A stretch of DNA of 64,000 bases, from positions 1 through 64,000 of the forward strand of contig JAKIWG010000011.1 of the NCBI GenBank assembly GCA_022750155.1, given 5' to 3'. The translations under genes were made by a program, and so were the position numbers. The notes beneath the pieces were generated by a model, which ran no database searches, was not told the DNA's origin, and saw only the letters and a list, made by a program, of their open reading frames with translations. The stretch comes from Thermoplasmata archaeon. GTDB lineage: Archaea; Thermoplasmatota; Thermoplasmata; Lutacidiplasmatales; UBA184. Shown in pieces: positions 1 to 64,000 of this stretch (position 1 is the stretch's first letter; each line of letters opens with the position of its first letter).

Positions 1-100
1 TCGGCAGGGCCGAGGTGAGGAGAAACGTGATCGTCATCACGCCGATGATAACGGGGATGAGGAGCAGAATTCGCCGGATGATGTAAACCGACATCTTCAT
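1..100 (-). CDS. Peptide/nickel ABC transporter permease, DppB type (N-terminal fragment)
   Basis: Only the first 33 codons lie in the window; the gene runs off the left edge. The start reads MKMSVYIIRRILLLIPV, followed by a hydrophobic helix ending in TSALP. This is the usual opening of DppB/OppB inner-membrane permeases, which form the channel for oligopeptide uptake with DppC and two ATPases. An ATG at 100 is preceded by a GGGGGA stretch, a plausible ribosome site. A substrate-binding protein of the matching family is encoded at 16340-19405, so they could serve one uptake system, although they are not adjacent. The fragment is short, so the family call rests on the N-terminal pattern. Confidence 0.7.
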   Translation of the reverse strand, partial: MKMSVYIIRRILLLIPVIIGVMTITFLLTSALP

Positions 101-162
101 CGGTGCATTCCCCCAAGACACGGTCGGCCACCGCCGCCCGATGTCGTGCGGATTCGGCTCCC

Positions 163-174
163 CCTATATAGAGA
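163..174 (-). promoter_or_regulatory. TATA-like box upstream of the permease gene
   Basis: CTATATAG is an AT-rich island in otherwise GC-rich DNA, about 65 bases upstream of the permease ATG. It is nearly palindromic, so direction is ambiguous, but the only gene starting nearby reads leftward. A transcript starting about 25 bases downstream would have a leader of roughly 40 bases containing the GGGGGA site. Confidence 0.45.
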
Positions 175-230
175 TTTGATGGTTTTCGCCCCTGACTCCG
201 CCGAAGGACCGCCGTGGAGACCCATCGCGC

Positions 231-608
231 TCAGAGGAGCGGCAGTCCCCCTGTGACCCGGTCGACCTCGTTCTCCGGCCCCGGCCCGATGCCCAGGACC
301 GTCTTCGTCCCCGGGGCGACCTCGGTGAACCCGGCGTCCTCGACGAGAACGGTCGCGAGGCCGACGCCGCGGGCGGTCCTTTGGAGCTCGAGCATGGCAT
401 CAAGGGTCGGTGCCACGACGGCGATCTTCTTCTGGCCCCCGGCGAGCCACGCCTCGAGCGTCGGGGCCCGTCGCCGCTCCGCCTCCTGGTAGAGCATGAC
501 CGCGGCGTGCGCGACCTGGACCGCCGCCTTGCCGGCCGTGAGCCGAAGCTCGCCGCGGACCACGAGGACCATTTTGTAGGCGCCGCCGGCCGTTGGCCTA
601 CTGGGCAT
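231..608 (-). CDS. pth2: Peptidyl-tRNA hydrolase, Pth2 family
   Basis: Releases tRNA from peptidyl-tRNAs that drop off the ribosome; this is the archaeal/eukaryotic Pth2 type, unrelated to bacterial Pth. The 125-residue product carries the family pattern YKMVLVVRGELRLTAGKAAV then QVAHAAV near the start, and the late GPGPENEVDRVTG segment matching the Pth2 C-terminus. The ATG at 608 is preferred over the internal ATG at 572 because archaeal homologs also have a few residues before the YK-x-VLVVR strand. The start overlaps the end of the DUF1616 gene by 11 bases, so the two are probably translationally coupled in the srp54 operon. Confidence 0.93.
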   Translation of the reverse strand: MPSRPTAGGAYKMVLVVRGELRLTAGKAAVQVAHAAVMLYQEAERRRAPTLEAWLAGGQKKIAVVAPTLDAMLELQRTARGVGLATVLVEDAGFTEVAPGTKTVLGIGPGPENEVDRVTGGLPLL

Positions 609-1131
609 ACTCCTCCTCACGGGCGGCACCGAGGCGCCGCGCCTCATCCCGTACTCGACCGAGATCGGTCCGCAGCCGGGCCGCCGTCACGTCGTCCGGC
701 GCGACGCGGAGAGCGTGACGAAGCCGCCGCTCCTCCCGGGAGAGGTCCTCGGCTCGCCCGAGCGCCTCGGCCCCGCCGTCCTCCCCGGAGAGCGGTTCGA
801 GCGGTGGGGCCGTCGGGGGCGTCGAGGAAAACGCGCCGCGAGCCCCCGCGGCGACGAGCGCGATCGCGGTGATCGCTGCGAGGCCGACCTCGAGCGTGGG
901 GTCGCCCCACGCGGCGGAGAAGCCGACGGGCGAGTTCAGCAGGCCGAATCCGAGCAGGATCGTGAGCGCGACGCTGAGGACGAGGGAGAGCGTGGCCGTC
1001 TCGACGATCCGGGTGAGCCCCTCCTCCCCACGGAAGCGCCACTCAGGGAACAGCGCGCGGCTCACGCTGAAGCCGGGCAGGACGAAGACAAGAAGGAGCC
1101 CAGCGAAGGCTTCAACGAGCGAGACCGACAT
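598..1131 (-). CDS. DUF1616-like membrane protein
   Basis: A 177-residue protein of unknown function. The N-terminus has a membrane helix followed by VLPGFSVSRALFPE, a pattern typical of DUF1616 proteins, then two more likely membrane segments (residues about 45-65 and 80-100). The last 70 residues are charged and probably cytoplasmic, with a helical, coiled-coil-like stretch. It lies 12 bases after srp54 and overlaps pth2, so it is in a protein-targeting/translation operon. A membrane role connected with protein biogenesis is possible, but nothing in the sequence proves it. Confidence 0.6.
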   Translation of the reverse strand: MSVSLVEAFAGLLLVFVLPGFSVSRALFPEWRFRGEEGLTRIVETATLSLVLSVALTILLGFGLLNSPVGFSAAWGDPTLEVGLAAITAIALVAAGARGAFSSTPPTAPPLEPLSGEDGGAEALGRAEDLSREERRLRHALRVAPDDVTAARLRTDLGRVRDEARRLGAAREEEYAQ

Positions 1132-1143
1132 CGAAGGCTCGGC

Positions 1144-2481
1144 CTAGGCCGGGGGCCCGCCCCCCTTGAACTGGTGCTCGAGGGTGCGTCGGAGCTTCCG
1201 GTTGGAGGCGATGCCGTGCGCGGCCTTCCGGGTGGCGTCATAATAGCGCAGGAGCGCGCGGACCTCCTGCGGCTTCTGTCCGCTGCCTCGTGCGATCCGC
1301 TGGACCCGGTCGGTCTTGATCAGGTGCGGCTCGAGCATCTCCTTCTCGTTCATCGAGTCCAGGATCGCCCGGAACCGACGGAGGCGCGACTGGGTCTCTT
1401 TCATCTGCGCGTCGTCGATCTTCGCCCCGCCCATGGCGGGGAACAACGACATCAGCTTCGAGAACGGGCCCATCTGGCCCAACGACTCGAGCTGCGTCCG
1501 CATGTCCTTGAGCGTGAACTTGCCGGACATCAGATGCTCGGCGGCCTTCTCAGCGCCTTCCTTGTCCGCGAGCTCCTCGAACCTCTCGAGCAGGGTCTGG
1601 ATGTCGCCCATCCCGAGCAGGCGGGAGACGAATCGCGTCGGGTCGAACCGCTCGAGCTCGTCGAGATGCTCCCCCGTCCCGATGAACACGATCGGCGCGC
1701 CGCTGACGGCGACCGCCGAAAGCGCCCCGCCGCCCTTGGCCGAGCCGTCCAACTTCGTCAGGATCACTCCGGTCAGACCCACGGCCTTGTGGAACGCCTC
1801 GGCGCTACGGCCGGCGCTCTGGCCCATCGCCGCGTCCAGGACGAGCAGCACCTCCTCGGGCTGGAAGACCTGCCGGACCCGGGTGAGCTCGGCGATCAGG
1901 TCGGGGTCGATTCCGGAGCGACCGGCCGTGTCGACGATGACCGTGAGGTGGGGGGCGAAATGGGCCATCGCCTCCTGGACGATCACCTCCGCACGGTTCT
2001 CCCCCCGGTGGGCGTAGAAATCGCACCCGACCTTCTTGGCGAGCTGCTCGAGCTGGTCGACGGCGGCCGGCCGGTGCACATCCGCCGCGACGAGGGCGAC
2101 TCGGATCCCCTTCTTCTGGTAGAAGCGCGCGAGCTTGGCGGCCGTGGTCGTCTTCCCCTGCCCGAACAGACCGGCGAGGAGGATCCTCTTCGGTTTGATC
2201 TCGAAGGGGCGTTCCTTACCCAACGTCGAGCGGATCTCCTCATAAATGATCCGGACCAGGAAATCGCGGACGCTGGCGCCCGCGGGAGGTTTCTCCTCCT
2301 TGGCCCGCCGCTTGACGCGCTGCGTCAGGTCGATCGCCAATTGGACGTTGACGTCGGACTGCAGGAGCGCGCGCTGGATGTCCCGGACGACCTCGTTGAT
2401 GAGTGCATCGTCCACCGCCCCGCCCTTGGCGATCCGCTGCAGGACGGCCCGCAGCGACTTTCCCAACGAGTCGAGCACCAT
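1144..2481 (-). CDS. srp54: Signal recognition particle protein SRP54
   Basis: The GTPase of the signal recognition particle; it binds signal sequences on the ribosome and docks with FtsY at the membrane. The 445-residue protein has an N-terminal four-helix domain, the G domain with GLFGQGKTTTAAKLA, DTAGRSG and TKLDGSAKGG, and the C-terminal methionine-rich M domain that binds 7S RNA and signal peptides. An in-frame extension reaches 2607, but ATG 2481 (MVLDSLGKSLRAVL) matches the normal family start, so the longer form is rejected. It is the first gene of a leftward unit with the DUF1616 gene and pth2. No 7S RNA gene was recognised nearby. Confidence 0.97.
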   Translation of the reverse strand: MVLDSLGKSLRAVLQRIAKGGAVDDALINEVVRDIQRALLQSDVNVQLAIDLTQRVKRRAKEEKPPAGASVRDFLVRIIYEEIRSTLGKERPFEIKPKRILLAGLFGQGKTTTAAKLARFYQKKGIRVALVAADVHRPAAVDQLEQLAKKVGCDFYAHRGENRAEVIVQEAMAHFAPHLTVIVDTAGRSGIDPDLIAELTRVRQVFQPEEVLLVLDAAMGQSAGRSAEAFHKAVGLTGVILTKLDGSAKGGGALSAVAVSGAPIVFIGTGEHLDELERFDPTRFVSRLLGMGDIQTLLERFEELADKEGAEKAAEHLMSGKFTLKDMRTQLESLGQMGPFSKLMSLFPAMGGAKIDDAQMKETQSRLRRFRAILDSMNEKEMLEPHLIKTDRVQRIARGSGQKPQEVRALLRYYDATRKAAHGIASNRKLRRTLEHQFKGGGPPA

Positions 2482-2642
2482 CGCAGCACCGGCGGGGGAC
2501 CCGCCCGTCCGCCGGAGGGGCGAGCGCACATTATCTTTGGGGGGTCGTCCTCGAAGCGGGATGAGTCGCCCGGCCGACTGCGTCGTGGAGGCCGGGCATC
2601 GGCCCACCCGCTTATCGGGCCTCCGGGCCTAGCATAGGGTCG
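2482..2642. promoter_or_regulatory. Divergent intergenic region, srp54 / GltD-like gene
   Basis: This 161-base gap separates two outward-facing genes. An AT-rich island at 2530-2539 (cattatcttt) can serve as the leftward TATA box for srp54. A weaker cttatc at 2611-2616 lies about 30 bases before the rightward ATG at 2643, the spacing expected of a leaderless archaeal gene. Confidence 0.45.
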
Positions 2643-4106
2643 ATGGCGAGCGTAGCCCCGACCCCTCCGGCGGCGAAGCCCCCTCCCCCGAAGCTCAACC
2701 CGGTGAGGGTCCAAATCCCGGAGGAGTCCGTGCCGGATCGGACGCAGGACTTCCGAGAGGTGCTGCATGCCTACTCGAAGGAGGACGCCGTCCTCGAGGC
2801 GAAGCGATGCATCCAGTGCCGGCGGCCCTGGTGCGTCGAGGCGTGCCCGATCAGCCAGGACTGCCGGGAGTACATCACCCTCCTCGCGGTCCGCGATTTC
2901 GACGGCGCCGCCCGCGTGACCCTGCAGGACAACCCCCTCTCCACGTCCCTCTGCAAGGTCTGCTACCACTACTGCGAGGATTCCTGCGTCGTCAAGAAGA
3001 AGGGCGTTCCGATCGCGATCCGCCAGCTCAAGCGCGCGGCCCTCGAGCTGGGAAACAGCGACCTGGCCTACGTCCCGTCCAAGCCCCGGGGCCAGCGCGT
3101 GGCGGTCGTCGGCGGCGGCCCCGCCGGCCTCCAGGCCGCTTGGGAGCTCGGCCTCCGGGGATACGGCGTCACTGTGTTCGAACAGGAGCCGGTGGTGGGG
3201 GGCCTGATGCAGACGATTCCCGGTTACCGGATGACCGACGCCGACGTGCAGACCGACCGGGCCCGGTTCCGCGACCTCGACGTCACCTTTCTGACCGACC
3301 ATCGGGTCGGACCGGAGTTCCCTCCCGAGCAGTTGCTCGAACAGGGGTACCAGGCGGTTTTCCTTTCCATCGGCACCTCCACCCACCGGGTGCTGGGGAT
3401 CCCGGGGGAAGAGCTCCCGGGCGTCGTCCCGGCCCTTCAGTTGCTCAAGCGGATCAACCGGGGCGAGACCGTCAGGATCGGAGAGCGGGTGGTGGTCGTC
3501 GGGGGAGGCGACGTCGCCATGGACTCGGTCCGCAGCGCCCTCCGACTATGTCACGGCCGGCCGGTCACGCTCGTGTACCGGCGGAGCCGGCCGGAGATGC
3601 CCGCGGACCCGGAGGAGATCCACGGAGCCGAGCAGGAGGGAATCCGATTCCTCTTCCAGAAGGCCCCCGTGCGAATCGTGGGGGCGGGTCACGTAGAGGG
3701 ACTGGTCGTCCAGTCCGTAGAGCTCGGCGCTCCGGACGCGGGGGGTCGCCGGACCCCGGTCAACGTCCCCGGGTCGGAGGAGACCCTCCCGTGCGATACC
3801 GTGATCGTCGCCGTCGGGCAGAAGGCCGACTTGACCGGGTTCGGGTTGGAACTCGACCTGCGGATCGCTCCGCAGGGCTGGCCGGAGGGGAAGGGAGAGC
3901 GATTCGCGACGGCGACCCCCGGCGTGTTCGCAGCCGGGGGCCGGTCGGTCGTCTACGCCATGGGGAACGCCATCGAGGCCGCCGCGGGGATCGACCGGTA
4001 CCTGTGCGGGCTGCGGGGGGAGACCCCGCAACCTCGGCCCGATGCGTTCGGCGCTGCGACATCCTATCACCTCCCCGCCGGCTACACGACCCCCATTCGT
4101 ACCTGA
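2643..4106 (+). CDS. NAD(P)H-dependent glutamate synthase small-subunit-like flavoprotein
   Basis: An FAD/NAD(P)H oxidoreductase of the GltD/SudA/NfnB group, 487 residues. The first 130 residues form the Fer4_20 domain with cysteine groups CIQCRRPWCVEACP and CKVCYHYCEDSC for iron-sulfur clusters. An FAD Rossmann motif VAVVGGGPAGLQAA starts near residue 152 and a second dinucleotide motif VVVVGGGDVAMDS near residue 284. The large glutamate synthase subunit is absent here. The protein could therefore be GltB's partner, a sulfide dehydrogenase subunit, or half of an Nfn-type transhydrogenase; sequence alone does not decide. It stands alone, with a divergent promoter shared with srp54. Confidence 0.85.
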   Translation: MASVAPTPPAAKPPPPKLNPVRVQIPEESVPDRTQDFREVLHAYSKEDAVLEAKRCIQCRRPWCVEACPISQDCREYITLLAVRDFDGAARVTLQDNPLSTSLCKVCYHYCEDSCVVKKKGVPIAIRQLKRAALELGNSDLAYVPSKPRGQRVAVVGGGPAGLQAAWELGLRGYGVTVFEQEPVVGGLMQTIPGYRMTDADVQTDRARFRDLDVTFLTDHRVGPEFPPEQLLEQGYQAVFLSIGTSTHRVLGIPGEELPGVVPALQLLKRINRGETVRIGERVVVVGGGDVAMDSVRSALRLCHGRPVTLVYRRSRPEMPADPEEIHGAEQEGIRFLFQKAPVRIVGAGHVEGLVVQSVELGAPDAGGRRTPVNVPGSEETLPCDTVIVAVGQKADLTGFGLELDLRIAPQGWPEGKGERFATATPGVFAAGGRSVVYAMGNAIEAAAGIDRYLCGLRGETPQPRPDAFGAATSYHLPAGYTTPIRT

Positions 4107-4224
4107 CATGGATCCGCCCGCGCGGGGAGTTCGGCGCGAGGGCTCGGTTCCCGGCACTCGGCGCCGTCCGGGCGCCTCCGACAAGTATGTTAGCCCCCGA
4201 CCGCCCATCCCTCGCAGGGAGACC

Positions 4225-6792
4225 GTGCGAAGGCTAGTTCGACGGGTGGGGTGGACCGTGGGTGCGCTCGTCGTGCTCCTCCTCGCCCTCCCGTCGCCCA
4301 TCGGAGCGATGCCGACCTCCGGAGCTCACGCCTCCGCCCACGGCTCCGTCCGCACGGTCCCCTCGACGGGCCTCCTCCCGGCGGGATGGAGCGCCCCCTG
4401 GGCGCAGCGGGTGGGGTACGACTCCACGATGAATGGCCACGTCCAGCACCTCGTCGCGACTTCAGGCCCCGTGACCGTCTCGATCACCCTGCGGCCTCGT
4501 GACGCGTCGTACTTTGCCGCCCCGACTCCCGGGAGCAATCCCCTCTCCCTGGCCCAGATCGCCGACAAGTTCGGCGTATCGTCGGGGCAGTATCTGGCCT
4601 TGGAACAGTACTTCACCGGAGAAGGCCTGACGGTCCTCCACGAGTGGCCGAATCGCATGAGCCTGACCGTCACCGGTCCGGCGTACGATGTCGGCCGGGC
4701 GTTCGGGACCTCGCTGTACTCCGGAGTCTGGCAGGGTCGGAGCGTCCGGATCGCCTCCTCCGTCCCCACGCTCCCCTCCGCCTTCGCCCCGGAGGTCGCT
4801 GCCGTCTCGGGGCTCTCTGACGGGTTCACCTCCTTCTCGCTTCCGTTCGCTCCGGCCGGGCCCGTTCCGGGACCTCTGGCGGGGCGCACGACGCGCTTCA
4901 TCACCCCCGTCGAGCTGCACGTGGCGTACAACCTCGACGGGCTCTACAATTCGAGCGGCACGAGTCACTGGGCGAGCGGAGTGGGGATCGCCCTACTCCT
5001 CTGGGGAGAGGGGTACGCGCCCTCCGACCTGCAGTCGTTCTACGGGAGCTACTATCCGTCGGAGTTCCCTGGCGTCCGTTTCGCTCCGTACCCGATAGAC
5101 GGGGCGCCGCTCCCGTCGTCAAGCGCCGCCGCCGACCCGAGCGGCGCGACGCAGGAGCTCACCCTCGACATGGAGTGGTCCGGCTCGGAGGCTCCCGGCG
5201 CGACGCTGGACGCCGTGTATGCTCCGGACGGGCCGGCGTCGAACGGCTACTCGCCCTCCGATGCGGCGATGGAGGACGCCGTGAACAAGGCCGTCCAGCA
5301 GATCTCCGGGGTCCAGGTCGTCTCGATGTCGTTCGGGACCCAGGACGGGTCGGACGTGAGCTTCCAGGTGGCGTTCTCCTCGGCCTTTGCCACGGCCGCC
5401 CAGCAGGGGATCACCGTGCTCGCCGCCTCGGGCGACAACTCCGGTCTCGCCCATGCCAACTGCTCGGGGAACGTCGACCCCCAGTTCCCCGCGTCCTCCC
5501 CCCAGGTCGTGGCGGTCGGGGGGACCGCCCTGACCCTCGCCCTCGACCCGTTCGGGGCGGTCACCGGGATCGACAGTGAGCCGGCGTGGAACGGCTCGGG
5601 CGGCGGCTATTCCAACCAGTACTCCGCCCCGTCCTGGCAGGAGGTCGGCAGCGCCGCGGGGCCGGTCCGGGCCGCGGCCGCCCGAGGGATCCCGGACGTC
5701 GCGGGACCGTCCGCGGACAACTTCTTCTTCTTCAACGGGGCGACCGCGGCGGGCAAGGGGACGAGCTTCGCCACCCCCATGTGGGCGGGGATGATCGCGG
5801 AGATGGACGCGGTGCGGGGGCATCCGTTCGGCTTCCTCCCCCCTCGGCTCTATACCATCGGGGCCGGAGAGGAGAACCACACGACGGCGCTCGGGCTCGT
5901 CGACATCACGAGCGGCTCGACCTGCCTCGGTCCCGCGACCACCGGATGGGACACCGCGACCGGCTGGGGCTCCCCCCGGGCGTTCCTCCTCTACGAGGAC
6001 CTGGTGTCGACGTACGTCACCGAGGCTCTCTCGACCTCTTCGCCGAACGTCGCGCCCGGCGGATCGTTCACGGCGACGGTCCACGTCGCGAACCTGACGA
6101 ACGCCGCACCCCTCGCCAGCGTCCTCGTCCAGTTCGCGCTCTCCTCGGACGGGCAGGTGGGCCTGTGCTCCGGGGTCCTGGAGAGCCAATCGGCGACGAC
6201 GGACCCCCGGGGCGACGCTTCGGTGGGACTGGCCGTCCCCAGCTGCTACTTCGGGTCCAAGGTCGTACTGACGGCGACGATCGCTTCGCGCGGGTACTTC
6301 GCGACGAACACCACCACCCTCGACGTCAACCTGCTCGGACTCGCCGGATTCCTGGCGGTCATCCAGGTGTTCCCCTACAACGTGGTCGCATTCGGCCTCA
6401 TCATCATCGCCGCGGTGCTCTTGGCCTGGCAGCTCGGCGAGTGGCGGCACCGCCGCCAGCAGACGCGGGACGGTCGTTCCGGAATGCGTCGTGGCCCCGG
6501 CCCGGGATCTTCCGGCACCCCGCCCCCACCGCCGCCACCGTCCGAGCCGTCCCCCACCTCGGCCGGGGTGACTCCGTCCGCGGCGGGGCTCGGTTCGGGC
6601 AATGCAATCCCCCCTGAGGCTGGGGGGCTCGGGAGCCCTCCGGTCTCCGGCGTGCCGGCTCACGTGCTCGACCCGCCCGTGCCCCGCGCGCCCGGCCCAT
6701 CGAGCCAGGGGCTTCCACACTGTTCGTCCTGTGGCAGGGCGGTGGGGTTCGTCGCGACGGTTTGCCCGGGGTGCGGCGCATCGCTGGCCTGA
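4225..6792 (+). CDS. Membrane-anchored S53 (sedolisin/kumamolisin) peptidase with zinc-ribbon tail
   Basis: An acid-type serine-carboxyl protease, 855 residues from GTG 4225. A signal/anchor helix (about 10-30) is followed by a pro-kumamolisin propeptide to about residue 215. The S53 catalytic domain has the Glu/Asp pair in GATQELTLDMEW (E311, D315), the oxyanion Asp in SGDNSG (D404) and the nucleophile in GKGTSFATP (S514). A beta-rich domain follows, then a membrane helix near 715-740, a proline-rich linker, and a C-terminal ribbon CSSCG-x8-CPGCG. The catalytic part should face outside and the ribbon inside. An ATG at 4108 would give a longer N-terminus, but GTG 4225 directly precedes the signal sequence and follows AGGGAG. 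Confidence 0.88.
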   Translation: MRRLVRRVGWTVGALVVLLLALPSPIGAMPTSGAHASAHGSVRTVPSTGLLPAGWSAPWAQRVGYDSTMNGHVQHLVATSGPVTVSITLRPRDASYFAAPTPGSNPLSLAQIADKFGVSSGQYLALEQYFTGEGLTVLHEWPNRMSLTVTGPAYDVGRAFGTSLYSGVWQGRSVRIASSVPTLPSAFAPEVAAVSGLSDGFTSFSLPFAPAGPVPGPLAGRTTRFITPVELHVAYNLDGLYNSSGTSHWASGVGIALLLWGEGYAPSDLQSFYGSYYPSEFPGVRFAPYPIDGAPLPSSSAAADPSGATQELTLDMEWSGSEAPGATLDAVYAPDGPASNGYSPSDAAMEDAVNKAVQQISGVQVVSMSFGTQDGSDVSFQVAFSSAFATAAQQGITVLAASGDNSGLAHANCSGNVDPQFPASSPQVVAVGGTALTLALDPFGAVTGIDSEPAWNGSGGGYSNQYSAPSWQEVGSAAGPVRAAAARGIPDVAGPSADNFFFFNGATAAGKGTSFATPMWAGMIAEMDAVRGHPFGFLPPRLYTIGAGEENHTTALGLVDITSGSTCLGPATTGWDTATGWGSPRAFLLYEDLVSTYVTEALSTSSPNVAPGGSFTATVHVANLTNAAPLASVLVQFALSSDGQVGLCSGVLESQSATTDPRGDASVGLAVPSCYFGSKVVLTATIASRGYFATNTTTLDVNLLGLAGFLAVIQVFPYNVVAFGLIIIAAVLLAWQLGEWRHRRQQTRDGRSGMRRGPGPGSSGTPPPPPPPSEPSPTSAGVTPSAAGLGSGNAIPPEAGGLGSPPVSGVPAHVLDPPVPRAPGPSSQGLPHCSSCGRAVGFVATVCPGCGASLA

Positions 6793-6921
6793 TCCGCGGG
6801 ATGACTCTGAGTCGACTGGCCACTCGGGCTGGGGGAGTACGACCCGCTGTGGGCGGGGGACAACCCGGAGCTCCCCATCTCCCGAGAGTTGGGCCTCGAT
6901 CGACCCCGGAATTGAGGCAGG

Positions 6922-7170
6922 CTATCCCTGCGAGGGTCCCTTTGGGGTTGCCCGGAAGGCATGGACCAATACGATCACCGTCGCCATGAGGCTCGCCGTT
7001 CGAAGGGCGCTCCACAAGATTGCCGACCACACTGGAAGGGGCCCGCCAAATCCCGGCACCCCGTAGAACCCGCCGGCGATTGTCGCGGCGAACGCGATGC
7101 AAAGCGCGACCCCCCAATGCCAACTCGGTGATCCCAGCCACCGGTGATGTGAAGCCCGGCTGAATGCCAT
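6922..7170 (-). CDS. Small two-helix membrane protein, unknown function
   Basis: An 82-residue protein with two likely membrane helices (about residues 19-40 and 48-70) joined by a glycine/proline-rich loop (GVPGFGGPLP). No family recognised. It starts at ATG 7170, with a ggttag TATA-like sequence 10-20 bases upstream on its strand. GC content here is visibly lower than in flanking genes, which could mean recent acquisition or weak constraint. The coding call rests on hydrophobicity and an intact frame. Confidence 0.45.
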   Translation of the reverse strand: MAFSRASHHRWLGSPSWHWGVALCIAFAATIAGGFYGVPGFGGPLPVWSAILWSALRTASLMATVIVLVHAFRATPKGPSQG

Positions 7171-7263
7171 CGATCGGGGTCTAACCGTAGGACTACGAAA
7201 GGTTCGGGGCGGAGACGCTACCGTTTTCTCCGTTCGCCGTTCCCTGCCGACCAGGGGTCCCCC

Positions 7264-7899
7264 TTGAGCGACCCCAGCGGGAGCCCGGGTAGGCTGGATC
7301 CGAAGACGCGGTCGCTTCGAGCCTTCGATCTACGCCCTGCGTACGATTGGATGCCCCGTTCACTGAGACCACTTCGAGGGCCTATACGTTGGGTACCCCT
7401 CGGGCTCTGTCTTGTTCTTGCGGTATTCGGCCCGATCCTCGCTCTCCTCACCGAACGGGGAGTCCCACTAGCTCATTGGTCAGCCCAGGGTTACTTCGAC
7501 GCCCTGGCAGCCCCCCTCGGATTAGGCGGGGCCGCGTTCTACCGGTGGACTCAGAGTCGGATCCGGGTAGCAGACCTCCTCGAAATCTCCGCGGATGGGA
7601 TTTCGGTCACCTACTCGGACCTCGCGACCGTGAGAATATTGTGGACCGATCCAGCGCTCAGAGCGGAGATCGACGAGGTCTCGGGGCTAAAGATCGCCCC
7701 CGGACGCGTGGTGACCGGACTTTGGGCACCGGGATGGGTCACGCCAGCGCTCCTCACCGTGGACGCGAATCATGCCATCCTTTCCGAGGCGGGGCGGCAG
7801 GGATTGGCCATTGGGCACGAGCGAGAGGAGCACGGAGGGATCTCCAAAGCCAGAACCACGATAGGACCCAAGGCGGAGCTCGGAGGACCCCGCGAGTAG
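7264..7899 (+). CDS. Hypothetical two-helix membrane protein
   Basis: Up to 211 residues starting at TTG 7264; ATG 7351 is an alternative that begins just before the first helix. Two hydrophobic segments (about residues 44-62 and 78-95) are followed by a soluble domain containing LEISADGISVTYSDLA and a KIAPGRVVTGLW strand, resembling membrane proteins with a small cytoplasmic beta domain. No family recognised. Codon use is less GC-biased than neighbouring genes, as in the small gene at 6922-7170, and the two may belong to one accessory patch between the peptidase and the arginine cluster. Confidence 0.5.
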   Translation: MSDPSGSPGRLDPKTRSLRAFDLRPAYDWMPRSLRPLRGPIRWVPLGLCLVLAVFGPILALLTERGVPLAHWSAQGYFDALAAPLGLGGAAFYRWTQSRIRVADLLEISADGISVTYSDLATVRILWTDPALRAEIDEVSGLKIAPGRVVTGLWAPGWVTPALLTVDANHAILSEAGRQGLAIGHEREEHGGISKARTTIGPKAELGGPRE

Positions 7900-8008
7900 G
7901 ACGCTCCTATCTCCATGGCTTAGCGCTCTAAGGTGGGGCCAGCCCACCGGGCCGCTGGCGCACCCCCGGGCGCAGGTTCATGAAGGGGAAGCCGGTCGAC
8001 GGCCCACC

Positions 8009-8719
8009 GTGAACCGGAGCAAACCGGCGGGGCCCTCGGTGGCCGACGTCACCCGCGCCTACATCGAAGAACATCCGAGCATCCGCGAGGCGCTCTCCGA
8101 GGAGCTGCTCAACTACACCGCGCTCGCGCGCAAGATCCAGGCCGAGCGCGGGGTCCGAAACGAGGAGGCCGTCACGATCGCCTGCCGACGCTACGAGCGG
8201 GGCCTCCGGACCGAGACCCCGGAGCTCCGGGCGATTCGCTCGATCCTGCACCGGAGCCGGCTCCAGGTGCATTCGCGCGTCGCCATCGTCCGGTTCCAGG
8301 ACGACTGGGAGATCCTCGACCGGCTCCTGCAGATCGGCCGGGCCACTCTCCCGGACCGGACCCACCGCCAGATGTTCCAACTGTTCCAGGGAACGGTGGC
8401 GCTCACCCTCCTGTGCGAGGAGGATTACCTCGGCACCGTACTGCCGGAGATCCCGGCGCGCCTTCGACTGGCGGTCGAGCGGGGGCTGGCGACGCTCGCG
8501 TTCCGCTCCCACCCGCAGGTCGCCGATACGCCGGGCGTTCTCGCCCACATGGCGGACGCGCTGTTCCGCCGTGGCATCAACTGTCTCGAGACCGTGAGCG
8601 TGCACACGGACTCGATCTTCGTCTTCCGCGACGCGGACGTGATCCCGGCGTACCAGGTCCTCTCCGACCTGTTTCCGGCGAGCGCGGCGGACGCCGACGT
8701 GGCCGCCAAAGTCGCGTAG
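8009..8719 (+). CDS. ACT-domain protein, likely amino-acid sensor (paralog 1)
   Basis: A 236-residue protein from GTG 8009. An N-terminal helical domain of about 70 residues (YIEEHPSIREAL, NYTALARKIQ) precedes two ACT-like regulatory segments (about 90-150 and 160-225); the second contains DTPGVLAHMADALFRRGIN, a typical ACT ligand-binding loop. ACT domains bind amino acids and control enzymes or regulators. No catalytic domain is attached, so a regulatory role is inferred. It is the gene immediately before argC (82 bases), and a clear paralog sits on the far side of the arg cluster at 15318-16013. That bracketing suggests a link to arginine or related amino-acid sensing, not shown directly. 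Confidence 0.75.
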   Translation: MNRSKPAGPSVADVTRAYIEEHPSIREALSEELLNYTALARKIQAERGVRNEEAVTIACRRYERGLRTETPELRAIRSILHRSRLQVHSRVAIVRFQDDWEILDRLLQIGRATLPDRTHRQMFQLFQGTVALTLLCEEDYLGTVLPEIPARLRLAVERGLATLAFRSHPQVADTPGVLAHMADALFRRGINCLETVSVHTDSIFVFRDADVIPAYQVLSDLFPASAADADVAAKVA

Positions 8720-8801
8720 CCAACAGTCCGACGGCGCGACGACCCTGCGGGGACACGATTCTCTTGAGGGAGAACCCCGTCCGTCACCCTACCGAACCCT
8801 G

Positions 8802-9815
8802 ATGCCGAATGTAGCCGTGGTCGGGGCGACGGGCTACCTTGGGGGAGAGATCCTCCGCGTTCTTTCATCTCACCCCAGATTCCAGGTGACCACCGCGGTC
8901 TCGAAGAGTCGGGCCGGCGAAAAGCTCGCCGACGTCGCCCCCAACCTCGATGGGTTGGGAGAGGTCATCCTGACGGAGGGGACCTCGGCGCTGGACGCCG
9001 ACGTCGCATTCCTGGCCCAGCCCGCGGGCGAGGCGATGAAGGTCGTGCCGGGGTTGTTGGAGCGGGGGATCCGCGTCGTGGACCTCGGGCCGGACTATCG
9101 ACTGCCGGACCCGGCAGAGTACGCACGGGTGTACGGCCGCCCCCACGACGATCCCGGGAACCTTCCTCGCGCGGTCTACGGGCTCCCCGAACTGTTCGGG
9201 GAGAACGTGCGTTCCGCACGTCTGGTCGCGAATCCGGGTTGTTACCCGACCGCCACGCTCCTCGCCGTCGCCCCCCTCATCGAGCGCCACGCGATCTCCG
9301 GTCCGCTGATCGTCGACGCCAAGAGCGGGACCAGCGGAGCGGGGGCCTCGCCCTCGGCCACCAGCCATCACCCGGAGGCAGCCGCGACGGTCCTGCCGTA
9401 CGGCACCCCGGAGCACCGCCACTCGCCGGAAATGCGCGCCGTGCTCGACCGACTCCCCGGCCCGCGTGTTTCGCTCGTGTTCGTTCCGCACCTCGTGCCC
9501 CTCGTCCGCGGGATCCTATGTTCCATCTACGCCCATCCGACGGAGGCCGGGGGGGTCGCCCACTTCGAAGCGATCTACCGGGAACGATACCGTACCTCGT
9601 CGTTCGTCCGAGTGGGCACGGTGCCGAAGCTCCCGTGGGCCGTCGGCACGAACCGATGCTACCTTTCCGTTCAGTCCGCGGGCGACGCCCCGGTCATCTT
9701 CAGCGCGATCGACAACTTGGGGAAGGGCGGCGCCTCCCAGGCGGTCCAGAACGCGAACCTCATGATGGGGTGGGACGAATCGCTCGGCCTCACGCGCTCC
9801 GGTTTCGGGGTCTGA
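8802..9815 (+). CDS. argC: N-acetyl-gamma-glutamyl-phosphate reductase
   Basis: NADPH-dependent reduction of acetylglutamyl phosphate to the semialdehyde, third step of the acetylated arginine pathway. The 337-residue length is normal. The N-terminal Rossmann motif VAVVGATGYLGGEILR and the catalytic cysteine in VANPGCYPTAT are present, with the histidine region HRHSPEM and VFVPHLVPLVRG in the dimerisation half. ArgC and LysY are close relatives; the adjacent ArgJ and the lack of a LysW carrier gene point to arginine via acetyl intermediates. First gene of the arg run, 6 bases before argJ. Confidence 0.95.
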   Translation: MPNVAVVGATGYLGGEILRVLSSHPRFQVTTAVSKSRAGEKLADVAPNLDGLGEVILTEGTSALDADVAFLAQPAGEAMKVVPGLLERGIRVVDLGPDYRLPDPAEYARVYGRPHDDPGNLPRAVYGLPELFGENVRSARLVANPGCYPTATLLAVAPLIERHAISGPLIVDAKSGTSGAGASPSATSHHPEAAATVLPYGTPEHRHSPEMRAVLDRLPGPRVSLVFVPHLVPLVRGILCSIYAHPTEAGGVAHFEAIYRERYRTSSFVRVGTVPKLPWAVGTNRCYLSVQSAGDAPVIFSAIDNLGKGGASQAVQNANLMMGWDESLGLTRSGFGV

Positions 9816-9821
9816 CCCACC

Positions 9822-11066
9822 GTGCTGACGATCGCGGGCGGGGTGACGACCCCCAAGGGGTACCGGGCGGGGGGGATGGCCTGCGGCATCAAGCGATCCG
9901 GACGGCCAGACCTCGCGCTCCTCCTGTCCGAGACGCCGGCCGCCGCGGCGGGCGTTTTCACGACGAACTCGATCCGAGCCGCGCCGGTGACCATCGGGAT
10001 CCGACGGCTCTCCGAGCACACGGAATCGGTCCGCGGCGTGCTCAGTGTATCCGGCGTCGCCAATGCGATGACCGGGGCGGAGGGGATCGCCGACAACCTG
10101 ACCGTCCTCGCCGCAGCGGAGCGTGCGCTGGGAGTCGCCGAGGGGAGTCTTCTCCCGGCGTGCACGGGGGTCATCGGGCCGCGGATGCCCGTCGACAAGA
10201 TCGTTTCGGCGATGCCCGCGCTTGCCTCCTCCCTCTCCACGGATTCCGAGGGAGGAGAGCGCGCCGCGCATGCGATCCTGACGACCGACACACGGGCAAA
10301 GGAAGCCGCGGTCCGGGTTCGCCTTCGCGACGGCACGCTGGTGCGGATCGGCGGAATGGCGAAGGGGAGCGGGATGATCGCGCCCCGCCTCGCGCACCTG
10401 CATGCGACGACGCTCGCCTTCCTCACCACCGACGCGACGGTCCACGTGCCGGGCCTCGAGCATACCCTGAACGCCGCCGCGGAGCGGACGTTCAACATGG
10501 TCAGTGTCGACGGGGATACGAGCACGAACGACACCGTCTATCTGCTGGCGAACGGCGCCGCGGGCGGCGCGCCCGCCGACCAGGACCCGGGGTTCCGCGA
10601 AGGCGTCGAGGCCGTGATGGAATCGCTGGCGCGCCAGGTGGCGCGCGACGGGGAAGGGGCGACCAAGCTGCTCACCGTCCATGTCCATGGCGCGCGGACC
10701 GCGCCCGAAGCCCGCGCTGCGGCCAAGGCAGTGGTGGGGTCCACCCTCGTGAAGGCCGCCCTGTTTGGGGCGGACCCGAACGTGGGCCGGATCGCGTGTG
10801 CCCTCGGGTACTCCGGTGCCCGCCTCGACCCCAGTCGGCTCGACGTGACGATCGGTCGCCCCCGCCAGCCCGTGCCGCTCATCGTCGACGGCCGACCGGC
10901 TCCGGGCCTCGACAACGGGGGCGCCCGGCGGGTCCGCGACCTGTTGCGCCAGCTCGACGAGGTCCCCTTGGAGATCCGCCTCCACGAGGGGCGGGCGTCG
11001 GCGACCGCCTGGGGTTGTGACCTCTCCTACGCCTACGTGCAGATCAACGCGGCGTACCGAACATGA
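9822..11066 (+). CDS. argJ: Glutamate N-acetyltransferase / ornithine acetyltransferase
   Basis: Transfers the acetyl group from acetylornithine back to glutamate, recycling the blocking group. The 414-residue proenzyme cleaves itself at a threonine that becomes the nucleophile; here the site lies in ATTLAFLTTDA (about residues 200-210), preceded by KGSGMIAP. Starts at GTG 9822 and overlaps argB by 4 bases, so it is coupled to it. Whether it also uses acetyl-CoA for the first step (bifunctional type) cannot be read from the sequence; no separate argA-like gene is visible in the window. Confidence 0.95.
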   Translation: MLTIAGGVTTPKGYRAGGMACGIKRSGRPDLALLLSETPAAAAGVFTTNSIRAAPVTIGIRRLSEHTESVRGVLSVSGVANAMTGAEGIADNLTVLAAAERALGVAEGSLLPACTGVIGPRMPVDKIVSAMPALASSLSTDSEGGERAAHAILTTDTRAKEAAVRVRLRDGTLVRIGGMAKGSGMIAPRLAHLHATTLAFLTTDATVHVPGLEHTLNAAAERTFNMVSVDGDTSTNDTVYLLANGAAGGAPADQDPGFREGVEAVMESLARQVARDGEGATKLLTVHVHGARTAPEARAAAKAVVGSTLVKAALFGADPNVGRIACALGYSGARLDPSRLDVTIGRPRQPVPLIVDGRPAPGLDNGGARRVRDLLRQLDEVPLEIRLHEGRASATAWGCDLSYAYVQINAAYRT

Positions 11067-11902
11067 TCGGAGCGTCGACACCCCTGGTGGTCAAAGTAGG
11101 CGGGGAGGAGCTCGCCGAAGGCCCGGCACTGGCGGAACTCGTTACGAGCATCGCCCTCATCCTTCGGTCGGGTCGCCCGGTCGTGATCGTGCATGGTGGC
11201 GGCGACGAAGTGACGGAGCGCGCCGCCGAGCTGGGGATCGCGTCGGAGCAACGCGACGGTCTCCGGGTCACGACCGACCGCATGCTGGGCGTCGTCGCGG
11301 AGGTCCTCGCCGGACGGATCAACGTCCGCCTGGTCAACGCGCTCACCGGCGCCGGCGTCCCGGCCGTGGGCCTCACGGGAGTCTCCGCAGCCCTCCTGCC
11401 GGTCCGACCGGCGGGAAGCCCGCCGGGGTCGCTCGGCTGGGTCGGGGAACCGATCGGGGCGCGCACCCGGCTCCTGAACTCCCTGCTTTCGGAAGGTTAC
11501 ACGCCCGTCGTCGCGCCGCTGGGTGTCGATGGCTCCGGGGCCATCTACAACGTGAACGCGGACCAGGCCGCGGCCGCCGTGGCCGGCGCCATGAAGGCCG
11601 ACCTCCTGCTCATCACCGATGTCGACGCGGTGCGCGACGCCCAGGGCGACCCCGTCCGGGCTCTGGCACTGCCGGAGCTGCTCGCGTTCCTCGAGGGGGG
11701 AGCGGCGAAGGGCGGGATGATCCCGAAACTCCAATCGGCCGCACGGGCCCTGCGGGAGGGCTCTCCCTCGGTGTGGATCGGCTCCCTCCACGGGCTGCGC
11801 GCCGACGGTCCCCTCCCGTACGCCGGAACCCGCCTCACGCTTCGAAGGGCCGCCGCCGCCTCATCCACGCTCCTCCCGCCGATGGTTCCGGGAGGTCGAT
11901 AG
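11063..11902 (+). CDS. argB: Acetylglutamate kinase
   Basis: ATP-dependent phosphorylation of N-acetylglutamate, second step of arginine synthesis and often the feedback-controlled one. The 279-residue amino-acid kinase fold shows VVKVGGEE, the glycine loop VHGGGDEVT, GLTGV, and LLITDVDAV plus KGGMIPKLQ in the nucleotide-binding half. It lacks the N-terminal helix that typifies strongly arginine-inhibited ArgB, so external ACT-protein control is an attractive but unproven idea. Overlaps argJ by ATGA and abuts argG with no spacer. Confidence 0.95.
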   Translation: MIGASTPLVVKVGGEELAEGPALAELVTSIALILRSGRPVVIVHGGGDEVTERAAELGIASEQRDGLRVTTDRMLGVVAEVLAGRINVRLVNALTGAGVPAVGLTGVSAALLPVRPAGSPPGSLGWVGEPIGARTRLLNSLLSEGYTPVVAPLGVDGSGAIYNVNADQAAAAVAGAMKADLLLITDVDAVRDAQGDPVRALALPELLAFLEGGAAKGGMIPKLQSAARALREGSPSVWIGSLHGLRADGPLPYAGTRLTLRRAAAASSTLLPPMVPGGR

Positions 11903-13168
11903 ATGACCGACGAACGCAAAACCCCCCATGTGGTCCTCGCCTACTCCGGCGGACTCGACACCTCGGTCGCGATCCCTTGGATCCGTGAACACTACGGCGG
12001 AGAGGTCACCGCCCTCACCGTCGACGTCGGGCAGGAAGGAGAGCTGAACGGAGCGCTCGAACGGGCGCGGCTGAACGGCGCCCGCGATGCCCGGCTGGTC
12101 GATGCCAAGCACGAGTTCGCGACGGAGTTCCTCGCGCCTGCGCTCCAGGCGAACGCCCTCTACCAGGGGGTCTACCCGCTCTCCACGGCGCTCGCGCGCC
12201 CGCTCATCGCCCGCACCCTCGCGTCGGTGGCGGAGCAGGTCGGGGCGGACACCGTCGCCCACGGATGCACCGGAAAGGGGAACGACCAGGTCCGCTTCGA
12301 CGTCGCGGTGCACACCCTCGCCCCCCAGCTCCGGGTCATCGCCCCGGTCCGGGAGTGGAACATGAACCGGGAGGACGAGATCCGCTACGCGGAGGCCCAC
12401 CACCTGAAGATCCGCGTCACGCCCCAGTCCCCGTACTCCGTCGACGAGAACCTGTGGGGGCGCAGCATCGAGGGCGGGGCACTGGAAGATCCGAACCGAC
12501 CGGCTCCGGACGAGGTGTTCGACTGGACGGGTCACCCGTCCTCATGGCCGAAGGAACCGGAGCTGCTGACGGTGCGGTTCGACCGGGGGCTCCCTACGGG
12601 GATCAACGGCGAGGCCATGGAGCTCGTGCCGCTCATCCGCGCGATGAATCGGGCCGCGGGAGCCCATGGGGTCGGGCGCATCGACCACATCGAGGACCGG
12701 GTGGTCGGGATCAAGTCGCGCGAGACCTACGAGTGCCCCGGTGCGATCGCCCTGTTGGAGGCTCACCGATCGCTCGAGAGCCTCGTGCTACCCCGCGACC
12801 TGCTGAGCTTCAAATCGGGCGTGGACCGGCGCTTCGCAGACCTCGTGTACGAAGGGCTGTGGTTCTCCCCCCTGCGAGAGGCCCTTCAGGCGTTCGTCAC
12901 CTCCACCCAGGAGGTCGTCACGGGCACCGTGACGCTACGGCTCCACCAGGGTTCCGCGAGGGCCGTCGGCCGGACCTCGGAGTACTCGCTCCTCGCCCAT
13001 GAGCTCGCGACGTACGGGACCGGGAGCCGATTCCCCCAGGAGCTCGCCGTCGGATTCATCCACCTGTACGGCTTGCCGAACCAGCTGGCGCACGCCCGGG
13101 CGAAGGCCGCCCGGGCGGCGACGGCCGAGGACGTCGGTGCTCAGAGAGCGGTTCTCCCGACCGCTTGA
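11903..13168 (+). CDS. argG: Argininosuccinate synthase
   Basis: Joins citrulline and aspartate with ATP cleavage to AMP. The 421-residue protein opens with the N-type ATP pyrophosphatase loop LAYSGGLDTSVAIPW, followed by ALTVDVGQ, GCTGKGNDQVRFD and SPYSVDENLWGRS, all characteristic. It begins directly after the argB stop and its last 32 bases overlap argH in another frame. Ornithine carbamoyltransferase (argF), which makes its substrate, is not in this window. Confidence 0.96.
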   Translation: MTDERKTPHVVLAYSGGLDTSVAIPWIREHYGGEVTALTVDVGQEGELNGALERARLNGARDARLVDAKHEFATEFLAPALQANALYQGVYPLSTALARPLIARTLASVAEQVGADTVAHGCTGKGNDQVRFDVAVHTLAPQLRVIAPVREWNMNREDEIRYAEAHHLKIRVTPQSPYSVDENLWGRSIEGGALEDPNRPAPDEVFDWTGHPSSWPKEPELLTVRFDRGLPTGINGEAMELVPLIRAMNRAAGAHGVGRIDHIEDRVVGIKSRETYECPGAIALLEAHRSLESLVLPRDLLSFKSGVDRRFADLVYEGLWFSPLREALQAFVTSTQEVVTGTVTLRLHQGSARAVGRTSEYSLLAHELATYGTGSRFPQELAVGFIHLYGLPNQLAHARAKAARAATAEDVGAQRAVLPTA

Positions 13169-14663
13169 CGTAGCGGCGCTCGCCCTCTCGGAGTCGACGC
13201 GGGAAGACCGATCCCTCCTCTTCCACGACCTCTGGGGGTCGATCGCCCACGCTCGGATGCTGGGCGAGTCTGGGATCCTCCCCGCGCCGTCGGTTCGCCG
13301 GATCGTCGGCGGGCTGCTGAGGATCGGAGCCCAGGCGGAGGCGGGTCGATTCCCGCTGCGGCCCAGCCTCGAGGACGTCCACTTGAACGTCGAGGAGGCG
13401 CTCACGCGGGAGATCGGGGAGGATGGGGCGCGTCTCCACACGGGGCGGAGCCGCAACGACCAGGTTGCCACCGACCTGCTCCTCTACACCCGGGAGGCCC
13501 TTCTCGACCTCGAGGAGGCGACGGACGAGGTCGTGGCGGCCCTGCTCGGGCAGGCACGATCCCCTTCGGGAAAGGGCGTGGTCACGGGGTGGACCCACCT
13601 CCAGCCCGCCCAGCGGGTCTACTGGGCCCATATCCTGGGGTCCCATGCGTTGAGATTCGCGCGCGACGCCGAGCGGTTCGCCCGGACCCGCTCCTCGATC
13701 CGGTTCTGCCCACTCGGGAGCAGCGCGCTCGCGGGGAGCTCCCTGCCCCTCGACCGCATCGCGGCGGGCCATGCGCTCGGCTTCGAGGGCCCATCCCCCT
13801 CCTCGTACGACGCCGTCGCGGACCGCGACGCGGCGGTCGAGACGCTGTTCGACCTCTCGCTGCTCGGAGTCCACGCGAGTCAGCTCGCCGAGGAGCTCGT
13901 CATCGGAGCGATGCCGGAGGTGGGGCGGGTCCGGCTGGCGGAGGAGTTCGTCACCACGAGCTCGCTCATGCCGCACAAGCGGAACCCCGACCTGGCCGAG
14001 CTCGTCCGGGCGGAGGCGGCCCCGACCCTTGGGAGGCTCGTCGCCCACCTCGCGCTCCTGAAGGGGCTCCCGCTCAGCTATCAGCGCGACCTGCAGGCCG
14101 GCAAACCCCTCGTCGTCGAGGGTGTGCCCCGGGGGCTCGCGGTCCTGCGGGTCCTCGCTCCGATGATCCGGACGGCCGAGTTCCGGTCGCCTCCCCCTTC
14201 CCCGGGGGAGGCCACCGGCTCGGTCGAGCTCGTGGATGCCCTCGTCTCCTCCGGAATGCCCTTCCGCGCCGCGCATGGGGAGGTGGCCCTCCTGGTCAAG
14301 GAGGTCGAGTCGGCGGGTCGGAGCTGGAGGTCGGTCAGCCCCGCCGAGATCGCGGTCCGATTTCCGAAGCTCAAAGGGTTCTCGCTCCCCGCTCCCTCGG
14401 AAGAGCCGGAGCGGCGGAGGACCGCCGGGGGGAGTGCGTGGGAAGAGGTCCAGTCGATGCTCGCGGGGGTGGCCCGCGACCTCGCGGCATCACGTCGGGC
14501 CGTACGAGCCGAGCGGAAACGAATCACCGCGACGCGCCGGGCCCTCGGGGTCCCCGAGCGTTGGTTCCCGCCGGGGGGGCCCACCGCTACGTCTCGACGG
14601 TCTGGGGGGGACGGGCGCCGGCGTTCGGTCGTGGGATCGCGGCGCCGCCCACTCCGCCGTTGA
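13137..14663 (+). CDS. argH: Argininosuccinate lyase
   Basis: Splits argininosuccinate to arginine and fumarate. The start is taken at GTG 13137 (VLRERFSRPLDV), overlapping argG by 32 bases. The 508-residue protein has LHTGRSRNDQVATD, GWTHLQPAQ and the fumarase/lyase signature SSLMPHKRNPD. Beyond the normal end (near WFPPGG) there is an arginine-rich tail of about 30 residues, whose coding sequence overlaps tail-to-tail with the zinc-finger gene on the other strand by 77 bases. The tail may reflect loss of an earlier stop rather than function. Confidence 0.94.
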   Translation: MLRERFSRPLDVAALALSESTREDRSLLFHDLWGSIAHARMLGESGILPAPSVRRIVGGLLRIGAQAEAGRFPLRPSLEDVHLNVEEALTREIGEDGARLHTGRSRNDQVATDLLLYTREALLDLEEATDEVVAALLGQARSPSGKGVVTGWTHLQPAQRVYWAHILGSHALRFARDAERFARTRSSIRFCPLGSSALAGSSLPLDRIAAGHALGFEGPSPSSYDAVADRDAAVETLFDLSLLGVHASQLAEELVIGAMPEVGRVRLAEEFVTTSSLMPHKRNPDLAELVRAEAAPTLGRLVAHLALLKGLPLSYQRDLQAGKPLVVEGVPRGLAVLRVLAPMIRTAEFRSPPPSPGEATGSVELVDALVSSGMPFRAAHGEVALLVKEVESAGRSWRSVSPAEIAVRFPKLKGFSLPAPSEEPERRRTAGGSAWEEVQSMLAGVARDLAASRRAVRAERKRITATRRALGVPERWFPPGGPTATSRRSGGDGRRRSVVGSRRRPLRR

Positions 14664-14976
14664 GCGCCCCCTGAAGGAGGACGGAGCGCTCCCGGTTCCC
14701 GAGGCCGGGGTGCTGTCCGTACAGGTGGATCTCGAGGCTGGCCCGGGTCGCGTACTCCCGAAGGCAGACCGGACACGGAAAGATCTGGGAATCGCCCAGG
14801 AATCGGGCGCATTCGCACCCCATGACGTGGCAGGGCATCGGCGTCGCGCGGTCCCGGGGTCGGCTGAAATGTCGGCGGAGCCGCCCCTCCTGGGGGGCGA
14901 GCAGGTAGTGGCTGGCGCGTAGGTGAGTGCAGTCGCGGCACGGCAGAAGCCTCAGATGCCTACGCTGCGTGACCAT
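14587..14976 (-). CDS. Small C2H2-type zinc-finger protein
   Basis: A 129-residue protein read from ATG 14976 (MVTQRRHLRLLPC); longer in-frame upstream sequence is rejected because it is arginine-rich, unlike a real N-terminus. It contains CRDC and CHVMGCEC groups, then a classical finger CPVCLREYATRASLEIHLYGQH with C-x2-C-x12-H-x4-H spacing. The remainder is basic and glycine/proline-rich. Such single-finger archaeal proteins are usually assumed to bind nucleic acid. It sits tail-to-tail with argH and between the two ACT genes, so an involvement with the arginine cluster is conceivable but unproven. Confidence 0.65.
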   Translation of the reverse strand: MVTQRRHLRLLPCRDCTHLRASHYLLAPQEGRLRRHFSRPRDRATPMPCHVMGCECARFLGDSQIFPCPVCLREYATRASLEIHLYGQHPGLGNRERSVLLQGALNGGVGGAAIPRPNAGARPPQTVET

Positions 14977-15317
14977 CCTTCTGTTTCCTCCTTCGCCTCG
15001 GCGCAGGTCCGCCCGCCCCCACCTGAGCGGGAACGACCCGACCCGGGGACCCGGATCCCTGCCATGCCCTAGCAAGACGGAATATATCCACGATGTCGCC
15101 CCAGCGACAATACCGGCGCGCCCTCCCCAGGACGCCCGCCGCGGCAGTCGTATGAGCGCCATTGGGGTGCTCGATCCGGTCCGTCTCCGGGGGACGGGAA
15201 CACCGGGTGGGGCGACGTCCGGGCACCGGACCACTCCCGCTCGGAAACCTCCGGGGGGAAACGTTGAAGGAGTGGGCCGAAGCTGGCCCCGAAGACCGTC
15301 CCGGGGAGCGTTCACGA
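14977..15317. promoter_or_regulatory. Divergent gap between zinc-finger and ACT genes
   Basis: 341 bases with no convincing gene. The clearest element is an AT-rich near-palindrome, ggaatatatcc at about 15079-15089, a good archaeal TATA box that could drive the zinc-finger gene leftward (leader about 80 bases) or a rightward transcript with a long leader into the ACT gene. The rest, especially 15180-15300, is GC-rich with short repeats of ccgggg and could form hairpins; no known RNA recognised. Confidence 0.4.
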
Positions 15318-16013
15318 ATGGCGAAGGACCGCATCGCAGGACCCACCGCCGCGGAGGTGACGCGCCGCTACATCGAGGACCACCCCGCGGTCCGGGACTG
15401 CCTCGGGTACAACATCGTCAACTTCACCTCGCTCGCCCGCAAGATCCGCAGCGAGACCGGCCTCGCCAACCAGGAGGCGGTCGAGGTGGCGATCCGACGC
15501 TACCAGCGCCAGATGCGCACCGAGCAACCCCTCGAAATGCGCGTCCTCGAGGTCGTCAAGGCGAGCCGGCTCGAGGTCCGGACGCGGGTGGCCATCATCA
15601 CCGCCCGCAACGACTGGGAGCTGCTCGGGCAGGTGCTGGAGGCCGGACGCACCTTGCTGGCGGATCGACGGCACCTTCTCCAGCTTCTGCAGGGCCCGGG
15701 TGCGCTCACGATCCTGTGCGAGGACGACCTCGCCGACGCGGTCCTCGCCGCGATCGGCAAGCGGGCGACCTTGGGGGTGCACCGCCATCTCTCGGCGCTC
15801 ACCGTCCGAAGCCCGGACGTGATCGTCGAGACGCCCGGGGTCCTCGCGTTCCTGGCCGGAGCGCTGTTTCGCTCGGGGATCAACAGCCTCGAACTGATGA
15901 GTGTGTACACCGACTCGACGTTCGTCGTCCGGGAGAAGGACGTACTGCACGCCTTCCGGGTGCTCTCCGAGCTGGTCCATCCCGCAGCCCCGGAAGAGAG
16001 CGAAGCGGTCTGA
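15318..16013 (+). CDS. ACT-domain protein, likely amino-acid sensor (paralog 2)
   Basis: A 231-residue paralog of the protein at 8009-8719, with the same order: helical N-terminus (YIEDHPAVRDCLG, NFTSLARKIRSE), then two ACT-like segments, the second with ETPGVLAFLAGALFRSGIN and SVYTDSTFVV. The same tail motif in paralog 1 reads SVHTDSIFVF. Both lack a catalytic domain. The ATG at 15318 is chosen because similarity to the paralog starts just after it. The pair probably arose by duplication around the arginine genes and may form heterodimers; ligand and target are unknown. Confidence 0.75.
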   Translation: MAKDRIAGPTAAEVTRRYIEDHPAVRDCLGYNIVNFTSLARKIRSETGLANQEAVEVAIRRYQRQMRTEQPLEMRVLEVVKASRLEVRTRVAIITARNDWELLGQVLEAGRTLLADRRHLLQLLQGPGALTILCEDDLADAVLAAIGKRATLGVHRHLSALTVRSPDVIVETPGVLAFLAGALFRSGINSLELMSVYTDSTFVVREKDVLHAFRVLSELVHPAAPEESEAV

Positions 16014-16339
16014 CCCGCCCGTCCCGTGGCGGGAGTCCGTCCGAGAGCGGACCGTCCCGGTTTCACTTACCGCGTTGTAGGGGGTAGGAACGAACCGACC
16101 GCGGGGTTCACCCAACGAAGCGGCCCTGCGTGCCGAAACGATCGAATCGGGACCGGGGGAGCGGGTGATGGCGAACCTACACGTCCCCGCAACAAACGAC
16201 AGACGTTCCGGACCGGATTCCTGTCGACCACATCGGCGCGATCGAAGTTCGCACCCGGAACGAGGGCTGGCACCCTGAGAGGTATAAATACGGCGATGGT
16301 TACGATACTCCCCCGAGCCGAGGAGTTCTCTCTCGGGCC
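16014..16339 (+). promoter_or_regulatory. Promoter region of the peptide-binding protein gene
   Basis: 326 bases without a recognisable gene. A strong TATA box, ggtataaata, lies at 16281-16290, about 50 bases before the ATG at 16340; initiation about 25 bases downstream leaves a leader of about 30 bases with GAGGAG at 16320-16325 as ribosome site. Upstream sequence 16014-16280 shows no obvious element. Confidence 0.6.
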
Positions 16340-19300
16340 ATGGTGACATCGATGACGGGCATTCGGGCTCCGGGACGATCGTTCCGGACCTCTGGGCGAC
16401 GCGGCCTGACGACCGTGACTTCGGCGATCGTGATCGTGGTGGTGCTCGCACTCCTCGGTGTATCGACCTACGCAGTGATGGGAGGGTTCTCGAAGACCTC
16501 CAACCCCACCAGTTGCTGGCCTCCCAGCTCCCCGATCTGCGGCCAGCTGATCAATCCGCACGACCTGACGCTCCTCATCCCGTTCCGCTCGGTCCAACAG
16601 GGGCAGTCGGTCCCCTTCACGGCCACCCTCCCCGCGGGAGAGACGGCGACGAGCTACTCGTTCCATTGGGGCGATTCCACCTTCACGAACAACTCGAAGA
16701 CCCCCACGGTCTCGCACAACTTCACCTCGCCCGGAGTCTATCTGGTCGAGGCGACCGCGCCGGTGAATGGCATCATCCATGACAGCATCGTCGCACTCCA
16801 GCAGATCGCCGTGACCCCCACCGTCTCGGCCTCCAACGCCGGAACGATCCCCTCCGTCGCCGGCTACATCCTCGCGAACACCACGACGCCCGTCGGCGGG
16901 CACGGCGCAAGCGCGGTGCTATCGCCCGGAGGTTCTCTGACCGTCTCGGGGACTTACACCTCCGCCCCCACGAACCCCGCCTTCCTCGACAATGCCCCGA
17001 AGATTGTCGTGACCACCGGCCCGGCCGGCGGCGCCTCGTTGTCGAACTCCTCGAAGGGCGTAGGGAACACCTCCGCGGGCACGATCGGCAAGTTCACCCT
17101 CCCGGGCACCTACACCCTGACGTTCGTCGGGAGTGCGTCGAACGGCGCTTCCACGGCGTACCAGAACTACACCTGGACCGTCTTCGTGGCCCCGGTCGGC
17201 GTCCACGCGGGCCTCGCCGTCCGCAGCATCAACGTCAGTCCCCACCCCGGCGTCATCCAGAACTACGAGCTTATCCCGGGAGGCGCCGCGTCGGAGGACC
17301 CCGCGATCGACTACGAGACGGCGGGCGCCGAACCGATCTACAACGTCTACCAGACGCTCATCACCTACAACGGCTCCCTGACCGGGCCGGACCCGACCGA
17401 CTTCGTCCCCGAGCTCGCCACCTGCGTTCCGGGCAGCGAGGAGTGCCAGGCGCTCTACGGCGACCCGCTCGTGCACGGCTGGAACTACACCTTCGTCATC
17501 AGCGGCAACGCGAGCTTCTACGACGGGCTCACCCACGCCCACTGGGGCGTGTATCCCTCGGACGTCGTCTTCTCGATCGCCCGGACGCTCGGGTTCTCCA
17601 CGCTACCCTGCGTAGGGTGCAACAACGGCTGGATCATCGGCCAGGCGCTCCTGAACCCCGGGAACACGAGCTGGGACCTGATCCACGGGGCGTACAACAA
17701 CACGCCGGGCAACATCCTCGACTCGATGTCGGTGAACGGTTCGGGCGGGTCCGACTGCCCGGCCGCCGCCATCGCCAACGATCACGGGTGCGTCACGTTC
17801 CACGCCTACGGCAACAAGCACCTGTGGCCGTTCTTCCTTGAACTCATCGCCGACCCGTTGGGCGGCGGGATCGTCTCGTGCGGCTGGTTCTCCTCCAACA
17901 ACCAGGGGGCTGGGATCCCCTACTGGACGGCGAACAATGTCACCGATTCCGGAGACCATCCGTGCGGACTGCCCGGGACCCCCGGGTACGGCGCACCCTC
18001 CTCGATCATCCCCCTCACCGGATGGGATCGCTGGGAGCAGCTCGGGAGCGGCGCGTTCGGGACGTTCCTCGGGCACGTCCAGTACGGGATGCTCGGCAGC
18101 GGCCCCTATTACATGTCGACCTACGACGTCGGGACGTCGTACACCCTCCAGGCGAATCCGTACTACGGTCAGAATCCGGATTGCACCTGGACCGGGTGCG
18201 AGCCCGCCTCCGGACGCTACGCGAGCACGGTCGAGGTCGTGTGGGAGACGTCCGCCACGCCCGGCGAGCAGGCGTACGCCGCAGGCATCGCCGACCACGC
18301 GTCGATCCCCTCGAGCGACCTGTCGCTTCTCCTCCAGCTGATCCAGCAGGGAAAGGCGGTGGCCATCAGTGCCCCGACGCTCACGATCGGGTTCGAGCCG
18401 TTCAACCTGAACATCAATCTGCAGGGGGCCCAGCACCTGACGACGTCGACGGTGAACATCCCCTCGGACTGGTTCTCCTACCAGGGGATGCGCCAGTGGT
18501 TCATCCACTCGTATCCGTACGCGACCGTCCAAAAGACGATCCAGACTCAGAAGGGGATCGAGCTGGGGTTCGGCTACGGCGGGGCGATCCCACAGTTCAT
18601 GGCCAACTACTATCCGACGAACATCCCGTGGCCCTCCGCGGACCCGTGCACCACGACCACCGACCCATCGTGCGCCGGCTACTGGTGGGCCCAGATGCAG
18701 AACCGGTCGAGCCCCTTCTTCGACCCGGAAGTCCTCCACTGCTCGGCCAATAGCGCCTGCCAGTTCCCGCTCGTCGGCAGCACGGGGAGCCCCACGGGCG
18801 ACCAGATCAACGCGCTGTGGTCCTCGGAGGTCTCCCAGCTCTCCGGCGGCGCGATCAAGATCTCCCCGGTCGATCTGAACTTCAACCAGATCATCGTGAA
18901 CTCGAACTTTGCCGGCGCCGGACAGAATCCGATGCCGCTCTACGGGCTGGGATGGGCGCCCGACTACCCCGACCCGACGGACTACGTGGTTCCGCTGTAT
19001 CTGCCGAACGCGACGTACACGTTCGGCGACGCGGTGATCCAGGGGCTCCTGCAGCCGCAGTTCACGACGGGGTGCACGAACCCTATCGCCGACTACAACT
19101 ACTACGCGAACTCGACGTTCCCGCAGTCGTGCCAGGGCGTGGCGTACAAGTCGATGGTATTCGTGCTGAACGTCGCCGCCATCACCCCCCCGGGCCCGTA
19201 CCGTATCCTCCTCTACGACCTGGCAGAGAAGATCGCCTATCAGCTGGGGTTGTACCTCTACACCGGGCAGTCCAATCAGATCTCGAGCTTTGCCTCGTGG

Positions 19301-19405
19301 ATGGACCCTACGTCGATCAACACGAACGTGACGATCGGCGGGGGCGGGGACGACCTGTACTTCGACCTCACCGGCAACAGCGTGCAGTACCGCGGCTCCA
19401 CGTAG
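16340..19405 (+). CDS. Peptide-binding protein (SBP_bac_5) with PKD domain and pilin-like N-terminus
   Basis: A 1021-residue extracellular solute-binding protein. After a short basic segment, RRGLTTVTSAIVIVVVLALL looks like a class III (type IV pilin) signal rather than a Sec or lipobox signal. A PKD-like domain follows at about 75-155 (FHWGDSTF, VSHNFTSPGVYLVEA) and a second beta-domain at about 160-280. The family 5 oligopeptide-binding domain starts near residue 300 (EPIYNVYQTLITYNG) and continues to the C-terminus. Many N-x-S/T sequons suggest glycosylation. A DppB-type permease begins at the left edge of the window. Role: capture of peptides at the cell surface. Confidence 0.85.
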   Translation: MVTSMTGIRAPGRSFRTSGRRGLTTVTSAIVIVVVLALLGVSTYAVMGGFSKTSNPTSCWPPSSPICGQLINPHDLTLLIPFRSVQQGQSVPFTATLPAGETATSYSFHWGDSTFTNNSKTPTVSHNFTSPGVYLVEATAPVNGIIHDSIVALQQIAVTPTVSASNAGTIPSVAGYILANTTTPVGGHGASAVLSPGGSLTVSGTYTSAPTNPAFLDNAPKIVVTTGPAGGASLSNSSKGVGNTSAGTIGKFTLPGTYTLTFVGSASNGASTAYQNYTWTVFVAPVGVHAGLAVRSINVSPHPGVIQNYELIPGGAASEDPAIDYETAGAEPIYNVYQTLITYNGSLTGPDPTDFVPELATCVPGSEECQALYGDPLVHGWNYTFVISGNASFYDGLTHAHWGVYPSDVVFSIARTLGFSTLPCVGCNNGWIIGQALLNPGNTSWDLIHGAYNNTPGNILDSMSVNGSGGSDCPAAAIANDHGCVTFHAYGNKHLWPFFLELIADPLGGGIVSCGWFSSNNQGAGIPYWTANNVTDSGDHPCGLPGTPGYGAPSSIIPLTGWDRWEQLGSGAFGTFLGHVQYGMLGSGPYYMSTYDVGTSYTLQANPYYGQNPDCTWTGCEPASGRYASTVEVVWETSATPGEQAYAAGIADHASIPSSDLSLLLQLIQQGKAVAISAPTLTIGFEPFNLNINLQGAQHLTTSTVNIPSDWFSYQGMRQWFIHSYPYATVQKTIQTQKGIELGFGYGGAIPQFMANYYPTNIPWPSADPCTTTTDPSCAGYWWAQMQNRSSPFFDPEVLHCSANSACQFPLVGSTGSPTGDQINALWSSEVSQLSGGAIKISPVDLNFNQIIVNSNFAGAGQNPMPLYGLGWAPDYPDPTDYVVPLYLPNATYTFGDAVIQGLLQPQFTTGCTNPIADYNYYANSTFPQSCQGVAYKSMVFVLNVAAITPPGPYRILLYDLAEKIAYQLGLYLYTGQSNQISSFASWMDPTSINTNVTIGGGGDDLYFDLTGNSVQYRGST

Positions 19406-19496
19406 GCCTCCGGCCCCCGTCCGCCCGCCCCCCGCGACCGCCGGGCGGCGCCTCGGCGAGGAAAGGTCTTAATCGGACCCCCGCCTCGGAACGCCC

Positions 19497-21026
19497 GTGG
19501 TCGAGGAGCCGACGGGGGAGGCCCCGGACGGGGCCGCCCCGCTGACCCTCTCCGCGCCCGAGCGCAAACTCCTCGAATCGCTTCGCGAGCGCGCCGATCC
19601 CCCCTGGGAGGAGGCCGAGCTCTCCGAGCACACCGGGGTGCCGATCGAGACCGTCCGCGGGAGCCTGCAGCGTCTTCGCTCCAAGCACCTCGCGGTCGTC
19701 GACGAGGAGCACGAGGAGCGGCCCCGCCTCACACCTCGCGGCGAGACGGCGTTCCGCGACGGGCTCCCCGAGCGGCGATTCCTGCGGCTGCTGGCCGAGA
19801 CCGCAGGCCCCCTTTCCCCCGAGGCGGCGGCCGCCGGGTTCGACGAGGAGGAGCGCTCGGCCGCCATCGGCCTCCTCCGGCGACGCGGGTTCCTGGAGCC
19901 GGGGGTCCCGTTCCGGCTGCGGGCCGATGCCCCCGCATCGACCGGTCCTTTTCCGGAGGAGAAGGTCCTTCAGTCGATCGGAGGAGGGGACCCCGAGGTC
20001 GACGACACCGTCCTGCAGGCGCTGAAGAAGCGCGGGCTCGTGGCCGTCGACCGGCGGTCGATCAAGCGGTGGGGGAGCTCGGAGGAGGGCCGACGCCTCC
20101 CCCTCGCCCCGGATGGCGGCGAGACGCTGGGTTCCCTCACTCCCACCATCCTCTCCTCCGGGGTGTGGGAAAAGACCCCCTTCCGGCCCTATGACGTCCG
20201 GGCCGAGGTGCCGTTTCTCCGGGGGGCGAAACCCCATCCGTACCTCGCCTGGGTCGAGGAGTTCGAGGAGATCCTCCTAGGGCTCGGATTCGAGCAGGGC
20301 GAAGGGCCGCTCCTGGAGACCGAGTTCTGGAACGGGGACGTCCTGTTCATGCCGCAAGACCACCCCGCACGGACCGTGCACGATGTCCTGCACGTCGAGG
20401 GCGTCGTGGGCCATCCGCCCCCCGCCGAGCTCCTGGAGCGCGTGGCGGCGGTCCACGAGGGCCGGCCGATGCCCGGGGAACGGTCGTCGATCACCCCGGG
20501 CTGGCGGACCCCGTACGACCGGGCGTTCGCCGCGCATCCCGTGCTACGCTCCCAGACGACCGCGGTCTCCGCCCGCTTCCTCTCGACCCACCCCCGGCCT
20601 CCGTTCCGCATGTTCTGCATCGACCGGAACTTCCGACGCGACCCCGTCGATTCGACCCACCACGTCGAGTTCGGACAGTGCGAGGGGATCCTCGGGGAAG
20701 AGGGGGTCAATCTCCGCCACCTGGTCGGGATGTTCCGCGCGCTGACCGAAGCGATCGGCGTGAAGGAGCTCAAGTTCCGGCCGAGCTACTTCCCGTTCAC
20801 CGAGCCCTCGATCGAGGGGTACATACGGCACCCCAGGCTCGGGTGGATCGAGGTGTTCCCGGGAGGGCTGTTCCGGCCCGAGGTCCTGGCCCCGCTCGGG
20901 ATCGACGTGCCCGTCGCGGCCTGGGGTATCGGGGTGACCCGGCTCGCCATGGTCGCCCTCGGCGTGAACGACATCCGCGACCTGTTCCTCGATGACCTCG
21001 ACCGACTGACCGGGGGGTCCGCCTAG
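19497..21026 (+). CDS. pheS: Phenylalanyl-tRNA synthetase alpha subunit
   Basis: Catalytic subunit of the (alpha beta)2 enzyme that charges tRNA-Phe. The 509-residue product is of the long archaeal/eukaryotic type, with about 200 N-terminal residues of winged-helix character (LSEHTGVPIETVRGSLQRL) for tRNA binding. Class II motif 2 appears as IDRNFRRDPVDSTHHVEF and motif 3 as AWGIGVTRLAMVALG. Starts at GTG 19497, about 30 bases after a gtcttaatc TATA-like box, consistent with a leaderless message. Directly abuts pheT. Confidence 0.96.
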   Translation: MVEEPTGEAPDGAAPLTLSAPERKLLESLRERADPPWEEAELSEHTGVPIETVRGSLQRLRSKHLAVVDEEHEERPRLTPRGETAFRDGLPERRFLRLLAETAGPLSPEAAAAGFDEEERSAAIGLLRRRGFLEPGVPFRLRADAPASTGPFPEEKVLQSIGGGDPEVDDTVLQALKKRGLVAVDRRSIKRWGSSEEGRRLPLAPDGGETLGSLTPTILSSGVWEKTPFRPYDVRAEVPFLRGAKPHPYLAWVEEFEEILLGLGFEQGEGPLLETEFWNGDVLFMPQDHPARTVHDVLHVEGVVGHPPPAELLERVAAVHEGRPMPGERSSITPGWRTPYDRAFAAHPVLRSQTTAVSARFLSTHPRPPFRMFCIDRNFRRDPVDSTHHVEFGQCEGILGEEGVNLRHLVGMFRALTEAIGVKELKFRPSYFPFTEPSIEGYIRHPRLGWIEVFPGGLFRPEVLAPLGIDVPVAAWGIGVTRLAMVALGVNDIRDLFLDDLDRLTGGSA

Positions 21027-22712
21027 ATGCCGCAGAGCGTCCTCTCGCGCGCACGGGTGCTCTCCATGCTCCCCCGGGAGCCCACCGAAGCGGAGCTCCA
21101 GGAGTGGTTGTTCGGGTCGAAAGCCGAGCTAGCCTCGGCCACCGCGGAGGAGCTTCAGATCGAAGTGACGCCGGACCGCCTCGACCTGCTTTCGGAGGGG
21201 GGTCTCGCGCAGTTCCTGCAAGGGGTGTCCGGATCGGCGCGGGGGCTCCCCAAGATCGCCACCCGGCCCTCGGAACCCGGGTGGACCGTCCGGGTCGACC
21301 CGTCGGTAGCGCCCCTTCGGCCGTCCCTTTCCGCGGTGGTCCTTTCGGCTCCCCCATCGGCTCCCCTGGACGCCGGCCTTCTGGCCGAGGCGGTCCGATT
21401 CCAGGAGATCCTCCACGCCACGATCGGGCTAGGGCGACGGCTCGCGAGCCTCGGGATCTATCCGATCGAACGACTCCATCCCCCGTTCGTCTACGCGATG
21501 GAGCCCGTCGGGTCGGTCCATTTCGTCCCTCTGGATGGCGACGCGCAGGTCTCGGCCTCCGCCTTCCTCTCCTCCCACCCGCTCGCCCAACGCTATGGTG
21601 CGTTCGGGTGCGCCGACGGTCGAATGTTGACGTTGCGGGACGGGGACGGCCTCCTCCTCTCGGTCCCGCCGATCCTCAATACGCGCGACGGCGGCGAAGC
21701 GAGGGTCGGGGACCGGACCCTCCTGCTCGAGTCGACCGGCACGCGACCGGGGCGGGTCGCCGAAGGGGTCGGACTGCTCCAGCTCCCGTTCCTCGCCCGG
21801 GGCTGGTCGGCCTCCCCGGTCCGCGTGGAGTACTCCGACCGGAGCGAGGACGGCCGGGCGCTCGTCGAGTCCCGCCCGCTCGACCTGCCCGCCGCGAAGC
21901 TCTCCGCCGTGTCGGGACGCGCGCACTCGGCGGCCGAGGTCGAGCATCTGCTCGCGCGGGCGCGGCTGGGGTCCCACCCGCATCCGCACGGGTGGACGGT
22001 CGACGTCCCCCCCTGGCGACCGGACCTGATGACGGACATCGACGTGGTCGAGGACGTGGTGCTCGCGCGCGGAGTGAAGGCCGGGGACGGCGAGCTTCCC
22101 CCGAGCCGGACGCGGGGTCAACGACGACCGGAGTCCCGGTTCCGTCGGAGGATCGCCTCGGCGCTCCTCGGCCTCGGGTACGTCCCGCTGTACACTCCCG
22201 TCCTGGTTTCTGAGGAGGCGGTCCGGCTGCTCGGCCGGACCGACTGTGTGGCCCTAGTCAACCCGGTCTCCGACCAGTTCGCCCGGATGCGCGACTCCCT
22301 GCAACTCGCCTTGACCCAGGTCCTCGGTCGGAACCTCCGGCGCGGTTACCCCCAGCGGTTCTCGGAGGTCGGCCCCGTGGTCGTCCGGGACCCGGCGGCC
22401 GAATCCGGTGCACGCACCTCCTACCACGCCGGCGCGTTCCTGGCGTCGGAGGCGGCGGGGTTCGCCGACGCGGCCGCCCTTACCGAGTACCTCCTCTCGG
22501 GATTCGATGCCCACGGGGTTCGAGAACCGGTCGACCTTCCCGGGACGATCCCGGGTCGGGCGGCCCGATTGCGCGTGGCGGGCGAGACCGTCGCGGAGAT
22601 GGGCGAGCTCCACCCGGCCGTGCTCTCCTCCCTGGGCGTCCCCGTCGCCGTCGCGTGGGCCGAGGTCGACCTGACCGCGCTCTGGCCCCTGGTCCGCCGG
22701 GGCTCCGCCTAG
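21027..22712 (+). CDS. pheT: Phenylalanyl-tRNA synthetase beta subunit
   Basis: Second subunit of the synthetase, 561 residues, the short archaeal form. It has the B3/B4 editing region in the N-terminal half (residues about 75-230) and the B5 motif DVPPWRPDLMTDIDVVEDVV near residue 325-350, followed by the inactive catalytic-like domain. ATG 21027 begins one base after the pheS stop. There is no C-terminal anticodon-binding B8 domain, as usual for archaea. Confidence 0.95.
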   Translation: MPQSVLSRARVLSMLPREPTEAELQEWLFGSKAELASATAEELQIEVTPDRLDLLSEGGLAQFLQGVSGSARGLPKIATRPSEPGWTVRVDPSVAPLRPSLSAVVLSAPPSAPLDAGLLAEAVRFQEILHATIGLGRRLASLGIYPIERLHPPFVYAMEPVGSVHFVPLDGDAQVSASAFLSSHPLAQRYGAFGCADGRMLTLRDGDGLLLSVPPILNTRDGGEARVGDRTLLLESTGTRPGRVAEGVGLLQLPFLARGWSASPVRVEYSDRSEDGRALVESRPLDLPAAKLSAVSGRAHSAAEVEHLLARARLGSHPHPHGWTVDVPPWRPDLMTDIDVVEDVVLARGVKAGDGELPPSRTRGQRRPESRFRRRIASALLGLGYVPLYTPVLVSEEAVRLLGRTDCVALVNPVSDQFARMRDSLQLALTQVLGRNLRRGYPQRFSEVGPVVVRDPAAESGARTSYHAGAFLASEAAGFADAAALTEYLLSGFDAHGVREPVDLPGTIPGRAARLRVAGETVAEMGELHPAVLSSLGVPVAVAWAEVDLTALWPLVRRGSA

Positions 22713-22771
22713 AGGTCCCCGCCGGGCCGATCTCGGGCAAGGGTTTTGTACCGAGGGCCGGTCCTCGCGTC

Positions 22772-24445
22772 GTGGCCGCCCGGAGTCGCCCGTCCGACGC
22801 CCCACGACGTCGCTGGGAAGCCAAGGCCCGGGAGGCGGGCGGCCCCGAGTTCAACGCCGGCCCGACCCCCTTGCTCGTCGGACCCCCCGAGGACGAGGAG
22901 GCGCAGGCGGTCGACCGGCTCGGGTTCCCGGGTCAGTTCCCCTACACCCGGGGGATCCAGCCGACGATGTACCGGGGGAGGCTGTGGACCTTCCGGCAGT
23001 ACTCCGGATTCGGCAGCGCCACGGAGACCAACCGGCGGTTCCGATATCTGCTCGAGGGGGGGCAGACGGGCCTCTCCGTCGCGTTCGACCTCCCCACGCA
23101 GATCGGCTACGATTCCGACCACCCACGAGCGGTCGGGGAGGTGGGCCGCTGCGGCGTGGCGATCACGTCGATCGGCGACATGCGTTCGCTGCTGGATGCG
23201 ATCCCCCTCGCCAAGGCGACGGTGTCGATGACGATCAACGCCACGGCGCCGATCCTCACCGCGCTCCTCCTCGCCGTCGGCGAGGAGCAGGGGGTGCCTC
23301 GGGCGAGATTGGGCGGGACGGTCCAGAACGACATCCTGAAGGAGTACATCGCCCGCGGGACGTACATCTACCCCCCCGAACCGTCGCTCCGCCTGTCGAC
23401 CGACCTCATCGAGTTCGCCACTCGGGAGATGCCCCAATGGAACTACATCTCCGTCTCCGGCTACCACATGCGCGAGGCCGGCGCGACCGCGGCCCAGGAG
23501 GTCGCCTTCACGATCTCGAACGCGGTCGCCTACGTCCGCGCGGTGAAGGCGCGGGGGCTCGACGTCGACGAATTCCTCCCCAGGCTCTCGTTCTTCTTCT
23601 CGGCGGACCGCAATTTCCTCGAGGAGATCGCGAAGTTCCGTGCCGCGCGCCGATTGTGGGCGCACGTGGCGAAGGAGACCCTCGGCGCGCGGAACGCCCG
23701 CTCCGGTCAGCTGCGGTTCCACACCCAGACCGCCGGCTCCTCCCTGACCGCGCAGCAGCCCGAGCTCAACGTCATCCGGACCACGCTCGAGGCGCTCTCG
23801 GCCGTGCTGGGGGGCACTCAGTCGCTCCACACCAACGCGTTCGACGAGGCGCTCGGCTTGCCCACCGAGGCGGCCGCTCGGCTCGCGCTGCGGACCCAAC
23901 AGATCCTCGCCGAGGAGTCGGGGGTCGCGTCGACGATCGATCCCCTGGGCGGCGCCTACGAGATCGAATACCTGACCGAACGGGTCGAGGACGAGGCCCG
24001 GCGATACCTCGAGCGCGTGGAGACGATGGGAGGCTCCCTCATCGCCATCGAGAAGGGATTCTTCCAGTCGGAGATCTCCCGCGAGGCGTATCGGATCGCC
24101 CGGGCGCGCGAGTCGAAGGAGGAGCGGGTCGTGGGGGTCAACGTGTTCCCGGAAGGGAACCCGGGGTTCTCCCTGTTCGAGAAGGGCCGCCGACGGGGGC
24201 CTCACGTGCAGCACGTGGGCGATCTTCGGGAGAAGGCCCAGGTCCGCTCCCTCGCCCGCTGGAGACGGACCCGCGACGCGCGGAAGGCGCGGGCGTCGGT
24301 CGAAGCGCTTCGAAAGGCGACCGAGGCGGGGGAGAACGTGATGCCGGCGGTGGTCCGGGCGGTCGTGGCGGGGGCCACCCTCGGCGAGGTCGCGGGGGTC
24401 TGGCGGGAATCGTTCGGGGAGTTCCGGCCGCTCCGGCAGTTCTAG
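22772..24445 (+). CDS. mcmA: Methylmalonyl-CoA mutase, large (N-terminal) subunit
   Basis: B12-dependent isomerisation between methylmalonyl-CoA and succinyl-CoA; this is the catalytic TIM-barrel subunit of the split archaeal enzyme (557 residues from GTG 22772). PYTRGIQPTMYRGRLWTFRQ and AFDLPTQIGYDSDH are family hallmarks. Substrate-choice residues favour methylmalonyl- over isobutyryl-CoA: tyrosine in RQYSGFG (phenylalanine in isobutyryl-CoA mutases) and arginine in EYIARGTYIYPP (glutamine there). The B12-binding subunit lies far away at 53981-54397. Followed 13 bases later by the epimerase. Confidence 0.94.
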   Translation: MAARSRPSDAPRRRWEAKAREAGGPEFNAGPTPLLVGPPEDEEAQAVDRLGFPGQFPYTRGIQPTMYRGRLWTFRQYSGFGSATETNRRFRYLLEGGQTGLSVAFDLPTQIGYDSDHPRAVGEVGRCGVAITSIGDMRSLLDAIPLAKATVSMTINATAPILTALLLAVGEEQGVPRARLGGTVQNDILKEYIARGTYIYPPEPSLRLSTDLIEFATREMPQWNYISVSGYHMREAGATAAQEVAFTISNAVAYVRAVKARGLDVDEFLPRLSFFFSADRNFLEEIAKFRAARRLWAHVAKETLGARNARSGQLRFHTQTAGSSLTAQQPELNVIRTTLEALSAVLGGTQSLHTNAFDEALGLPTEAAARLALRTQQILAEESGVASTIDPLGGAYEIEYLTERVEDEARRYLERVETMGGSLIAIEKGFFQSEISREAYRIARARESKEERVVGVNVFPEGNPGFSLFEKGRRRGPHVQHVGDLREKAQVRSLARWRRTRDARKARASVEALRKATEAGENVMPAVVRAVVAGATLGEVAGVWRESFGEFRPLRQF

Positions 24446-24458
24446 CGGGGTAGACTCG

Positions 24459-24854
24459 ATGGAGTTCGACCACCTGGGCATCGCGGTCCGCAGCCTTTCG
24501 GAGTCGGTTCCGGTGTTCGAACGGACGATGGGAGCCAGGGCCTCCCCGCCCGAAGAGGTCCAGAGCCAACGGGTCCGGGTCGCCTTCCTGGAGGCCGGTT
24601 CTTCCCATGTGGAGCTGCTGGAGCCGACCGGCCCGGACTCGGCGATCCACCGGTTCCTCGAGGCCCGAGGAGAGGGGATCCACCACATCGCGTTCCATGT
24701 CGTGTCGGTCAATGCCTCGCTCGCGGAGCTGCAGGAACGCGGGTTGAGGGTGGTCGACCGGACCGCGCGTCCCGGCGCCCGGGGACGACGCGTGGGATTC
24801 GCCCATCCGTCGGCCCACCACGGCGTGCTGGTCGAGTTCGTGGAGGGTCCGTGA
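24459..24854 (+). CDS. mce: Methylmalonyl-CoA epimerase
   Basis: Interconverts the S and R forms of methylmalonyl-CoA, feeding the mutase. A 131-residue VOC-fold protein with the four metal ligands recognisable: FDHLGIAV (His), HVELLEP (Glu), GIHHIAFHV (His) and VLVEFVEG (Glu). It follows the mutase gene by 13 bases and its TGA overlaps the GTG of enolase by 4 bases, so the catabolic pair is translationally joined to the enolase-S2 genes. Confidence 0.92.
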   Translation: MEFDHLGIAVRSLSESVPVFERTMGARASPPEEVQSQRVRVAFLEAGSSHVELLEPTGPDSAIHRFLEARGEGIHHIAFHVVSVNASLAELQERGLRVVDRTARPGARGRRVGFAHPSAHHGVLVEFVEGP

Positions 24855-26068
24855 GCGCGATCACCGAAGTGCGGCTGCGCCGGGTGTACGATAGCCGCGG
24901 CAAGGAGACGGTCGAAGCGACCGTGCGGACCGAGGACGGCGGGGTCGGAGTGGTGGGGGCCCCGAGCGGGGCCAGCACGGGGGCCCACGAGGTCAAAGCG
25001 TTCCCGACGGGAGGGGTCGCCACCGTCCTGTCGGGCGTGGCGGGGCCGCTCGTTAAGCGGCTCATCGGGCTCGACGCCGCTCATCAGGCGGGGTTCGACG
25101 CCGCCCTGCACGAGCACGACGGGACGCCCGAGTTCTCCCGCATCGGCGGGAACACCGCCACGGCGCTCTCCGTCGCCTGTGCGAGCGCCCGTGCGGTGGA
25201 GGCCGGCGTCCCCCTCTGGAAGGTGCTGAAGCGACCGGAGGTGGACGGGCGCTCCTTCCCCGCGATCGTCGGGAACTGCCTCAATGGGGGCCGGCACGCC
25301 GTGGGGGGCCCGGAGATCCAGGAGTTCATCGCATTCTCCTCGGCCTCGTCCCCGGAGGACTCGGTGCGTGCCGCGTTCGCCGTCCATCACGAGATCGGGG
25401 AGGCGTTGCACCGCCAGCTCCCGACCCACGCGCTCGGGCGCGGGGATGAGGGCGGCTGGGTCGCCCCGATCGGCAATTTCGTCGCCCTCCAGATCCTGGC
25501 CGACGCCTGCGCCTCGGTGAGGGACCGCCTGCGGGTACCCGTGTACCCCGGACTCGACCTCGCGGCCAGCGAGTTCTACCGGGACGGGATGTACCGATAC
25601 CGCGAGAAGGCGGTGGACGCCGAAGGGCAGGTCGCGCTCGTGGCCGAGATGGTCGACCGCTTCAGCCTTCGGTACGTCGAGGACCCGTTCGCCGAAGAGG
25701 ACTTCCATTCGTTCGCGGCCCTGACCCGGGCGGTCGGGGGAAAGACGCTCGTGGTGGGCGACGACCTCTACACGACCTCCCGCGCCCGCGTGGAGCGGGG
25801 GGCGGCCGAGAAGTCGTCCAACGCCGTCCTCATCAAGGTCAACCAGGTCGGGACGCTGACCGACACGCTCGCCACCGTCGACTTCTCGAGGGCGCACCAC
25901 ATGGAGACGATCGCCTCCCACCGCTCCGGGGACCTTCCGCAGGGCTGGCTCGCCCACCTCGCCGTCGGGGCCGGCTCGGCGGGCATCAAGTGCGGGCTGC
26001 TCGGCGGAGAGCGGGTGGCAAAGCTAAATGAACTCCTGAGTGTCGCCGCCGCCACCGGAGCCGATTGA
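24851..26068 (+). CDS. eno: Enolase
   Basis: Interconverts 2-phosphoglycerate and phosphoenolpyruvate. The 405 residues include the loop GASTGAHEV, GDEGGWVAP with the acid/base glutamate, EDPFAEEDF, KVNQVGTLTDT with the catalytic lysine, HRSGD, and GIKCGLLGGERVAKLNE. The N-terminal signature reads YDSRGKETVEATV instead of the common DSRGNPTVEV, so it is a somewhat divergent enolase. GTG 24851 overlaps the epimerase stop. The enolase-S2 pairing belongs to a widely conserved archaeal ribosomal/RNA-polymerase operon, here detached from its usual upstream genes. Confidence 0.95.
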   Translation: MSAITEVRLRRVYDSRGKETVEATVRTEDGGVGVVGAPSGASTGAHEVKAFPTGGVATVLSGVAGPLVKRLIGLDAAHQAGFDAALHEHDGTPEFSRIGGNTATALSVACASARAVEAGVPLWKVLKRPEVDGRSFPAIVGNCLNGGRHAVGGPEIQEFIAFSSASSPEDSVRAAFAVHHEIGEALHRQLPTHALGRGDEGGWVAPIGNFVALQILADACASVRDRLRVPVYPGLDLAASEFYRDGMYRYREKAVDAEGQVALVAEMVDRFSLRYVEDPFAEEDFHSFAALTRAVGGKTLVVGDDLYTTSRARVERGAAEKSSNAVLIKVNQVGTLTDTLATVDFSRAHHMETIASHRSGDLPQGWLAHLAVGAGSAGIKCGLLGGERVAKLNELLSVAAATGAD

Positions 26069-26728
26069 ATGAGCCCTGACGACGTGATGGAGGAGAACCT
26101 GGTCTCCCAGAGCGACGGCCAGGACATCCGCCCGGGCGAGCTCCTGGTCCCGGAGGACACCTACCTCACGAGCGGGGTCCACATCGGGACCCAGCAGAAA
26201 TCGGCGAGCATGCGCCGGTTCGTCTACAAGGTGCGGTTCGACGGCCTCCACGTCCTCGACATCCGCGAGACCGACCGACGGATCCGGATCGCCGCGAAGT
26301 TCCTGGCGAGCTTCCCCCCCGAGAAGATCCTCGCCGTCTCCCAGCGCCAGTACGGCCAGAAGCCCGTCCGCGTCTTCGCGAAGGCGGTGGGCGCCGTCTC
26401 CTACTCCGAGCGGTTCGTCCCGGGTTGTCTCACGAACCCCAATCTCGCCGAGTACTACGAACCGAAGGTCCTCGTGGTCACCGACCCGGCCACCGACCAG
26501 CAGGCGCTGAGCGAGGCGGTCTCGATCGGGATCCCCGTCGTCGGCCTGTGCGACGTCAACAACGAGACCCGGAACGTCGACCTGGTCATCCCCGCCAACA
26601 ACAAGGGGCGCGTGGCGCTCGCGACCGTCTACTGGCTCCTTTCCCGGGAAGTCCTCAAGGCCCGCGGCGGCCCCGCGGCCGAGGCCCCGTTCGCCCTCTC
26701 GATCGACGAGTTCCAGGCCGCCCTCTGA
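26069..26728 (+). CDS. rps2: Ribosomal protein S2 (small subunit)
   Basis: Component of the 30S subunit near the mRNA exit side. The 219-residue protein has the archaeal/eukaryotic (SA) type pattern: [43 protein letters not shown] and [22 protein letters not shown] 26069 begins directly after the enolase stop. An N-terminal extension of about 30 acidic residues precedes the core. Confidence 0.96.
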
Positions 26729-26780
26729 GCCCTGCGCCGCCCGCCCTCGACCGGCCGGCGGCCTCGATGCCTTCCGGCAC

Positions 26781-26791
26781 CGTTAAATCGG
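26781..26791 (+). promoter_or_regulatory. TATA-like box for the TrmB-family gene
   Basis: gttaaatc lies 22-29 bases before GTG 26811 in an otherwise GC-rich gap after rps2. The spacing means transcription would start at or next to the GTG, as for leaderless archaeal genes, and supports GTG 26811 as the start. Confidence 0.55.
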
Positions 26792-26810
26792 ATTCGCCGG
26801 TCGTCGCGCG

Positions 26811-28085
26811 GTGGGGCATGCGTCCAGCCGCCTCATCGAGCAACTCCTCGCCCACGGCGTGCCGGAACGCGGGGCCAGGATCTACGTCGCCGCCTGCCGG
26901 GGCGGGGTGCAGAGCGCGAGCGAGCTCGCACGGGCCTCCGGCCTGAACCGGGTCGAGGCGTACCGGTTCCTGAGGGAGTTGCAGCGCGACGGCCTGCTGC
27001 GCTCGGTCGGACGGCGGCCCATGCGATTCGCCGCACTCCCGCCGGGGGAGCTCCTGGACCGGTGGATCGACGGGGCGCACGACCATCTGAAGAAGCTCAC
27101 CAGCGAGAAAGAGCGGGTCCTCGCCGACCTGGAATCCTCGCTCGCGGGCCCGGACGAATCAGACCCCCGCAAGTTCGCGGTCCTCGAGGGCCGCGTGCCG
27201 ACCCTGCGGTTCCTGGTCAAGAAGATCGGCACCGCGCAGAAGGAGATCCTCGTCTCGGTGTCGGGATTCGCCCTCGCCCCCGCGATCGATGGGGGCGTGG
27301 ACCGCAGCCTTCGGGAAGCCCACGACCGTGGCGTCAAGGTCCACCTCGTCACCGACGTGACCCCCGCCAACCTGACCGAAGCCCGGCATTTCGACTCGTT
27401 CGCCCAACTCCGGCACGCCCACGCCCCGGTGACGAACCGGGCCGTCGTCATCGACCGGGTGGGAGCCCTGGTCTTCGTGTCGGGCGAGGAGGGCCTCGGA
27501 CCGACGGGGAACGAGCAGGTGGCCCTCTGGTCGACCGCCCCCCAGTTCGTCGGGCTCGCCCGGGACTACCATCTCCGACTGTGGCGTCACGCAGAGCCGT
27601 CGGAGACGCGGTTCGTCCGGCTCGATTCTCCCCCCACGGCCGTGCTCCCCGTCGTCCGGGGGCGGGAAGCGGAGCCGTTCCAGCGCCTCCGAGAGATCAC
27701 GACCCTGGGGATGCAGGTGACCGGCATCGAGGAGCTGCGCCTCGACCTGCCGGAGATCATCGAGACCGTCGCGCGCCAGCTCGGACGCCAGATCGCGGAA
27801 ACCATGGACGCCAGAACCCCGATCGAGGTGGGTCGAGCGCTCTCCCAGTACTACTCGAAACACGCCCTCGGGCAGCTGCAGGTGGTCAAGGAGCGCCCGC
27901 TCGTCCTCAAGGTCACCCAATGTTTCGCCTGCACGCGGCAGTCCCCGGAGATCGGCCGAGTGATGTGCTCCCGGCTTCTGCAGACCGTTCTCGAGCGTCG
28001 CCTGGGCGGAGCGTGGTCGGTATCCGAGCCGGATCCCCGGCGCCACGCCACCCGCGGGTGCGTTTTTTCGGCCCTCCCCGGATGA
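26811..28085 (+). CDS. TrmB-family transcriptional regulator with extra cysteine-containing C-terminal domain
   Basis: 424 residues. The winged helix at about 1-75 (ASELARASGLNRVEAYRFLRE) is the TrmB DNA-binding domain; a coiled linker follows, then a phospholipase-D-like sensor domain (about 120-260) typical of TrmB relatives, with no complete HxK catalytic motif. The last 130 residues (from about 290) form a further domain with TQCFACTRQ, VMCSRLL and RGCVFSALPG, resembling V4R-type ligand- or metal-binding domains; that call is tentative. No sugar-transport genes are adjacent, so the effector and targets are unknown. Confidence 0.75.
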   Translation: MGHASSRLIEQLLAHGVPERGARIYVAACRGGVQSASELARASGLNRVEAYRFLRELQRDGLLRSVGRRPMRFAALPPGELLDRWIDGAHDHLKKLTSEKERVLADLESSLAGPDESDPRKFAVLEGRVPTLRFLVKKIGTAQKEILVSVSGFALAPAIDGGVDRSLREAHDRGVKVHLVTDVTPANLTEARHFDSFAQLRHAHAPVTNRAVVIDRVGALVFVSGEEGLGPTGNEQVALWSTAPQFVGLARDYHLRLWRHAEPSETRFVRLDSPPTAVLPVVRGREAEPFQRLREITTLGMQVTGIEELRLDLPEIIETVARQLGRQIAETMDARTPIEVGRALSQYYSKHALGQLQVVKERPLVLKVTQCFACTRQSPEIGRVMCSRLLQTVLERRLGGAWSVSEPDPRRHATRGCVFSALPG

Positions 28086-28192
28086 CCCGGGCGGACCCCC
28101 GGCCCGCCCAGGGGGGGGCGGTCCTCAGGCAAGAACGATATCGCCGCCGAAGGTTTATCCCACGCGACTCGATTTCGCGGGGCGAGACGGTC

Positions 28193-29020
28193 ATGCCGAA
28201 TCGAAGGCGGTCGACGGATGCAGCGGCCCGCCGGGTCGGCCGTTTGACGGCCGTGGGCGCGGGGGCAAGTGCCCTCGCAGTGGCCCTGCTCCTCGTCGCC
28301 CCCGCCCTCGCGGCGCCCGCTCCCTTCCTCGTCCAACGTGCGCGGATCAATCACTACGCGGGGCCGAACCTCCCCTCGGGCGGCGGGCACGTCTCCCGGT
28401 GCGCTGGCCTCACCTCGTTCGGGGCAAGGACGGGGAGCGCGGGTGCCTACAGTGCATGGCTGTGCGACCGGGCCAAGGTCGCGGGAAGCGCGGGGTACGC
28501 ACGGGGGGTGGACGAGGTGATCACGGAGACGGCTCGAGTGACCGGGATCTCCGGGACCTACACCTATGCGGGCATCGGAAACCTCACCCTCCCGCCTGGT
28601 TGGGCCGAAGCGAAGGTGACATGCACGGGAACTTCCTCGAATTCGACCGCGACCGCGTTCGCCCGAGTCTACCTGTTCTACGCGGTGTGGATCAATGACA
28701 CGTACAAGGGGTCCAGCGTTCACGTGACGGCCAACATCAACTACCTCTGGAACTCGTACACCCCCAGCTGCCGGGGTCCCGGAACGTCCTCCCTATTGTC
28801 TCCGAACCTGACCGGAGCGTTCAACACCAGCGGCCTCTCCGGCGGACCGTTCTCGTACTCGTTCGCGTCCACCCACTCCTACCAGTTCGAGTTCGTACTC
28901 GGCTGCGCCGCCGAAGCGTCGATCTCCTCGTACTACCCCGGGACGACCGCGAAGGCGATCTGCGACGTGTCGAAGAGCACCTCTCCGGCGTTCGGTCTCC
29001 GGTCGGTTTCGCTATACTAG
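28193..29020 (+). CDS. Secreted cysteine-containing protein, unknown function
   Basis: 275 residues from ATG 28193, preceded by a tttatc TATA-like box at about 28154-28159. The first 45 residues are a basic stretch, a hydrophobic helix and an alanine-rich cleavage-type region, a Sec signal peptide. The mature part is rich in Ser, Thr, Gly and Tyr, has six cysteines (SRCAG, WLCDR, VTCTG, PSCRG, LGCAA, AICDV) that could form three disulfides, and several N-x-S/T sequons. No known domain. The preceding TrmB regulator is on the same strand but has its own promoter; a regulatory link is possible. Confidence 0.65.
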   Translation: MPNRRRSTDAAARRVGRLTAVGAGASALAVALLLVAPALAAPAPFLVQRARINHYAGPNLPSGGGHVSRCAGLTSFGARTGSAGAYSAWLCDRAKVAGSAGYARGVDEVITETARVTGISGTYTYAGIGNLTLPPGWAEAKVTCTGTSSNSTATAFARVYLFYAVWINDTYKGSSVHVTANINYLWNSYTPSCRGPGTSSLLSPNLTGAFNTSGLSGGPFSYSFASTHSYQFEFVLGCAAEASISSYYPGTTAKAICDVSKSTSPAFGLRSVSLY

Positions 29021-29235
29021 GCACCGGACCGGGTGTAGGGCGGTGCCTGCTCTGGCCCGGTATTGGAGGGCGACCCGGTAGGCACCGGGCCGGCCTCCCC
29101 CCGCGGGACGCGTTCGACATCGGCGTGGAACCGGACCGTGCTATGCCACCTCATGGTGTAACGAGTGTTCAAACAACGGTAACATATTTGGGAAGAACCT
29201 ATTTATAGGACCCGTCCGATGAGCTTAAAGGTCCC
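29021..29235 (+). promoter_or_regulatory. Promoter region of the TFB gene
   Basis: A good TATA box, cctatttatagg, at 29198-29209 lies 27 bases before the TFB ATG at 29236, with an additional cttaaagg at 29223-29230. The first 80 bases contain GC-rich inverted repeats built on ggcaccgg / ccggtgcc-like blocks that may act as a terminator of the secreted-protein gene, but no T-run follows. Confidence 0.6.
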
Positions 29236-30327
29236 ATGAAGGCATCATCTTCGTCCTCAAAGTGGGCGTCTTCGCCCCCGGCCGTCCCTCGTGCCGCCGC
29301 CCGACCCGCCCCGGACCCGAAGTCCGACGACGTGCCCGACACGAGCATCTGTCCCAACTGCGGCTCGACCCACCTCACCCGCGACGATGTCCGCGGCGAG
29401 ATCGTGTGCGCCGATTGCGGCCTCGTGGTGGACGCCTCCGCCCTCGTCTCCGACCGGGGTCAGCGCGGCAGCAAGGAGGACACCGGACGAGAGGCGCGCG
29501 GTTGGGGGCCCGTGATCTCCCCGTTGATGCCCGACAAGGGGCTCTTCAGCGAGATCGGCGTTCCCACTCGGGACTTCCAGGGCAACTCACTCTCCCGGAA
29601 CACGTCGCTCAAGTTCTACCACCTGCGGAAGCTCAACCACCGCCTCCGTGCGGCCCGCACCCACCAGCGCAACCTCGTGGTGGCGTTGGGCGAGCTCAAC
29701 CGGCTGGCGGGCGTCCTCGGCCTGTCGCGTGAGGTCAAGGAGTCGGCCACCTACATCTACCGACGCGCGCTCGAGCACAAGGCGACGCGCGGCAAGAAGA
29801 TCGTCGCGCTGGTCGCGGCGAGCGTCTACGCCGCCTGCCGGCAGTGCCACGTGCCGCGGACGATGAAGGAGATCATCGCGCATTCGAAGGCGACCAAGAT
29901 CGAGGTCGGCCGAGCCTACACGCTCCTGGCCCGCGAGCTCAAGCTCGGACTCAAGCCCGTGGAACCCCGCGACTACCTCGTCCGGTTCACCCAGGACCTG
30001 AACCTCTCTAAGGAAGTCCGCCACAAGGTGCTGGAACTCCTGGAGCAGGTGGAGCAGGTCTACTCTACGAGCGGGGTGCTGCCCAACGGCATCCTTGCGA
30101 CCATCATCTACATCGCGTCGAACCTGATGGGCGAGCCACGGAGCCAGGACCGGATCGCCGCGGTGGCGAACGTCACTCCAGTGACGATCCGCAACCACTA
30201 CAAGGAGCTCCTCGACCTTCTCGGACTCCCGAAGAACCTCACCAACCCGCAGGCTCGGGGAGCGCTCCCGCCGCTCCCTCGACCCGGGACGAAGTTCGAA
30301 GAAGGCGCGGTCGCCGCGGGGCACTAG
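29236..30327 (+). CDS. tfb: Transcription initiation factor B (TFB)
   Basis: Archaeal TFIIB homolog that bridges TATA-bound TBP and RNA polymerase. The 363-residue protein has a serine/proline-rich N-terminal extension of about 35 residues, a zinc ribbon CPNCGSTH-x14-CADCG (about residues 39-60), the B-reader/linker, and two cyclin repeats (about 130-215 and 225-315) with YAACRQCHVPRTMKE and IASNLMGE. The DNA-recognition helix ends the second repeat (VTPVTIRNHYKELLD). The N-terminal extension is longer than usual. Confidence 0.96.
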   Translation: MKASSSSSKWASSPPAVPRAAARPAPDPKSDDVPDTSICPNCGSTHLTRDDVRGEIVCADCGLVVDASALVSDRGQRGSKEDTGREARGWGPVISPLMPDKGLFSEIGVPTRDFQGNSLSRNTSLKFYHLRKLNHRLRAARTHQRNLVVALGELNRLAGVLGLSREVKESATYIYRRALEHKATRGKKIVALVAASVYAACRQCHVPRTMKEIIAHSKATKIEVGRAYTLLARELKLGLKPVEPRDYLVRFTQDLNLSKEVRHKVLELLEQVEQVYSTSGVLPNGILATIIYIASNLMGEPRSQDRIAAVANVTPVTIRNHYKELLDLLGLPKNLTNPQARGALPPLPRPGTKFEEGAVAAGH

Positions 30328-30408
30328 GCCTCCGCACGGTCCCCGGGCTTCGACCCGGGGGGCCGTCCCCCCACGAAACCCGAATAAGCCCCGGGGAATC
30401 GGGACGCC

Positions 30409-31599
30409 GTGGCGGCTGGAACCCCCCTCAGCTACTCGTCGGTGCGGACGTACCTCGAGTGCCCGCTACGCTGGAAATTCCTGTACGTCGACAAGATCCC
30501 CGAAGCGCCTCGCGGGTACTTCTCGTTCGGACGGACGATCCACTCCGTCCTCGAGGAACTGCTTCTGCCCCTGGTGACCCCGTCCGCCCGGACCACCGCT
30601 CCCGGGCTGTCCCAGAGGACCTTGGATGAGTGGAAGGGATCCTCCGCTCCCGAACCGGCCGGACGCCTGTGGAGCGTCGAGGAGATGCTCGCCCGCTATC
30701 GAACCCTGTGGGTCCCGGACGGGTACCTTTCGGGCGACGACGAAGCGCGCTACCGACGACTCGGCGAGGAGATGCTGATGGGATTCCACGCATCGCTCGG
30801 GAAGCACCCGCCCCATCCCGTCGCGATCGAAGCCCATCTGGAGGCGCGATGGAACGGCATCCCGGTCCACGGATACATCGACCGCATCGACCGGACCCCC
30901 GACGGGGGGCTCGAAGTGTTGGACTACAAGACGAGCCGAGAGCTCCGCCGCGAGGACGCAGTCGAGTCCGACCAATTGACGCTCTACCAGGTGCTGGTGG
31001 AGAAGAACTTCCCGGACCCGGTCGAGCGCCTGACCCTCTACCACCTTCGGACGCTCACCCCGCTGCGGACTCCCGCGCGGCCGCAGGCCGCGCTCGAGAA
31101 CCTCCACGAGCGGGTGGGGGTCGTGTCGGACGGGATCCGCGCCCAGGCGTTCGAACCGACCCCGGGTCGGCAGTGCTCCCGATGCGAGTTCAAGGCGCAA
31201 TGCCCGGAGTTCCGGGAGGTCCCCGAGCCGGAACGCGTGAGGCTGAGCGAGCTCGTCGACCGGTTCCAGGCGCTCCGCGCGCGCGAGGGGGAGGTCGAGC
31301 GCGAGCTTCGCGCGACCGCCGAAGCCCTGCACGCGGAGGCCGAGCGTCTGGGAGTCCACCGGGTCCCCGGTCAGCATGGCGTCGCCCTGCGCCGACGCCA
31401 GGAGCACTGGACGTTTCCCCCGGAGGTCGTCGGCCCCCTGTTGAAGGCCCACGGCCTGGTCCCTGCGAGCGTCGGCGCCGACGGAGCCGCGCTGCGTCGG
31501 CTGATCCGCGATCCGAAGGTCGACGCGGAGTTGCGTCGAAGGATCGCCGAGGCGGGCGGGAGAACCCTCCAGTGGTACTGGGATTTGGAGGAGGCGTGA
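30409..31599 (+). CDS. PD-(D/E)XK nuclease, RecB/Cas4-like
   Basis: 396 residues from GTG 30409, about 28 bases after a gaataag TATA-like box. Nuclease motifs: an N-terminal SSVRTYLECPLRWKF with one cysteine, GYIDRIDRT (Asp), VLDYKTSRE (D-x-K) and QLTLYQV (Q-x3-Y, RecB motif). Three further cysteines, CSRCEFKAQC (about residues 256-265), complete the four-cysteine set that holds a 4Fe-4S cluster in Cas4/AddB nucleases. The last 120 residues are helical and charged. No cas genes or helicase neighbour is present, so general DNA repair is more likely than CRISPR adaptation. Confidence 0.82.
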   Translation: MAAGTPLSYSSVRTYLECPLRWKFLYVDKIPEAPRGYFSFGRTIHSVLEELLLPLVTPSARTTAPGLSQRTLDEWKGSSAPEPAGRLWSVEEMLARYRTLWVPDGYLSGDDEARYRRLGEEMLMGFHASLGKHPPHPVAIEAHLEARWNGIPVHGYIDRIDRTPDGGLEVLDYKTSRELRREDAVESDQLTLYQVLVEKNFPDPVERLTLYHLRTLTPLRTPARPQAALENLHERVGVVSDGIRAQAFEPTPGRQCSRCEFKAQCPEFREVPEPERVRLSELVDRFQALRAREGEVERELRATAEALHAEAERLGVHRVPGQHGVALRRRQEHWTFPPEVVGPLLKAHGLVPASVGADGAALRRLIRDPKVDAELRRRIAEAGGRTLQWYWDLEEA

Positions 31600-31680
31600 G
31601 GGCCGCTCGACCCGCCGTCTTCGCCCGAAGGGGTCCCAAACGCGCGCAAAGGCTATTTCGGTCACCCGGTAGGCGCCCGT

Positions 31681-32748
31681 ATGGGGATTGAACTCTCTAC
31701 CCCGGCCCGTCTCGCCCCTCTGATCGAGCGGCCGCCGACCGTCGCCACCCTGTGCTCCCACTCCTCCCTGCAGATCTTCCACGGGGCGCGGGTCGAGGGG
31801 CTCGCGTCGCTCGGGATCTCCGTCGGCCCGCCCCAGAAGTTCTACGATGCGTTTCCGCTCGGCCGTCCGGACTCGTTCCTGACGGTCCCGAAGGTCAAGG
31901 AGATCGGCCGCCACGCCGCTCGGTTGCGCTCCGAAGGGGCGATCCTCGTCCCCCACGGGTCGTTCGTCGAGTACCTCGGACCGGAGGCGTTCATGGAGCT
32001 GGACGTACCCGTCTTCGGGAATCGGGCGGTGATCGGGTGGGAGTCGGACCGCGAGAAGGAACGGGTCTGGCTCGAGTCGGCCGGGGTCCAGATGCCGAAG
32101 CGGTTCGCCGACCCCTCCGAGGTCGATGGGCCGGTGATCGTGAAGTACTACGGCGCCAAGGGGGGCAAAGGGTTCTTCCTCGCCAAGAACCGACACGCAC
32201 TGGACGATTTCCATTCGAACGACCCCCACGTCATCCAGGAGTACGTCCTCGGCACCCGCTACTACGTGCATTTCTTCTACTCGCCCCTTTCCGACCGCGG
32301 CTACCGGGTCGGCCACGGATCCCTCGAGCTGCTCGGGATGGACCGCCGCGACGAGGCGAACATCGACGAACTCTACAAGCTCGGGAGCCAGGAGGAGCTG
32401 CTCCGCGCCGGGATCCGGCCGACGTTCGTCGTCACGGGGAACGTCCCGGTCGTGCTGAGGGAGTCGCTGCTCCCGAAGATCTTCGACGTCGGGGCCCGGA
32501 TCGTGGAGCGCTCCATCGAGCTGTTCGGCGGGATGGTCGGACCGTTCTGCGTCGAGGGGATCATGACCGAGGAGCTCGAGTTCAAGGTGTTCGAGATCTC
32601 GACCCGCATCGTCGCCGGGACGAACCTGTTCATCAACGGGTCGAGCTACTCCGACCTCGTGGCCCCCCAGCTCTCCATGGGCCGTCGGATCGCCCAGGAG
32701 ATCAAGTGGGCGCGCAGCGAAGGTCGCCTCGCCGAGGTCGTGAGCTAG
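31681..32748 (+). CDS. purP: Formate-phosphoribosylaminoimidazolecarboxamide ligase
   Basis: Archaeal purine synthesis enzyme that formylates AICAR using formate and ATP, without folate. The 355-residue ATP-grasp protein starts TLCSHSSLQIFHGAR, a PurP signature, and continues with LVPHGSFVEYLG, VIVKYYGAKGGKGFF and EFKVFEISTRIVAGTN. ATG 31681 lies about 30 bases after a gctatttcgg TATA-like box, so probably leaderless and transcribed on its own. PRPP synthetase at 42919-43797 supplies the pathway precursor. Confidence 0.95.
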   Translation: MGIELSTPARLAPLIERPPTVATLCSHSSLQIFHGARVEGLASLGISVGPPQKFYDAFPLGRPDSFLTVPKVKEIGRHAARLRSEGAILVPHGSFVEYLGPEAFMELDVPVFGNRAVIGWESDREKERVWLESAGVQMPKRFADPSEVDGPVIVKYYGAKGGKGFFLAKNRHALDDFHSNDPHVIQEYVLGTRYYVHFFYSPLSDRGYRVGHGSLELLGMDRRDEANIDELYKLGSQEELLRAGIRPTFVVTGNVPVVLRESLLPKIFDVGARIVERSIELFGGMVGPFCVEGIMTEELEFKVFEISTRIVAGTNLFINGSSYSDLVAPQLSMGRRIAQEIKWARSEGRLAEVVS

Positions 32749-32797
32749 GCGGGGTCGACCGACTCGTTAAGAGTGCGGCGACGCGTGGGGCCCGCCC

Positions 32798-33736
32798 GTG
32801 GAACCGGCCGTCATCGCCCGAGACCTCACGAAGGTCTATCCGAAGGCCCGGGCGGGTCCCCCGGCGCTCTCCAAGGTCAACCTCTCGATCCCCGCGGGGC
32901 AGGTCTACGGCCTGATCGGTCGGAACGGCGCCGGCAAGACCACCTTCGTACGGATCGCGGCGACCCAGCTAATGCCCACCGGCGGCTCGATCACGGTGCT
33001 TGGCCGGGACGCCGTCGCGGACGCGAGCGAGGTCCGCCGGCGGATCGCCTGCGTCCCCCAGGAGTCGAGGCCGTTGTATTTCCTCGACGTCGACCAGCTG
33101 GTCTACCTGTACCTTCGACTGAGAGGGATGGACCGGAGCGAGGCGCGCCGCCGGACCGACTCGGTCCTCGAGGAGCTCGGCCTTTCGGCGGTGCGCAAGA
33201 AGCTCGTCAACCAGCTCTCCGGCGGGATGCGGCGTCGGGCGATGGTGGCGATGGTCCTCGCCTCGGACGCCGAGGTGGTGTACCTCGATGAACCCACGAC
33301 CGGGCTCGACCCGTTGGCCCGGCGAGAGGTCTGGGGGGCCATCCGAAGGGCGAGCCAGGAGCATCGGACGGTGCTTCTCACGACCCACTACCTCGACGAG
33401 GCCGATGCCCTGTCGGCGCGCCTTGCGCTCCTCGAGGGCGGCGAGGTGCGTCTCGAGGGGACGCCGAGCGACCTGAGGGCGAGGATCCGCCACCCGTACC
33501 GCGTCACGGTCGAGGGAGTGCTCGGGCGCTCCGAGCTCCAGTCGTATGGCGAGGTCTCCGATATCGCGAGCGGATTCCTCGTGTTCGCCCGGGAGAGCTC
33601 GGCCCGGGACCTCGCGATCTTCGCGCTCGGAAAGGGGGCCCGCGTCTCAATGGGGCCGGTGAGCCTCGAGGATATCTTCCTGCAGGTCGTGGGCCGATCC
33701 ATCGAGGAAGAGGCGTCGGAGGGGGCGGAGAGTTGA
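32798..33736 (+). CDS. ABC-2 type exporter, ATP-binding protein
   Basis: 312 residues from GTG 32798, following a gttaaga TATA-like box at about 32766. Walker A GRNGAGKTTFVR (about residue 46), signature NQLSGGMRRRAM, Walker B VVYLDEPTTGLDP and the H-loop TTHYLDEAD are intact. The last 70 residues resemble the C-terminal domain of drug/lipid exporters (DrrA type). Translationally coupled to the permease gene. Substrate unknown; antibiotics, lipids or metabolites are exported by relatives. Confidence 0.93.
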   Translation: MEPAVIARDLTKVYPKARAGPPALSKVNLSIPAGQVYGLIGRNGAGKTTFVRIAATQLMPTGGSITVLGRDAVADASEVRRRIACVPQESRPLYFLDVDQLVYLYLRLRGMDRSEARRRTDSVLEELGLSAVRKKLVNQLSGGMRRRAMVAMVLASDAEVVYLDEPTTGLDPLARREVWGAIRRASQEHRTVLLTTHYLDEADALSARLALLEGGEVRLEGTPSDLRARIRHPYRVTVEGVLGRSELQSYGEVSDIASGFLVFARESSARDLAIFALGKGARVSMGPVSLEDIFLQVVGRSIEEEASEGAES

Positions 33737-34482
33737 ACCGGCCTCGCCACCGACTTCGGACGATCCTCACCCTCGCCTACCTCAACGGGATCATCCCGAT
33801 CCAGACGCAGCCGTTGTATCTCGTCAACGTGGTCGCCTCGCCGTTCTCCTTCCTGTTCTTCATCGCCATCGCGTCCCAGGGGAGGCTGCTGGGCTACGGA
33901 GTGGCGGGCGGCATGCTGCTCACGGTCCTCTCGATCGGGACGTCGCTGCAGACCGACATGTCCCACTACAAGCAGGACCTCAAGCTGCAAGACCTGCTCG
34001 TCGCCTCGCCGGTGGAAGCGCCGGTCTACGTCGCGGGCCTCGCCTTGTCCGAGCTGATGTACTCCCTCCCCGCGATGGCGCTCTTCATCGTCCTGCTCTA
34101 CCTCTACACGTCGGTGACGGTCCTCGGCGCCGTGACTATCGCCCTCGTGCTGCTCCTCGTCTGGGGGTTCGCCTCCGCACTCGGATTCACACTCGCCACG
34201 TACTTTCAGGACGTGCGAGAGACGTTCGCGATCTCCCCGCTCATCTCCATCGGCCTCACGGTGCTGCCGCCGGTCTACTACCCGATCAGTTACCTACCGG
34301 GCTGGGTCCACCCAATCGCGTACCTTTCCCCGACGACGTATGCCGCGGACCTGTTGCACGGCGCCGTCGGTCTCGGCGGCCCGGACCTGACCGGCGGCGC
34401 GATCGACTGGGCGGTCCTCATCGCGTTCACCCTCGGACTCCTCGTGCTGGCGTCGCTCAAGGCGCGCTGGCGCGAGCCGTAG
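33733..34482 (+). CDS. ABC-2 type exporter, permease
   Basis: 249 residues with six likely membrane helices; ABC-2 family. A TTG at 33733 overlaps the ATPase stop (TTGA). The loop YLPGWVHPIAYLSPTTYAADLL before the last helix is characteristic of ABC-2 permeases. With the ATPase it should form a homodimeric exporter. An almost perfect 20-base palindrome lies 45 bases after the stop and may end the unit. Confidence 0.9.
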   Translation: MNRPRHRLRTILTLAYLNGIIPIQTQPLYLVNVVASPFSFLFFIAIASQGRLLGYGVAGGMLLTVLSIGTSLQTDMSHYKQDLKLQDLLVASPVEAPVYVAGLALSELMYSLPAMALFIVLLYLYTSVTVLGAVTIALVLLLVWGFASALGFTLATYFQDVRETFAISPLISIGLTVLPPVYYPISYLPGWVHPIAYLSPTTYAADLLHGAVGLGGPDLTGGAIDWAVLIAFTLGLLVLASLKARWREP

Positions 34483-34527
34483 GCATTCCGAGGCGCGGTC
34501 GTCCTCCAATTCAGCCCGGTGCGCGCT

Positions 34528-34547
34528 CCGAACGCGCGCGCGTTCGG
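34528..34547 (+). terminator. Perfect 20-base palindrome after the ABC exporter
   Basis: CCGAACGCG-CG-CGCGTTCGG can fold into a nine-pair hairpin. It lies 45 bases after the permease stop and upstream of the zinc-ribbon gene's attatg box. There is no following T-run, so a role as terminator or protein-binding operator is a guess. Confidence 0.35.
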
Positions 34548-34595
34548 CCGGATGGCCAAGAGATTATGTAGGCGAACCGTGCTCGCGCGCCTCGC

Positions 34596-34835
34596 ATGCT
34601 GAGTTTTGCGGACCAGCGTAGCTTTTCTTCCGCCGAGGACCGGTTCCAACATTGTGCGTTCTGCGGGCGGGATCTCGTGATCCTGCCGAACGACCGCAGG
34701 GGGGGCGCCTGCTTCGATTGCCTCTCGCTGCTGGGGCCGGACGCGGTGCCCTGTCCGGAGTGCGGGTATGAGATCCCCGGCCAGCGCCGCGCCGTCGGCT
34801 GCGGCCGATGCGGGTGGTCCCCGACCCGCGAGTAG
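34596..34835 (+). CDS. Small double zinc-ribbon protein
   Basis: 79 residues containing four C-x2-C knuckles: CAFC, CFDC, CPEC and CGRC, enough for two zinc sites. No family recognised. Preceded by an agattatg TATA-like box about 30 bases before ATG 34596. It sits between the exporter and the tRNA-Ser gene. Small archaeal zinc ribbons often bind RNA or act as protein adaptors; nothing here identifies a partner. Confidence 0.65.
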   Translation: MLSFADQRSFSSAEDRFQHCAFCGRDLVILPNDRRGGACFDCLSLLGPDAVPCPECGYEIPGQRRAVGCGRCGWSPTRE

Positions 34836-34897
34836 CGCCGGATCGTTCCCGCCTCCGCCAAGCTTATCCGACCGCCTCCGTCCCACGACCCGGGCGT

Positions 34898-35015
34898 GCC
34901 GAGGTGGCTCAGTCCGGTACGGCGCGAGTCTGGAAAGCTCGTGGCGGAATACGCCTCGGGAGTTCAAATGCCGAGGACGGCCTCACCGCCCCGGCGGAGA
35001 TTCTCCCCCTCGGCG
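34898..35015 (+). tRNA. tRNA-Ser (anticodon GGA) with a T-loop intron
   Basis: Acceptor GCCGAGG (34898-34904) pairs with CCTCGGC (35008-35014), followed by discriminator G (35015), the serine identity base. The anticodon arm CGAGT-CT-GGA-AA-GCTCG places GGA at 34932-34934; a long variable arm GGCG-gaata-CGCC is present, as expected for serine. The T stem GGGAG (34958-34962) pairs with CTCCC (35003-35007), but 40 bases lie between the halves instead of 7. Removing 33 bases (about 34970-35002) leaves the loop TTCAAAT. CCA is not encoded. A gcttatc box lies about 30 bases upstream. Confidence 0.85.
34970..35002 (+). other. Probable tRNA intron in the T loop
   Basis: Without these 33 bases the serine tRNA folds normally; with them the T arm cannot form. 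The insert is GC-rich and self-complementary (GCCG near its 5' end, CGGC near its 3' end), as expected of an archaeal bulge-helix-bulge intron. The exact cut sites could shift by up to a few bases because flanking T and A residues repeat. Confidence 0.75.
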
Positions 35016-35040
35016 CTCCCCCGAAATCCGGCCCGCGTCC

Positions 35041-35511
35041 TTGACCGTTCATCCACGCCAGGTCACTCCGTCGCTTCTCCAGGTCGACAACGTCCTTGGC
35101 CGCCTGACGGGGGCGGAGGCGTCGGCCGAGGTCTGCCGATTCCTCCTGGGGGAGTTCCGCGAATACCGCTGGGCCGGCGTCTACCGGTTCGATGGCCCGC
35201 GGTTCCGCCTCGATGGATTCGACGGCGTTCCGACTGATCCTCTGATGGAGGGTCCGACCGAGGGGACGCAACTGGAACGAGTGCGTACCACAGGACGGCC
35301 CGAGATTGCCGCGCCCCCCGCGAGCGGCGTGGGAGCCGCACCGAACTCCGTGGGGGTCCAGTCCCGGGTGACCGTCCCGATCCAGATCGGCTCGGCTATC
35401 GATGGGGCGATCGTCGTCGAGAGCGCTTCGTTCCACCCGCTCGACGATTCGGACGCTCGGTTCCTCGGACAGGTCGCCCAACGACTCGCACCCGGCCTGA
35501 CCCGCCCTTAG
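35041..35511 (+). CDS. GAF-domain protein
   Basis: 156 residues, start taken as TTG 35041, only 26 bases after the tRNA end. The sequence shows a GAF pattern: RLTGAEASAEVCRFLLGEF, YRWAGVYRFDG, SRVTVPIQIG and AIVVESASFHPLDDSDARFLG near the end. GAF domains bind small ligands or act as methionine sulfoxide reductases; no catalytic cysteines of the latter are present. The last 116 bases overlap the opposite-strand ligase gene. Its promoter is not clear and it might be read from the tRNA promoter. Confidence 0.65.
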   Translation: MTVHPRQVTPSLLQVDNVLGRLTGAEASAEVCRFLLGEFREYRWAGVYRFDGPRFRLDGFDGVPTDPLMEGPTEGTQLERVRTTGRPEIAAPPASGVGAAPNSVGVQSRVTVPIQIGSAIDGAIVVESASFHPLDDSDARFLGQVAQRLAPGLTRP

Positions 35512-36247
35512 CGGCCCGCCGAAGCCGTAGCTCCATCGCACGGACGGCGGACGAGAGCGCGGTGGCGCGGTCGAAGGGGACGAACCGGACGGGCGTCGAT
35601 CGCGGGGGACGACGCACCTCGCGGTCGATCCGGGCGAGTGCACGCCCGAGCTCATCGATGATCGGCAGGTCTGCGGTCCGGGACGTACGGGACATTGGAT
35701 TGAGGTCGATGCTGATGACCCGGACCCCGCGGGCCCTCAGCGCCTGCGTGCGGTCGCCGTCCTCCAGGGGCACAAGGCACACGTCGGCCCGAGCGATCCC
35801 GCGTCGGTCGACCCAGGCCCGGTCGGAGGGCAGGCCGGGCAACCGCACATCGGGGTGCACCCCCAGCACGGGGGAGATCCCCGCGGACCGGAGGAGGCGG
35901 GCGATCCGCTCGGCCCTCCCGGGGGTGCGGTGGAACAGGTTGACCTCGACCCGAAGCTTCGGGAGCGCCGCCGCCAATGCGGCGATCTGTGGGGCGGCGA
36001 GGGCCGCGACGTTTCCGTTCACGCTCACGATCGGGTGTCGGGCGTGGAAGAGCCACGCAGCGGCCGTTCGTTCGGCGCGCGCGGCCGAGGGCGTGGTGCG
36101 TTCGCCCAGAAAGTAGTCGAACGCTTCCGCGCGGCCGTGCGCCAGGAGCCCCTCGGGTACGACCACTCCGTCGCGAGCGGCCTCCGCGAGGAGCTGCCGG
36201 GTCCGCAGACTTCGGTACCGAGGGTGTGATGGGGAGATCTCGGTCAC
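35396..36247 (-). CDS. 4-phosphopantoate--beta-alanine ligase (phosphopantothenate synthetase)
   Basis: Archaea-specific step of coenzyme A synthesis: joins phosphopantoate and beta-alanine with ATP. From GTG 36247 the 283-residue protein shows ISPSHPRYRSLRTRQLL, GLLAHGRAEAFDYFLGE, IVSVNGNVAALAAPQ, VNLFHRTPGRAERI, VCLVPLEDGDRTQAL and IDLNPMSRTSRTADLPIIDE, matching DUF137 enzymes. The conserved core ends near residue 250; a basic tail of about 30 residues continues over the 3' end of the GAF gene on the other strand. Last gene of a leftward unit with the coiled-coil gene (13-base gap). Confidence 0.9.
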   Translation of the reverse strand: MTEISPSHPRYRSLRTRQLLAEAARDGVVVPEGLLAHGRAEAFDYFLGERTTPSAARAERTAAAWLFHARHPIVSVNGNVAALAAPQIAALAAALPKLRVEVNLFHRTPGRAERIARLLRSAGISPVLGVHPDVRLPGLPSDRAWVDRRGIARADVCLVPLEDGDRTQALRARGVRVISIDLNPMSRTSRTADLPIIDELGRALARIDREVRRPPRSTPVRFVPFDRATALSSAVRAMELRLRRAAKGGSGRVRVVGRPVRGTERPNRRAGGTKRSRRRSPHR

Positions 36248-36260
36248 GGCGGGGACCGGG

Positions 36261-37013
36261 TCACGCCCCGTCCGGGGTCTCGGGGGACTTCTCCACGGTC
36301 TCGGGGTTCGGGGTGGACGTGCCGTTGGCGGCCACCGGACCTTGACCCTCGAGCTGTGCGACCCGCGCCTCGAGGGGGGCCAGCCCCTCCTCGATCGTCT
36401 TCGCCACCACGAGCTTGAGGCTCTCCTCGAGCGCGACGAGGTCGCGGCCGAGGTCGGTGATGCGGCGGGCATTCTCGTTCAGGAGCAGGCGGGTCTGGGT
36501 CGCGACCCGGTACGTGTCGGCGACGTCCTTCAGGACCTGTCGGGACCCCTGGGCGAACGTCTCGATCGATTCTCCCACGGGCTTCCACTTCGCGTCGAGG
36601 TCGCCCCCGAGCTGCTTTCCCAGCGCGGCGGAGAGCTTCCCCAGCCCTTCGTCGAACCGCTGGTCGATCCGCTCGCCGACGTTCTGGTCGACCTGCTCGA
36701 ACCGGGTTCGCACCTCGGTGCCGAGGTTGCCCCCGGCCTCCTCGAGCCGGGCCAACCGGTCGTCGAGGGCCTGCATGCGGGCCGTGAGGTTCGAGTAGGC
36801 ACTGCCGATCAGATTGTCGACCCGGGCCTGGCTGGACTCCTGCGCCCTCAGCATCAGGTGGAGGATCCAGTGCTCGCGGCCCTTCGTCTCCGCGAGGGGG
36901 CCCTTGTCCACCCGGTCGCGCGCTTCGCGGTTGTCGATGAGCTGCTGGAGCTCCTTCAGGACCTCGACCCGGAGCGATTGCGGGGTGGAGCCCGGTGGGG
37001 GCCGGCCACTCAT
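36261..37013 (-). CDS. Coiled-coil protein, unknown function
   Basis: 250 residues with no signal peptide or membrane segment. Residues about 60-220 are largely helical with heptad character (SAYSNLTARMQALDDRLARL, RITDLGRDLVALEESL), so an elongated oligomer is likely. The C-terminal 30 residues are low complexity. Its ATG overlaps the sfsA stop (ATGA). Proteins of this kind near nucleases are sometimes DNA-organising, but no specific family was recognised. Confidence 0.6.
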   Translation of the reverse strand: MSGRPPPGSTPQSLRVEVLKELQQLIDNREARDRVDKGPLAETKGREHWILHLMLRAQESSQARVDNLIGSAYSNLTARMQALDDRLARLEEAGGNLGTEVRTRFEQVDQNVGERIDQRFDEGLGKLSAALGKQLGGDLDAKWKPVGESIETFAQGSRQVLKDVADTYRVATQTRLLLNENARRITDLGRDLVALEESLKLVVAKTIEEGLAPLEARVAQLEGQGPVAANGTSTPNPETVEKSPETPDGA

Positions 37014-37759
37014 TGTCCTCCGATGGACGGCCTCCGTCTAAATACGTTCGCCCGCGGTCCGGGGAGCACAGGAATGCGCCGCCCCCAGACCGCCCCGGAG
37101 GGGGAGATCCCCGTCGTCCGGGCCTCGACCCGAACCCCCACCCGGATGGCCCGAGCGAAGGCGGCGGCGAAGGCGGGGTCGAGCCGGGCGTTGGGCGTGA
37201 ACTCATCGACGTCCTCGCGTTGGACCACGATGAGGAGCCCGCACCGCACCCCCCGTCGCTGTAGGCGTCCTAGCAGCTCCACGTGAGCGGTACCCCGCAG
37301 GGTCGGCGCATCCGGGAACATCGCGGTGCGGCCCATCGCCAGGTTCGAGCTCTTGACCTCCACGAGGTGGGTGGGATTTCCGCCGGGGCCGCGTTGTCCG
37401 AAATCGAGCCGGTGGTGCCCTACCGCCACCTCCGGCGCCCAACGGCCCCCCCCGAATCCGCGGAGCCTTCCGAGCCCGAACGCGGCGCCGACGAGGCGGT
37501 TCGCCATCCGGGAGTCGATGGAGACCAGGGTCCCTCGGTGGTAGACGGACACGAGGTCGGCGTGAGTCTTTCGATGCGTTCCGGGGGCCGGGATCACGAA
37601 TCCCGTGCTCCGCCCCGGGACCAGCAGCTCCTCCATACGGCCGGGGTTGGGGACGTGAGCGAACAATCGCCGGCCCGTCCGGAGGGTCTCCACCTCGGCC
37701 AGGTACCGGTTCGGACGCGACAGGAATCGGACCGCGACCGGTGCGTGCGCGTACTCCAC
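37010..37759 (-). CDS. sfsA: SfsA-family DNA/RNA nuclease
   Basis: 249 residues from GTG 37759. Family pattern: RFLSRPNRYLAEVE, VFAHVPNPGRMEELL-like HVPNPGRMEELLVPG, and the nuclease core with RLDFG, HLVEVKSSNLA (E-x-K) and MFPDAPTLRGTAHVELL. SfsA, first described as sugar fermentation stimulation protein, is now viewed as a DNA-binding nuclease with an N-terminal OB fold and a C-terminal PD-(D/E)XK domain. It follows the acyl-CoA dehydrogenase by 25 bases and overlaps the coiled-coil gene. Confidence 0.9.
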   Translation of the reverse strand: MEYAHAPVAVRFLSRPNRYLAEVETLRTGRRLFAHVPNPGRMEELLVPGRSTGFVIPAPGTHRKTHADLVSVYHRGTLVSIDSRMANRLVGAAFGLGRLRGFGGGRWAPEVAVGHHRLDFGQRGPGGNPTHLVEVKSSNLAMGRTAMFPDAPTLRGTAHVELLGRLQRRGVRCGLLIVVQREDVDEFTPNARLDPAFAAAFARAIRVGVRVEARTTGISPSGAVWGRRIPVLPGPRANVFRRRPSIGGQ

Positions 37760-37784
37760 CCGGGGAGCGCGCTCGGAAGCAGGT

Positions 37785-38939
37785 TCACGACGCGAATTCG
37801 GGGCCAAGGAGCTCTCGGGCGACGAGCAACCGGCGGATCTCGGAGGTCCCGGCCCCGATCTCGAGCAGTTTCGCATCGCGCGCCAGGCGCTCCAGCGGGA
37901 GGTCGCGCATGTATCCATACCCCCCGTGCACCTGGATCGCGTCCAGGGCGACGCGAGTGGACGCCTCCGAGGCCCGCGTGAGGGCGGTGGCCGCGGCGCG
38001 GTGGCTCTTCTTGTCGGCGGCGACGCTCGTCAGGGCCCGATACATCAGGAGGCGGCAGCTCTCGAGGTCGGCGTACATCTCCGCGAGCTTCGCCTGGATG
38101 AGCTGGAAGTGGCCGATCTTCTTTCCGAACTGCTCGCGCTCGCGGGCGTAGCGAAGGGAGAGTTCGAGACACTCGGCCATGATCCCCACCGGAATCGCGG
38201 AGAGGACGGCCCGCTCGACGTTGAGTCCGCTCATCATGATCCGGACCCCCTCGCCCTCCTCCCCGAGCCGGTTCTCCGCGGGGACCTCGCACGCCTGGAA
38301 GACGAGTTCGCCCGTCGGGGAGCCGCGCATGCCCATCTTGTCGAGACTGCGCGAGACCGAGAACCCCGGGGCGGTGCGCGGGACGATGAACGCGGAGATC
38401 CCGTGCGAGCCGCCGGAGGGGTCCGTCTTGGCGTAGACGAGCAGGGTGTCGGCCACGGGGCCGTTGGTGATGAACTGCTTCGTCCCGGTGATGCGATACT
38501 GGGAGCCGTGTCGGACCGCTCGGGTCCGGATCGACACCGCGTCGGAGCCGGCGTCCGGTTCGGTGAGCGCGAGGGCCCCGATCGCTTCCCCCCGGACGAG
38601 CGGGGGCACGAACCGTGCCGATTGCTCCGCCGAGCCATTGCGGCAGAGGCTGTCGGCGCAGAGGTTGGAGTGCGCCCCCACGCTGAGCGCCAGAGCCGGG
38701 CTGACCCGGGCGATCTCCTGAAGGACCACGGCCTGGGCGACGTAGGACTCCCCGAGCCCGCCCAACGCCTCGGGAACCGTGACGCCCAGGAACCCCTGCT
38801 CGCCCAGCTTCCGGAACAGGTCGCGGGGAAAGAAGTCCTCCCGGTCCATCCGGTCCGCGAGCGGAGCGATCTCCTTTCGGGCGAACCGATGGGCCGCCTC
38901 CGCGAGGTCCCTCTCGACCCCCGAGAGCTCGAACTCCAT
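37785..38939 (-). CDS. Acyl-CoA dehydrogenase, isovaleryl-CoA dehydrogenase type
   Basis: FAD enzyme that introduces a 2,3 double bond into an acyl-CoA, 384 residues. [13 protein letters not shown] and [12 protein letters not shown] are standard FAD/substrate motifs. The C-terminal site reads [12 protein letters not shown], with glycine where straight-chain enzymes have the catalytic glutamate, while glutamate appears in [12 protein letters not shown], the position used by isovaleryl-CoA dehydrogenases. Leucine breakdown is therefore the best guess. A cgttatgg box lies about 20 bases upstream of ATG 38939. Electron-transfer flavoprotein genes are not in the window. Confidence 0.9.
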
Positions 38940-38988
38940 GTCCGCGTCAGGCCCCTTCGACCATAACGATTCTCACGGTGGGAGGACC

Positions 38989-40548
38989 CTAGCGAGTCGT
39001 CGCCCGTTCGAGGCTCAGGTGGAGCCGCCAGGCGGGGACCGAGTGGGGGAAGTCCGACCGATAGTGGGCTCCCCGGCTCTCTTCCCGGGCGAGGGCCGCG
39101 CGGGCGATGAGCCCGGCGGTCAACGAAGCGTTCGCGGCCGGGCCGGGCAAGGCCGAACGGTCCCGCGGCTCGGTCCGCCCCCGCCACTGGTCGAGTGCGA
39201 CGACCGCCGCCCGGAGCCCCCGGGACTCCCGCACGATCCCGACCCCGTCCCACAGGATCCTCCGGACGGCGTCGGCCGCCTCCCGCTCGTTCGCGCTCCG
39301 GGAGCTCCGGGGCGGGTCCCGTACCCGAAGCACTCGATCCGGCGGTCCCGGTCCCCCGCCGCCCGGGTGGAGTAGATGTCGGACCACCCGCTCTCCGAAC
39401 ACGAGTCCCTCGAGCAGCGAATTGCTGGCGAGCCGGTTCGCCCCGTGCACCCCCGTCGAGGCCACCTCCCCGCACGCCCATAGGCCGGGGAGGGAGGTCC
39501 GCCCCTCGAGGTCGGTCGTTACCCCCCCGATCATGTAGTGCGCCGCCGGGGTCACGGGGATCCGGTCGCGGGACGGGTCGAGCGCGTACCCGGAGAGGAA
39601 TCGGCAGATCGTCGGAAAGCGGGTGTAGAGCTGGTCCCGGGGGATCCGCGTGGCGTCGAGGTAGACGTGGTCGGAGTGGGTCCGGACCATCTCGGCGCGG
39701 ATCGCCCGCGTGACCACGTCGCGGGGGGCGAGCTCGGCGTCCGGGTGGTAGCGGGGAAGGAACCGCTCGCCCTCCTCGTTGACGACCAGCGCTCCCTCCC
39801 CCCGGATCGCCTCGGTGATCAGGAACCGGGGCGCCCCCGGACGGAAGAACGTCGTGGGATGGAACTGGATGAACTCCATGTCGCTCAGGCGCGCGCCCGC
39901 CCGGAAGGCGATCGCCACGCCATCGCCCGTCGCGATCGAGGGGTTCGAGCTGTGGCGGAAGAGGCTGCCCGCCCCGCCGGTCGCGAGCACGACGAACCGA
40001 CCCTCGACCTCCTCCCGTTCGCCGCCGTCATCCCGCGTCAGGGTCGCCTCGATGCCCCCGTCCCGACCCCGCCCGAGGCGGCGCAGGACGGTCCGCTCCC
40101 GGGTCTCGATCCCCTCGGCGAGGGCCCGGCGCCGCAGGGTCTCCTCGATCGAGAGGCCCGTCGCGTCTCCCCCGGCGTGGAGGATCCGGGCCCGGGAGTG
40201 GGCGGCCTCCCGCCCCACGGCGATCCGCCCCTCGACCGTGTCGAACGGCACCCCGTAGCGGACGAGGTCCGCGATCCGTGCCGGTGCTTCGGAGGTCAGG
40301 ATCTTCGCCGCCGACCGGTCGACGAGTCCGTAGCCGGCCCGGTTCGTGTCGGCGAGGTGCAGCTGGACCGAGTCGTCCGGGGAGATCGCGGCGGCGATCC
40401 CCCCCTGGGCGTAGCGGGTGTTCGACTCCTCGAGCCGTGATTTCGTGACCAGGGTCGGCCGAAGTCCGAGCTCCCGGCATCGCAGGGCCACGTACAGTCC
40501 AGCGATCCCGCTCCCCACGATCAGGGGGCCGGCGTGCGGGCTCGTCAT
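38989..40548 (-). CDS. nadB: L-aspartate oxidase
   Basis: FAD enzyme that oxidises aspartate to iminoaspartate, first step of de novo NAD synthesis; 519 residues. N-terminal LIVGSGIAGLYVALRCRE binds FAD; RYAQGGIAAAISPDDSVQLH, GREAAHSRARILHAGGDATG, GVTTDLEGRTSLPGLWACGE and HGANRLASNSLLEGLVFG are typical of NadB rather than succinate dehydrogenase. Quinolinate synthase (nadA) and nadC are not adjacent, which is unusual. About 90 bases separate it from the divergent nuclease-like gene. Confidence 0.94.
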   Translation of the reverse strand: MTSPHAGPLIVGSGIAGLYVALRCRELGLRPTLVTKSRLEESNTRYAQGGIAAAISPDDSVQLHLADTNRAGYGLVDRSAAKILTSEAPARIADLVRYGVPFDTVEGRIAVGREAAHSRARILHAGGDATGLSIEETLRRRALAEGIETRERTVLRRLGRGRDGGIEATLTRDDGGEREEVEGRFVVLATGGAGSLFRHSSNPSIATGDGVAIAFRAGARLSDMEFIQFHPTTFFRPGAPRFLITEAIRGEGALVVNEEGERFLPRYHPDAELAPRDVVTRAIRAEMVRTHSDHVYLDATRIPRDQLYTRFPTICRFLSGYALDPSRDRIPVTPAAHYMIGGVTTDLEGRTSLPGLWACGEVASTGVHGANRLASNSLLEGLVFGERVVRHLLHPGGGGPGPPDRVLRVRDPPRSSRSANEREAADAVRRILWDGVGIVRESRGLRAAVVALDQWRGRTEPRDRSALPGPAANASLTAGLIARAALAREESRGAHYRSDFPHSVPAWRLHLSLERATTR

Positions 40549-40639
40549 GCCGCGGAGAATCCGGGAGGGCGCATAGGGGCTTCGACTTCCGTCCGCCGGT
40601 CACCGACCTCCTATACCCGGGTCCGTCTGGACGGGGAGG
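40549..40639. promoter_or_regulatory. Divergent promoter region, nadB / nuclease-like gene
   Basis: A ctcctatacccgg box at about 40608-40620 lies 20-30 bases before the rightward ATG 40640, suggesting a leaderless transcript. A gcatagggg sequence near 40573 may act for nadB in the other direction. No repeats stand out. Confidence 0.4.
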
Positions 40640-42001
40640 ATGGTGGCGCGCGACGACCCCCCCTGGACGGGCTCGGTACAGGTTCGTTCCGAGACGGAGC
40701 TGGAACGCCAGCTCCTCGAGCGTCTCGACCGGGAGCCTCGTCGACGGGCGATCTGGGTCACCGACCTCGTCGACCCGAGGACGGCGTACTTCCACCTGAA
40801 GGCTCCGGTCCTGATCCCGCCCGAACGGGCCGCGAAGATGGACTCGGGACGAGAGATCCACGCGGCGGTCGAGGCCGCCCTCGCCGAGGCCGCCCACCAG
40901 GAGGTGCGTGTCCAGCGGGAGGGGATCGTGGGCCAGATCGACCTGTTCGACGATCGGCCGACGGAGTTGAAGACGACGGGTTCCCTCGTCGGGGCGGAGG
41001 CGATCCAACGCGGGCGGCCCGCGTACCTCGAGCAGCTCGGACTCTACTGCGCGCTGGTCCAGCGCACCGCAGGTCGCCTACTGCTCGCGTCGACCGCCGA
41101 GTCCCCCGAGCTGAGGGTCTTTGACACCGAGTTTTCCGACCTCGCGGGAGTGTGGAGGGACGCGACCGAGGGCGCCGCGTCCCTGCGGAAGGCGATCGAG
41201 CGGGGCACGCCGGAGGGGCTCCCCTCGTGCGCGTGGCGGGGACGGGGGTGCCCATACGAGGATCAGAGGGTCTGCGATTGTACGGGGGGCGAGGCGCCGT
41301 TCCCCTACCCGATCGCCGCCCGGGCGGGCCCCCTCACCGAGCGCCCCGAGGAGTCCGAACGACTGACGCGAAGGTGGGCCGAGCGACCGAACCTCCGACC
41401 GACGGTCCGGCGGTTTCGGGACCTGCTCTACCCGCGCCGAGCCTTCTTCGAGCAAACCGTCCCCGCGCCGACCTCGGGTGGGCCACCGGGGCCTCCCCCG
41501 CCCCGAGCGGACGACCTGTATCGACAGCTCTCCGACCTCCTCGAATCCGGCCCGCCGGGCGAGGTTTCCCGCGTCCACCCCGGCTCCACGGGGCCCGAGT
41601 CGGTCGCCTGTTTTCGAGGCCAGCCGTTCCTGCTCAAGGTCACCCGCGCGTGGAGGACTCCCTCTCCCGCCGAGCTGCTCGCGGGGCAACCGAACTACTT
41701 CCTGGAGCTCGGAGTGCGGTGCGCCGCGTTGAGGTCGGCCGATGGCTGGCTCTTCATCGGCTACGAGCGAGCCGACCGTCCCCTCGACCGGTTGCGGGTG
41801 TACCACGTGCGATTCGACCCCTTATCGGCGGTGGAAGGGGTCGCGGAGTCGCGGCGAAAGGGCCTGGAGGAGGCGCTGGCCTCGGGTCAACCGGAGGCGG
41901 CCACCCCCTGCCCGGGCTGGATGTTTCGGAACTGCGCCTACCGAGCCCAGTGTGCCTGCGGCGCGGACGCGGTCACGACGGGCGAGACCACCGGAAGATG
42001 A
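40640..42001 (+). CDS. Cysteine-rich PD-(D/E)XK nuclease-like protein
   Basis: 453 residues. The N-terminal half has a Cas4/RecB-like core: GREIHAAVEAAL, VGQIDLFDDRPTELKTTGS (Asp and E-x-K) and YLEQLGLYCAL (Q-x3-Y). Cysteines CAW-x4-GCPYEDQRVCDC close this half. The second half (about 285-440) looks like a degenerate repeat of the same plan: FLLKVTRAWRTP, YFLELGVRCAAL, then CPGWMFRNCAYRAQCACG. Two iron-sulfur-like cysteine groups in one chain suggest a fused or duplicated nuclease, the second half probably inactive. Ends overlap the GNAT gene by 29 bases tail-to-tail. Confidence 0.65.
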   Translation: MVARDDPPWTGSVQVRSETELERQLLERLDREPRRRAIWVTDLVDPRTAYFHLKAPVLIPPERAAKMDSGREIHAAVEAALAEAAHQEVRVQREGIVGQIDLFDDRPTELKTTGSLVGAEAIQRGRPAYLEQLGLYCALVQRTAGRLLLASTAESPELRVFDTEFSDLAGVWRDATEGAASLRKAIERGTPEGLPSCAWRGRGCPYEDQRVCDCTGGEAPFPYPIAARAGPLTERPEESERLTRRWAERPNLRPTVRRFRDLLYPRRAFFEQTVPAPTSGGPPGPPPPRADDLYRQLSDLLESGPPGEVSRVHPGSTGPESVACFRGQPFLLKVTRAWRTPSPAELLAGQPNYFLELGVRCAALRSADGWLFIGYERADRPLDRLRVYHVRFDPLSAVEGVAESRRKGLEEALASGQPEAATPCPGWMFRNCAYRAQCACGADAVTTGETTGR

Positions 42002-42905
42002 GCGCGGTCAGCCGGGTCGAGAACCCGAGGCGGTCGTAGAGCCTTCGGGCCGGCGCGTTGGACTCGGTCACCCAGAGGCTCGCGGTCTCGTACCCGAGGG
42101 CGTGGAGGGCGCGGAACGACCAGCGCATCAGGTAGGCACCGATCCCGTGGCCTCGACCTTTCGGGTCGACCATCAGGTCGAGAATGATGGCACGGCCCGT
42201 CGACTGCTGGGCCACGAGGATCGCCGCGACCAGGCGACCGTCGTCGTCGGCGAGCGCCGTCGAGGCCGCGTCGAGGAACAGCCCGAGGCGGCCCGCCAGG
42301 ATCTCCCCCAGCATCTGGCGGTTCTCCTCGGGGGTGTCGGCGACCAGCGTTGCGTCCGGAGTTCCCTGGAAGGCGTCCCAGTCGAGCGAGTGCAGCGCAT
42401 CCAGAGGGACGGATCGGATCGGCCAGTGACGGAGCGGTTCCGGCAGCGCGGGGGCCACCCCGTCCTCCGGGGAGTGGATCGGGCGGTCGAGGGCGAACCG
42501 GGAGAGGAAGCTGCTGGTCGGGCCGTGAGGGTAGTCCCGGACCAGCTCGGCCTCCTCCGCGCCCGATAGGCCGGTGAGCCCCACGTCGGCGCGGCGGATC
42601 GCCCCGTCGAGCGACCCGAGGAGGACGTCGAGAAGAAGCGACGAACGCCCGGGCGCGTTCGGTCCGGGTTCGACGTGCACGTGGCCGTACGCCCGTTCGG
42701 GTCGGCGCGAAAGGAACCCGATCCCGCCGGAGGGGAGCACCCACCCGGTGAGCCGGTCGTTCCGGAGGTCTTCGACCGCCTCGTCGACCCACCCCGGGGG
42801 GAGGAACTCGCCTCGTCGGAGGAGCTCTTGGCGCACCGAAGCGACCCGCTCGAGGAGGTCGTCGGCACGCACCTCGCGCGCCGGTCGGGGTCGCTCCTCC
42901 GTCAC
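41973..42905 (-). CDS. GNAT-family N-acetyltransferase
   Basis: 310 residues. The C-terminal half is a GNAT domain: LVAAILVAQQ, then ILDLMVDPKGRGHGIGAYLM (acetyl-CoA loop) and SLWVTESNAPARRLYDRLGF. The N-terminal half is a weaker, possibly degenerate GNAT-like domain (GHVHVEPGPNA, LLLDVLLGSL), so the protein may be a two-domain acetyltransferase. Substrate unknown. It ends 13 bases before the PRPP synthetase gene's end region begins and lies on the same strand, possibly co-transcribed. Confidence 0.82.
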   Translation of the reverse strand: MTEERPRPAREVRADDLLERVASVRQELLRRGEFLPPGWVDEAVEDLRNDRLTGWVLPSGGIGFLSRRPERAYGHVHVEPGPNAPGRSSLLLDVLLGSLDGAIRRADVGLTGLSGAEEAELVRDYPHGPTSSFLSRFALDRPIHSPEDGVAPALPEPLRHWPIRSVPLDALHSLDWDAFQGTPDATLVADTPEENRQMLGEILAGRLGLFLDAASTALADDDGRLVAAILVAQQSTGRAIILDLMVDPKGRGHGIGAYLMRWSFRALHALGYETASLWVTESNAPARRLYDRLGFSTRLTALIFRWSRPS

Positions 42906-42918
42906 GGGACGTACCCGG

Positions 42919-43797
42919 CTAGATCTGGGCGCAATCCCGCCGCAGGATCTGGGCGATGTCCGGGGCGACGGAGGCCTTCTCGGCCGGGTTACCCAGGGTG
43001 TCGGTCGAGTACAGCTCGTCGGTCACCGCCTTGATCCGCTCGAAGGCGTCGCGCAGGAACAACCCGTGGGTGCACGCGGCCAGGATCGCACCGACCCGCT
43101 GCTTCTTCAGGAGCTTGGCCCCCTCGACGATCGTGCCGCCCGTCGAGATGACGTCGTCGACGAGGACCACGTGCTTCCCTTCGAGGACCATCGGCACCTC
43201 GGCGGGGATCTGCAGCTCGACGTGTTCGCTGTCAATCCGCCTCTTCTCGAGCGCGAACCACGGTTTGTCCAGGATCTGGGCCATCCGCTTGACCCGCTCC
43301 ACGCCCCCCTTGTCGGGCGAGACGAGGATGTCGACGGGCAGTTCGCGGAGCAATCGGGCGATCGCGGGGATCCCCGTCGCCTCGAAGGCGGGCTTGTTGA
43401 AGCTCTGCAGGGTCTGGGGGGAGTGCAGGTCCACCGTCACGACGGCGTCGGCGTCGAGGCCCACGTGGCGGGCCATCGCCGACGAGCTCACCGGCTCCCC
43501 GGGGAAAAACCGCCGGTCCTGCCGGGCGTAGCCGAAGTACGGGACGACGACGAAGAGCCGACGGGCGCCGGCCTGGCGGATCGCATCCTCCAGCAGGAGT
43601 AGCTCCAGCATGTCCTGGTCCGTCCGGGTGGATTGGACGAGGACGACGTCCTCCCCCTCCAGCCGGCCCCCGACCCGCAGGTACAGCTCGCCGTCCGGGA
43701 ACCGCTTGACAAAGGGGATCCCGAACGGGGCGTTCCCGAGCTCCCGGGAGACCCGCTCGGCGAGGGCGGTCGACGCGGTCCCACCGATTACGTGCAA
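42919..43797 (-). CDS. prs: Ribose-phosphate pyrophosphokinase
   Basis: Makes PRPP from ribose 5-phosphate and ATP for purine, pyrimidine, histidine and NAD synthesis. From TTG 43797 (LHVIGGTAS) the protein has 292 residues, the short archaeal size. Key motifs: VKRFPDGELYLRV, VVPYFGYARQDRRF, VVTVDLHSPQTLQSF, SPDKGGVERVKRMA and the PRPP loop VVLVDDVISTGGTI. The TTG follows GGAGG closely and a cctttttcg AT-rich box lies about 30 bases upstream, which supports this start over longer frames. Confidence 0.94.
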   Translation of the reverse strand: MHVIGGTASTALAERVSRELGNAPFGIPFVKRFPDGELYLRVGGRLEGEDVVLVQSTRTDQDMLELLLLEDAIRQAGARRLFVVVPYFGYARQDRRFFPGEPVSSSAMARHVGLDADAVVTVDLHSPQTLQSFNKPAFEATGIPAIARLLRELPVDILVSPDKGGVERVKRMAQILDKPWFALEKRRIDSEHVELQIPAEVPMVLEGKHVVLVDDVISTGGTIVEGAKLLKKQRVGAILAACTHGLFLRDAFERIKAVTDELYSTDTLGNPAEKASVAPDIAQILRRDCAQI

Positions 43798-43855
43798 GGG
43801 CCTCCGAGAGAGGGGACCCGGTCGGAACGAAAAAGGTTGTGGAATCCGCGAGCGG

Positions 43856-45403
43856 CTACCGGGCCTCCGTGGTGGCCGTCGAGTCGCGGGCTCCGACGGT
43901 CGTCGAGCCCGACGGATACGTCGAGGGCGGGCGGACCGACGGATGGCGGACGAGGACCGTCTCCCCCCGCCGGACCTCCCGGCCGCGGAGGACGGAGAAC
44001 ACGGCCGCCGCCAGCACGAAGACCGCGGCGATGCGGAAGGCGGTGTCCATCCCACGGACGAACACGGCATCGAGACCGGCCGGCGTCTGGCCGAGCGAGG
44101 CGATCGTCGTGGGGGTGAACGAGCCGCCGAACAGGACCGCGGCGGTCCCGGCGGGGAGCTGGCTCGTGAGCGCCACCAGGCCGATCACGAAGCTGAGCGC
44201 CATCGAGGAGTTCCGCAGCGTCATCATGACGCCGGCCGCCACCCCGTAGCGGGCCGGCGGTACGCCGCCCATGATCGCGGACGTGTTCGCCGGGAAGAAC
44301 AGCCCGCCGCCCACTCCGAGGAGGGCCTCGTATCCGGCCACGGTGTAGATGGGGGTCGAGGCCCTGATCGTGGAGAAGAGGAGGAACGCCATCGCCTGGA
44401 GCAACAACCCGACCGTCGACAGCACCCTCGCCCCGTACCGGTCGGAGAGGCGTCCCCCGATCGGCCCCACGACGGCGAGACCGATCGACAAGGGGACGAG
44501 CAGGTAGGCGGCGGAGGTGACCGATACGCCCCGCAGCCCCTGGAAGTAGATCATGAGTAGGAAGTTGGTCGCGAAGAGCGCGACCCCCTGGAGCACGGAC
44601 GCGATCAGGGAGGCGCTGAACAGCCAGCTCCGGAACAGGGAGAACGGCAGGATCGGGTCCCGGCTCACCTTCGCCTCCCAGAGCGCGAACCCGGCCAACA
44701 GGGGCAGCGCGGCCAGTAGTGGGGCCAGTGCCGGGCCCGACCCCCATCCGTTGAGGATGCCCTCCGTGATCCCGAGCAGGATAGCCGTGAGTCCCGCCGT
44801 GAACAGGACCGCCGCGGGCAGGTCGAACGTCTCCTTCGGGTCCGGGGTGACGGACTCCCGGAGCACCGCGAAGGCGAGCAGGGTGGCGACGACCCCGATC
44901 GGCAGGTTGATCCAGAAGATCCACCGCCAGCTCGCCACCGAGAGGATCGCGCCGCCGAGCACGACGCCCAGGACCGACCCGGTCCCCCAGACCACCGAGT
45001 TCATCCCGAGGGCCCTTCCCCGTTCGTTGGGCGGGAACGCGTCGGACACGATGGCAAAGGAGTTCGCCACCAGCATCGCCCCCCCGACCCCCTGAAGCGC
45101 CCGGGCGGCCACGAGCTCAAGCCCGCTCTGGGCGAGCCCGCTCAGGCCGCTCCCGACGACGAAGACGACGAACCCCGCGTTGTAGAGGGCCTTGCGCCCC
45201 TTCATGTCGGAGACCCGACCGAGGGAGAGGACGAGGGCCGTGCCCATGACGATGTACGCCATGATGACCCAGACCATGTCCACCAGGCTCGCCGAGAGGT
45301 CGCGGGCGATCTGCGGGAAGGCGATGATCACCACCGTCGAGTCGATCGAGGCCATCAGCGACCCGATGCTTACGATCGCGAGGGCGTTCCACTTGTACTG
45401 CAT
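43856..45403 (-). CDS. MFS drug-efflux transporter, DHA2-like (14 helices)
   Basis: 515 residues, mostly hydrophobic, with about 14 membrane helices. MASIDSTVVIIAFPQIARDL at the start and LGRVSDMKGRKALYNAG (motif A) are typical of the DHA2 family of proton-driven drug exporters, as is VLGGAILSVASWRWIFWINL (motif C followed by the RWIFWIN segment). No regulator is adjacent. The last 45 residues are charged and cytoplasmic. Confidence 0.9.
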   Translation of the reverse strand: MQYKWNALAIVSIGSLMASIDSTVVIIAFPQIARDLSASLVDMVWVIMAYIVMGTALVLSLGRVSDMKGRKALYNAGFVVFVVGSGLSGLAQSGLELVAARALQGVGGAMLVANSFAIVSDAFPPNERGRALGMNSVVWGTGSVLGVVLGGAILSVASWRWIFWINLPIGVVATLLAFAVLRESVTPDPKETFDLPAAVLFTAGLTAILLGITEGILNGWGSGPALAPLLAALPLLAGFALWEAKVSRDPILPFSLFRSWLFSASLIASVLQGVALFATNFLLMIYFQGLRGVSVTSAAYLLVPLSIGLAVVGPIGGRLSDRYGARVLSTVGLLLQAMAFLLFSTIRASTPIYTVAGYEALLGVGGGLFFPANTSAIMGGVPPARYGVAAGVMMTLRNSSMALSFVIGLVALTSQLPAGTAAVLFGGSFTPTTIASLGQTPAGLDAVFVRGMDTAFRIAAVFVLAAAVFSVLRGREVRRGETVLVRHPSVRPPSTYPSGSTTVGARDSTATTEAR

Positions 45404-45654
45404 CGCCCCTCGTGGGGGAATTCATCCGGGGAGTTCGATAACCGTTGCGGGCGCGCGCGCGGTCGGGGTCGACCCCCCCGGCGCCGAGCTACGCCGGAGC
45501 GCGGCTCGGCCTCCGATAAGCACCATGCGCATGGGCACGCATGTCGAACTAGATATCGTTGATTGACGAACGGCCCGGCCATAGGTTCAAATACGGGAAC
45601 CTCACCCTCGCGTTCCCCAGTGGGGACGAAACGTCTCTGCGGAGGAAAACGCGA
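45404..45654 (+). promoter_or_regulatory. Intergenic region upstream of the pilin genes
   Basis: 251 bases between divergent genes. A ttcaaatac box at about 45586-45594 and a GGAGG ribosome site at 45641-45645 (10 bases before ATG 45655) define a promoter with a leader of roughly 35-40 bases. The leader contains a small hairpin, ttcccca-gtgggga-like cccCAGTgggg near 45614-45625. The strong ribosome site is unusual in this window and suggests high expression. Confidence 0.5.
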
Positions 45655-46182
45655 ATGAACATCTGGACCAACCGCGAACGACGCTGGCGGAAGAAGGGAA
45701 AGCGGGGCGTGTCGCCGATCATCGCTACGATCTTGCTCGTGGCGATCACGGTCGTGCTGGCCGCCGTCCTGTACATCCTGATCTCGGGGCTCACCAAGGG
45801 GCCCGGGAACACCCCGCTAGGGACCGCCCTGACGCTGGGGACTCCTCTGGAGAACTCGGTGGCCGGTAAGTTCTGGTACAACTTCACCGTCCAGGCCTCA
45901 GGCGGCGGGATCGTCATGAACAACCTGAACTTCCAGATCCAGAGCTCGGGCGGCGGCATCGTCCCGCCGGTCGCAGGCTGGACTCTGAACGTCATCGGCC
46001 TCACCGCGACGAGCGTGGCGAGCTACACCATGACGACCGGGACCTGGGCGACCGGCCCCACCGTTCCGTTGACCAGCTCGATGGTGATCTCCCTCCTGAC
46101 CCAGACGTCCATGAGCGGCAACTCGTTCGTGGTCGCCGGTGCCGGCAGTTTCCAGGGGACCGTGAGCACGCCCATCCCCTAA
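45655..46182 (+). CDS. Type IV pilin-like protein 1
   Basis: 175 residues starting MNIWTNRERRWRKK. KRGVSPIIATILLVAITVVL is a class III signal peptide with the pilin N-terminal helix (archaeal DUF1628 type), presumably cut by the prepilin peptidase at 52484-53413 after the RG. The mature part is beta-rich, glycine/threonine-rich and has an N-F-T sequon. Its N-terminal 100 residues are nearly identical to the next gene, pointing to recent tandem duplication; C-terminal halves have diverged. Likely major subunit of a surface filament. Confidence 0.88.
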   Translation: MNIWTNRERRWRKKGKRGVSPIIATILLVAITVVLAAVLYILISGLTKGPGNTPLGTALTLGTPLENSVAGKFWYNFTVQASGGGIVMNNLNFQIQSSGGGIVPPVAGWTLNVIGLTATSVASYTMTTGTWATGPTVPLTSSMVISLLTQTSMSGNSFVVAGAGSFQGTVSTPIP

Positions 46183-46219
46183 GATCGGGGATTAACGAGC
46201 ACAAACGAGGAATAACCAA

Positions 46220-46750
46220 ATGAAGGAAGTTGGACAAAAGAGCGCATTCCGTTGGCGGAAGAAGGACAAGCGAGGCGTCTCGCCGATCATCGCTACGATC
46301 TTGCTCGTGGCGATCACGGTCGTGTTGGCTGCCGTGCTGTACATCCTGATCTCGGGGCTCACGAAGGGTCCGGGGAACACGCCACTCGGGACCGCGCTGA
46401 CGCTCGGTACCCCCAAGGAGAACTCCGTCGCCGGGAAGTTCTGGTATAACTTCACCGTGCAGGCGGCCGGCGGCGGCCTGGTGATGAACAACCTGAACTT
46501 CCAGGTCCTCGGTTCCGGTGGCGGCCTTCTGGCGCCACAGGGGACCTGGGTCCTGAACGTGCTGGGTCTCTCCGGGGCGACGGTGGCGAGCTACACGATG
46601 AGCACCGGGACGTGGGCGTCGGGTCCGACGACCGCGCTCTCGGCCTCGATGCTGATCTCGTTCCAGACACCGGTATCCATGAGCGGGAACACGTTCGTCA
46701 CTTCGGGGGCGGGCTCCTTCCAGGGAACGGTCAACACGGCCATCCCGTAG
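46220..46750 (+). CDS. Type IV pilin-like protein 2
   Basis: 176 residues, the tandem copy of the preceding pilin, 37 bases downstream. Shared segments include KRGVSPIIATILLVAITVVL, GLTKGPGNTPLGTALTLGTP and ENSVAGKFWYNFTVQA; differences gather in the basic leader and the C-terminal half. The DNA coding for the helix is almost identical too, so gene conversion may maintain it. Followed by a strong terminator-like hairpin. Confidence 0.88.
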   Translation: MKEVGQKSAFRWRKKDKRGVSPIIATILLVAITVVLAAVLYILISGLTKGPGNTPLGTALTLGTPKENSVAGKFWYNFTVQAAGGGLVMNNLNFQVLGSGGGLLAPQGTWVLNVLGLSGATVASYTMSTGTWASGPTTALSASMLISFQTPVSMSGNTFVTSGAGSFQGTVNTAIP

Positions 46751-46787
46751 GCACTACGAGCGCGGCGCGCGAACCCCTTCCTTCCCT

Positions 46788-46827
46788 GGGCCCCCCGAAC
46801 ACGGGGGCCCGGGGTTCTGATTTTTCT
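46788..46827 (+). terminator. Strong hairpin plus T-run after the pilin genes
   Basis: GGGCCCCC (46788-46795) pairs with GGGGGCCC (46803-46810) around a short loop, followed by gatttttctt at 46818-46827. Archaeal termination mainly needs the T-run; the added hairpin resembles a bacterial-type intrinsic terminator and would cleanly end a highly expressed pilin transcript. Confidence 0.75.
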
Positions 46828-46917
46828 TGAACCTGCCGAGCGGCCTGGGGCGCGTTGGCGCGATGGGGAGCCTGCATGGGCGGCACCCCGGGCCAACCTA
46901 TTGGATGCGGCGGGGTG

Positions 46918-47388
46918 GTGCGTGAAGTGCCCGCGGCTCGGGCGAAGCTCCACGGCCCGATGTTCCCCGTGAAGGACATCGAGGAGTCCCTCCGTTTCTA
47001 CCGCGATCGGATCGGCGTCCGGGGGTCCGCGGCGGGGCCTTGGGCCGAGTTTCATACCGGGTCGGCTCGGTGGGTGCTACTGGACCGAGGATTCTGGGCG
47101 AAGGCGGTCGGGCGTGAACCCGCGGCGCGTCGGACTTCTGACCCCGAGCGGGTCGTGCTGGCGATCCAAGTGCGCGACGTCGCCGCCACCCATCGTAGGC
47201 TGACGAGGCTCGGACTGCGCTTCGAATCCCCCCCCATGGACGTTCCCCAGATGGGCAACCGGGTCGCGCTACTTCGCGACCCGGATGGGAATCGGGTGGA
47301 GCTCACCTCGCTCCTCACGGCCGAGGACCTGGCCCGTGTCCGGCCTGCCAAATCGTCGAAACGGCGGACGCCGGCCCGACGGGTCTGA
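46918..47388 (+). CDS. VOC (glyoxalase/bleomycin-resistance) family protein
   Basis: 156 residues from GTG 46918; GTG 46915 or ATG 46957 are alternatives. The fold is recognisable from FPVKDIEESLRFYRDRIGV, VVLAIQVRDVAATHRRLTRL and LLRDPDGNRVELTS, the classic C-terminal VOC strand with its metal-binding glutamate. An acctattgg box lies about 20 bases upstream. Function could be a dioxygenase, isomerase or binding protein; metal ligands at the N-terminus are not clear (no histidine in the first strand). Confidence 0.75.
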   Translation: MREVPAARAKLHGPMFPVKDIEESLRFYRDRIGVRGSAAGPWAEFHTGSARWVLLDRGFWAKAVGREPAARRTSDPERVVLAIQVRDVAATHRRLTRLGLRFESPPMDVPQMGNRVALLRDPDGNRVELTSLLTAEDLARVRPAKSSKRRTPARRV

Positions 47389-47413
47389 TTGCCGGCCGGC
47401 CCCTCGGACCTTC

Positions 47414-48709
47414 CTAGAGGCGGCGGTCGGGGTCCCGGGTGGGGTGATCCTTGGACTTGGTGACCCTCTTGACCGAGGGCCGGGGTCGCCCGCGGCCGCT
47501 CTTGACCGGCGGGCCGGGCTCGTCCTCGGAGTCCTCTGACTCGGGATTGTCGTCCTCTTCCGAGGGCCCGCGTCGGAACAGTCGGAGCCCCCGGAGGCGA
47601 CCGGGTCGCTCCTCCTCGCCCGCCTCCTCGTCTTCTCCGTCCTCCTCCGACTCCTCGCCGCGGCGACCGGCCGAGCGGGCGATGTAGTGGAGGCCGAAGG
47701 CCACCCCCACCAGCAGCACGATGGTGAGGCCCAGGAATTGCCAGGACTGCGGGGGGACCTCGTCGGCGTTCCCTTCGAGGAGGAGCTTGACCGAGCCGAA
47801 CCACGGTAGCATGCCGCGGGCGACGCCCACGATCCAGGCGGGTTGGACGAGCGAGGTCAACCCCGGTTCGTCAGGGATCCCCTGCCCAGGGTTCGCGGGG
47901 TCGAAGTTGTTGTCGCCCATCGTGAGGAATCCGGAGTCGCTCCCCACGCTGTCCAGGCTGACGCTCACGGTCACCGAGCGCCAACCGATGTGGAGGAGGG
48001 TCAGGGTCCCGCCGAGGTTCGCCGTCCCGCACCCGTTCGCCGTGCTGGTCCGATACTCCGCGCCGGCGGCGCTCCCGCACGGGAGCCCGTTCAGTCCGGG
48101 GACGGAGTAGGTCCCGTCCGGATTCGCGTAGACGTAGAGGATCGCGCGATGGATGATGGGGGTCCCGGGCAGCCCGTTGGGATGATAGAGGATGACGTCC
48201 CCAAACTCGCCGTAGGTCTGGTAGCCGGTCTGGAGTCCGGTCATGTACGGGACGACCTGCGTGGGATTGATCTTCTGGGCGAGGACGAGATCTCCGGTAT
48301 TGATCAGCCCCAGCTGGTCGACGTAGCCGTGCTGCATGCTTTCCGATTCGACGACGTACATCGGAGGCCAGTTCTGGGTGTAGGCGAACAGGCCGACCAG
48401 GAGGACGGCGATGATCGCGAGCGCGACCAACGGCTCGAAGAACAGGGAGTCCCGAGCCCGCCAGTACACGGGCTCTCGTTCCCGGTGGAAGAAGCCGGTA
48501 CGGCGAGCCGGCTCTCCCTCCTCCCCTTCCGCGTCGTCGGGCTCGTCCCCCTCCGGCGCCCTCCCGGGGGCCCAGGGTCGGACGCCGCGGTGGGATGACC
48601 TGCGGCGGCCCGATGGGCCCGAACGGGACGCAGAGGTCGGGGGCCCGACGTCGTCCTCCTGGGGGTCGTCCTCGTCGTCGCCACGGCGGCGGGAGGACGG
48701 ATGCGCCAT
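47414..48709 (-). CDS. Signal peptidase I (Sec11-like) with long acidic tails
   Basis: 431 residues. The catalytic region resembles ER/archaeal signal peptidases: serine in VVESESMQHGY, FGDVILYHPN, histidine in PIIHRAI and the aspartate region LTMGDNNFD. One helix at about 93-115 precedes the site and another at about 322-342 follows. An N-terminal 85-residue and a C-terminal 85-residue tail are highly acidic/basic low complexity, both predicted inside. Most archaeal enzymes lack such tails. Lies 27 bases after the six-helix membrane protein gene. Confidence 0.85.
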   Translation of the reverse strand: MAHPSSRRRGDDEDDPQEDDVGPPTSASRSGPSGRRRSSHRGVRPWAPGRAPEGDEPDDAEGEEGEPARRTGFFHREREPVYWRARDSLFFEPLVALAIIAVLLVGLFAYTQNWPPMYVVESESMQHGYVDQLGLINTGDLVLAQKINPTQVVPYMTGLQTGYQTYGEFGDVILYHPNGLPGTPIIHRAILYVYANPDGTYSVPGLNGLPCGSAAGAEYRTSTANGCGTANLGGTLTLLHIGWRSVTVSVSLDSVGSDSGFLTMGDNNFDPANPGQGIPDEPGLTSLVQPAWIVGVARGMLPWFGSVKLLLEGNADEVPPQSWQFLGLTIVLLVGVAFGLHYIARSAGRRGEESEEDGEDEEAGEEERPGRLRGLRLFRRGPSEEDDNPESEDSEDEPGPPVKSGRGRPRPSVKRVTKSKDHPTRDPDRRL

Positions 48710-48736
48710 GGTCAGGGTCCCCCGTCTCGGGACGGT

Positions 48737-49444
48737 TTAACCCTTCGCCCCGACCGGCAGGACAGGGGGCGGGACCCGCCAATCGACGACGGCCCGGACG
48801 AGGAGGATGAGGGCCAGCGACATCGGGATCAGGATGAGGTCCGCCCCCGGCCAGGAGACCCCCGCCGCCTCCCCGCCCCAGAATACTGCGTAGGAAAAGA
48901 GCAGGGCCGTGGCGACGAGCTTCAACAGCGGGATCTTGATCCGGCGGACCTGCTCGTGGAGGACCGCCGCGGCGCCGACCAGGAGCACTCCGCCCGCGAC
49001 CGCACCGAGGATCGCCGACCCGCCGTACCCTGCCGCGGCGAGGGCGATCAGGACGATCACGGTCTCGAGGGTCTCCACCGCCCCCACCGAGAAGCCCCCC
49101 GCGAACTGTACCGCGTGGGATGAGCGGCCGGCGGCGGACGGGGCCGTCGAAGGGATCCTGAGCTTCCGGTAGGTGCGTAGGGTGCTGCGGAGCAGGAAGA
49201 ACCCGAACGCCACCAGGACGACCGCCGCCGCCCAGAGCAGGATCCATCGGGGGAATGCGATCAGCACCGCCCCGGCGGCGAGGGCGATCGCCGCGACCAC
49301 CGCGGTGCCCACGACAGCCCCGGCCGTCCCGGAGCGGATCGAGCCGTGCTCGGCGCTGAGGGCGAACACGAGGGCGACGACCTCGGTCATCTCGATGAGC
49401 GTGATGACGAACGCTGCGACGAGGGCGGGAAGGTAGAGGAGCAT
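48737..49444 (-). CDS. Six-helix membrane protein, putative cation transporter
   Basis: 235 residues with about six membrane helices in two similar halves. The first half has LIEMTEVVALVFAL and the second VGAVETLETVIVLIAL, a repeated acidic E-x-x-E pattern in helices. Such repeats recall TMEM165/GDT1-type cation exchangers and the related COG4280-type proteins, but the exact E-G-D signature is absent. Metal-ion transport is therefore a suggestion. Upstream gene of a likely pair with the signal peptidase. Confidence 0.55.
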   Translation of the reverse strand: MLLYLPALVAAFVITLIEMTEVVALVFALSAEHGSIRSGTAGAVVGTAVVAAIALAAGAVLIAFPRWILLWAAAVVLVAFGFFLLRSTLRTYRKLRIPSTAPSAAGRSSHAVQFAGGFSVGAVETLETVIVLIALAAAGYGGSAILGAVAGGVLLVGAAAVLHEQVRRIKIPLLKLVATALLFSYAVFWGGEAAGVSWPGADLILIPMSLALILLVRAVVDWRVPPPVLPVGAKG

Positions 49445-49542
49445 CGGCGGTTGCCGCAGGAGCGGAACTGTTTAACAGCTTACCGCGGAACGCACCGTGG
49501 GGCGGAGGCTCGAGGAAGACGGCGCGCTGGTACGACATTTCG

Positions 49543-50151
49543 ATGCCCATCCAGCCGGGGATGCCCGTGCTCCCCGGGGACCCTCCGGTCGAGGTCCGGA
49601 CCGAGCGATCCCTGGCCCGGGGCGACCCGTTCGGGCTCTCCGGGCTCACCCTCGGCTCGCACACCGGCACCCACGTCGACCCGCCCTCCCACTTCGTGCG
49701 CGGAGGGGCATCCGTCGACGAGATCGAGCTCGGAACGCTCAACGGACCCTGCTTCGTCCTCCACGTCCCGGACGAACGTCGGGTCATCGGGCCGGAAGAT
49801 CTCGCGGCCGTGCCGAACCGCACCGAACGGCTCCTCCTCCGAACGTCGACCTCATCGCGTTGGGCGACGGGAGCGCCGTACTCCGCCGACTATGCCGCCC
49901 TTCGGGCCGACGCCGTCGAGCGGATCGCCGAACTCGGCGTGAAGCTGCTCGGAGTGGACGCCCTGTCGGTGGACGCATCGGGGTCGACGGGGTTCCCGGT
50001 GCACCGGAAGCTCCTAGGTTCCGGGGTGGTCCTCCTCGAGGGATTGTGTCTGGACGGGGTCGCCCAGGGGTCGTACCGCTTGGGCTGCCTGCCGATCCGG
50101 CTGGCCCGGGGAGACGGTGCCCCGGCGCGTGCGGTCCTCTGCGACGAGTAG
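49543..50151 (+). CDS. Cyclase-family metal-dependent hydrolase (kynurenine formamidase-like)
   Basis: At least 203 residues. The metal-binding signature HTGTHVDPPSHF (family pattern HxGTHxDxPxHF) is intact, with SMPIQPGMPVLPGDP at the start and a C-terminal strand GLCLDGVAQGSYRLGCLPIRL. Family members hydrolyse formylkynurenine or related amides. Similarity extends a few residues before ATG 49543 (WYDIS), yet no start codon exists upstream in this frame; the GTG at 49497, placed well after a gtttaac box at 49470-49476, is in another frame. The real N-terminus is therefore uncertain. Confidence 0.82.
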   Translation: MPIQPGMPVLPGDPPVEVRTERSLARGDPFGLSGLTLGSHTGTHVDPPSHFVRGGASVDEIELGTLNGPCFVLHVPDERRVIGPEDLAAVPNRTERLLLRTSTSSRWATGAPYSADYAALRADAVERIAELGVKLLGVDALSVDASGSTGFPVHRKLLGSGVVLLEGLCLDGVAQGSYRLGCLPIRLARGDGAPARAVLCDE

Positions 50152-50159
50152 GGGGGAGA

Positions 50160-50591
50160 ATGGGCTGGCCGGCATCTCCGGGTCCGGGGCCGTATTCGCT
50201 GACGTTGGCCACCCCGACCTTCTACGTGATCGTGGCGTCGCTGGCCCTGTTCGCCGCCATGTTCTGGGTGCTGCGGGAATGGTACCCCCGCCGGCGACGC
50301 GGGCTCGAGGGGTACCTGGAAGCCGCCGGGGTGGACCTGGTCTTCCTCTCGTTCGCCGTGGCCGTGGTGGTCGCCCTCGTCGTGAAGGACCCGTCGGGAA
50401 ACCGGACCTCCCTCGCGCTCTTCCAGGTCGTGGTGGGCGGCTACTGGCTCGCGTTCGCCATCCCGGTGGTCACGGTCGGAAGCTCGATCCACACGAAATC
50501 CCGGGGCGGGATCCCCTGGCTTCTTCCGTCGCTCGCGGGGGCCGTGCTCCTGTTCGGGATACTGTTCGCGTACTATTATGCCGTCGGGTAA
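50160..50591 (+). CDS. Four-helix membrane protein, unknown function
   Basis: 143 residues from ATG 50160, preceded by GGGGGGAGA. Four hydrophobic helices (about 18-40, 58-75, 86-106 and 120-140) with a basic loop EWYPRRRRGLEGYLE after the first. No family recognised. It follows the cyclase-family gene by 8 bases and is presumably co-transcribed; tail-to-tail with Trm112. Confidence 0.6.
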   Translation: MGWPASPGPGPYSLTLATPTFYVIVASLALFAAMFWVLREWYPRRRRGLEGYLEAAGVDLVFLSFAVAVVVALVVKDPSGNRTSLALFQVVVGGYWLAFAIPVVTVGSSIHTKSRGGIPWLLPSLAGAVLLFGILFAYYYAVG

Positions 50592-50613
50592 CCCCGATCG
50601 GGCGGGACGGGTT

Positions 50614-50796
50614 TCAGTCCCTCTCGTCCGGAGGAAGCAGATTCGGAATACCGTCCTGGATCGGGTAGACCGTCTGGCATTTCGAGCAGGTGAGCTCCCC
50701 GCTGAGGATCTCCTCCCCCTGCAGATCCTTCGCGGCGAGCACGAGGTCGCCTCGGCACAGCGGGCAACAGAGGACCTCCATCAGGTCCGGCTTCAT
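50614..50796 (-). CDS. Trm112-family zinc-binding protein
   Basis: 60 residues. Pattern: EVLCCPLCRGDLVL, GELTCSKCQTVYPIQDGIPNLLP, the Trm112/UPF0434 form with two C-x2-C pairs. In archaea and eukaryotes Trm112 is an obligatory partner of several tRNA, rRNA and release-factor methyltransferases. Its ATG overlaps the aIF2 gamma stop by 4 bases, so it belongs to a translation operon, in line with that role. A possible client methyltransferase cannot be named. Confidence 0.85.
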   Translation of the reverse strand: MKPDLMEVLCCPLCRGDLVLAAKDLQGEEILSGELTCSKCQTVYPIQDGIPNLLPPDERD

Positions 50797-52031
50797 TTCC
50801 CCGGGCCCTCGACGATCCCGTAGCCGATCAGCCTCCAGGCGTTGAGCCGCCGGGAGATCGCGACCCGACTCCCGGGGAAGACCGTGACCGCGCGGTTGAG
50901 GTGGAGCTCGACCTCGTCCCCGCGGGCGCTCGTGACCTTCCCCGTCGCGATCGTGGTCCCGACCGTGAGCGCCAGCATCTCGCTCGTGCGGATCTTCTCC
51001 ACCTTCATCTCACGCGTCGCGCCCAGGACCCGGTCGAGAAGCGTGGCCTTCAGCCGGATCTTCTGGCTCACCGGGGGGAGGGTGCCCGCCACCCCGACGA
51101 GGCGTCCCGTGAGCCCGTCGCCCTTCGCGAGCGAGGGGTCGAGCGTCGTCCCCACCGCCGCCAGGCCCCCGGGGTTGAGCGTGTCGAGCTCCTGGCCCCC
51201 GGAGATCAGGCTGGTGATCCGGGTGTGCAATGCCTCGGCCCGGCCGTCGGCGACGAGGCCGGCGAGCCCCGGGCGGATCTCGATGTCCTCCCCGACCTTC
51301 AGGTGACCCTGGACGAGCGAGCCGCCCAGCACGGCCCCCCGCAGTTCCGGGGGGCGAGTCCCGGGCCGGTTCACATCGAAGGAACGCGCCACGTGCATGA
51401 GCGGCGGCTTCGACGCGTCCCGCACCGGCGTCGGGATGGTCGCCTGGATTGCCCCGATGAGCGCATCGATGTTGACGTGGTGGTTCGCAGAGATCGGGAT
51501 CACGGGGGCCTTGGAGATCGGGCTCCCCTTCAGGAAATCCGTGATCTCCTGGAAGTTGACCATCGCCTGCTCGTTGGTCAACAGGTCGATCTTGTTCTGG
51601 ACGACGACGACCTGGTGAACCCCGATGATGTCGAGGGCGTACAGGTGCTCGCGGGTCTGCGGCTGGGGCACCTTCTCGTTGGCGGCGACGAGCAGGAGTG
51701 CGCCGTCCATGATCGCGGCCCCCGAGAGCATCGTGGCCATCAGCGTCTCGTGGCCGGGCGCGTCCACGAAGGAGACCGAGCGCAGGAACTTGGTCTTGGC
51801 CCCGCAGATCGGGCACTTCGGCTCGGTGGAGTACGCCTCGGGGAGCGGGTGGTTGGGGCACTGATAGAACGTCGCGTCGGCGTAGCCCAACTTGATCGAG
51901 ATGCCGCGCTTCAGCTCCTCCGAGTGGCGGTCGGTCCACTCGCCGGTGAGCGCCTGGGTGAGCGTTGTCTTCCCGTGGTCCACGTGGCCCACGAGACCGA
52001 TGTTGACCTCGGGTTGCTTCGGGGACTTCAT
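50793..52031 (-). CDS. Translation initiation factor aIF2, gamma subunit
   Basis: GTPase core of the factor that brings initiator tRNA to the small ribosomal subunit. 412 residues: NIGLVGHVDHGKTTLTQAL (P-loop), the zinc knuckle CPNH-x12-CPIC, VSFVDAPGHETLMATML, VVQNKIDLL, and two beta-barrel domains including FDVNRPGTRPPELRGAVLGG. Lies between rps6e and trm112 with 4-base overlaps on both sides, a tightly coupled leftward translation operon. Confidence 0.96.
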   Translation of the reverse strand: MKSPKQPEVNIGLVGHVDHGKTTLTQALTGEWTDRHSEELKRGISIKLGYADATFYQCPNHPLPEAYSTEPKCPICGAKTKFLRSVSFVDAPGHETLMATMLSGAAIMDGALLLVAANEKVPQPQTREHLYALDIIGVHQVVVVQNKIDLLTNEQAMVNFQEITDFLKGSPISKAPVIPISANHHVNIDALIGAIQATIPTPVRDASKPPLMHVARSFDVNRPGTRPPELRGAVLGGSLVQGHLKVGEDIEIRPGLAGLVADGRAEALHTRITSLISGGQELDTLNPGGLAAVGTTLDPSLAKGDGLTGRLVGVAGTLPPVSQKIRLKATLLDRVLGATREMKVEKIRTSEMLALTVGTTIATGKVTSARGDEVELHLNRAVTVFPGSRVAISRRLNAWRLIGYGIVEGPGK

Positions 52032-52405
52032 GCGGCCGCGAGCAACTCGGCGAGCGGCTTCGGGCCCTTCTGCTCGACGACGAGGTTGATCTGGACCGTG
52101 TCCTCGCTGATGGCGCCGCCCCGGAAGGTGCGTCGCTTGCGTTGCCCGTGCCGCGGGGCGTGGAAGCCGAACCCCTCCCCGACGAAGATCCGCACTTGTC
52201 GGGCTCCGGGGACCTCGGGTCGGAGCGCGAACCCGCTCTTGTCGGTGCCTCCGGTGATCTTCAGGGTGTACCCCGTAAGGCCGAGGAGCTCGCCGCCGAC
52301 CGACTCCCCGATGCGTTTGCCGAGGAATCCGGCCGACTGCGGGTCGGCAACGGTCCGAGCGACCGACTTGGCCGCTTCGGCGATGACGAGCTTGAACTCC
52401 ACCAT
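52028..52405 (-). CDS. rps6e: Ribosomal protein S6e
   Basis: Small-subunit protein shared with eukaryotes. The 125-residue archaeal form contains FKLVIAEAAKSVARTVADPQ, FLGKRIGES, YTLKITGGTDKSGFALRPEV and RKRRTFRGGAISEDTVQIN. First gene of the S6e-aIF2 gamma-Trm112 operon. A ttatttaaacc box lies about 32 bases upstream of the ATG on its strand. Confidence 0.95.
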   Translation of the reverse strand: MVEFKLVIAEAAKSVARTVADPQSAGFLGKRIGESVGGELLGLTGYTLKITGGTDKSGFALRPEVPGARQVRIFVGEGFGFHAPRHGQRKRRTFRGGAISEDTVQINLVVEQKGPKPLAELLAAA

Positions 52406-52433
52406 GTAATCCCGAGGGTGGGCGCCAGTTTCA

Positions 52434-52450
52434 ATCGGTTTAAATAACTA
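52434..52450. promoter_or_regulatory. Bidirectional TATA region, rps6e / prepilin peptidase
   Basis: ggtttaaataacta at 52437-52450 is AT-rich on both strands. It lies about 32 bases from the leftward S6e start (52405) and about 34 bases from the rightward TTG of the peptidase (52484), so a single element could place RNA polymerase for both divergent, nearly leaderless genes. Confidence 0.6.
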
Positions 52451-52483
52451 GCGGAGTCGTCCGAGGGCCCGGCGGTCGTTCAG

Positions 52484-53413
52484 TTGTCCGGCCTCGACGC
52501 GGTGGGGGCTTCCGAGATCCTCGGGGGGATGCTCGTGGTCGGAGGGCTTGCCTACGCCGCGTGGAAGGACTGGCGGACCCGGGAGGTCTCCGACCGGCTT
52601 TGGCAGCTCCTCGCCGCGGCCGGGGCTCTGCTGGGTCTGGTCGTGGTGGCTCCCGGGGGCTGGCTCCCCGAGGTGCTGTGGCTCCTCGTGAGCGGCCTGG
52701 TGCTGGAGCACCTGATCCCCTGGGACGAGTGGGTCGAAGGGTGGTCGGAATCCCTCCCCGGTGCATTGGAGGTGTCGGCCTACGTGGGCTTGCTGGCCGT
52801 CCTCGGATATGCATCGTTCCGCGTGGGCGTGGGAACCGAGGGGGTTCCCGTGATCGTCCTCGCCGTCTACGTGGGGGTGGTCCTGGGACGCGGGCTGTTC
52901 GAGCTCGGCGTGCTCTATGGCGGTGCGGATGCGAAGGCGGTAATCGTCGTCGCCCTGCTCCTGCCCATCGACGGGCACCCCTTACTCCCAGTGCCCCCGG
53001 CGGCCGCGCTGGGGTTGTCGATCTATCCATTCGCCCTCACGCTCGTGATGGACGCCGCGCTGCTGGGCGCGGCCGTGCCGATCGGACTCGCGGTGCGGAA
53101 CATCGCCCGAGGGGAGTTCTCGTTCCCGCAGGGGTTCACCGGGTACATGCTCGCCGTGTCCGACCTCCCCCATCGGTTCGTCTGGCTCCGCGACCCGACC
53201 TTTCGCTCCGCGCTGACGGAGGAGGAGCTGGCCGTCGAGACCGCCGCGGAGGATCAGGCGCTGCGCGCGCGTCAGTCGAAGGAGCTCGAGGCGAGCGGGG
53301 TCGCTCGCGTCTGGGTGACCCCCCAGATCCCGTTCGTCATACTTCTCGCCGCGGGCGCGGTCGCGGCGGTGTTGTGGGGCAACCTCGTCTTCGACCTCGC
53401 CGCACTCCTGTAG
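52484..53413 (+). CDS. Prepilin/preflagellin peptidase (A24 aspartic peptidase)
   Basis: Membrane protease that removes class III leader peptides from pilin-like proteins; 309 residues from TTG 52484. The two catalytic aspartates are in AAWKDWRTREVSD (about residue 27) and YGGADAKA (GxAD form of the GxGD motif, about residue 148). Six to eight membrane helices. A charged region of about 70 residues (LTEEELAVETAAEDQALRAR) precedes the last helix, longer than in FlaK. Its likely substrates here are 45655-46182, 46220-46750, 63057-63800 and possibly the binding protein at 16340. Confidence 0.9.
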   Translation: MSGLDAVGASEILGGMLVVGGLAYAAWKDWRTREVSDRLWQLLAAAGALLGLVVVAPGGWLPEVLWLLVSGLVLEHLIPWDEWVEGWSESLPGALEVSAYVGLLAVLGYASFRVGVGTEGVPVIVLAVYVGVVLGRGLFELGVLYGGADAKAVIVVALLLPIDGHPLLPVPPAAALGLSIYPFALTLVMDAALLGAAVPIGLAVRNIARGEFSFPQGFTGYMLAVSDLPHRFVWLRDPTFRSALTEEELAVETAAEDQALRARQSKELEASGVARVWVTPQIPFVILLAAGAVAAVLWGNLVFDLAALL

Positions 53414-53974
53414 TCCGTCCAGGCCGCGGGGCCGGAACCCTTCTCGGTCCCCCCGATCGCCGCGTGGGCCCCGGGAGCCCGCATCGGACCTTGATTCTGT
53501 GATGCCCTTCCACGGAGCCGATGGATCGCCTTCCTGTCGGGTGCATCCACCCTCTTCCTCGTCGCGACGAAATGGAGAATCGCCGAGCCCCCCGGCGGCT
53601 GCGGAAGGGCGCCTGATCGCCCTCACTGCCGCGGAAGCGGGCCGGTCCCCCTTCCCTACTGGGGCGACTTCTCCGGGGGGGTCGAATCCCCCGCCTCCCA
53701 TTGGTCATCTTCCGCGCGGTCCCGTGGGCGGTTGGTTCGAGATCGCTGCCGGGCGGAACCGTGTCCTTCGCCCGCGCGGTCGCGCGATTCGTTGCGCCGT
53801 CGGCCGGAGCATCGTACGATCCTCCCGGGCGAACCCCGCGGGGGTGCACTCCGATCCGACCGCACCGGGCGATATCGATCCCCCGGCCCGACCGGTGGGC
53901 TCGGAGACCTGCAGTCGTCCCGCGAGCGCCCCCTGCGGCGAAACCTTTACGGACGACCTCGGCTCCGTGACCCG
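53414..53974. other. 561-base stretch without a recognisable gene
   Basis: Neither strand holds a frame with recognisable protein features or a good start site. A hairpin GGGGG-gtcgaat-CCCCC at 53676-53692 mimics a tRNA T arm but no acceptor or anticodon arm accompanies it. A cctttacgg box at about 53944-53952 probably serves the mutase subunit downstream. The rest may be a decayed gene or long untranslated region. Confidence 0.4.
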
Positions 53975-53980
53975 GTGACG

Positions 53981-54397
53981 ATGCCTAGACCCGCGAAGGC
54001 GAGCCCGATCCGGGTTCTGATCGCAAAGCCCGGATTGGACGGCCACGACCGCGGGGCGAAGGTCGTCGCGCGGGCGCTGCGCGACGCCGGGATGGAGGTC
54101 ATCTATGCCGGGCTGCGCCAGACCCCGGAAGACATCGTCTCCGCGGCGATCGAAGAGGATGTGGATTTGATCGGCCTATCGTGCCTATCCGGCGCGCACA
54201 TGGCCCTCTTTCCCCGAGTCCTTGCACTGTTGCGGCTCCAGAAGGTCAAGGACGTGCCGGTGTTCGCCGGAGGCATCATCCCCGATGAGGATGCCAGGAA
54301 ATTGAAGAAGCTCGGGGTCCGCGCGGTGTTCGGGCCGGGGACCTCGCTCGAGGAGATCGTCACGACGGCCCGGGCGATCGCCCGACGGGCCCAATGA
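53981..54397 (+). CDS. mcmB: Methylmalonyl-CoA mutase, B12-binding (C-terminal) subunit
   Basis: 138-residue cobalamin-binding domain of the split mutase. The D-x-H-x-x-G motif that supplies the lower axial histidine reads [16 protein letters not shown] and [10 protein letters not shown] complete the B12 site. ATG 53981 is used; GTG 53975 in the same frame is also possible, about 25 bases after a cctttacgg box. Overlaps the MeaB gene by 4 bases. The large subunit is about 30 kb away at 22772-24445, so the enzyme is assembled from two loci. Confidence 0.95.
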
Positions 54398-55380
54398 CAC
54401 GGCGGGGATCCGTCCCGGCGACGCCGGGCGCGCGCGCGGTCCTCAACGGGGATCGACGGGCGTTGGCGCGGCTGATCACCCGGGTCGAGGGGCGCGACCC
54501 TTCCGTCGTCCCCACGCTCCGCTCGCTCTACCCAAGGACCGGCCGGGCCCGGGTGGTCGGGTTGACCGGCCCGCTCGGGGTCGGCAAATCCTCGCTGATC
54601 AATGCCCTGCTCCAGCACCTGCGGGCCGAGGGCCATCAGGTCGCGGTCGTGGCCGTGGACCCGACCAGCCCCTTCTCGGGGGGGTCCGTGCTCGGGGACC
54701 GGATCCGTCTCGACCGCCGCGCCGACGATACGGGCGTGTTCATCCGGTCCATGGCGAGCCGGGGCCACTCCGGCGGAGTCGCGGCCGCGACGCGCGAGGT
54801 GGTCCGTCTACTCGACGCCGCCGGTTTCGACGTGGTGCTCGTCGAGACCGTGGGGAGCGGCCAGGTCGACGTGGAGATCCGCGACATCGCCAGCACCAGC
54901 ATCGTCGTGCTGGTCCCCCACCTCGGAGATGAGGTGCAGACGCTCAAGGCCGGGCTCTTCGAGATCGCCGACGTGTTCTGCGTCAACAAGGGGGACCTCC
55001 CCGGTGCGGAGTCGGCCTCCCGGGACCTCCTGGAGCTCGCCGGGCTCGGGCCCGGGCGGGAGGGATGGCGTCCGAAGGTCGTCACCACTTCGGCGAGGGA
55101 CGGGACCGGCATCGCGCCGCTATGGGCTGCGGTGAACGCCCACGAGACCTACCTCGACTCCGACGGCCGCCGCGCGGCGGGGGAGCGGCGCCGGCTCGGG
55201 CACGAGTTGGTCGAGCTGGTGCGGGAGCGGGTCGCGCGGGACCTGGAGGAGCGTCTCGACTCCGACGTGGAGGTCGGCACCCTCCTCGACCAGCTCGCGA
55301 CTCGGGCCATCGACCCGTACGTCGCGGCCGAGCGGCTCTTCGCGACGTTGCGGGCGGATCCCACCGGACCCAAAGAATGA
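54394..55380 (+). CDS. meaB: Methylmalonyl-CoA mutase-associated GTPase MeaB
   Basis: G3E-family GTPase chaperone that gates cobalamin loading and protects the mutase (human MMAA; older name ArgK). 328 residues: [19 protein letters not shown] (Walker A), [46 protein letters not shown] (base-sensing switch region) and VNKGDLPGA. Couples to mcmB upstream and to the methyltransferase downstream through 4-base overlaps. Confidence 0.96.
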
Positions 55381-55940
55381 GCATCTCCACGCCGGTGTTC
55401 GTCGCCGCGCTCGTCGCGCTGTTGGGGCTCCTCTACTTCGTCTTCGCCTCGTTCGCGTTCGGCGCAGGATACCAACCCGCCCCACGGGCCGTGGTGCGCA
55501 GGATGCTCGAGTTCGCGGAAGTAGGATCCGCCGACACCGTCTACGACCTCGGGGCCGGCACCGGCGCCATCGTCTTCGCCGCGGCCCGGGGGCGGGGAGC
55601 GCGGGTCGTGGCGGTCGAGGTCGAGCCGATCCGCGTCCTGATCCTCCGGCTCCGCCGCTGGTTCGGGGGACCCCGGGAGCGTGTGGATATCCGTTGGGGG
55701 AACCTGTTCCATCTCGATTTCCGCCCGGCTACCGTGGTGGTCGTCTTCCTGTGGCCGGAGGCGATGGCCCGGCTTCGGCCGCTCTTGGAGGACCAGCTCG
55801 CCGGCGGGGCCCGGGTGGTCAGCCACTGGCACCCGGTTCCCGGGTGGACTCCGACGGAGGTGGACCCATTGACCAAGGTCTACCTGTATCGCGGGGTCGC
55901 GGCGAGGGTCGGCCCGTCGGGCCCCACGCCTGCCGCCTAG
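55377..55940 (+). CDS. SAM-dependent methyltransferase-like protein with N-terminal membrane helix
   Basis: 187 residues. A hydrophobic helix occupies about residues 8-30 (FVAALVALLGLLYFVFASFA), then the Rossmann methyltransferase motif VYDLGAGTGAIVFAAA and acidic strand VVAVEVEP, and VDIRWGNLFHLD. This resembles small membrane-linked class I methyltransferases, and also the eukaryotic ATPSCKMT/FAM173 group of lysine methyltransferases that share the helix plus short catalytic domain. Substrate not determinable. Coupled to meaB by ATGA. Confidence 0.75.
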   Translation: MSISTPVFVAALVALLGLLYFVFASFAFGAGYQPAPRAVVRRMLEFAEVGSADTVYDLGAGTGAIVFAAARGRGARVVAVEVEPIRVLILRLRRWFGGPRERVDIRWGNLFHLDFRPATVVVVFLWPEAMARLRPLLEDQLAGGARVVSHWHPVPGWTPTEVDPLTKVYLYRGVAARVGPSGPTPAA

Positions 55941-56059
55941 ATCCCGTGGTATTTGATCCACAACGCGGCGCCGAAACCGAAGACCCCCAAGATCACGATC
56001 AGCCCGGCGATCCACCCCGTGAGGTTCGAACCTTCGGCACCCGCTGCGCGGTAGGCCAT
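55937..56059 (-). CDS. 40-residue single-helix membrane protein
   Basis: A short frame from ATG 56059 to a stop overlapping the methyltransferase stop. It encodes MAYRAAGAEGSN followed by a clean membrane helix (WIAGLIVILGVFGFGAALW) and IKYHGI. Topology and size resemble accessory subunits of respiratory complexes or other tiny membrane proteins, but no family was recognised. Support is the well-formed helix with flanking polar ends. Confidence 0.45.
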   Translation of the reverse strand: MAYRAAGAEGSNLTGWIAGLIVILGVFGFGAALWIKYHGI

Positions 56060-56128
56060 GGCCGGCGGACGCGCCTCCGGTTTATGGCGAGCCGGTTGGG
56101 ACCATGGCGAACCGCGCCACCGTGCGCG

Positions 56129-56275
56129 TCAGGGGTGGTGGGTCCCGGGAATGGGGTGGCCGAGCTGCCCGGTGGCTCCCCAGTACCCGAGCACGATCGA
56201 AATGACCACGCTCGCGACGATCAGCACGATGACGAACGTCCAAGGGATCGACGGCGCCGGGGTCTCGGAGGTCAC
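56129..56275 (-). CDS. 48-residue single-helix membrane protein
   Basis: Read from GTG 56275; the frame extends upstream to 56389 but that part is arginine-rich and unlikely to be translated. VTSETPAPSIPW leads into a helix (FVIVLIVASVVISIVLGYW) and a tail GATGQLGHPIPGTHHP with three histidines. It lies 69 bases upstream of another single-helix protein on the same strand. The layout recalls small oxidase subunits, but no oxidase genes are present in the window. Confidence 0.45.
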   Translation of the reverse strand: MTSETPAPSIPWTFVIVLIVASVVISIVLGYWGATGQLGHPIPGTHHP

Positions 56276-56434
56276 GCGTCCGCCACCGTCGGTCGGTTCT
56301 TGACCCTGCCGCTCGTACGGTTCGAGCCGGCGGGGCCGTTCCACGGCGTCCCCGATGGCGAGATTCCGCCTGTAACCACAACGTACCACATAGGATAACT
56401 AGACCGGGGCCCTCGAAGGGACGGGCCACCATCG

Positions 56435-57280
56435 ATGGAGTGGGCGGAGCTGGTCCGGTCGGTCACCCGCTTCGGCCTGACGGAGCGGGAGGCGACGATG
56501 TACCTCACCCTCCTCCGAAGGGGACGGGCGACGGCCCGGGAGCTGGCGCGGGAGGCCCAGATCGACCGGGTCCTCGGGTACCGGATGCTCGATGCGCTCC
56601 GTGCGCGTGGGATCGTGGAGGTGACGGCCCAACGCCCCCGCCGATACGCCGCGGCCCCCCCGAAAGCGATGTTCGAGCGGACCTTGCGGGAGCGGCGCGG
56701 CGCTCTGGAGCAGGACGAATCGCTCGCTCGGGAGCTGGCGGAGTCCCTGCCCGCGCTCGCGAATCAGGCGAACTCGCAGGCGCCGAGATTCCAGGTCCTG
56801 TCCGGTGCCCAGACGCTGTACGATTACCTCCGCGAGATGATGGGCCGAGCCGAGGCCGATCTCTCGGTCATGGTCACCCAACGGGGGTTGCGGGAATCGT
56901 TCGGGGTCGGTCTCCACAACTGGCTCCCCCGGTTCCTCAACACCGGTGGCCGATTCCGCCTGGTCGTGGAGTCGGACCCCCGGATCCGGCCGCTGCTGAA
57001 ACGGTTCGAGCCGGTCGCCCGCCGGTTCCCATCCGCACAGGTCCGGCAGAGGTGGCCCCAGCCGACCCGGCTGACGATCATCGACGAGGCCGAGGCGCTC
57101 CTGTTCCTCGTCCCGGAGGCGCGCTCGGGCCAGATCGAGGAGACCGCGGTGTGGACCGACAACTCCGATTTCGTGCGCGGCCAGCTCGGGTTCTTCGATT
57201 CGGTCTGGGCCGGAGCCGGGTCGATGTCGCTCAAGTCCCCGCCGAAACATAGCCGGGCCGGGCGCCGTCGTAAAGTTTAA
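56435..57280 (+). CDS. TrmB-family transcriptional regulator
   Basis: 281 residues. The N-terminal winged helix (RFGLTEREATMYLTLLRRGR, LAREAQIDRVLGYRMLDAL) and coiled linker are followed by a phospholipase-D-like sensor domain (FQVLSGAQTLYDYLREMM, RLVVESDPRIRPLLKRFE). It has the same plan as the regulator at 26811 but lacks that protein's extra C-terminal domain. A ggataacta box lies about 40 bases before ATG 56435. It is the first gene upstream of the aquaporin, which may be a target. Confidence 0.82.
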   Translation: MEWAELVRSVTRFGLTEREATMYLTLLRRGRATARELAREAQIDRVLGYRMLDALRARGIVEVTAQRPRRYAAAPPKAMFERTLRERRGALEQDESLARELAESLPALANQANSQAPRFQVLSGAQTLYDYLREMMGRAEADLSVMVTQRGLRESFGVGLHNWLPRFLNTGGRFRLVVESDPRIRPLLKRFEPVARRFPSAQVRQRWPQPTRLTIIDEAEALLFLVPEARSGQIEETAVWTDNSDFVRGQLGFFDSVWAGAGSMSLKSPPKHSRAGRRRKV

Positions 57281-57305
57281 CCGTCGGCAGAACTCCGTAG
57301 CGCGG

Positions 57306-58049
57306 ATGGCGTGGAGCTCGAGCCAGAAGTACCTCGCGGAATTCCTCGGGACCCTGGCGCTGCTCACGTTCGGTGGCGGTGCGGCCGTCTTCACGGCCGG
57401 GAACCCGGACAACGCGCGCACGGTCCTGGTCGCGGCGGCGGTCGGTCTGACCGTCATGGCGGGGGCCTACATCTTCGGGGATATCTCCGGCGGCCACTTC
57501 AACCCGGCCGTCACGCTCTCCATGGCCGCGTCCAGGCGGATGCCCGCCCGAGACGTCCTGCCCTACCTGGTCGCGCAGATCGTCGGGGGGTTCACCGGGA
57601 TCCTGATTGTCGTGGGCATCGCCTACGGGTCGACCCCCGGCTGGAAGACCGGGCTCCTCTCGAGCTTCGGCTCCCAGTGCTACGCCTCCTCGACGGCGCC
57701 CCTCGGCTGCACCTACAGCATGGGTTCGGTGTTCCTCATCGAGATGGTCCTGACCTTCCTGTTCGTGCTCGTCATCCAGATGATCACCCGCCCGGAGAAC
57801 GGCGCGAAGAATCTGGCCCCATTGGGGATCGGCCTCACGCTGGTCGTCGCGAACCTGACCGCCATCCCGGTCGATGGCGCGTCGCTCAACCCGGTCCGGA
57901 GCTTCTCGCCCGCGGTCGCGAGCCAGATCTGGCAGTTCAGCGGAGTGACTCCATGGGCGCTGGGAGAGTCCTGGCTGTTCTGGGTGGCTCCGATCGTCGG
58001 GGGTCTTCTGGCCGCAGCGGTGGAGATGTGGCTCCGGCCACAGCCCTAG
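57306..58049 (+). CDS. Aquaporin / MIP-family channel
   Basis: 247 residues, six helices plus two half-helices. The first signature is canonical (GGHFNPAVTLS); the second reads GASLNPVRSFSP, valine replacing alanine of NPA, with the selectivity-filter arginine retained. Where water-selective AqpZ has histidine in helix 5 (IHLISIPV), this protein has asparagine (ANLTAIPV), so the pore may be wider and admit small solutes. Start ATG 57306, about 25 bases after an aaagtttaac box, fits a leaderless message. Confidence 0.93.
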   Translation: MAWSSSQKYLAEFLGTLALLTFGGGAAVFTAGNPDNARTVLVAAAVGLTVMAGAYIFGDISGGHFNPAVTLSMAASRRMPARDVLPYLVAQIVGGFTGILIVVGIAYGSTPGWKTGLLSSFGSQCYASSTAPLGCTYSMGSVFLIEMVLTFLFVLVIQMITRPENGAKNLAPLGIGLTLVVANLTAIPVDGASLNPVRSFSPAVASQIWQFSGVTPWALGESWLFWVAPIVGGLLAAAVEMWLRPQP

Positions 58050-58152
58050 CCAGTTCGTGGGTGATCTCCGGCGCCCAGGGCCGTCGCGTTTCCGTGGCCC
58101 TGTCGTCCCATGGTAAATGGCCTAGGACCCGTCGAGAACAGGGTTTACAAGG

Positions 58153-58178
58153 CCCTCTCGGCCACTTAGGGCCGAGGG
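58153..58178 (+). promoter_or_regulatory. Hairpin directly before the kelch-protein start
   Basis: ccctctcggcc (58153-58163) can pair with ggccgaggg (58170-58178) apart from a two-base bulge, ending five bases before the TTG at 58183. It may lie in the leader and hinder ribosome access, or be a terminator of the aquaporin transcript. A gtttac box lies at 58143-58148. Confidence 0.35.
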
Positions 58179-58182
58179 TGCA

Positions 58183-59454
58183 TTGATCAGGCTCGTCCGC
58201 CGGCGCGCCCTGTACTACTCTTCTATCGTGACCGCGCTCGCGGTCCTCGTCGTGCTCTGCCCCTTGACGAGTGCAGTCGCGGGCCCGGGTGCGGTCCAGG
58301 GTCCTTCGGCTTTGTCGTTCCTCCCGACGGTCGGCACCCACTCGGAGCTGACCCCGCACCCCACGGACGCTTCCGGGGTCTATGGGTGGAAGAACGTGAC
58401 GGCCGGCGAGTACGGCGGGATGCCCGCCCGATGGGGGGAAGCCTTCGCCGTCGACTCTCAGGACAACCTCGACCTGTTCTTCGGGGGGCAGGGAACGGCC
58501 GGAACCCTCCACAACGACTCGTGGATCACGGATGACGCGACGATCCGCAACGTGACCGACGGGCTCGGCACCTCCTCCCCTCCGCCACTCGTGGGAGCCA
58601 CGATGACATTCGACCCGGCCGCGAACTACTTCCTGCTGTTCGGGGGGGCCAGGAACCCGGGGGTCCTGAGCAACGAGACCTGGGAGTTTTCCGCCGCCAG
58701 GGTCGCCTGGGTCAACCTGACCGGCCACGTCGGCACCCCCCCGCCGGCCCAGGCGTTCGCGCCGATGGCCTGGGACGCCCGGGACGGATACGTTCTCCTC
58801 GAGAGCACAGTGGGCCCATTCCCCGTGTGGACGTTCGCGAGCGGGCTCTGGACCCACCGGAATCTGTCGGCGCCTCCGCTGCGGACGGGTGCGGCGCTCA
58901 GCGCCGACCCGCAGGTCGCCTCGCTGATCCTGTTCGGTGGAACGACCGGGTCCGGGTCGATGGCCGACACGTGGGCGTTCTCGGGGGGCGCTTGGCAGCG
59001 GCTGTCGCTGCCCCATGCCCCGCCGCCGTCGTCGAACGGCTCGCTGGCGTTCGATCCCATCTCCTCTGTCCTTCTAGAATTCGGGGGATCGGCGTCATCG
59101 GACACCTGGGGATTCAACGGCACCGATTGGTCGCGCCTCGCGCTGGGTGGCTCCGGCGGGCCGGGGGCCCGGGTCCACGCACAAATGCTCTACGATTCCT
59201 ATGGTCCGTTCGTCACCCTATTCGGGGGGTTCCCGCCCGCGGGGGGGTCGCCCCTCGGTGACACGTGGGCGTGGAATCCTCCGGGCCCGCCTACCGATCC
59301 CACGACTACCGCGGCGACCCTCCCGGCCTGGGTGCCGCCGTTGGCCGCCGCCGCCATCGCCGTCCCGATCCTCCTGGCGCTCGCATTCCTTCGTCCGCCT
59401 CGACGAAAGCCCGCGGACGCGCCGGCACCATCCCGATCGCCGTCCGCAGCGTAA
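58183..59454 (+). CDS. Secreted kelch-repeat protein with C-terminal membrane anchor
   Basis: 423 residues from TTG 58183. A Sec signal peptide covers about residues 10-33. The middle contains repeated kelch-like blades, each with FGG-x and a W-x-F/W strand: LFFGGQGT, LLFGGARN, ILFGGTTG, LEFGGSAS, TLFGGFPP, spaced about 50-60 residues. A proline/threonine linker leads to a helix (PLAAAAIAVPILLALAFL) and a basic cytoplasmic tail. Several N-x-S/T sequons. Likely a surface beta-propeller for binding or adhesion; ligand unknown. Confidence 0.82.
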   Translation: MIRLVRRRALYYSSIVTALAVLVVLCPLTSAVAGPGAVQGPSALSFLPTVGTHSELTPHPTDASGVYGWKNVTAGEYGGMPARWGEAFAVDSQDNLDLFFGGQGTAGTLHNDSWITDDATIRNVTDGLGTSSPPPLVGATMTFDPAANYFLLFGGARNPGVLSNETWEFSAARVAWVNLTGHVGTPPPAQAFAPMAWDARDGYVLLESTVGPFPVWTFASGLWTHRNLSAPPLRTGAALSADPQVASLILFGGTTGSGSMADTWAFSGGAWQRLSLPHAPPPSSNGSLAFDPISSVLLEFGGSASSDTWGFNGTDWSRLALGGSGGPGARVHAQMLYDSYGPFVTLFGGFPPAGGSPLGDTWAWNPPGPPTDPTTTAATLPAWVPPLAAAAIAVPILLALAFLRPPRRKPADAPAPSRSPSAA

Positions 59455-59491
59455 GCGGAGGGGCGGACCGACTAGGTCGGAAGGCCGGTGG

Positions 59492-61219
59492 TTACGGGTA
59501 GACCACGATCCCGTGCTGGAAGAACGTGGTCGCGAACACCACCGCGATCAGCGACGCCATCAGGAGCTCCACGGGGAACGCTTCCGGCCAGGACGCCCAT
59601 CGGGTAGGACTGGAGGGGGCGGGGCCGTTGATCGCGGGGACGGGGGGCGGGGTGGAACGGCCCGCATAGAACCCCGCACCCCCCACCACCGCGATCCCGA
59701 GGAGGGTGCCGAACGCCGCGGACGGCCCGAGGGTGACTCCCACGATGAGGGTCCCCCAGGCGCCCAGCCCGAGCGCGGAGAGGGCCCTGCGAGAGGTGCC
59801 GGTGGGGTCGCTCCCTCGAAGGGGGATTCGGCTGAGGGAACCCAACACCGCCCCCAGCAGGATCCCGGCGACGAACGACGGATTGGTGCCGACCGTCATC
59901 CACGTCAGGAACGTGGCCGACGCGACCTGGTTCGACAGCGGCGCGCCCACCAGGAAACCCGACCACACGGCCGCGACGACGGGCAGGGTGGCGCTGAGCC
60001 CGAGCGCAGCGGGGCCTTCTGGAAGCTCCACGGAGGCGGCCTCCGGCGCACGGGCGAGTTCGGAAGCGGAGGCGACGGAGGGCCACACCCCGACCGCGAC
60101 GACGGCAAAGAGGCCGACGCCGTAGAATCCGAGGTCCGGGAGGAAGAACGAGTGCCACTCTCCTTGCACCCCCCCCACCAGATACGCGACCCCGATTCCC
60201 AGGACGACTAGGATGACCGATGCGCCGGCGCTTCCCCAGCCCCGGCTATTGGCGTGCCCAGGGTCGCCGGTCGCTCCGAGAGTCGGGGCGCCCTCCACGA
60301 GGGCGGATCCGACGACCGAACCGACGCCGAGCACGGCGGCGACGTACACCCAGAGCTGCCCGATCTGGAGCCACCAGTCGGCCACAAACAGCAGGAACAC
60401 GACCGCGATCGAGGTCGCGGCGAGCCGGGCAAGGAGGGCCCGGAACGGGGCACGCCCCTCGTCGGCTCCCCACAGCGCACACCCCACACGTGCGCCCAGC
60501 ACGCTGACCGCGGCGAACACCACCGGGAGCAGGAGCGCCCCGGCGAGGAGCGCGCGGACGTCGCCGGCGTAGTACCCGACGAGCGTGGCCCCGAGCACGC
60601 TGGCGGAGGCGCAGAGGAACAGGTCGGAGGTGCCGAGGGAGCGCGTCGGGGCTCCCGCTCCCGTGCGGTCTGGGCTCGCCCGACCCGGCGACGGGAAGTG
60701 ACGCAAGGAGAGCGAGGCGCCTCCGGCCCCCAGTGCCAATCCGGCCAGCACGGGTACGTTCCCACCGGTCAGGGCGAACACGGCCACGAGTTCCACGAGA
60801 GGAGCCGCGAGCGCCCACGTGCGGGTGCCCGGGTGGCGCGGTGCGATCCGGGGCGGAGCGTTCGGGTCGAGCCTTCTCGCTTCCTCCTCGACCGACACCG
60901 CCGAGCTCGCGGCGGAGTCGAGGGCCTCCAAACCCACGGAGGTCACGAAGGCGGTCAGGAAAGCGACGCCGAGGATCCACCCCGGACCCGCTCCCGCGTA
61001 CGCCAGGGCAGCCATTCCCGAGCCAAGAAGCCCGACCAACAGGAGAGGGCCGAGGGAGCGGGTCTCCCACGCGCCCTGGGGAGAGCCGCCCGGCGCGAGG
61101 AGCTTGGAGCGCGCCGACGCCGCGAAGGTACGCACGAGGTCGACCCCTCCCCAACCGAGGAGAAGCGCCGAAAGCAGCAATCCGGCGCTCTCGACAGAGA
61201 GGAGCGAAGATGCCCCCAA
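59492..61219 (-). CDS. Polytopic membrane protein, possibly a non-catalytic membrane-pyrophosphatase relative
   Basis: 575 residues from TTG 61219 with about 14 membrane helices; an ataactattag box lies about 35 bases upstream. Parts recall H+/Na+-translocating pyrophosphatases: a late LGFYGVGLFAVVAVGVWPSV helix, NPSFVAGILLGAVLG, and LGPSAAFGTLLGIAVVGGAG leading into the final helix. However, the catalytic aspartate/lysine loops of HppA (the DVGADLVGK-type and GDTVGDPFKD-type segments) are missing and the matching loops are short. It could be a dead paralog used as channel or sensor, or the similarity may be only topological. Family assignment is uncertain. Confidence 0.45.
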   Translation of the reverse strand: MGASSLLSVESAGLLLSALLLGWGGVDLVRTFAASARSKLLAPGGSPQGAWETRSLGPLLLVGLLGSGMAALAYAGAGPGWILGVAFLTAFVTSVGLEALDSAASSAVSVEEEARRLDPNAPPRIAPRHPGTRTWALAAPLVELVAVFALTGGNVPVLAGLALGAGGASLSLRHFPSPGRASPDRTGAGAPTRSLGTSDLFLCASASVLGATLVGYYAGDVRALLAGALLLPVVFAAVSVLGARVGCALWGADEGRAPFRALLARLAATSIAVVFLLFVADWWLQIGQLWVYVAAVLGVGSVVGSALVEGAPTLGATGDPGHANSRGWGSAGASVILVVLGIGVAYLVGGVQGEWHSFFLPDLGFYGVGLFAVVAVGVWPSVASASELARAPEAASVELPEGPAALGLSATLPVVAAVWSGFLVGAPLSNQVASATFLTWMTVGTNPSFVAGILLGAVLGSLSRIPLRGSDPTGTSRRALSALGLGAWGTLIVGVTLGPSAAFGTLLGIAVVGGAGFYAGRSTPPPVPAINGPAPSSPTRWASWPEAFPVELLMASLIAVVFATTFFQHGIVVYP

Positions 61220-61292
61220 TCGTACCTCCAGAACGCTTCCGTCGGCGAGGCGCTAATAGTTATGCGTGGAACCGCGCACCCGGAGCGCGGGT

Positions 61293-62114
61293 TCATCCTC
61301 CGCCCAGGGTCACGAGGAAATCCGTGAGCACCCCGAGCGCGAAGCCGAGGACGATGAACGTCAGGACGAGGGGCTGGCGTCCCGGCGCGAACAGGGAGCG
61401 GCCCATCTGGAGGACGACGTAGAGGATCGCCCCCGCCGCGAGCCCGTAGAACAGTACGTCGAGGTAGGGCGACGTGACGAACGAGCCGAGGACCGTGCCG
61501 AGGAAGGTGGGTCCCCCGCCGACGAGCCCGAGGGCGATCAGTCGGCGGGCCGAGTAGATGCGCCCCTGCAACAGTCCCGGCCCGAGGATCCCGAACCCCT
61601 CGGTGGAATTGTGGACGGCGAACCCGATGACGAGGACGATGGCGAGAGGGAGGCCGGCGGCGTAGGCGGCGCCGATCGCGAGGCCCTCGGAGAGGTTGTG
61701 GAAGCCGATCCCCACGGCGATGACCGTCGAGAGGTGGACCGGATCGATCGTCCCCCCGGGGGCGGGGAGCGGGACGGAAACGCTGGGGCGTAGCCTACGG
61801 GTGAACTCCCGCTCGAAGACCACCAGGGAGAGCGCGCCCGCGGCGAAGCCCCCGAGCACGACGGCGAGCTCTTCCACAGAGCTCGCGATACGGGAGGAAG
61901 GGGAGCTCGGCCCGACGCCCGCCGTCACGATGGAATGCGCGTTCGACAGCACATCCACGAAGAGGAAGAGCAGGATGCCGACCGCGAGAGCGGCCAAGGC
62001 GGCCCGGGCGCGGTCGGAAACTCCCCGAGCGCTTGCGAACGGGAGGCCGAGGAAGATCGTCAGGCCCGCGAAGGCACCCAGGGCCAGGATCTGCCATTCG
62101 CTCGGCCCGGACAC
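61293..62114 (-). CDS. ZIP-family metal transporter
   Basis: 273 residues, about eight helices, starting at GTG 62114. The transport signature lies in helix 4, GIGFHNLSEGLAIG, and helix 5, GFAVHNSTEGFGI, carrying the H-N-x-x-E-G metal sites. Helix 2 has LFLFVDVLSNAHSI. ZIP proteins import zinc, iron or other divalent metals. An acgg-cgcggttatcc-like ggttatcc box lies about 30 bases upstream on its strand. Faces the HTH/ferritin-like regulator gene across a 96-base gap. Confidence 0.92.
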   Translation of the reverse strand: MSGPSEWQILALGAFAGLTIFLGLPFASARGVSDRARAALAALAVGILLFLFVDVLSNAHSIVTAGVGPSSPSSRIASSVEELAVVLGGFAAGALSLVVFEREFTRRLRPSVSVPLPAPGGTIDPVHLSTVIAVGIGFHNLSEGLAIGAAYAAGLPLAIVLVIGFAVHNSTEGFGILGPGLLQGRIYSARRLIALGLVGGGPTFLGTVLGSFVTSPYLDVLFYGLAAGAILYVVLQMGRSLFAPGRQPLVLTFIVLGFALGVLTDFLVTLGGG

Positions 62115-62210
62115 GTTCGTCCTGCGACCCCTGCCGGAGGATAACCGCTTCGGTCGTGACCACCGTCTCTCTTATTTCACAGCGTGACGTGAGGGGGGCG
62201 GGGCGAACGG
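62115..62210. promoter_or_regulatory. Divergent control region, ZIP transporter / HTH-ferritin-like gene
   Basis: Holds TATA-like sequences for both directions (ggataacc at 62139-62146 for ZIP, tcttatttc at 62168-62176 for the regulator). Between them is a perfect 10-base palindrome, GGTCGTGACC at 62152-62161, which is well placed to be an operator controlling both promoters. Confidence 0.5.
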
Positions 62211-62972
62211 ATGGGAGAGGCCTCCATGTCCCCCACAGAGGCGGTGCGGACCCTCCAGGTGCTGGTCGCGCGCGAGCTGGTCGAGGGGAGGGGGGTGGCC
62301 ACGGGCCGTGCGGCCCGCCTCCTGGGTCTCGCCCCGTCGGCCGTCTCCCAGTACTTGTCCGGAAAGCGGTTGCAGCGCGAACTCCTCGCCCACACCGCGG
62401 ACGAACGATACCGCCGGATGGCCCGGGAGGTCGCCGACCGATTGCTCGGGGGGCGGGTCGAACCGGCCGAGCGGGTGCGCGTGGTCCTCGACGGCGCCCG
62501 GGAGCTCGTTTCCGACGCGGGGCGCAGTCGGCCCCGGATCCGCCGGGGGGCTCCCCAGGGGGCCCCCGCGGAGGACCTGAGGACCCTCGCCCGATGGGCG
62601 AGATCGCGCATCCGCACCGAGCAGGCGGCCGTGGCCCACTGCATGCGCCTCGCCCAAAAGGCGAGGGACGAACTGACGCGCGCGGTGTTCCGGCAGATTG
62701 CCTCCGACAGCCTCCGGCACGCCGAGATCGTCGCCTCGCTCTCCACATACCTCGACCAGGGCACGCTCACGGCGTACGCCTCCGGCATCACCCGGCGCGA
62801 GGTCCGGGAGCTGATCGAGGGGGAGCGGGAGGCGGAATCCCAGCTCGCCGAGAGCGGCGGGCCGCGGATCGAGGGTCTCCTCGCGCTGCTCCTGGAGAGC
62901 ATGGAGGCGGACGAGCGCAAGCACGGGCGAATGCTCGAGGCCCTGCTCGCCTCCGGGTTCCGGGGGGCGTGA
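62211..62972 (+). CDS. HTH protein with ferritin-like di-iron domain, likely metal-responsive regulator
   Basis: 253 residues. The first 75 residues form a helix-turn-helix (GRAARLLGLAPSAVSQYLSG). From about residue 120 a four-helix ferritin-like domain follows, with candidate di-iron ligands in RTEQAAVAH, DSLRHAEIV, GEREAESQL and MEADERKHGRML. The combination of DNA binding and a ferritin-like fold suggests iron- or oxidant-dependent control, and the divergent ZIP transporter is the natural target. ATG 62211 is used; ATG 62226 is an alternative. Confidence 0.78.
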   Translation: MGEASMSPTEAVRTLQVLVARELVEGRGVATGRAARLLGLAPSAVSQYLSGKRLQRELLAHTADERYRRMAREVADRLLGGRVEPAERVRVVLDGARELVSDAGRSRPRIRRGAPQGAPAEDLRTLARWARSRIRTEQAAVAHCMRLAQKARDELTRAVFRQIASDSLRHAEIVASLSTYLDQGTLTAYASGITRREVRELIEGEREAESQLAESGGPRIEGLLALLLESMEADERKHGRMLEALLASGFRGA

Positions 62973-63056
62973 CGCGTCGATTTCGGGCCGAAGTCGCACG
63001 GTTGCGCTCCGACTGAGGAGTGCGCATTTATACTCCTCCCCACCTAGTTACACACC

Positions 63057-63800
63057 ATGGCCACATGCCGCTGGCGGCGCCATCGCCGCCGAGGGGTCGC
63101 GACGCTGATCGCGGCGGTCCTGCTGACCGCGATGACCGTCGCCGCCGGAGCGCTCCTCTGGCTCTACCGGCCCCCGTTCCCGAACGCCCCCGTCACGGTG
63201 CAGTACTTCGCCCAGGGGGACCAGCGGGAGCCGGCGTGGAGCGACCCGACGGACTGCTACAACTGGAGCGTCCCGATGAACGCCCAGTGCAACTGGCTCC
63301 CCGCGATCTTCATCATCTTCACCTCCCACTCTCCGGACTCCCTCCCGCTCACCGACCTCCAGTTCAATTTCTACTGCAATGGGAGCGTCCTGCTGAACGG
63401 GACGTTCAAGTCGCTCGAGATCGTTCCCGGCACGGGAACGAATCCCGGCGCCGGGGCTCCGAAGATCGGAAGTTGCGGCACCTGGTCCTGGGGGACCGGT
63501 CAGGGGACGACGGGGAGCTTCTTCAATCGGCTCGCCTACTTCCAGCAGATCCAACCGGGGTACCCCACGCTCAAGAACGGGGACCTGTTCGTCGTCTACA
63601 TCCACCCGCTCGCCGGTTTCTGCGACCGCTCCGGGTACGGTTGTCCACCGCCCTCGGGCAGCGGCGGGACGGACGATGACTTCCACGGGGCCCCCCTCTG
63701 GTGCTTCACGGTGCCTGGCGCCTGCTCGATTTCATTGACCTACCGCGGAGTCCCGCAGACCCAGATCGCCTCGATCCCGCTCACCGAGCTCGAGGGCTGA
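63057..63800 (+). CDS. Pilin-like secreted protein with class III signal peptide
   Basis: 247 residues. The N-terminus HRRRGVATLIAAVLLTAMT is a class III (type IV pilin) signal with cut site after RRG, followed by a helix and then a large, cysteine-containing beta-type ectodomain (CYNW, QCNW, FYCNG, GSCGT, FCDRS, GCPPP, WCFT, GACS). It is longer than the tandem pilins and shares only the N-terminal plan. It could be a minor or tip pilin, or a surface protein using the pilin secretion route. A catttatact box lies 23-32 bases upstream of the ATG. Confidence 0.78.
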   Translation: MATCRWRRHRRRGVATLIAAVLLTAMTVAAGALLWLYRPPFPNAPVTVQYFAQGDQREPAWSDPTDCYNWSVPMNAQCNWLPAIFIIFTSHSPDSLPLTDLQFNFYCNGSVLLNGTFKSLEIVPGTGTNPGAGAPKIGSCGTWSWGTGQGTTGSFFNRLAYFQQIQPGYPTLKNGDLFVVYIHPLAGFCDRSGYGCPPPSGSGGTDDDFHGAPLWCFTVPGACSISLTYRGVPQTQIASIPLTELEG

Positions 63801-63856
63801 GCCGGACCCGCGCGCCGTTCCCAGGGCCGATCACGGCCCCCGGGGACCCCGCCGGG

Positions 63857-64000
63857 TCATTCCTTGGGGGGGGCCTTGTGGGGGTGGGCATGCGAGTGCG
63901 CGCCTTCCCCCTCGGGTTCAGGATCGGGAGCGGCGGCCGTGGCGGCCGCCTCCACGGGGGCCGCCTTCTCTTTTGAGGCGGGCGTCACGTACTCCTCGAC
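63857..64000 (-). CDS. C-terminal fragment of a leftward gene, His-rich tail
   Basis: The last 47 codons of a gene entering from the right edge: VEEYVTPASKEKAAP, an alanine/proline-rich stretch, then EGEGAHSHAHPHKAPPKE and a TGA at 63857. The alternating histidines could bind metal. The body of the protein is outside the window, so no family can be named. Confidence 0.55.
   Translation of the reverse strand, partial: VEEYVTPASKEKAAPVEAAATAAAPDPEPEGEGAHSHAHPHKAPPKE

Follow-up and report, generated by a model that had tools for sequence, protein, structure and literature searches.

Reviews link archaeal tRNA introns outside the anticodon loop to splicing endonucleases that carry a special loop or consist of two subunits (PMC4090602, PMC4033280, PMC6379350), and the loop-free alpha4 and alpha'2 enzymes have been described as narrow (PMC6379350, PMC12397907). 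Position 59/60 is among the listed archaeal intron sites, mostly in Crenarchaeota and Thaumarchaeota (Yoshihisa 2014, PMC4090602). The introns of Euryarchaea with alpha4 or alpha2 enzymes have been described at the canonical position only (PMC4090602). In 2014, Korarchaeum cryptofilum was called the sole archaeon to combine non-canonical introns with an alpha2 endonuclease (PMC4033280). The specificity of the loop-free EndA of Methanopyrus kandleri (5x89) has been described as constrained (PMC6379350), and abundant non-canonical tRNA introns occur in Asgard soil archaea (PMC11291895). The tRNA-Ser(GGA) gene described here resembles the known 59/60 introns in its insertion point, in the bulge-helix-bulge predicted at its junctions, and in the restoration of the T loop when the insert is removed. 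Unlike those introns, which come mostly from lineages with (alpha-beta)2 enzymes, it belongs to a Thermoplasmatota genome with a loop-free single-chain EndA and one dominant intron site. The genome shares with Asgard soil archaea a soil habitat and many tRNAs broken at unusual positions; however, the phylum is a different one.

The gene occupies positions 34898-35015 on the plus strand of the window, which is the whole 64,000-nucleotide stretch of DNA analyzed, and reads as a class II tRNA-Ser(GGA) with 33 surplus bases in the T loop (Table 1). It has an acceptor stem GCCGAGG/CCTCGGC with the discriminator G, an anticodon stem CGAGT/GCTCG closing the loop CTGGAAA, and a long variable arm GGCG-GAATA-CGCC. 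The T-stem halves GGGAG (34958-34962) and CTCCC (35003-35007) are spaced 40 bases apart, as the initial annotation had counted. The T arm of the paralogous tRNA-Ser(TGA) of the same genome (locus L016) is unbroken, and its 3' half, CTC GGGAG TTCAAAT CTCCC CCTC, matches without interruption. Therefore, the 33 bases in tRNA-Ser(GGA) are extra. Excision of the insert yields a standard tRNA, in which the TTCAAAT loop and the stems are regained as in tRNA-Ser(TGA). By eye, the upstream neighbor of the gene (34596-34835) appears to encode a small zinc-ribbon protein, and the neighbor at 35396-36472 on the minus strand resembles an archaeal phosphopantoate-beta-alanine ligase.

Table 1 Coordinates of the tRNA-Ser(GGA) gene, of its predicted splice motif, and of tRNA loci with D-loop introns in the same genome
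Feature	Position	Strand	Remarks
Putative promoter, TATA-like box AAGCTTATCC	34860..34869	+	29-38 bases 5' of the tRNA; proposed from sequence
5' exon, last bases T loop 54-59 (TTCAAA)	34898..34968	+	No or few differences in 28 other species; alignments end at 34968
Anticodon GGA	34932..34934	+	Decodes UCC/UCU; in the CTGGAAA loop between CGAGT and GCTCG
GGGAG, 5' strand of the T stem, forming outer helix h in the splice motif	34958..34962	+	5/5 pairs with 35003-35007
T54-A57, central helix 5' strand	34963..34966	+	Against 34996-34999: U54.G, U55-A, C56-G, A57 facing G
5' bulge A58 A59 / U	34967..34969	+	Predicted 5' cleavage 34968/34969, from ortholog boundary and geometry
33-base intron, tRNA position 59/60	34969..35001	+	Missing from paralog tRNA-Ser(TGA); 28 orthologous introns of 32-33 bases, ~70% identity
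Intron inner helix h' 5' strand GCCG	34970..34973	+	Partner 34992-34995
Intron inner helix h' 3' strand CGGC	34992..34995	+	Partner 34970-34973
GGAG, intron positions -6 to -3, central helix 3' strand	34996..34999	+	Pairing with 34963-34966
3' bulge A U / T60	35000..35002	+	Predicted 3' cleavage 35001/35002, from geometry
3' exon: T60, T stem CTCCC, acceptor CCTCGGC, discriminator G73	35002..35015	+	Identical in 29/29 sequences
tRNA-Arg(GCG) with D-loop intron (L035)	G000:C26:70532-70640		Canonical 4-bp helix, 3-nt bulges, read by hand
tRNA-Lys(TTT) with D-loop intron (L049)	C21:36741-36883		Canonical 4-bp helix, 3-nt bulges, read by hand
tRNA-Leu(TAG) with D-loop intron (L109)	C26:~110-271		Canonical 4-bp helix, 3-nt bulges, read by hand

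The boundaries of the insert are marked by its orthologs. When the 5' exon is compared by BLAST with 60 relatives, nearly all ortholog matches end at query base 71, just past TTCAAA (position 34968), and 18 other species match exon bases 1-71 without a difference. The 3' exon TCTCCCCCTCGGCG is invariant in all 29 sequences, the window included. Introns diverge fast: the mean all-pairs identity of the 29 sequences is about 70-72% for introns and about 98-99% for exons, and the intron length is 33 bases, with 32 occurring once. Because T stands at both 34969 and 35002, excision of 34969-35001 or of 34970-35002 would yield the same mature RNA. The initial annotation had chosen 34970-35002; the length and the product with its TTCAAAT loop stand, whereas the placement shifts by one base, since the ortholog boundary and the geometry of the splice motif suggest that the intron is best placed at 34969-35001. 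The proposed tRNA-Ser(GGA) with a 33-base T-loop intron is confirmed by direct reading, by the unbroken paralog and by the ortholog boundaries, and the proposal that this Thermoplasmatota genome has an archaeal intron at position 59/60 is supported, with the exact boundary after TTCAAA.

Standard searches overlook the gene. ARAGORN reports no tRNA in the window, including when introns of up to 200 bases are allowed, Rfam misses tRNA-Ser(GGA) at the gathering threshold, and the RF00005 model recovers it genome-wide only as a truncated match of 22.8 bits. The idea that these misses signify the absence of a tRNA has been rejected, as they reflect limits of the finders. They would also fit a pseudogene, or a decaying insertion, with UCC and UCU read by another tRNA; however, UCC is a frequent codon (9, 7, and 8 occurrences in three genes), and the gene is the only copy detected in the genome, the other BLAST match being tRNA-Ser(TGA) at 78%. 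A second complete tRNA-Ser(GGA), which the initial annotation had named as the sign of a pseudogene, was not detected in the genome; the gene is therefore not a redundant pseudogene. The identity of the exon bases across species already contradicts decay, and this explanation is barely credible.

We put at about 90% the probability that the tRNA-Ser(GGA) gene at positions 34898-35015 is functional, exists in a single copy, and carries an archaeal intron at 59/60 that is spliced by proteins. The gene would be transcribed, and the T stem of the precursor would run on into a bulge-helix-bulge. In this motif, T54-R57 would pair with intron positions -6 to -3, A58 A59/N1 would form the 5' bulge and N-2 N-1/T60 the 3' bulge, and the intron would make a hairpin on top. 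The single-chain two-unit EndA of the genome, acting as a dimer (alpha'2), would cut after A59 and before T60, and RtcB would ligate the exons, producing the seven-base T loop TTCAAAT. The minimum-free-energy fold of the unspliced transcript breaks the cloverleaf, which is expected of a precursor but is not proof of one.

The intron of tRNA-Ser(GGA) is one of many. Reading of weak hits, together with searches using the covariance model R1 built from nine T-loop-intron tRNA genes of this genome, identifies an intron at the same T-loop site in at least 14 of about 42 recognized tRNA genes (Ser-GGA, Ser-CGA, Ser-GCT, Arg-TCT, Arg-TCG, Glu-CTC, Asn-GTT, Ala-GGC, Gly-TCC, Gln-CTG, Asp-GTC, His-GTG, Lys-TTT, and Leu-TAG), the tRNA set assembled from model searches being a lower bound. 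The initial annotation was correct about the intron but understated its scope, which extends to a class-wide pattern. Other tRNAs of the genome have no insert in the T loop. D-loop introns are present in the tRNAs Arg-GCG, Lys-TTT, and Leu-TAG, of which the last two contain D-loop and T-loop introns in one gene, and ordinary 37/38 introns are found in three others (Tyr, Met, and Leu-TAA).

The predicted junctions of tRNA-Ser(GGA) include two 3-nt bulges with a short helix between them. The central helix has three standard pairs and A57.G; this fourth pair is nonstandard, so the motif departs from the strict canonical form. The strict four-pair form is not required of relaxed members of the bulge-helix-bulge group. 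The central helices of the 14 T-loop introns found in this genome comprise 56 positions, 48 of which pair, compared with 22.9 +/- 3.5 after shuffling (0/20,000 shuffles), and all four pairs are standard in 6 of the 14. The 29-pair model of the nine-gene alignment has 94.9% standard pairs against 65.5% in shuffled alignments, two-sided changes in 21 pairs against 14.4, and a covariation score of 0.794 against 0.231; sliding the partners by one column collapses the covariation signal. The insert could instead never be removed, so that the tRNAs would keep a permanently extended T arm, and the insert of tRNA-Ser(GGA) is on its own predicted to fold stably into a hairpin (-14.5 kcal/mol). However, the bases TTCRAA and T60 of the T loop, through which normal tRNAs make the contact between the D loop and T loop, are kept on both sides of the insert, the end of which covaries with the T loop as the splice motif demands; there are tRNAs without the insert in the same genome, which also encodes EndA and RtcB. 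A permanent extension is thus very unlikely.

The geometry of T54-R57 opposite intron positions -6 to -3 is common to 120 distinct T-loop-intron tRNAs. G57 faces C(-6) in 60/60 introns with G57, and although part of the 120 loci had been selected by a G57 pattern, the G57-C pair is still exceptionless when only unselected loci from the genome itself, the genus, and other families are considered. Among the 60 introns with A57, the opposing base at -6 is G in 48 and U in 10. A standard fourth pair occurs in half of the collected introns (10/60 among those with A57). As A57.G recurs over the collection, it is a recurring feature and not noise, although many of its instances are orthologs of one gene. 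G(-6) could alternatively pair with intron base 1 in approximately half of the introns with A57.

T-loop introns occur throughout the genus (Lutacidiplasmatales), with 4-13 strong R1 matches per species in 36/36 other sampled species and 9-12 matches in each of six named relatives, including Ca. Lutacidiplasma silvani AcS3-62, UBA184, UBA61, AcS1-3, and AcS5-107. The R1 matches of AcS1-3 and AcS5-107 lie at coordinates equal to those in the same-genus genomes G010 and G025, by which the genus of the window is assigned to the order Lutacidiplasmatales (PMC9287336). T loops are common targets of integrases. A recent mobile element could have left its footprint at one target site shared by many tRNAs, in place of a splicing intron; however, the insert is short, its flanking duplication is no more than one T, and it is conserved among orthologs across the genus with covariation of the splice motif. 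A recent footprint is highly improbable, whereas a mobile element could be the distant origin of the introns.

Outside the genus, strict R1 thresholds separate intron-bearing from ordinary tRNAs incompletely, with 73-nt matches scoring up to 64 bits. Therefore, the class was surveyed using an explicit pattern and a reversed control. The pattern GGTTCGAA-N14-44-CGAA-NN-TCC, which is stringent and covers the G57 subset only, is present in 240/400 class genomes, compared with about 30 for the reversed control, and in all 25 other-genus members of the family to which the window belongs. In 26/26 loci from other families of the class, the T-stem halves are 5/5 paired around an insert of ~14-45 bases, which has a YGAA-like end followed by two further bases and T60. 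The pattern is absent from the sampled members of families f15 (0/14), f31 (0/14), and f27 (0/5), and its frequency in f19 (2/62) is below that of its reversed control. One member of f15 has a Thermoplasma-sized EndA of 299 aa. A few palindromic GGTTCGAA...TTCGAACC matches in family f64 were rejected as artefacts of the pattern. T-loop introns, ending CGAAAAT, were also seen in f37 and f60, which are Thermoplasmatota from outside the class of the window.

A PF01974 search identifies a single EndA gene with two domains in one frame (C49:34120-34917); the protein has a length of 353 aa. The subunit architecture, which the initial annotation had proposed to identify, is that of two tandem units in one chain; neither separate alpha and beta genes nor a three-unit chain were found by PF01974 or in the structure model. 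PF01974 also matches in 28/28 good-quality genomes of the relatives sample, nearly always with both domains in one frame. The catalytic residues Y291, H299, and K330 are in invariant columns. The predicted structure (pLDDT 94, pTM 0.88) has two tandem repeated units and a tight two-residue turn where other enzymes carry a CSL or ASL, the crenarchaeal or ARMAN specific loop with a lysine near the active site. This turn aligns without gaps to the EndA of M. jannaschii and A. fulgidus, the loop spacing YGSRVGARLELS has the same length in 26/26 class sequences, and none of these 26 has a CSL/ASL-type insertion. The best fold matches are M. kandleri 5x89 (TM 0.87/0.91) and A. fulgidus. The model indicates an alpha'2-type enzyme, with one chain, two tandem units, and a Tyr/His/Lys active site, which, judging from its architecture, should act as a homodimer. 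The genome encodes RtcB as well, and thus possesses both the endonuclease and a ligase.

The enzyme resembles the narrow alpha'2 EndA of Archaeoglobus fulgidus and Thermoplasma acidophilum in its tandem two-unit chain, Tyr/His/Lys residues, and lack of a loop. By contrast, euryarchaeal introns have been described from the canonical site only, whereas this genome has many in T loops. Korarchaeum cryptofilum likewise combines a homodimer-type EndA with non-canonical introns; however, its EndA has been reported with a specific loop (PMC4033280), which the class enzymes lack. The M. kandleri EndA is similar in fold, in the absence of a specific loop, and in its euryarchaeal host, but it consists of two unlike subunits, which are fused in 5x89, whereas here one natural gene encodes both units.

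The initial annotation held that the T-loop intron implies an endonuclease of relaxed specificity. Since the genome has one loop-free single-chain EndA and most motifs are near-canonical, this inference is unsupported. Splicing by a relaxed enzyme, or by an EndA relaxed by a different route, would agree with the nonstandard A57.G(-6) pair of 48/60 A57 introns and with the best structural match being a loop-free enzyme of reported constrained-broad specificity (PMC6379350). However, the relaxing loop is missing from 26/26 class sequences, the standard fourth pair is found in half of the collected T-loop introns, and the three hand-read D-loop introns have canonical 4-bp helices with 3-nt bulges, so that we consider relaxed splicing unlikely. 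In most T-loop and D-loop introns of the genome, the bulge-helix-bulge appears to be canonical or to have a single mismatch, and a strict enzyme could cut such motifs. Relaxed specificity would be unnecessary for the G57 class, the motifs of which are canonical; for the A57.G class, which includes tRNA-Ser(GGA), it is possible.

We lean slightly towards an evolutionary scenario in which the introns of Thermoplasmatota spread to many T loops without EndA gaining a relaxing loop, the loop-free enzyme accepting A57.G(-6) for G57-C(-6). Such a spread, if true, would break the accepted rule of co-evolution, which pairs loop-bearing or heteromeric EndA with non-canonical introns. The combination of a loop-free one-gene EndA with recurrent T-loop introns in a large, mostly uncultured class makes the co-evolution model directly testable. 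A literature search on Thermoplasmatota found no report of tRNA introns in T loops or at other non-canonical sites, which does not establish priority, and the main text of the Lutacidiplasmatales paper does not mention introns (PMC9287336). As far as this search reaches, the host lineage, the class-wide recurrence at a single site, the loop-free EndA context, and the G57-C/A57.G rule are new, whereas the kind of element was already known.

Finders that model introns in the anticodon loop only overlook genes of this type, as ARAGORN did with tRNA-Ser(GGA). Because tRNAs with T-loop introns are overlooked, inferences about genome completeness and codon decoding that are based on tRNAs can be wrong for these genomes. 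Ala-TGC is truncated by a contig end exactly within the T loop. Ends of the contigs C17, C25, C26, and C44 (L034, L111, L109, and L110) lie inside T-loop-intron tRNA genes, one of them exactly at the T loop; variation between strains, or breaks of the assembly at tRNAs, may account for these ends.
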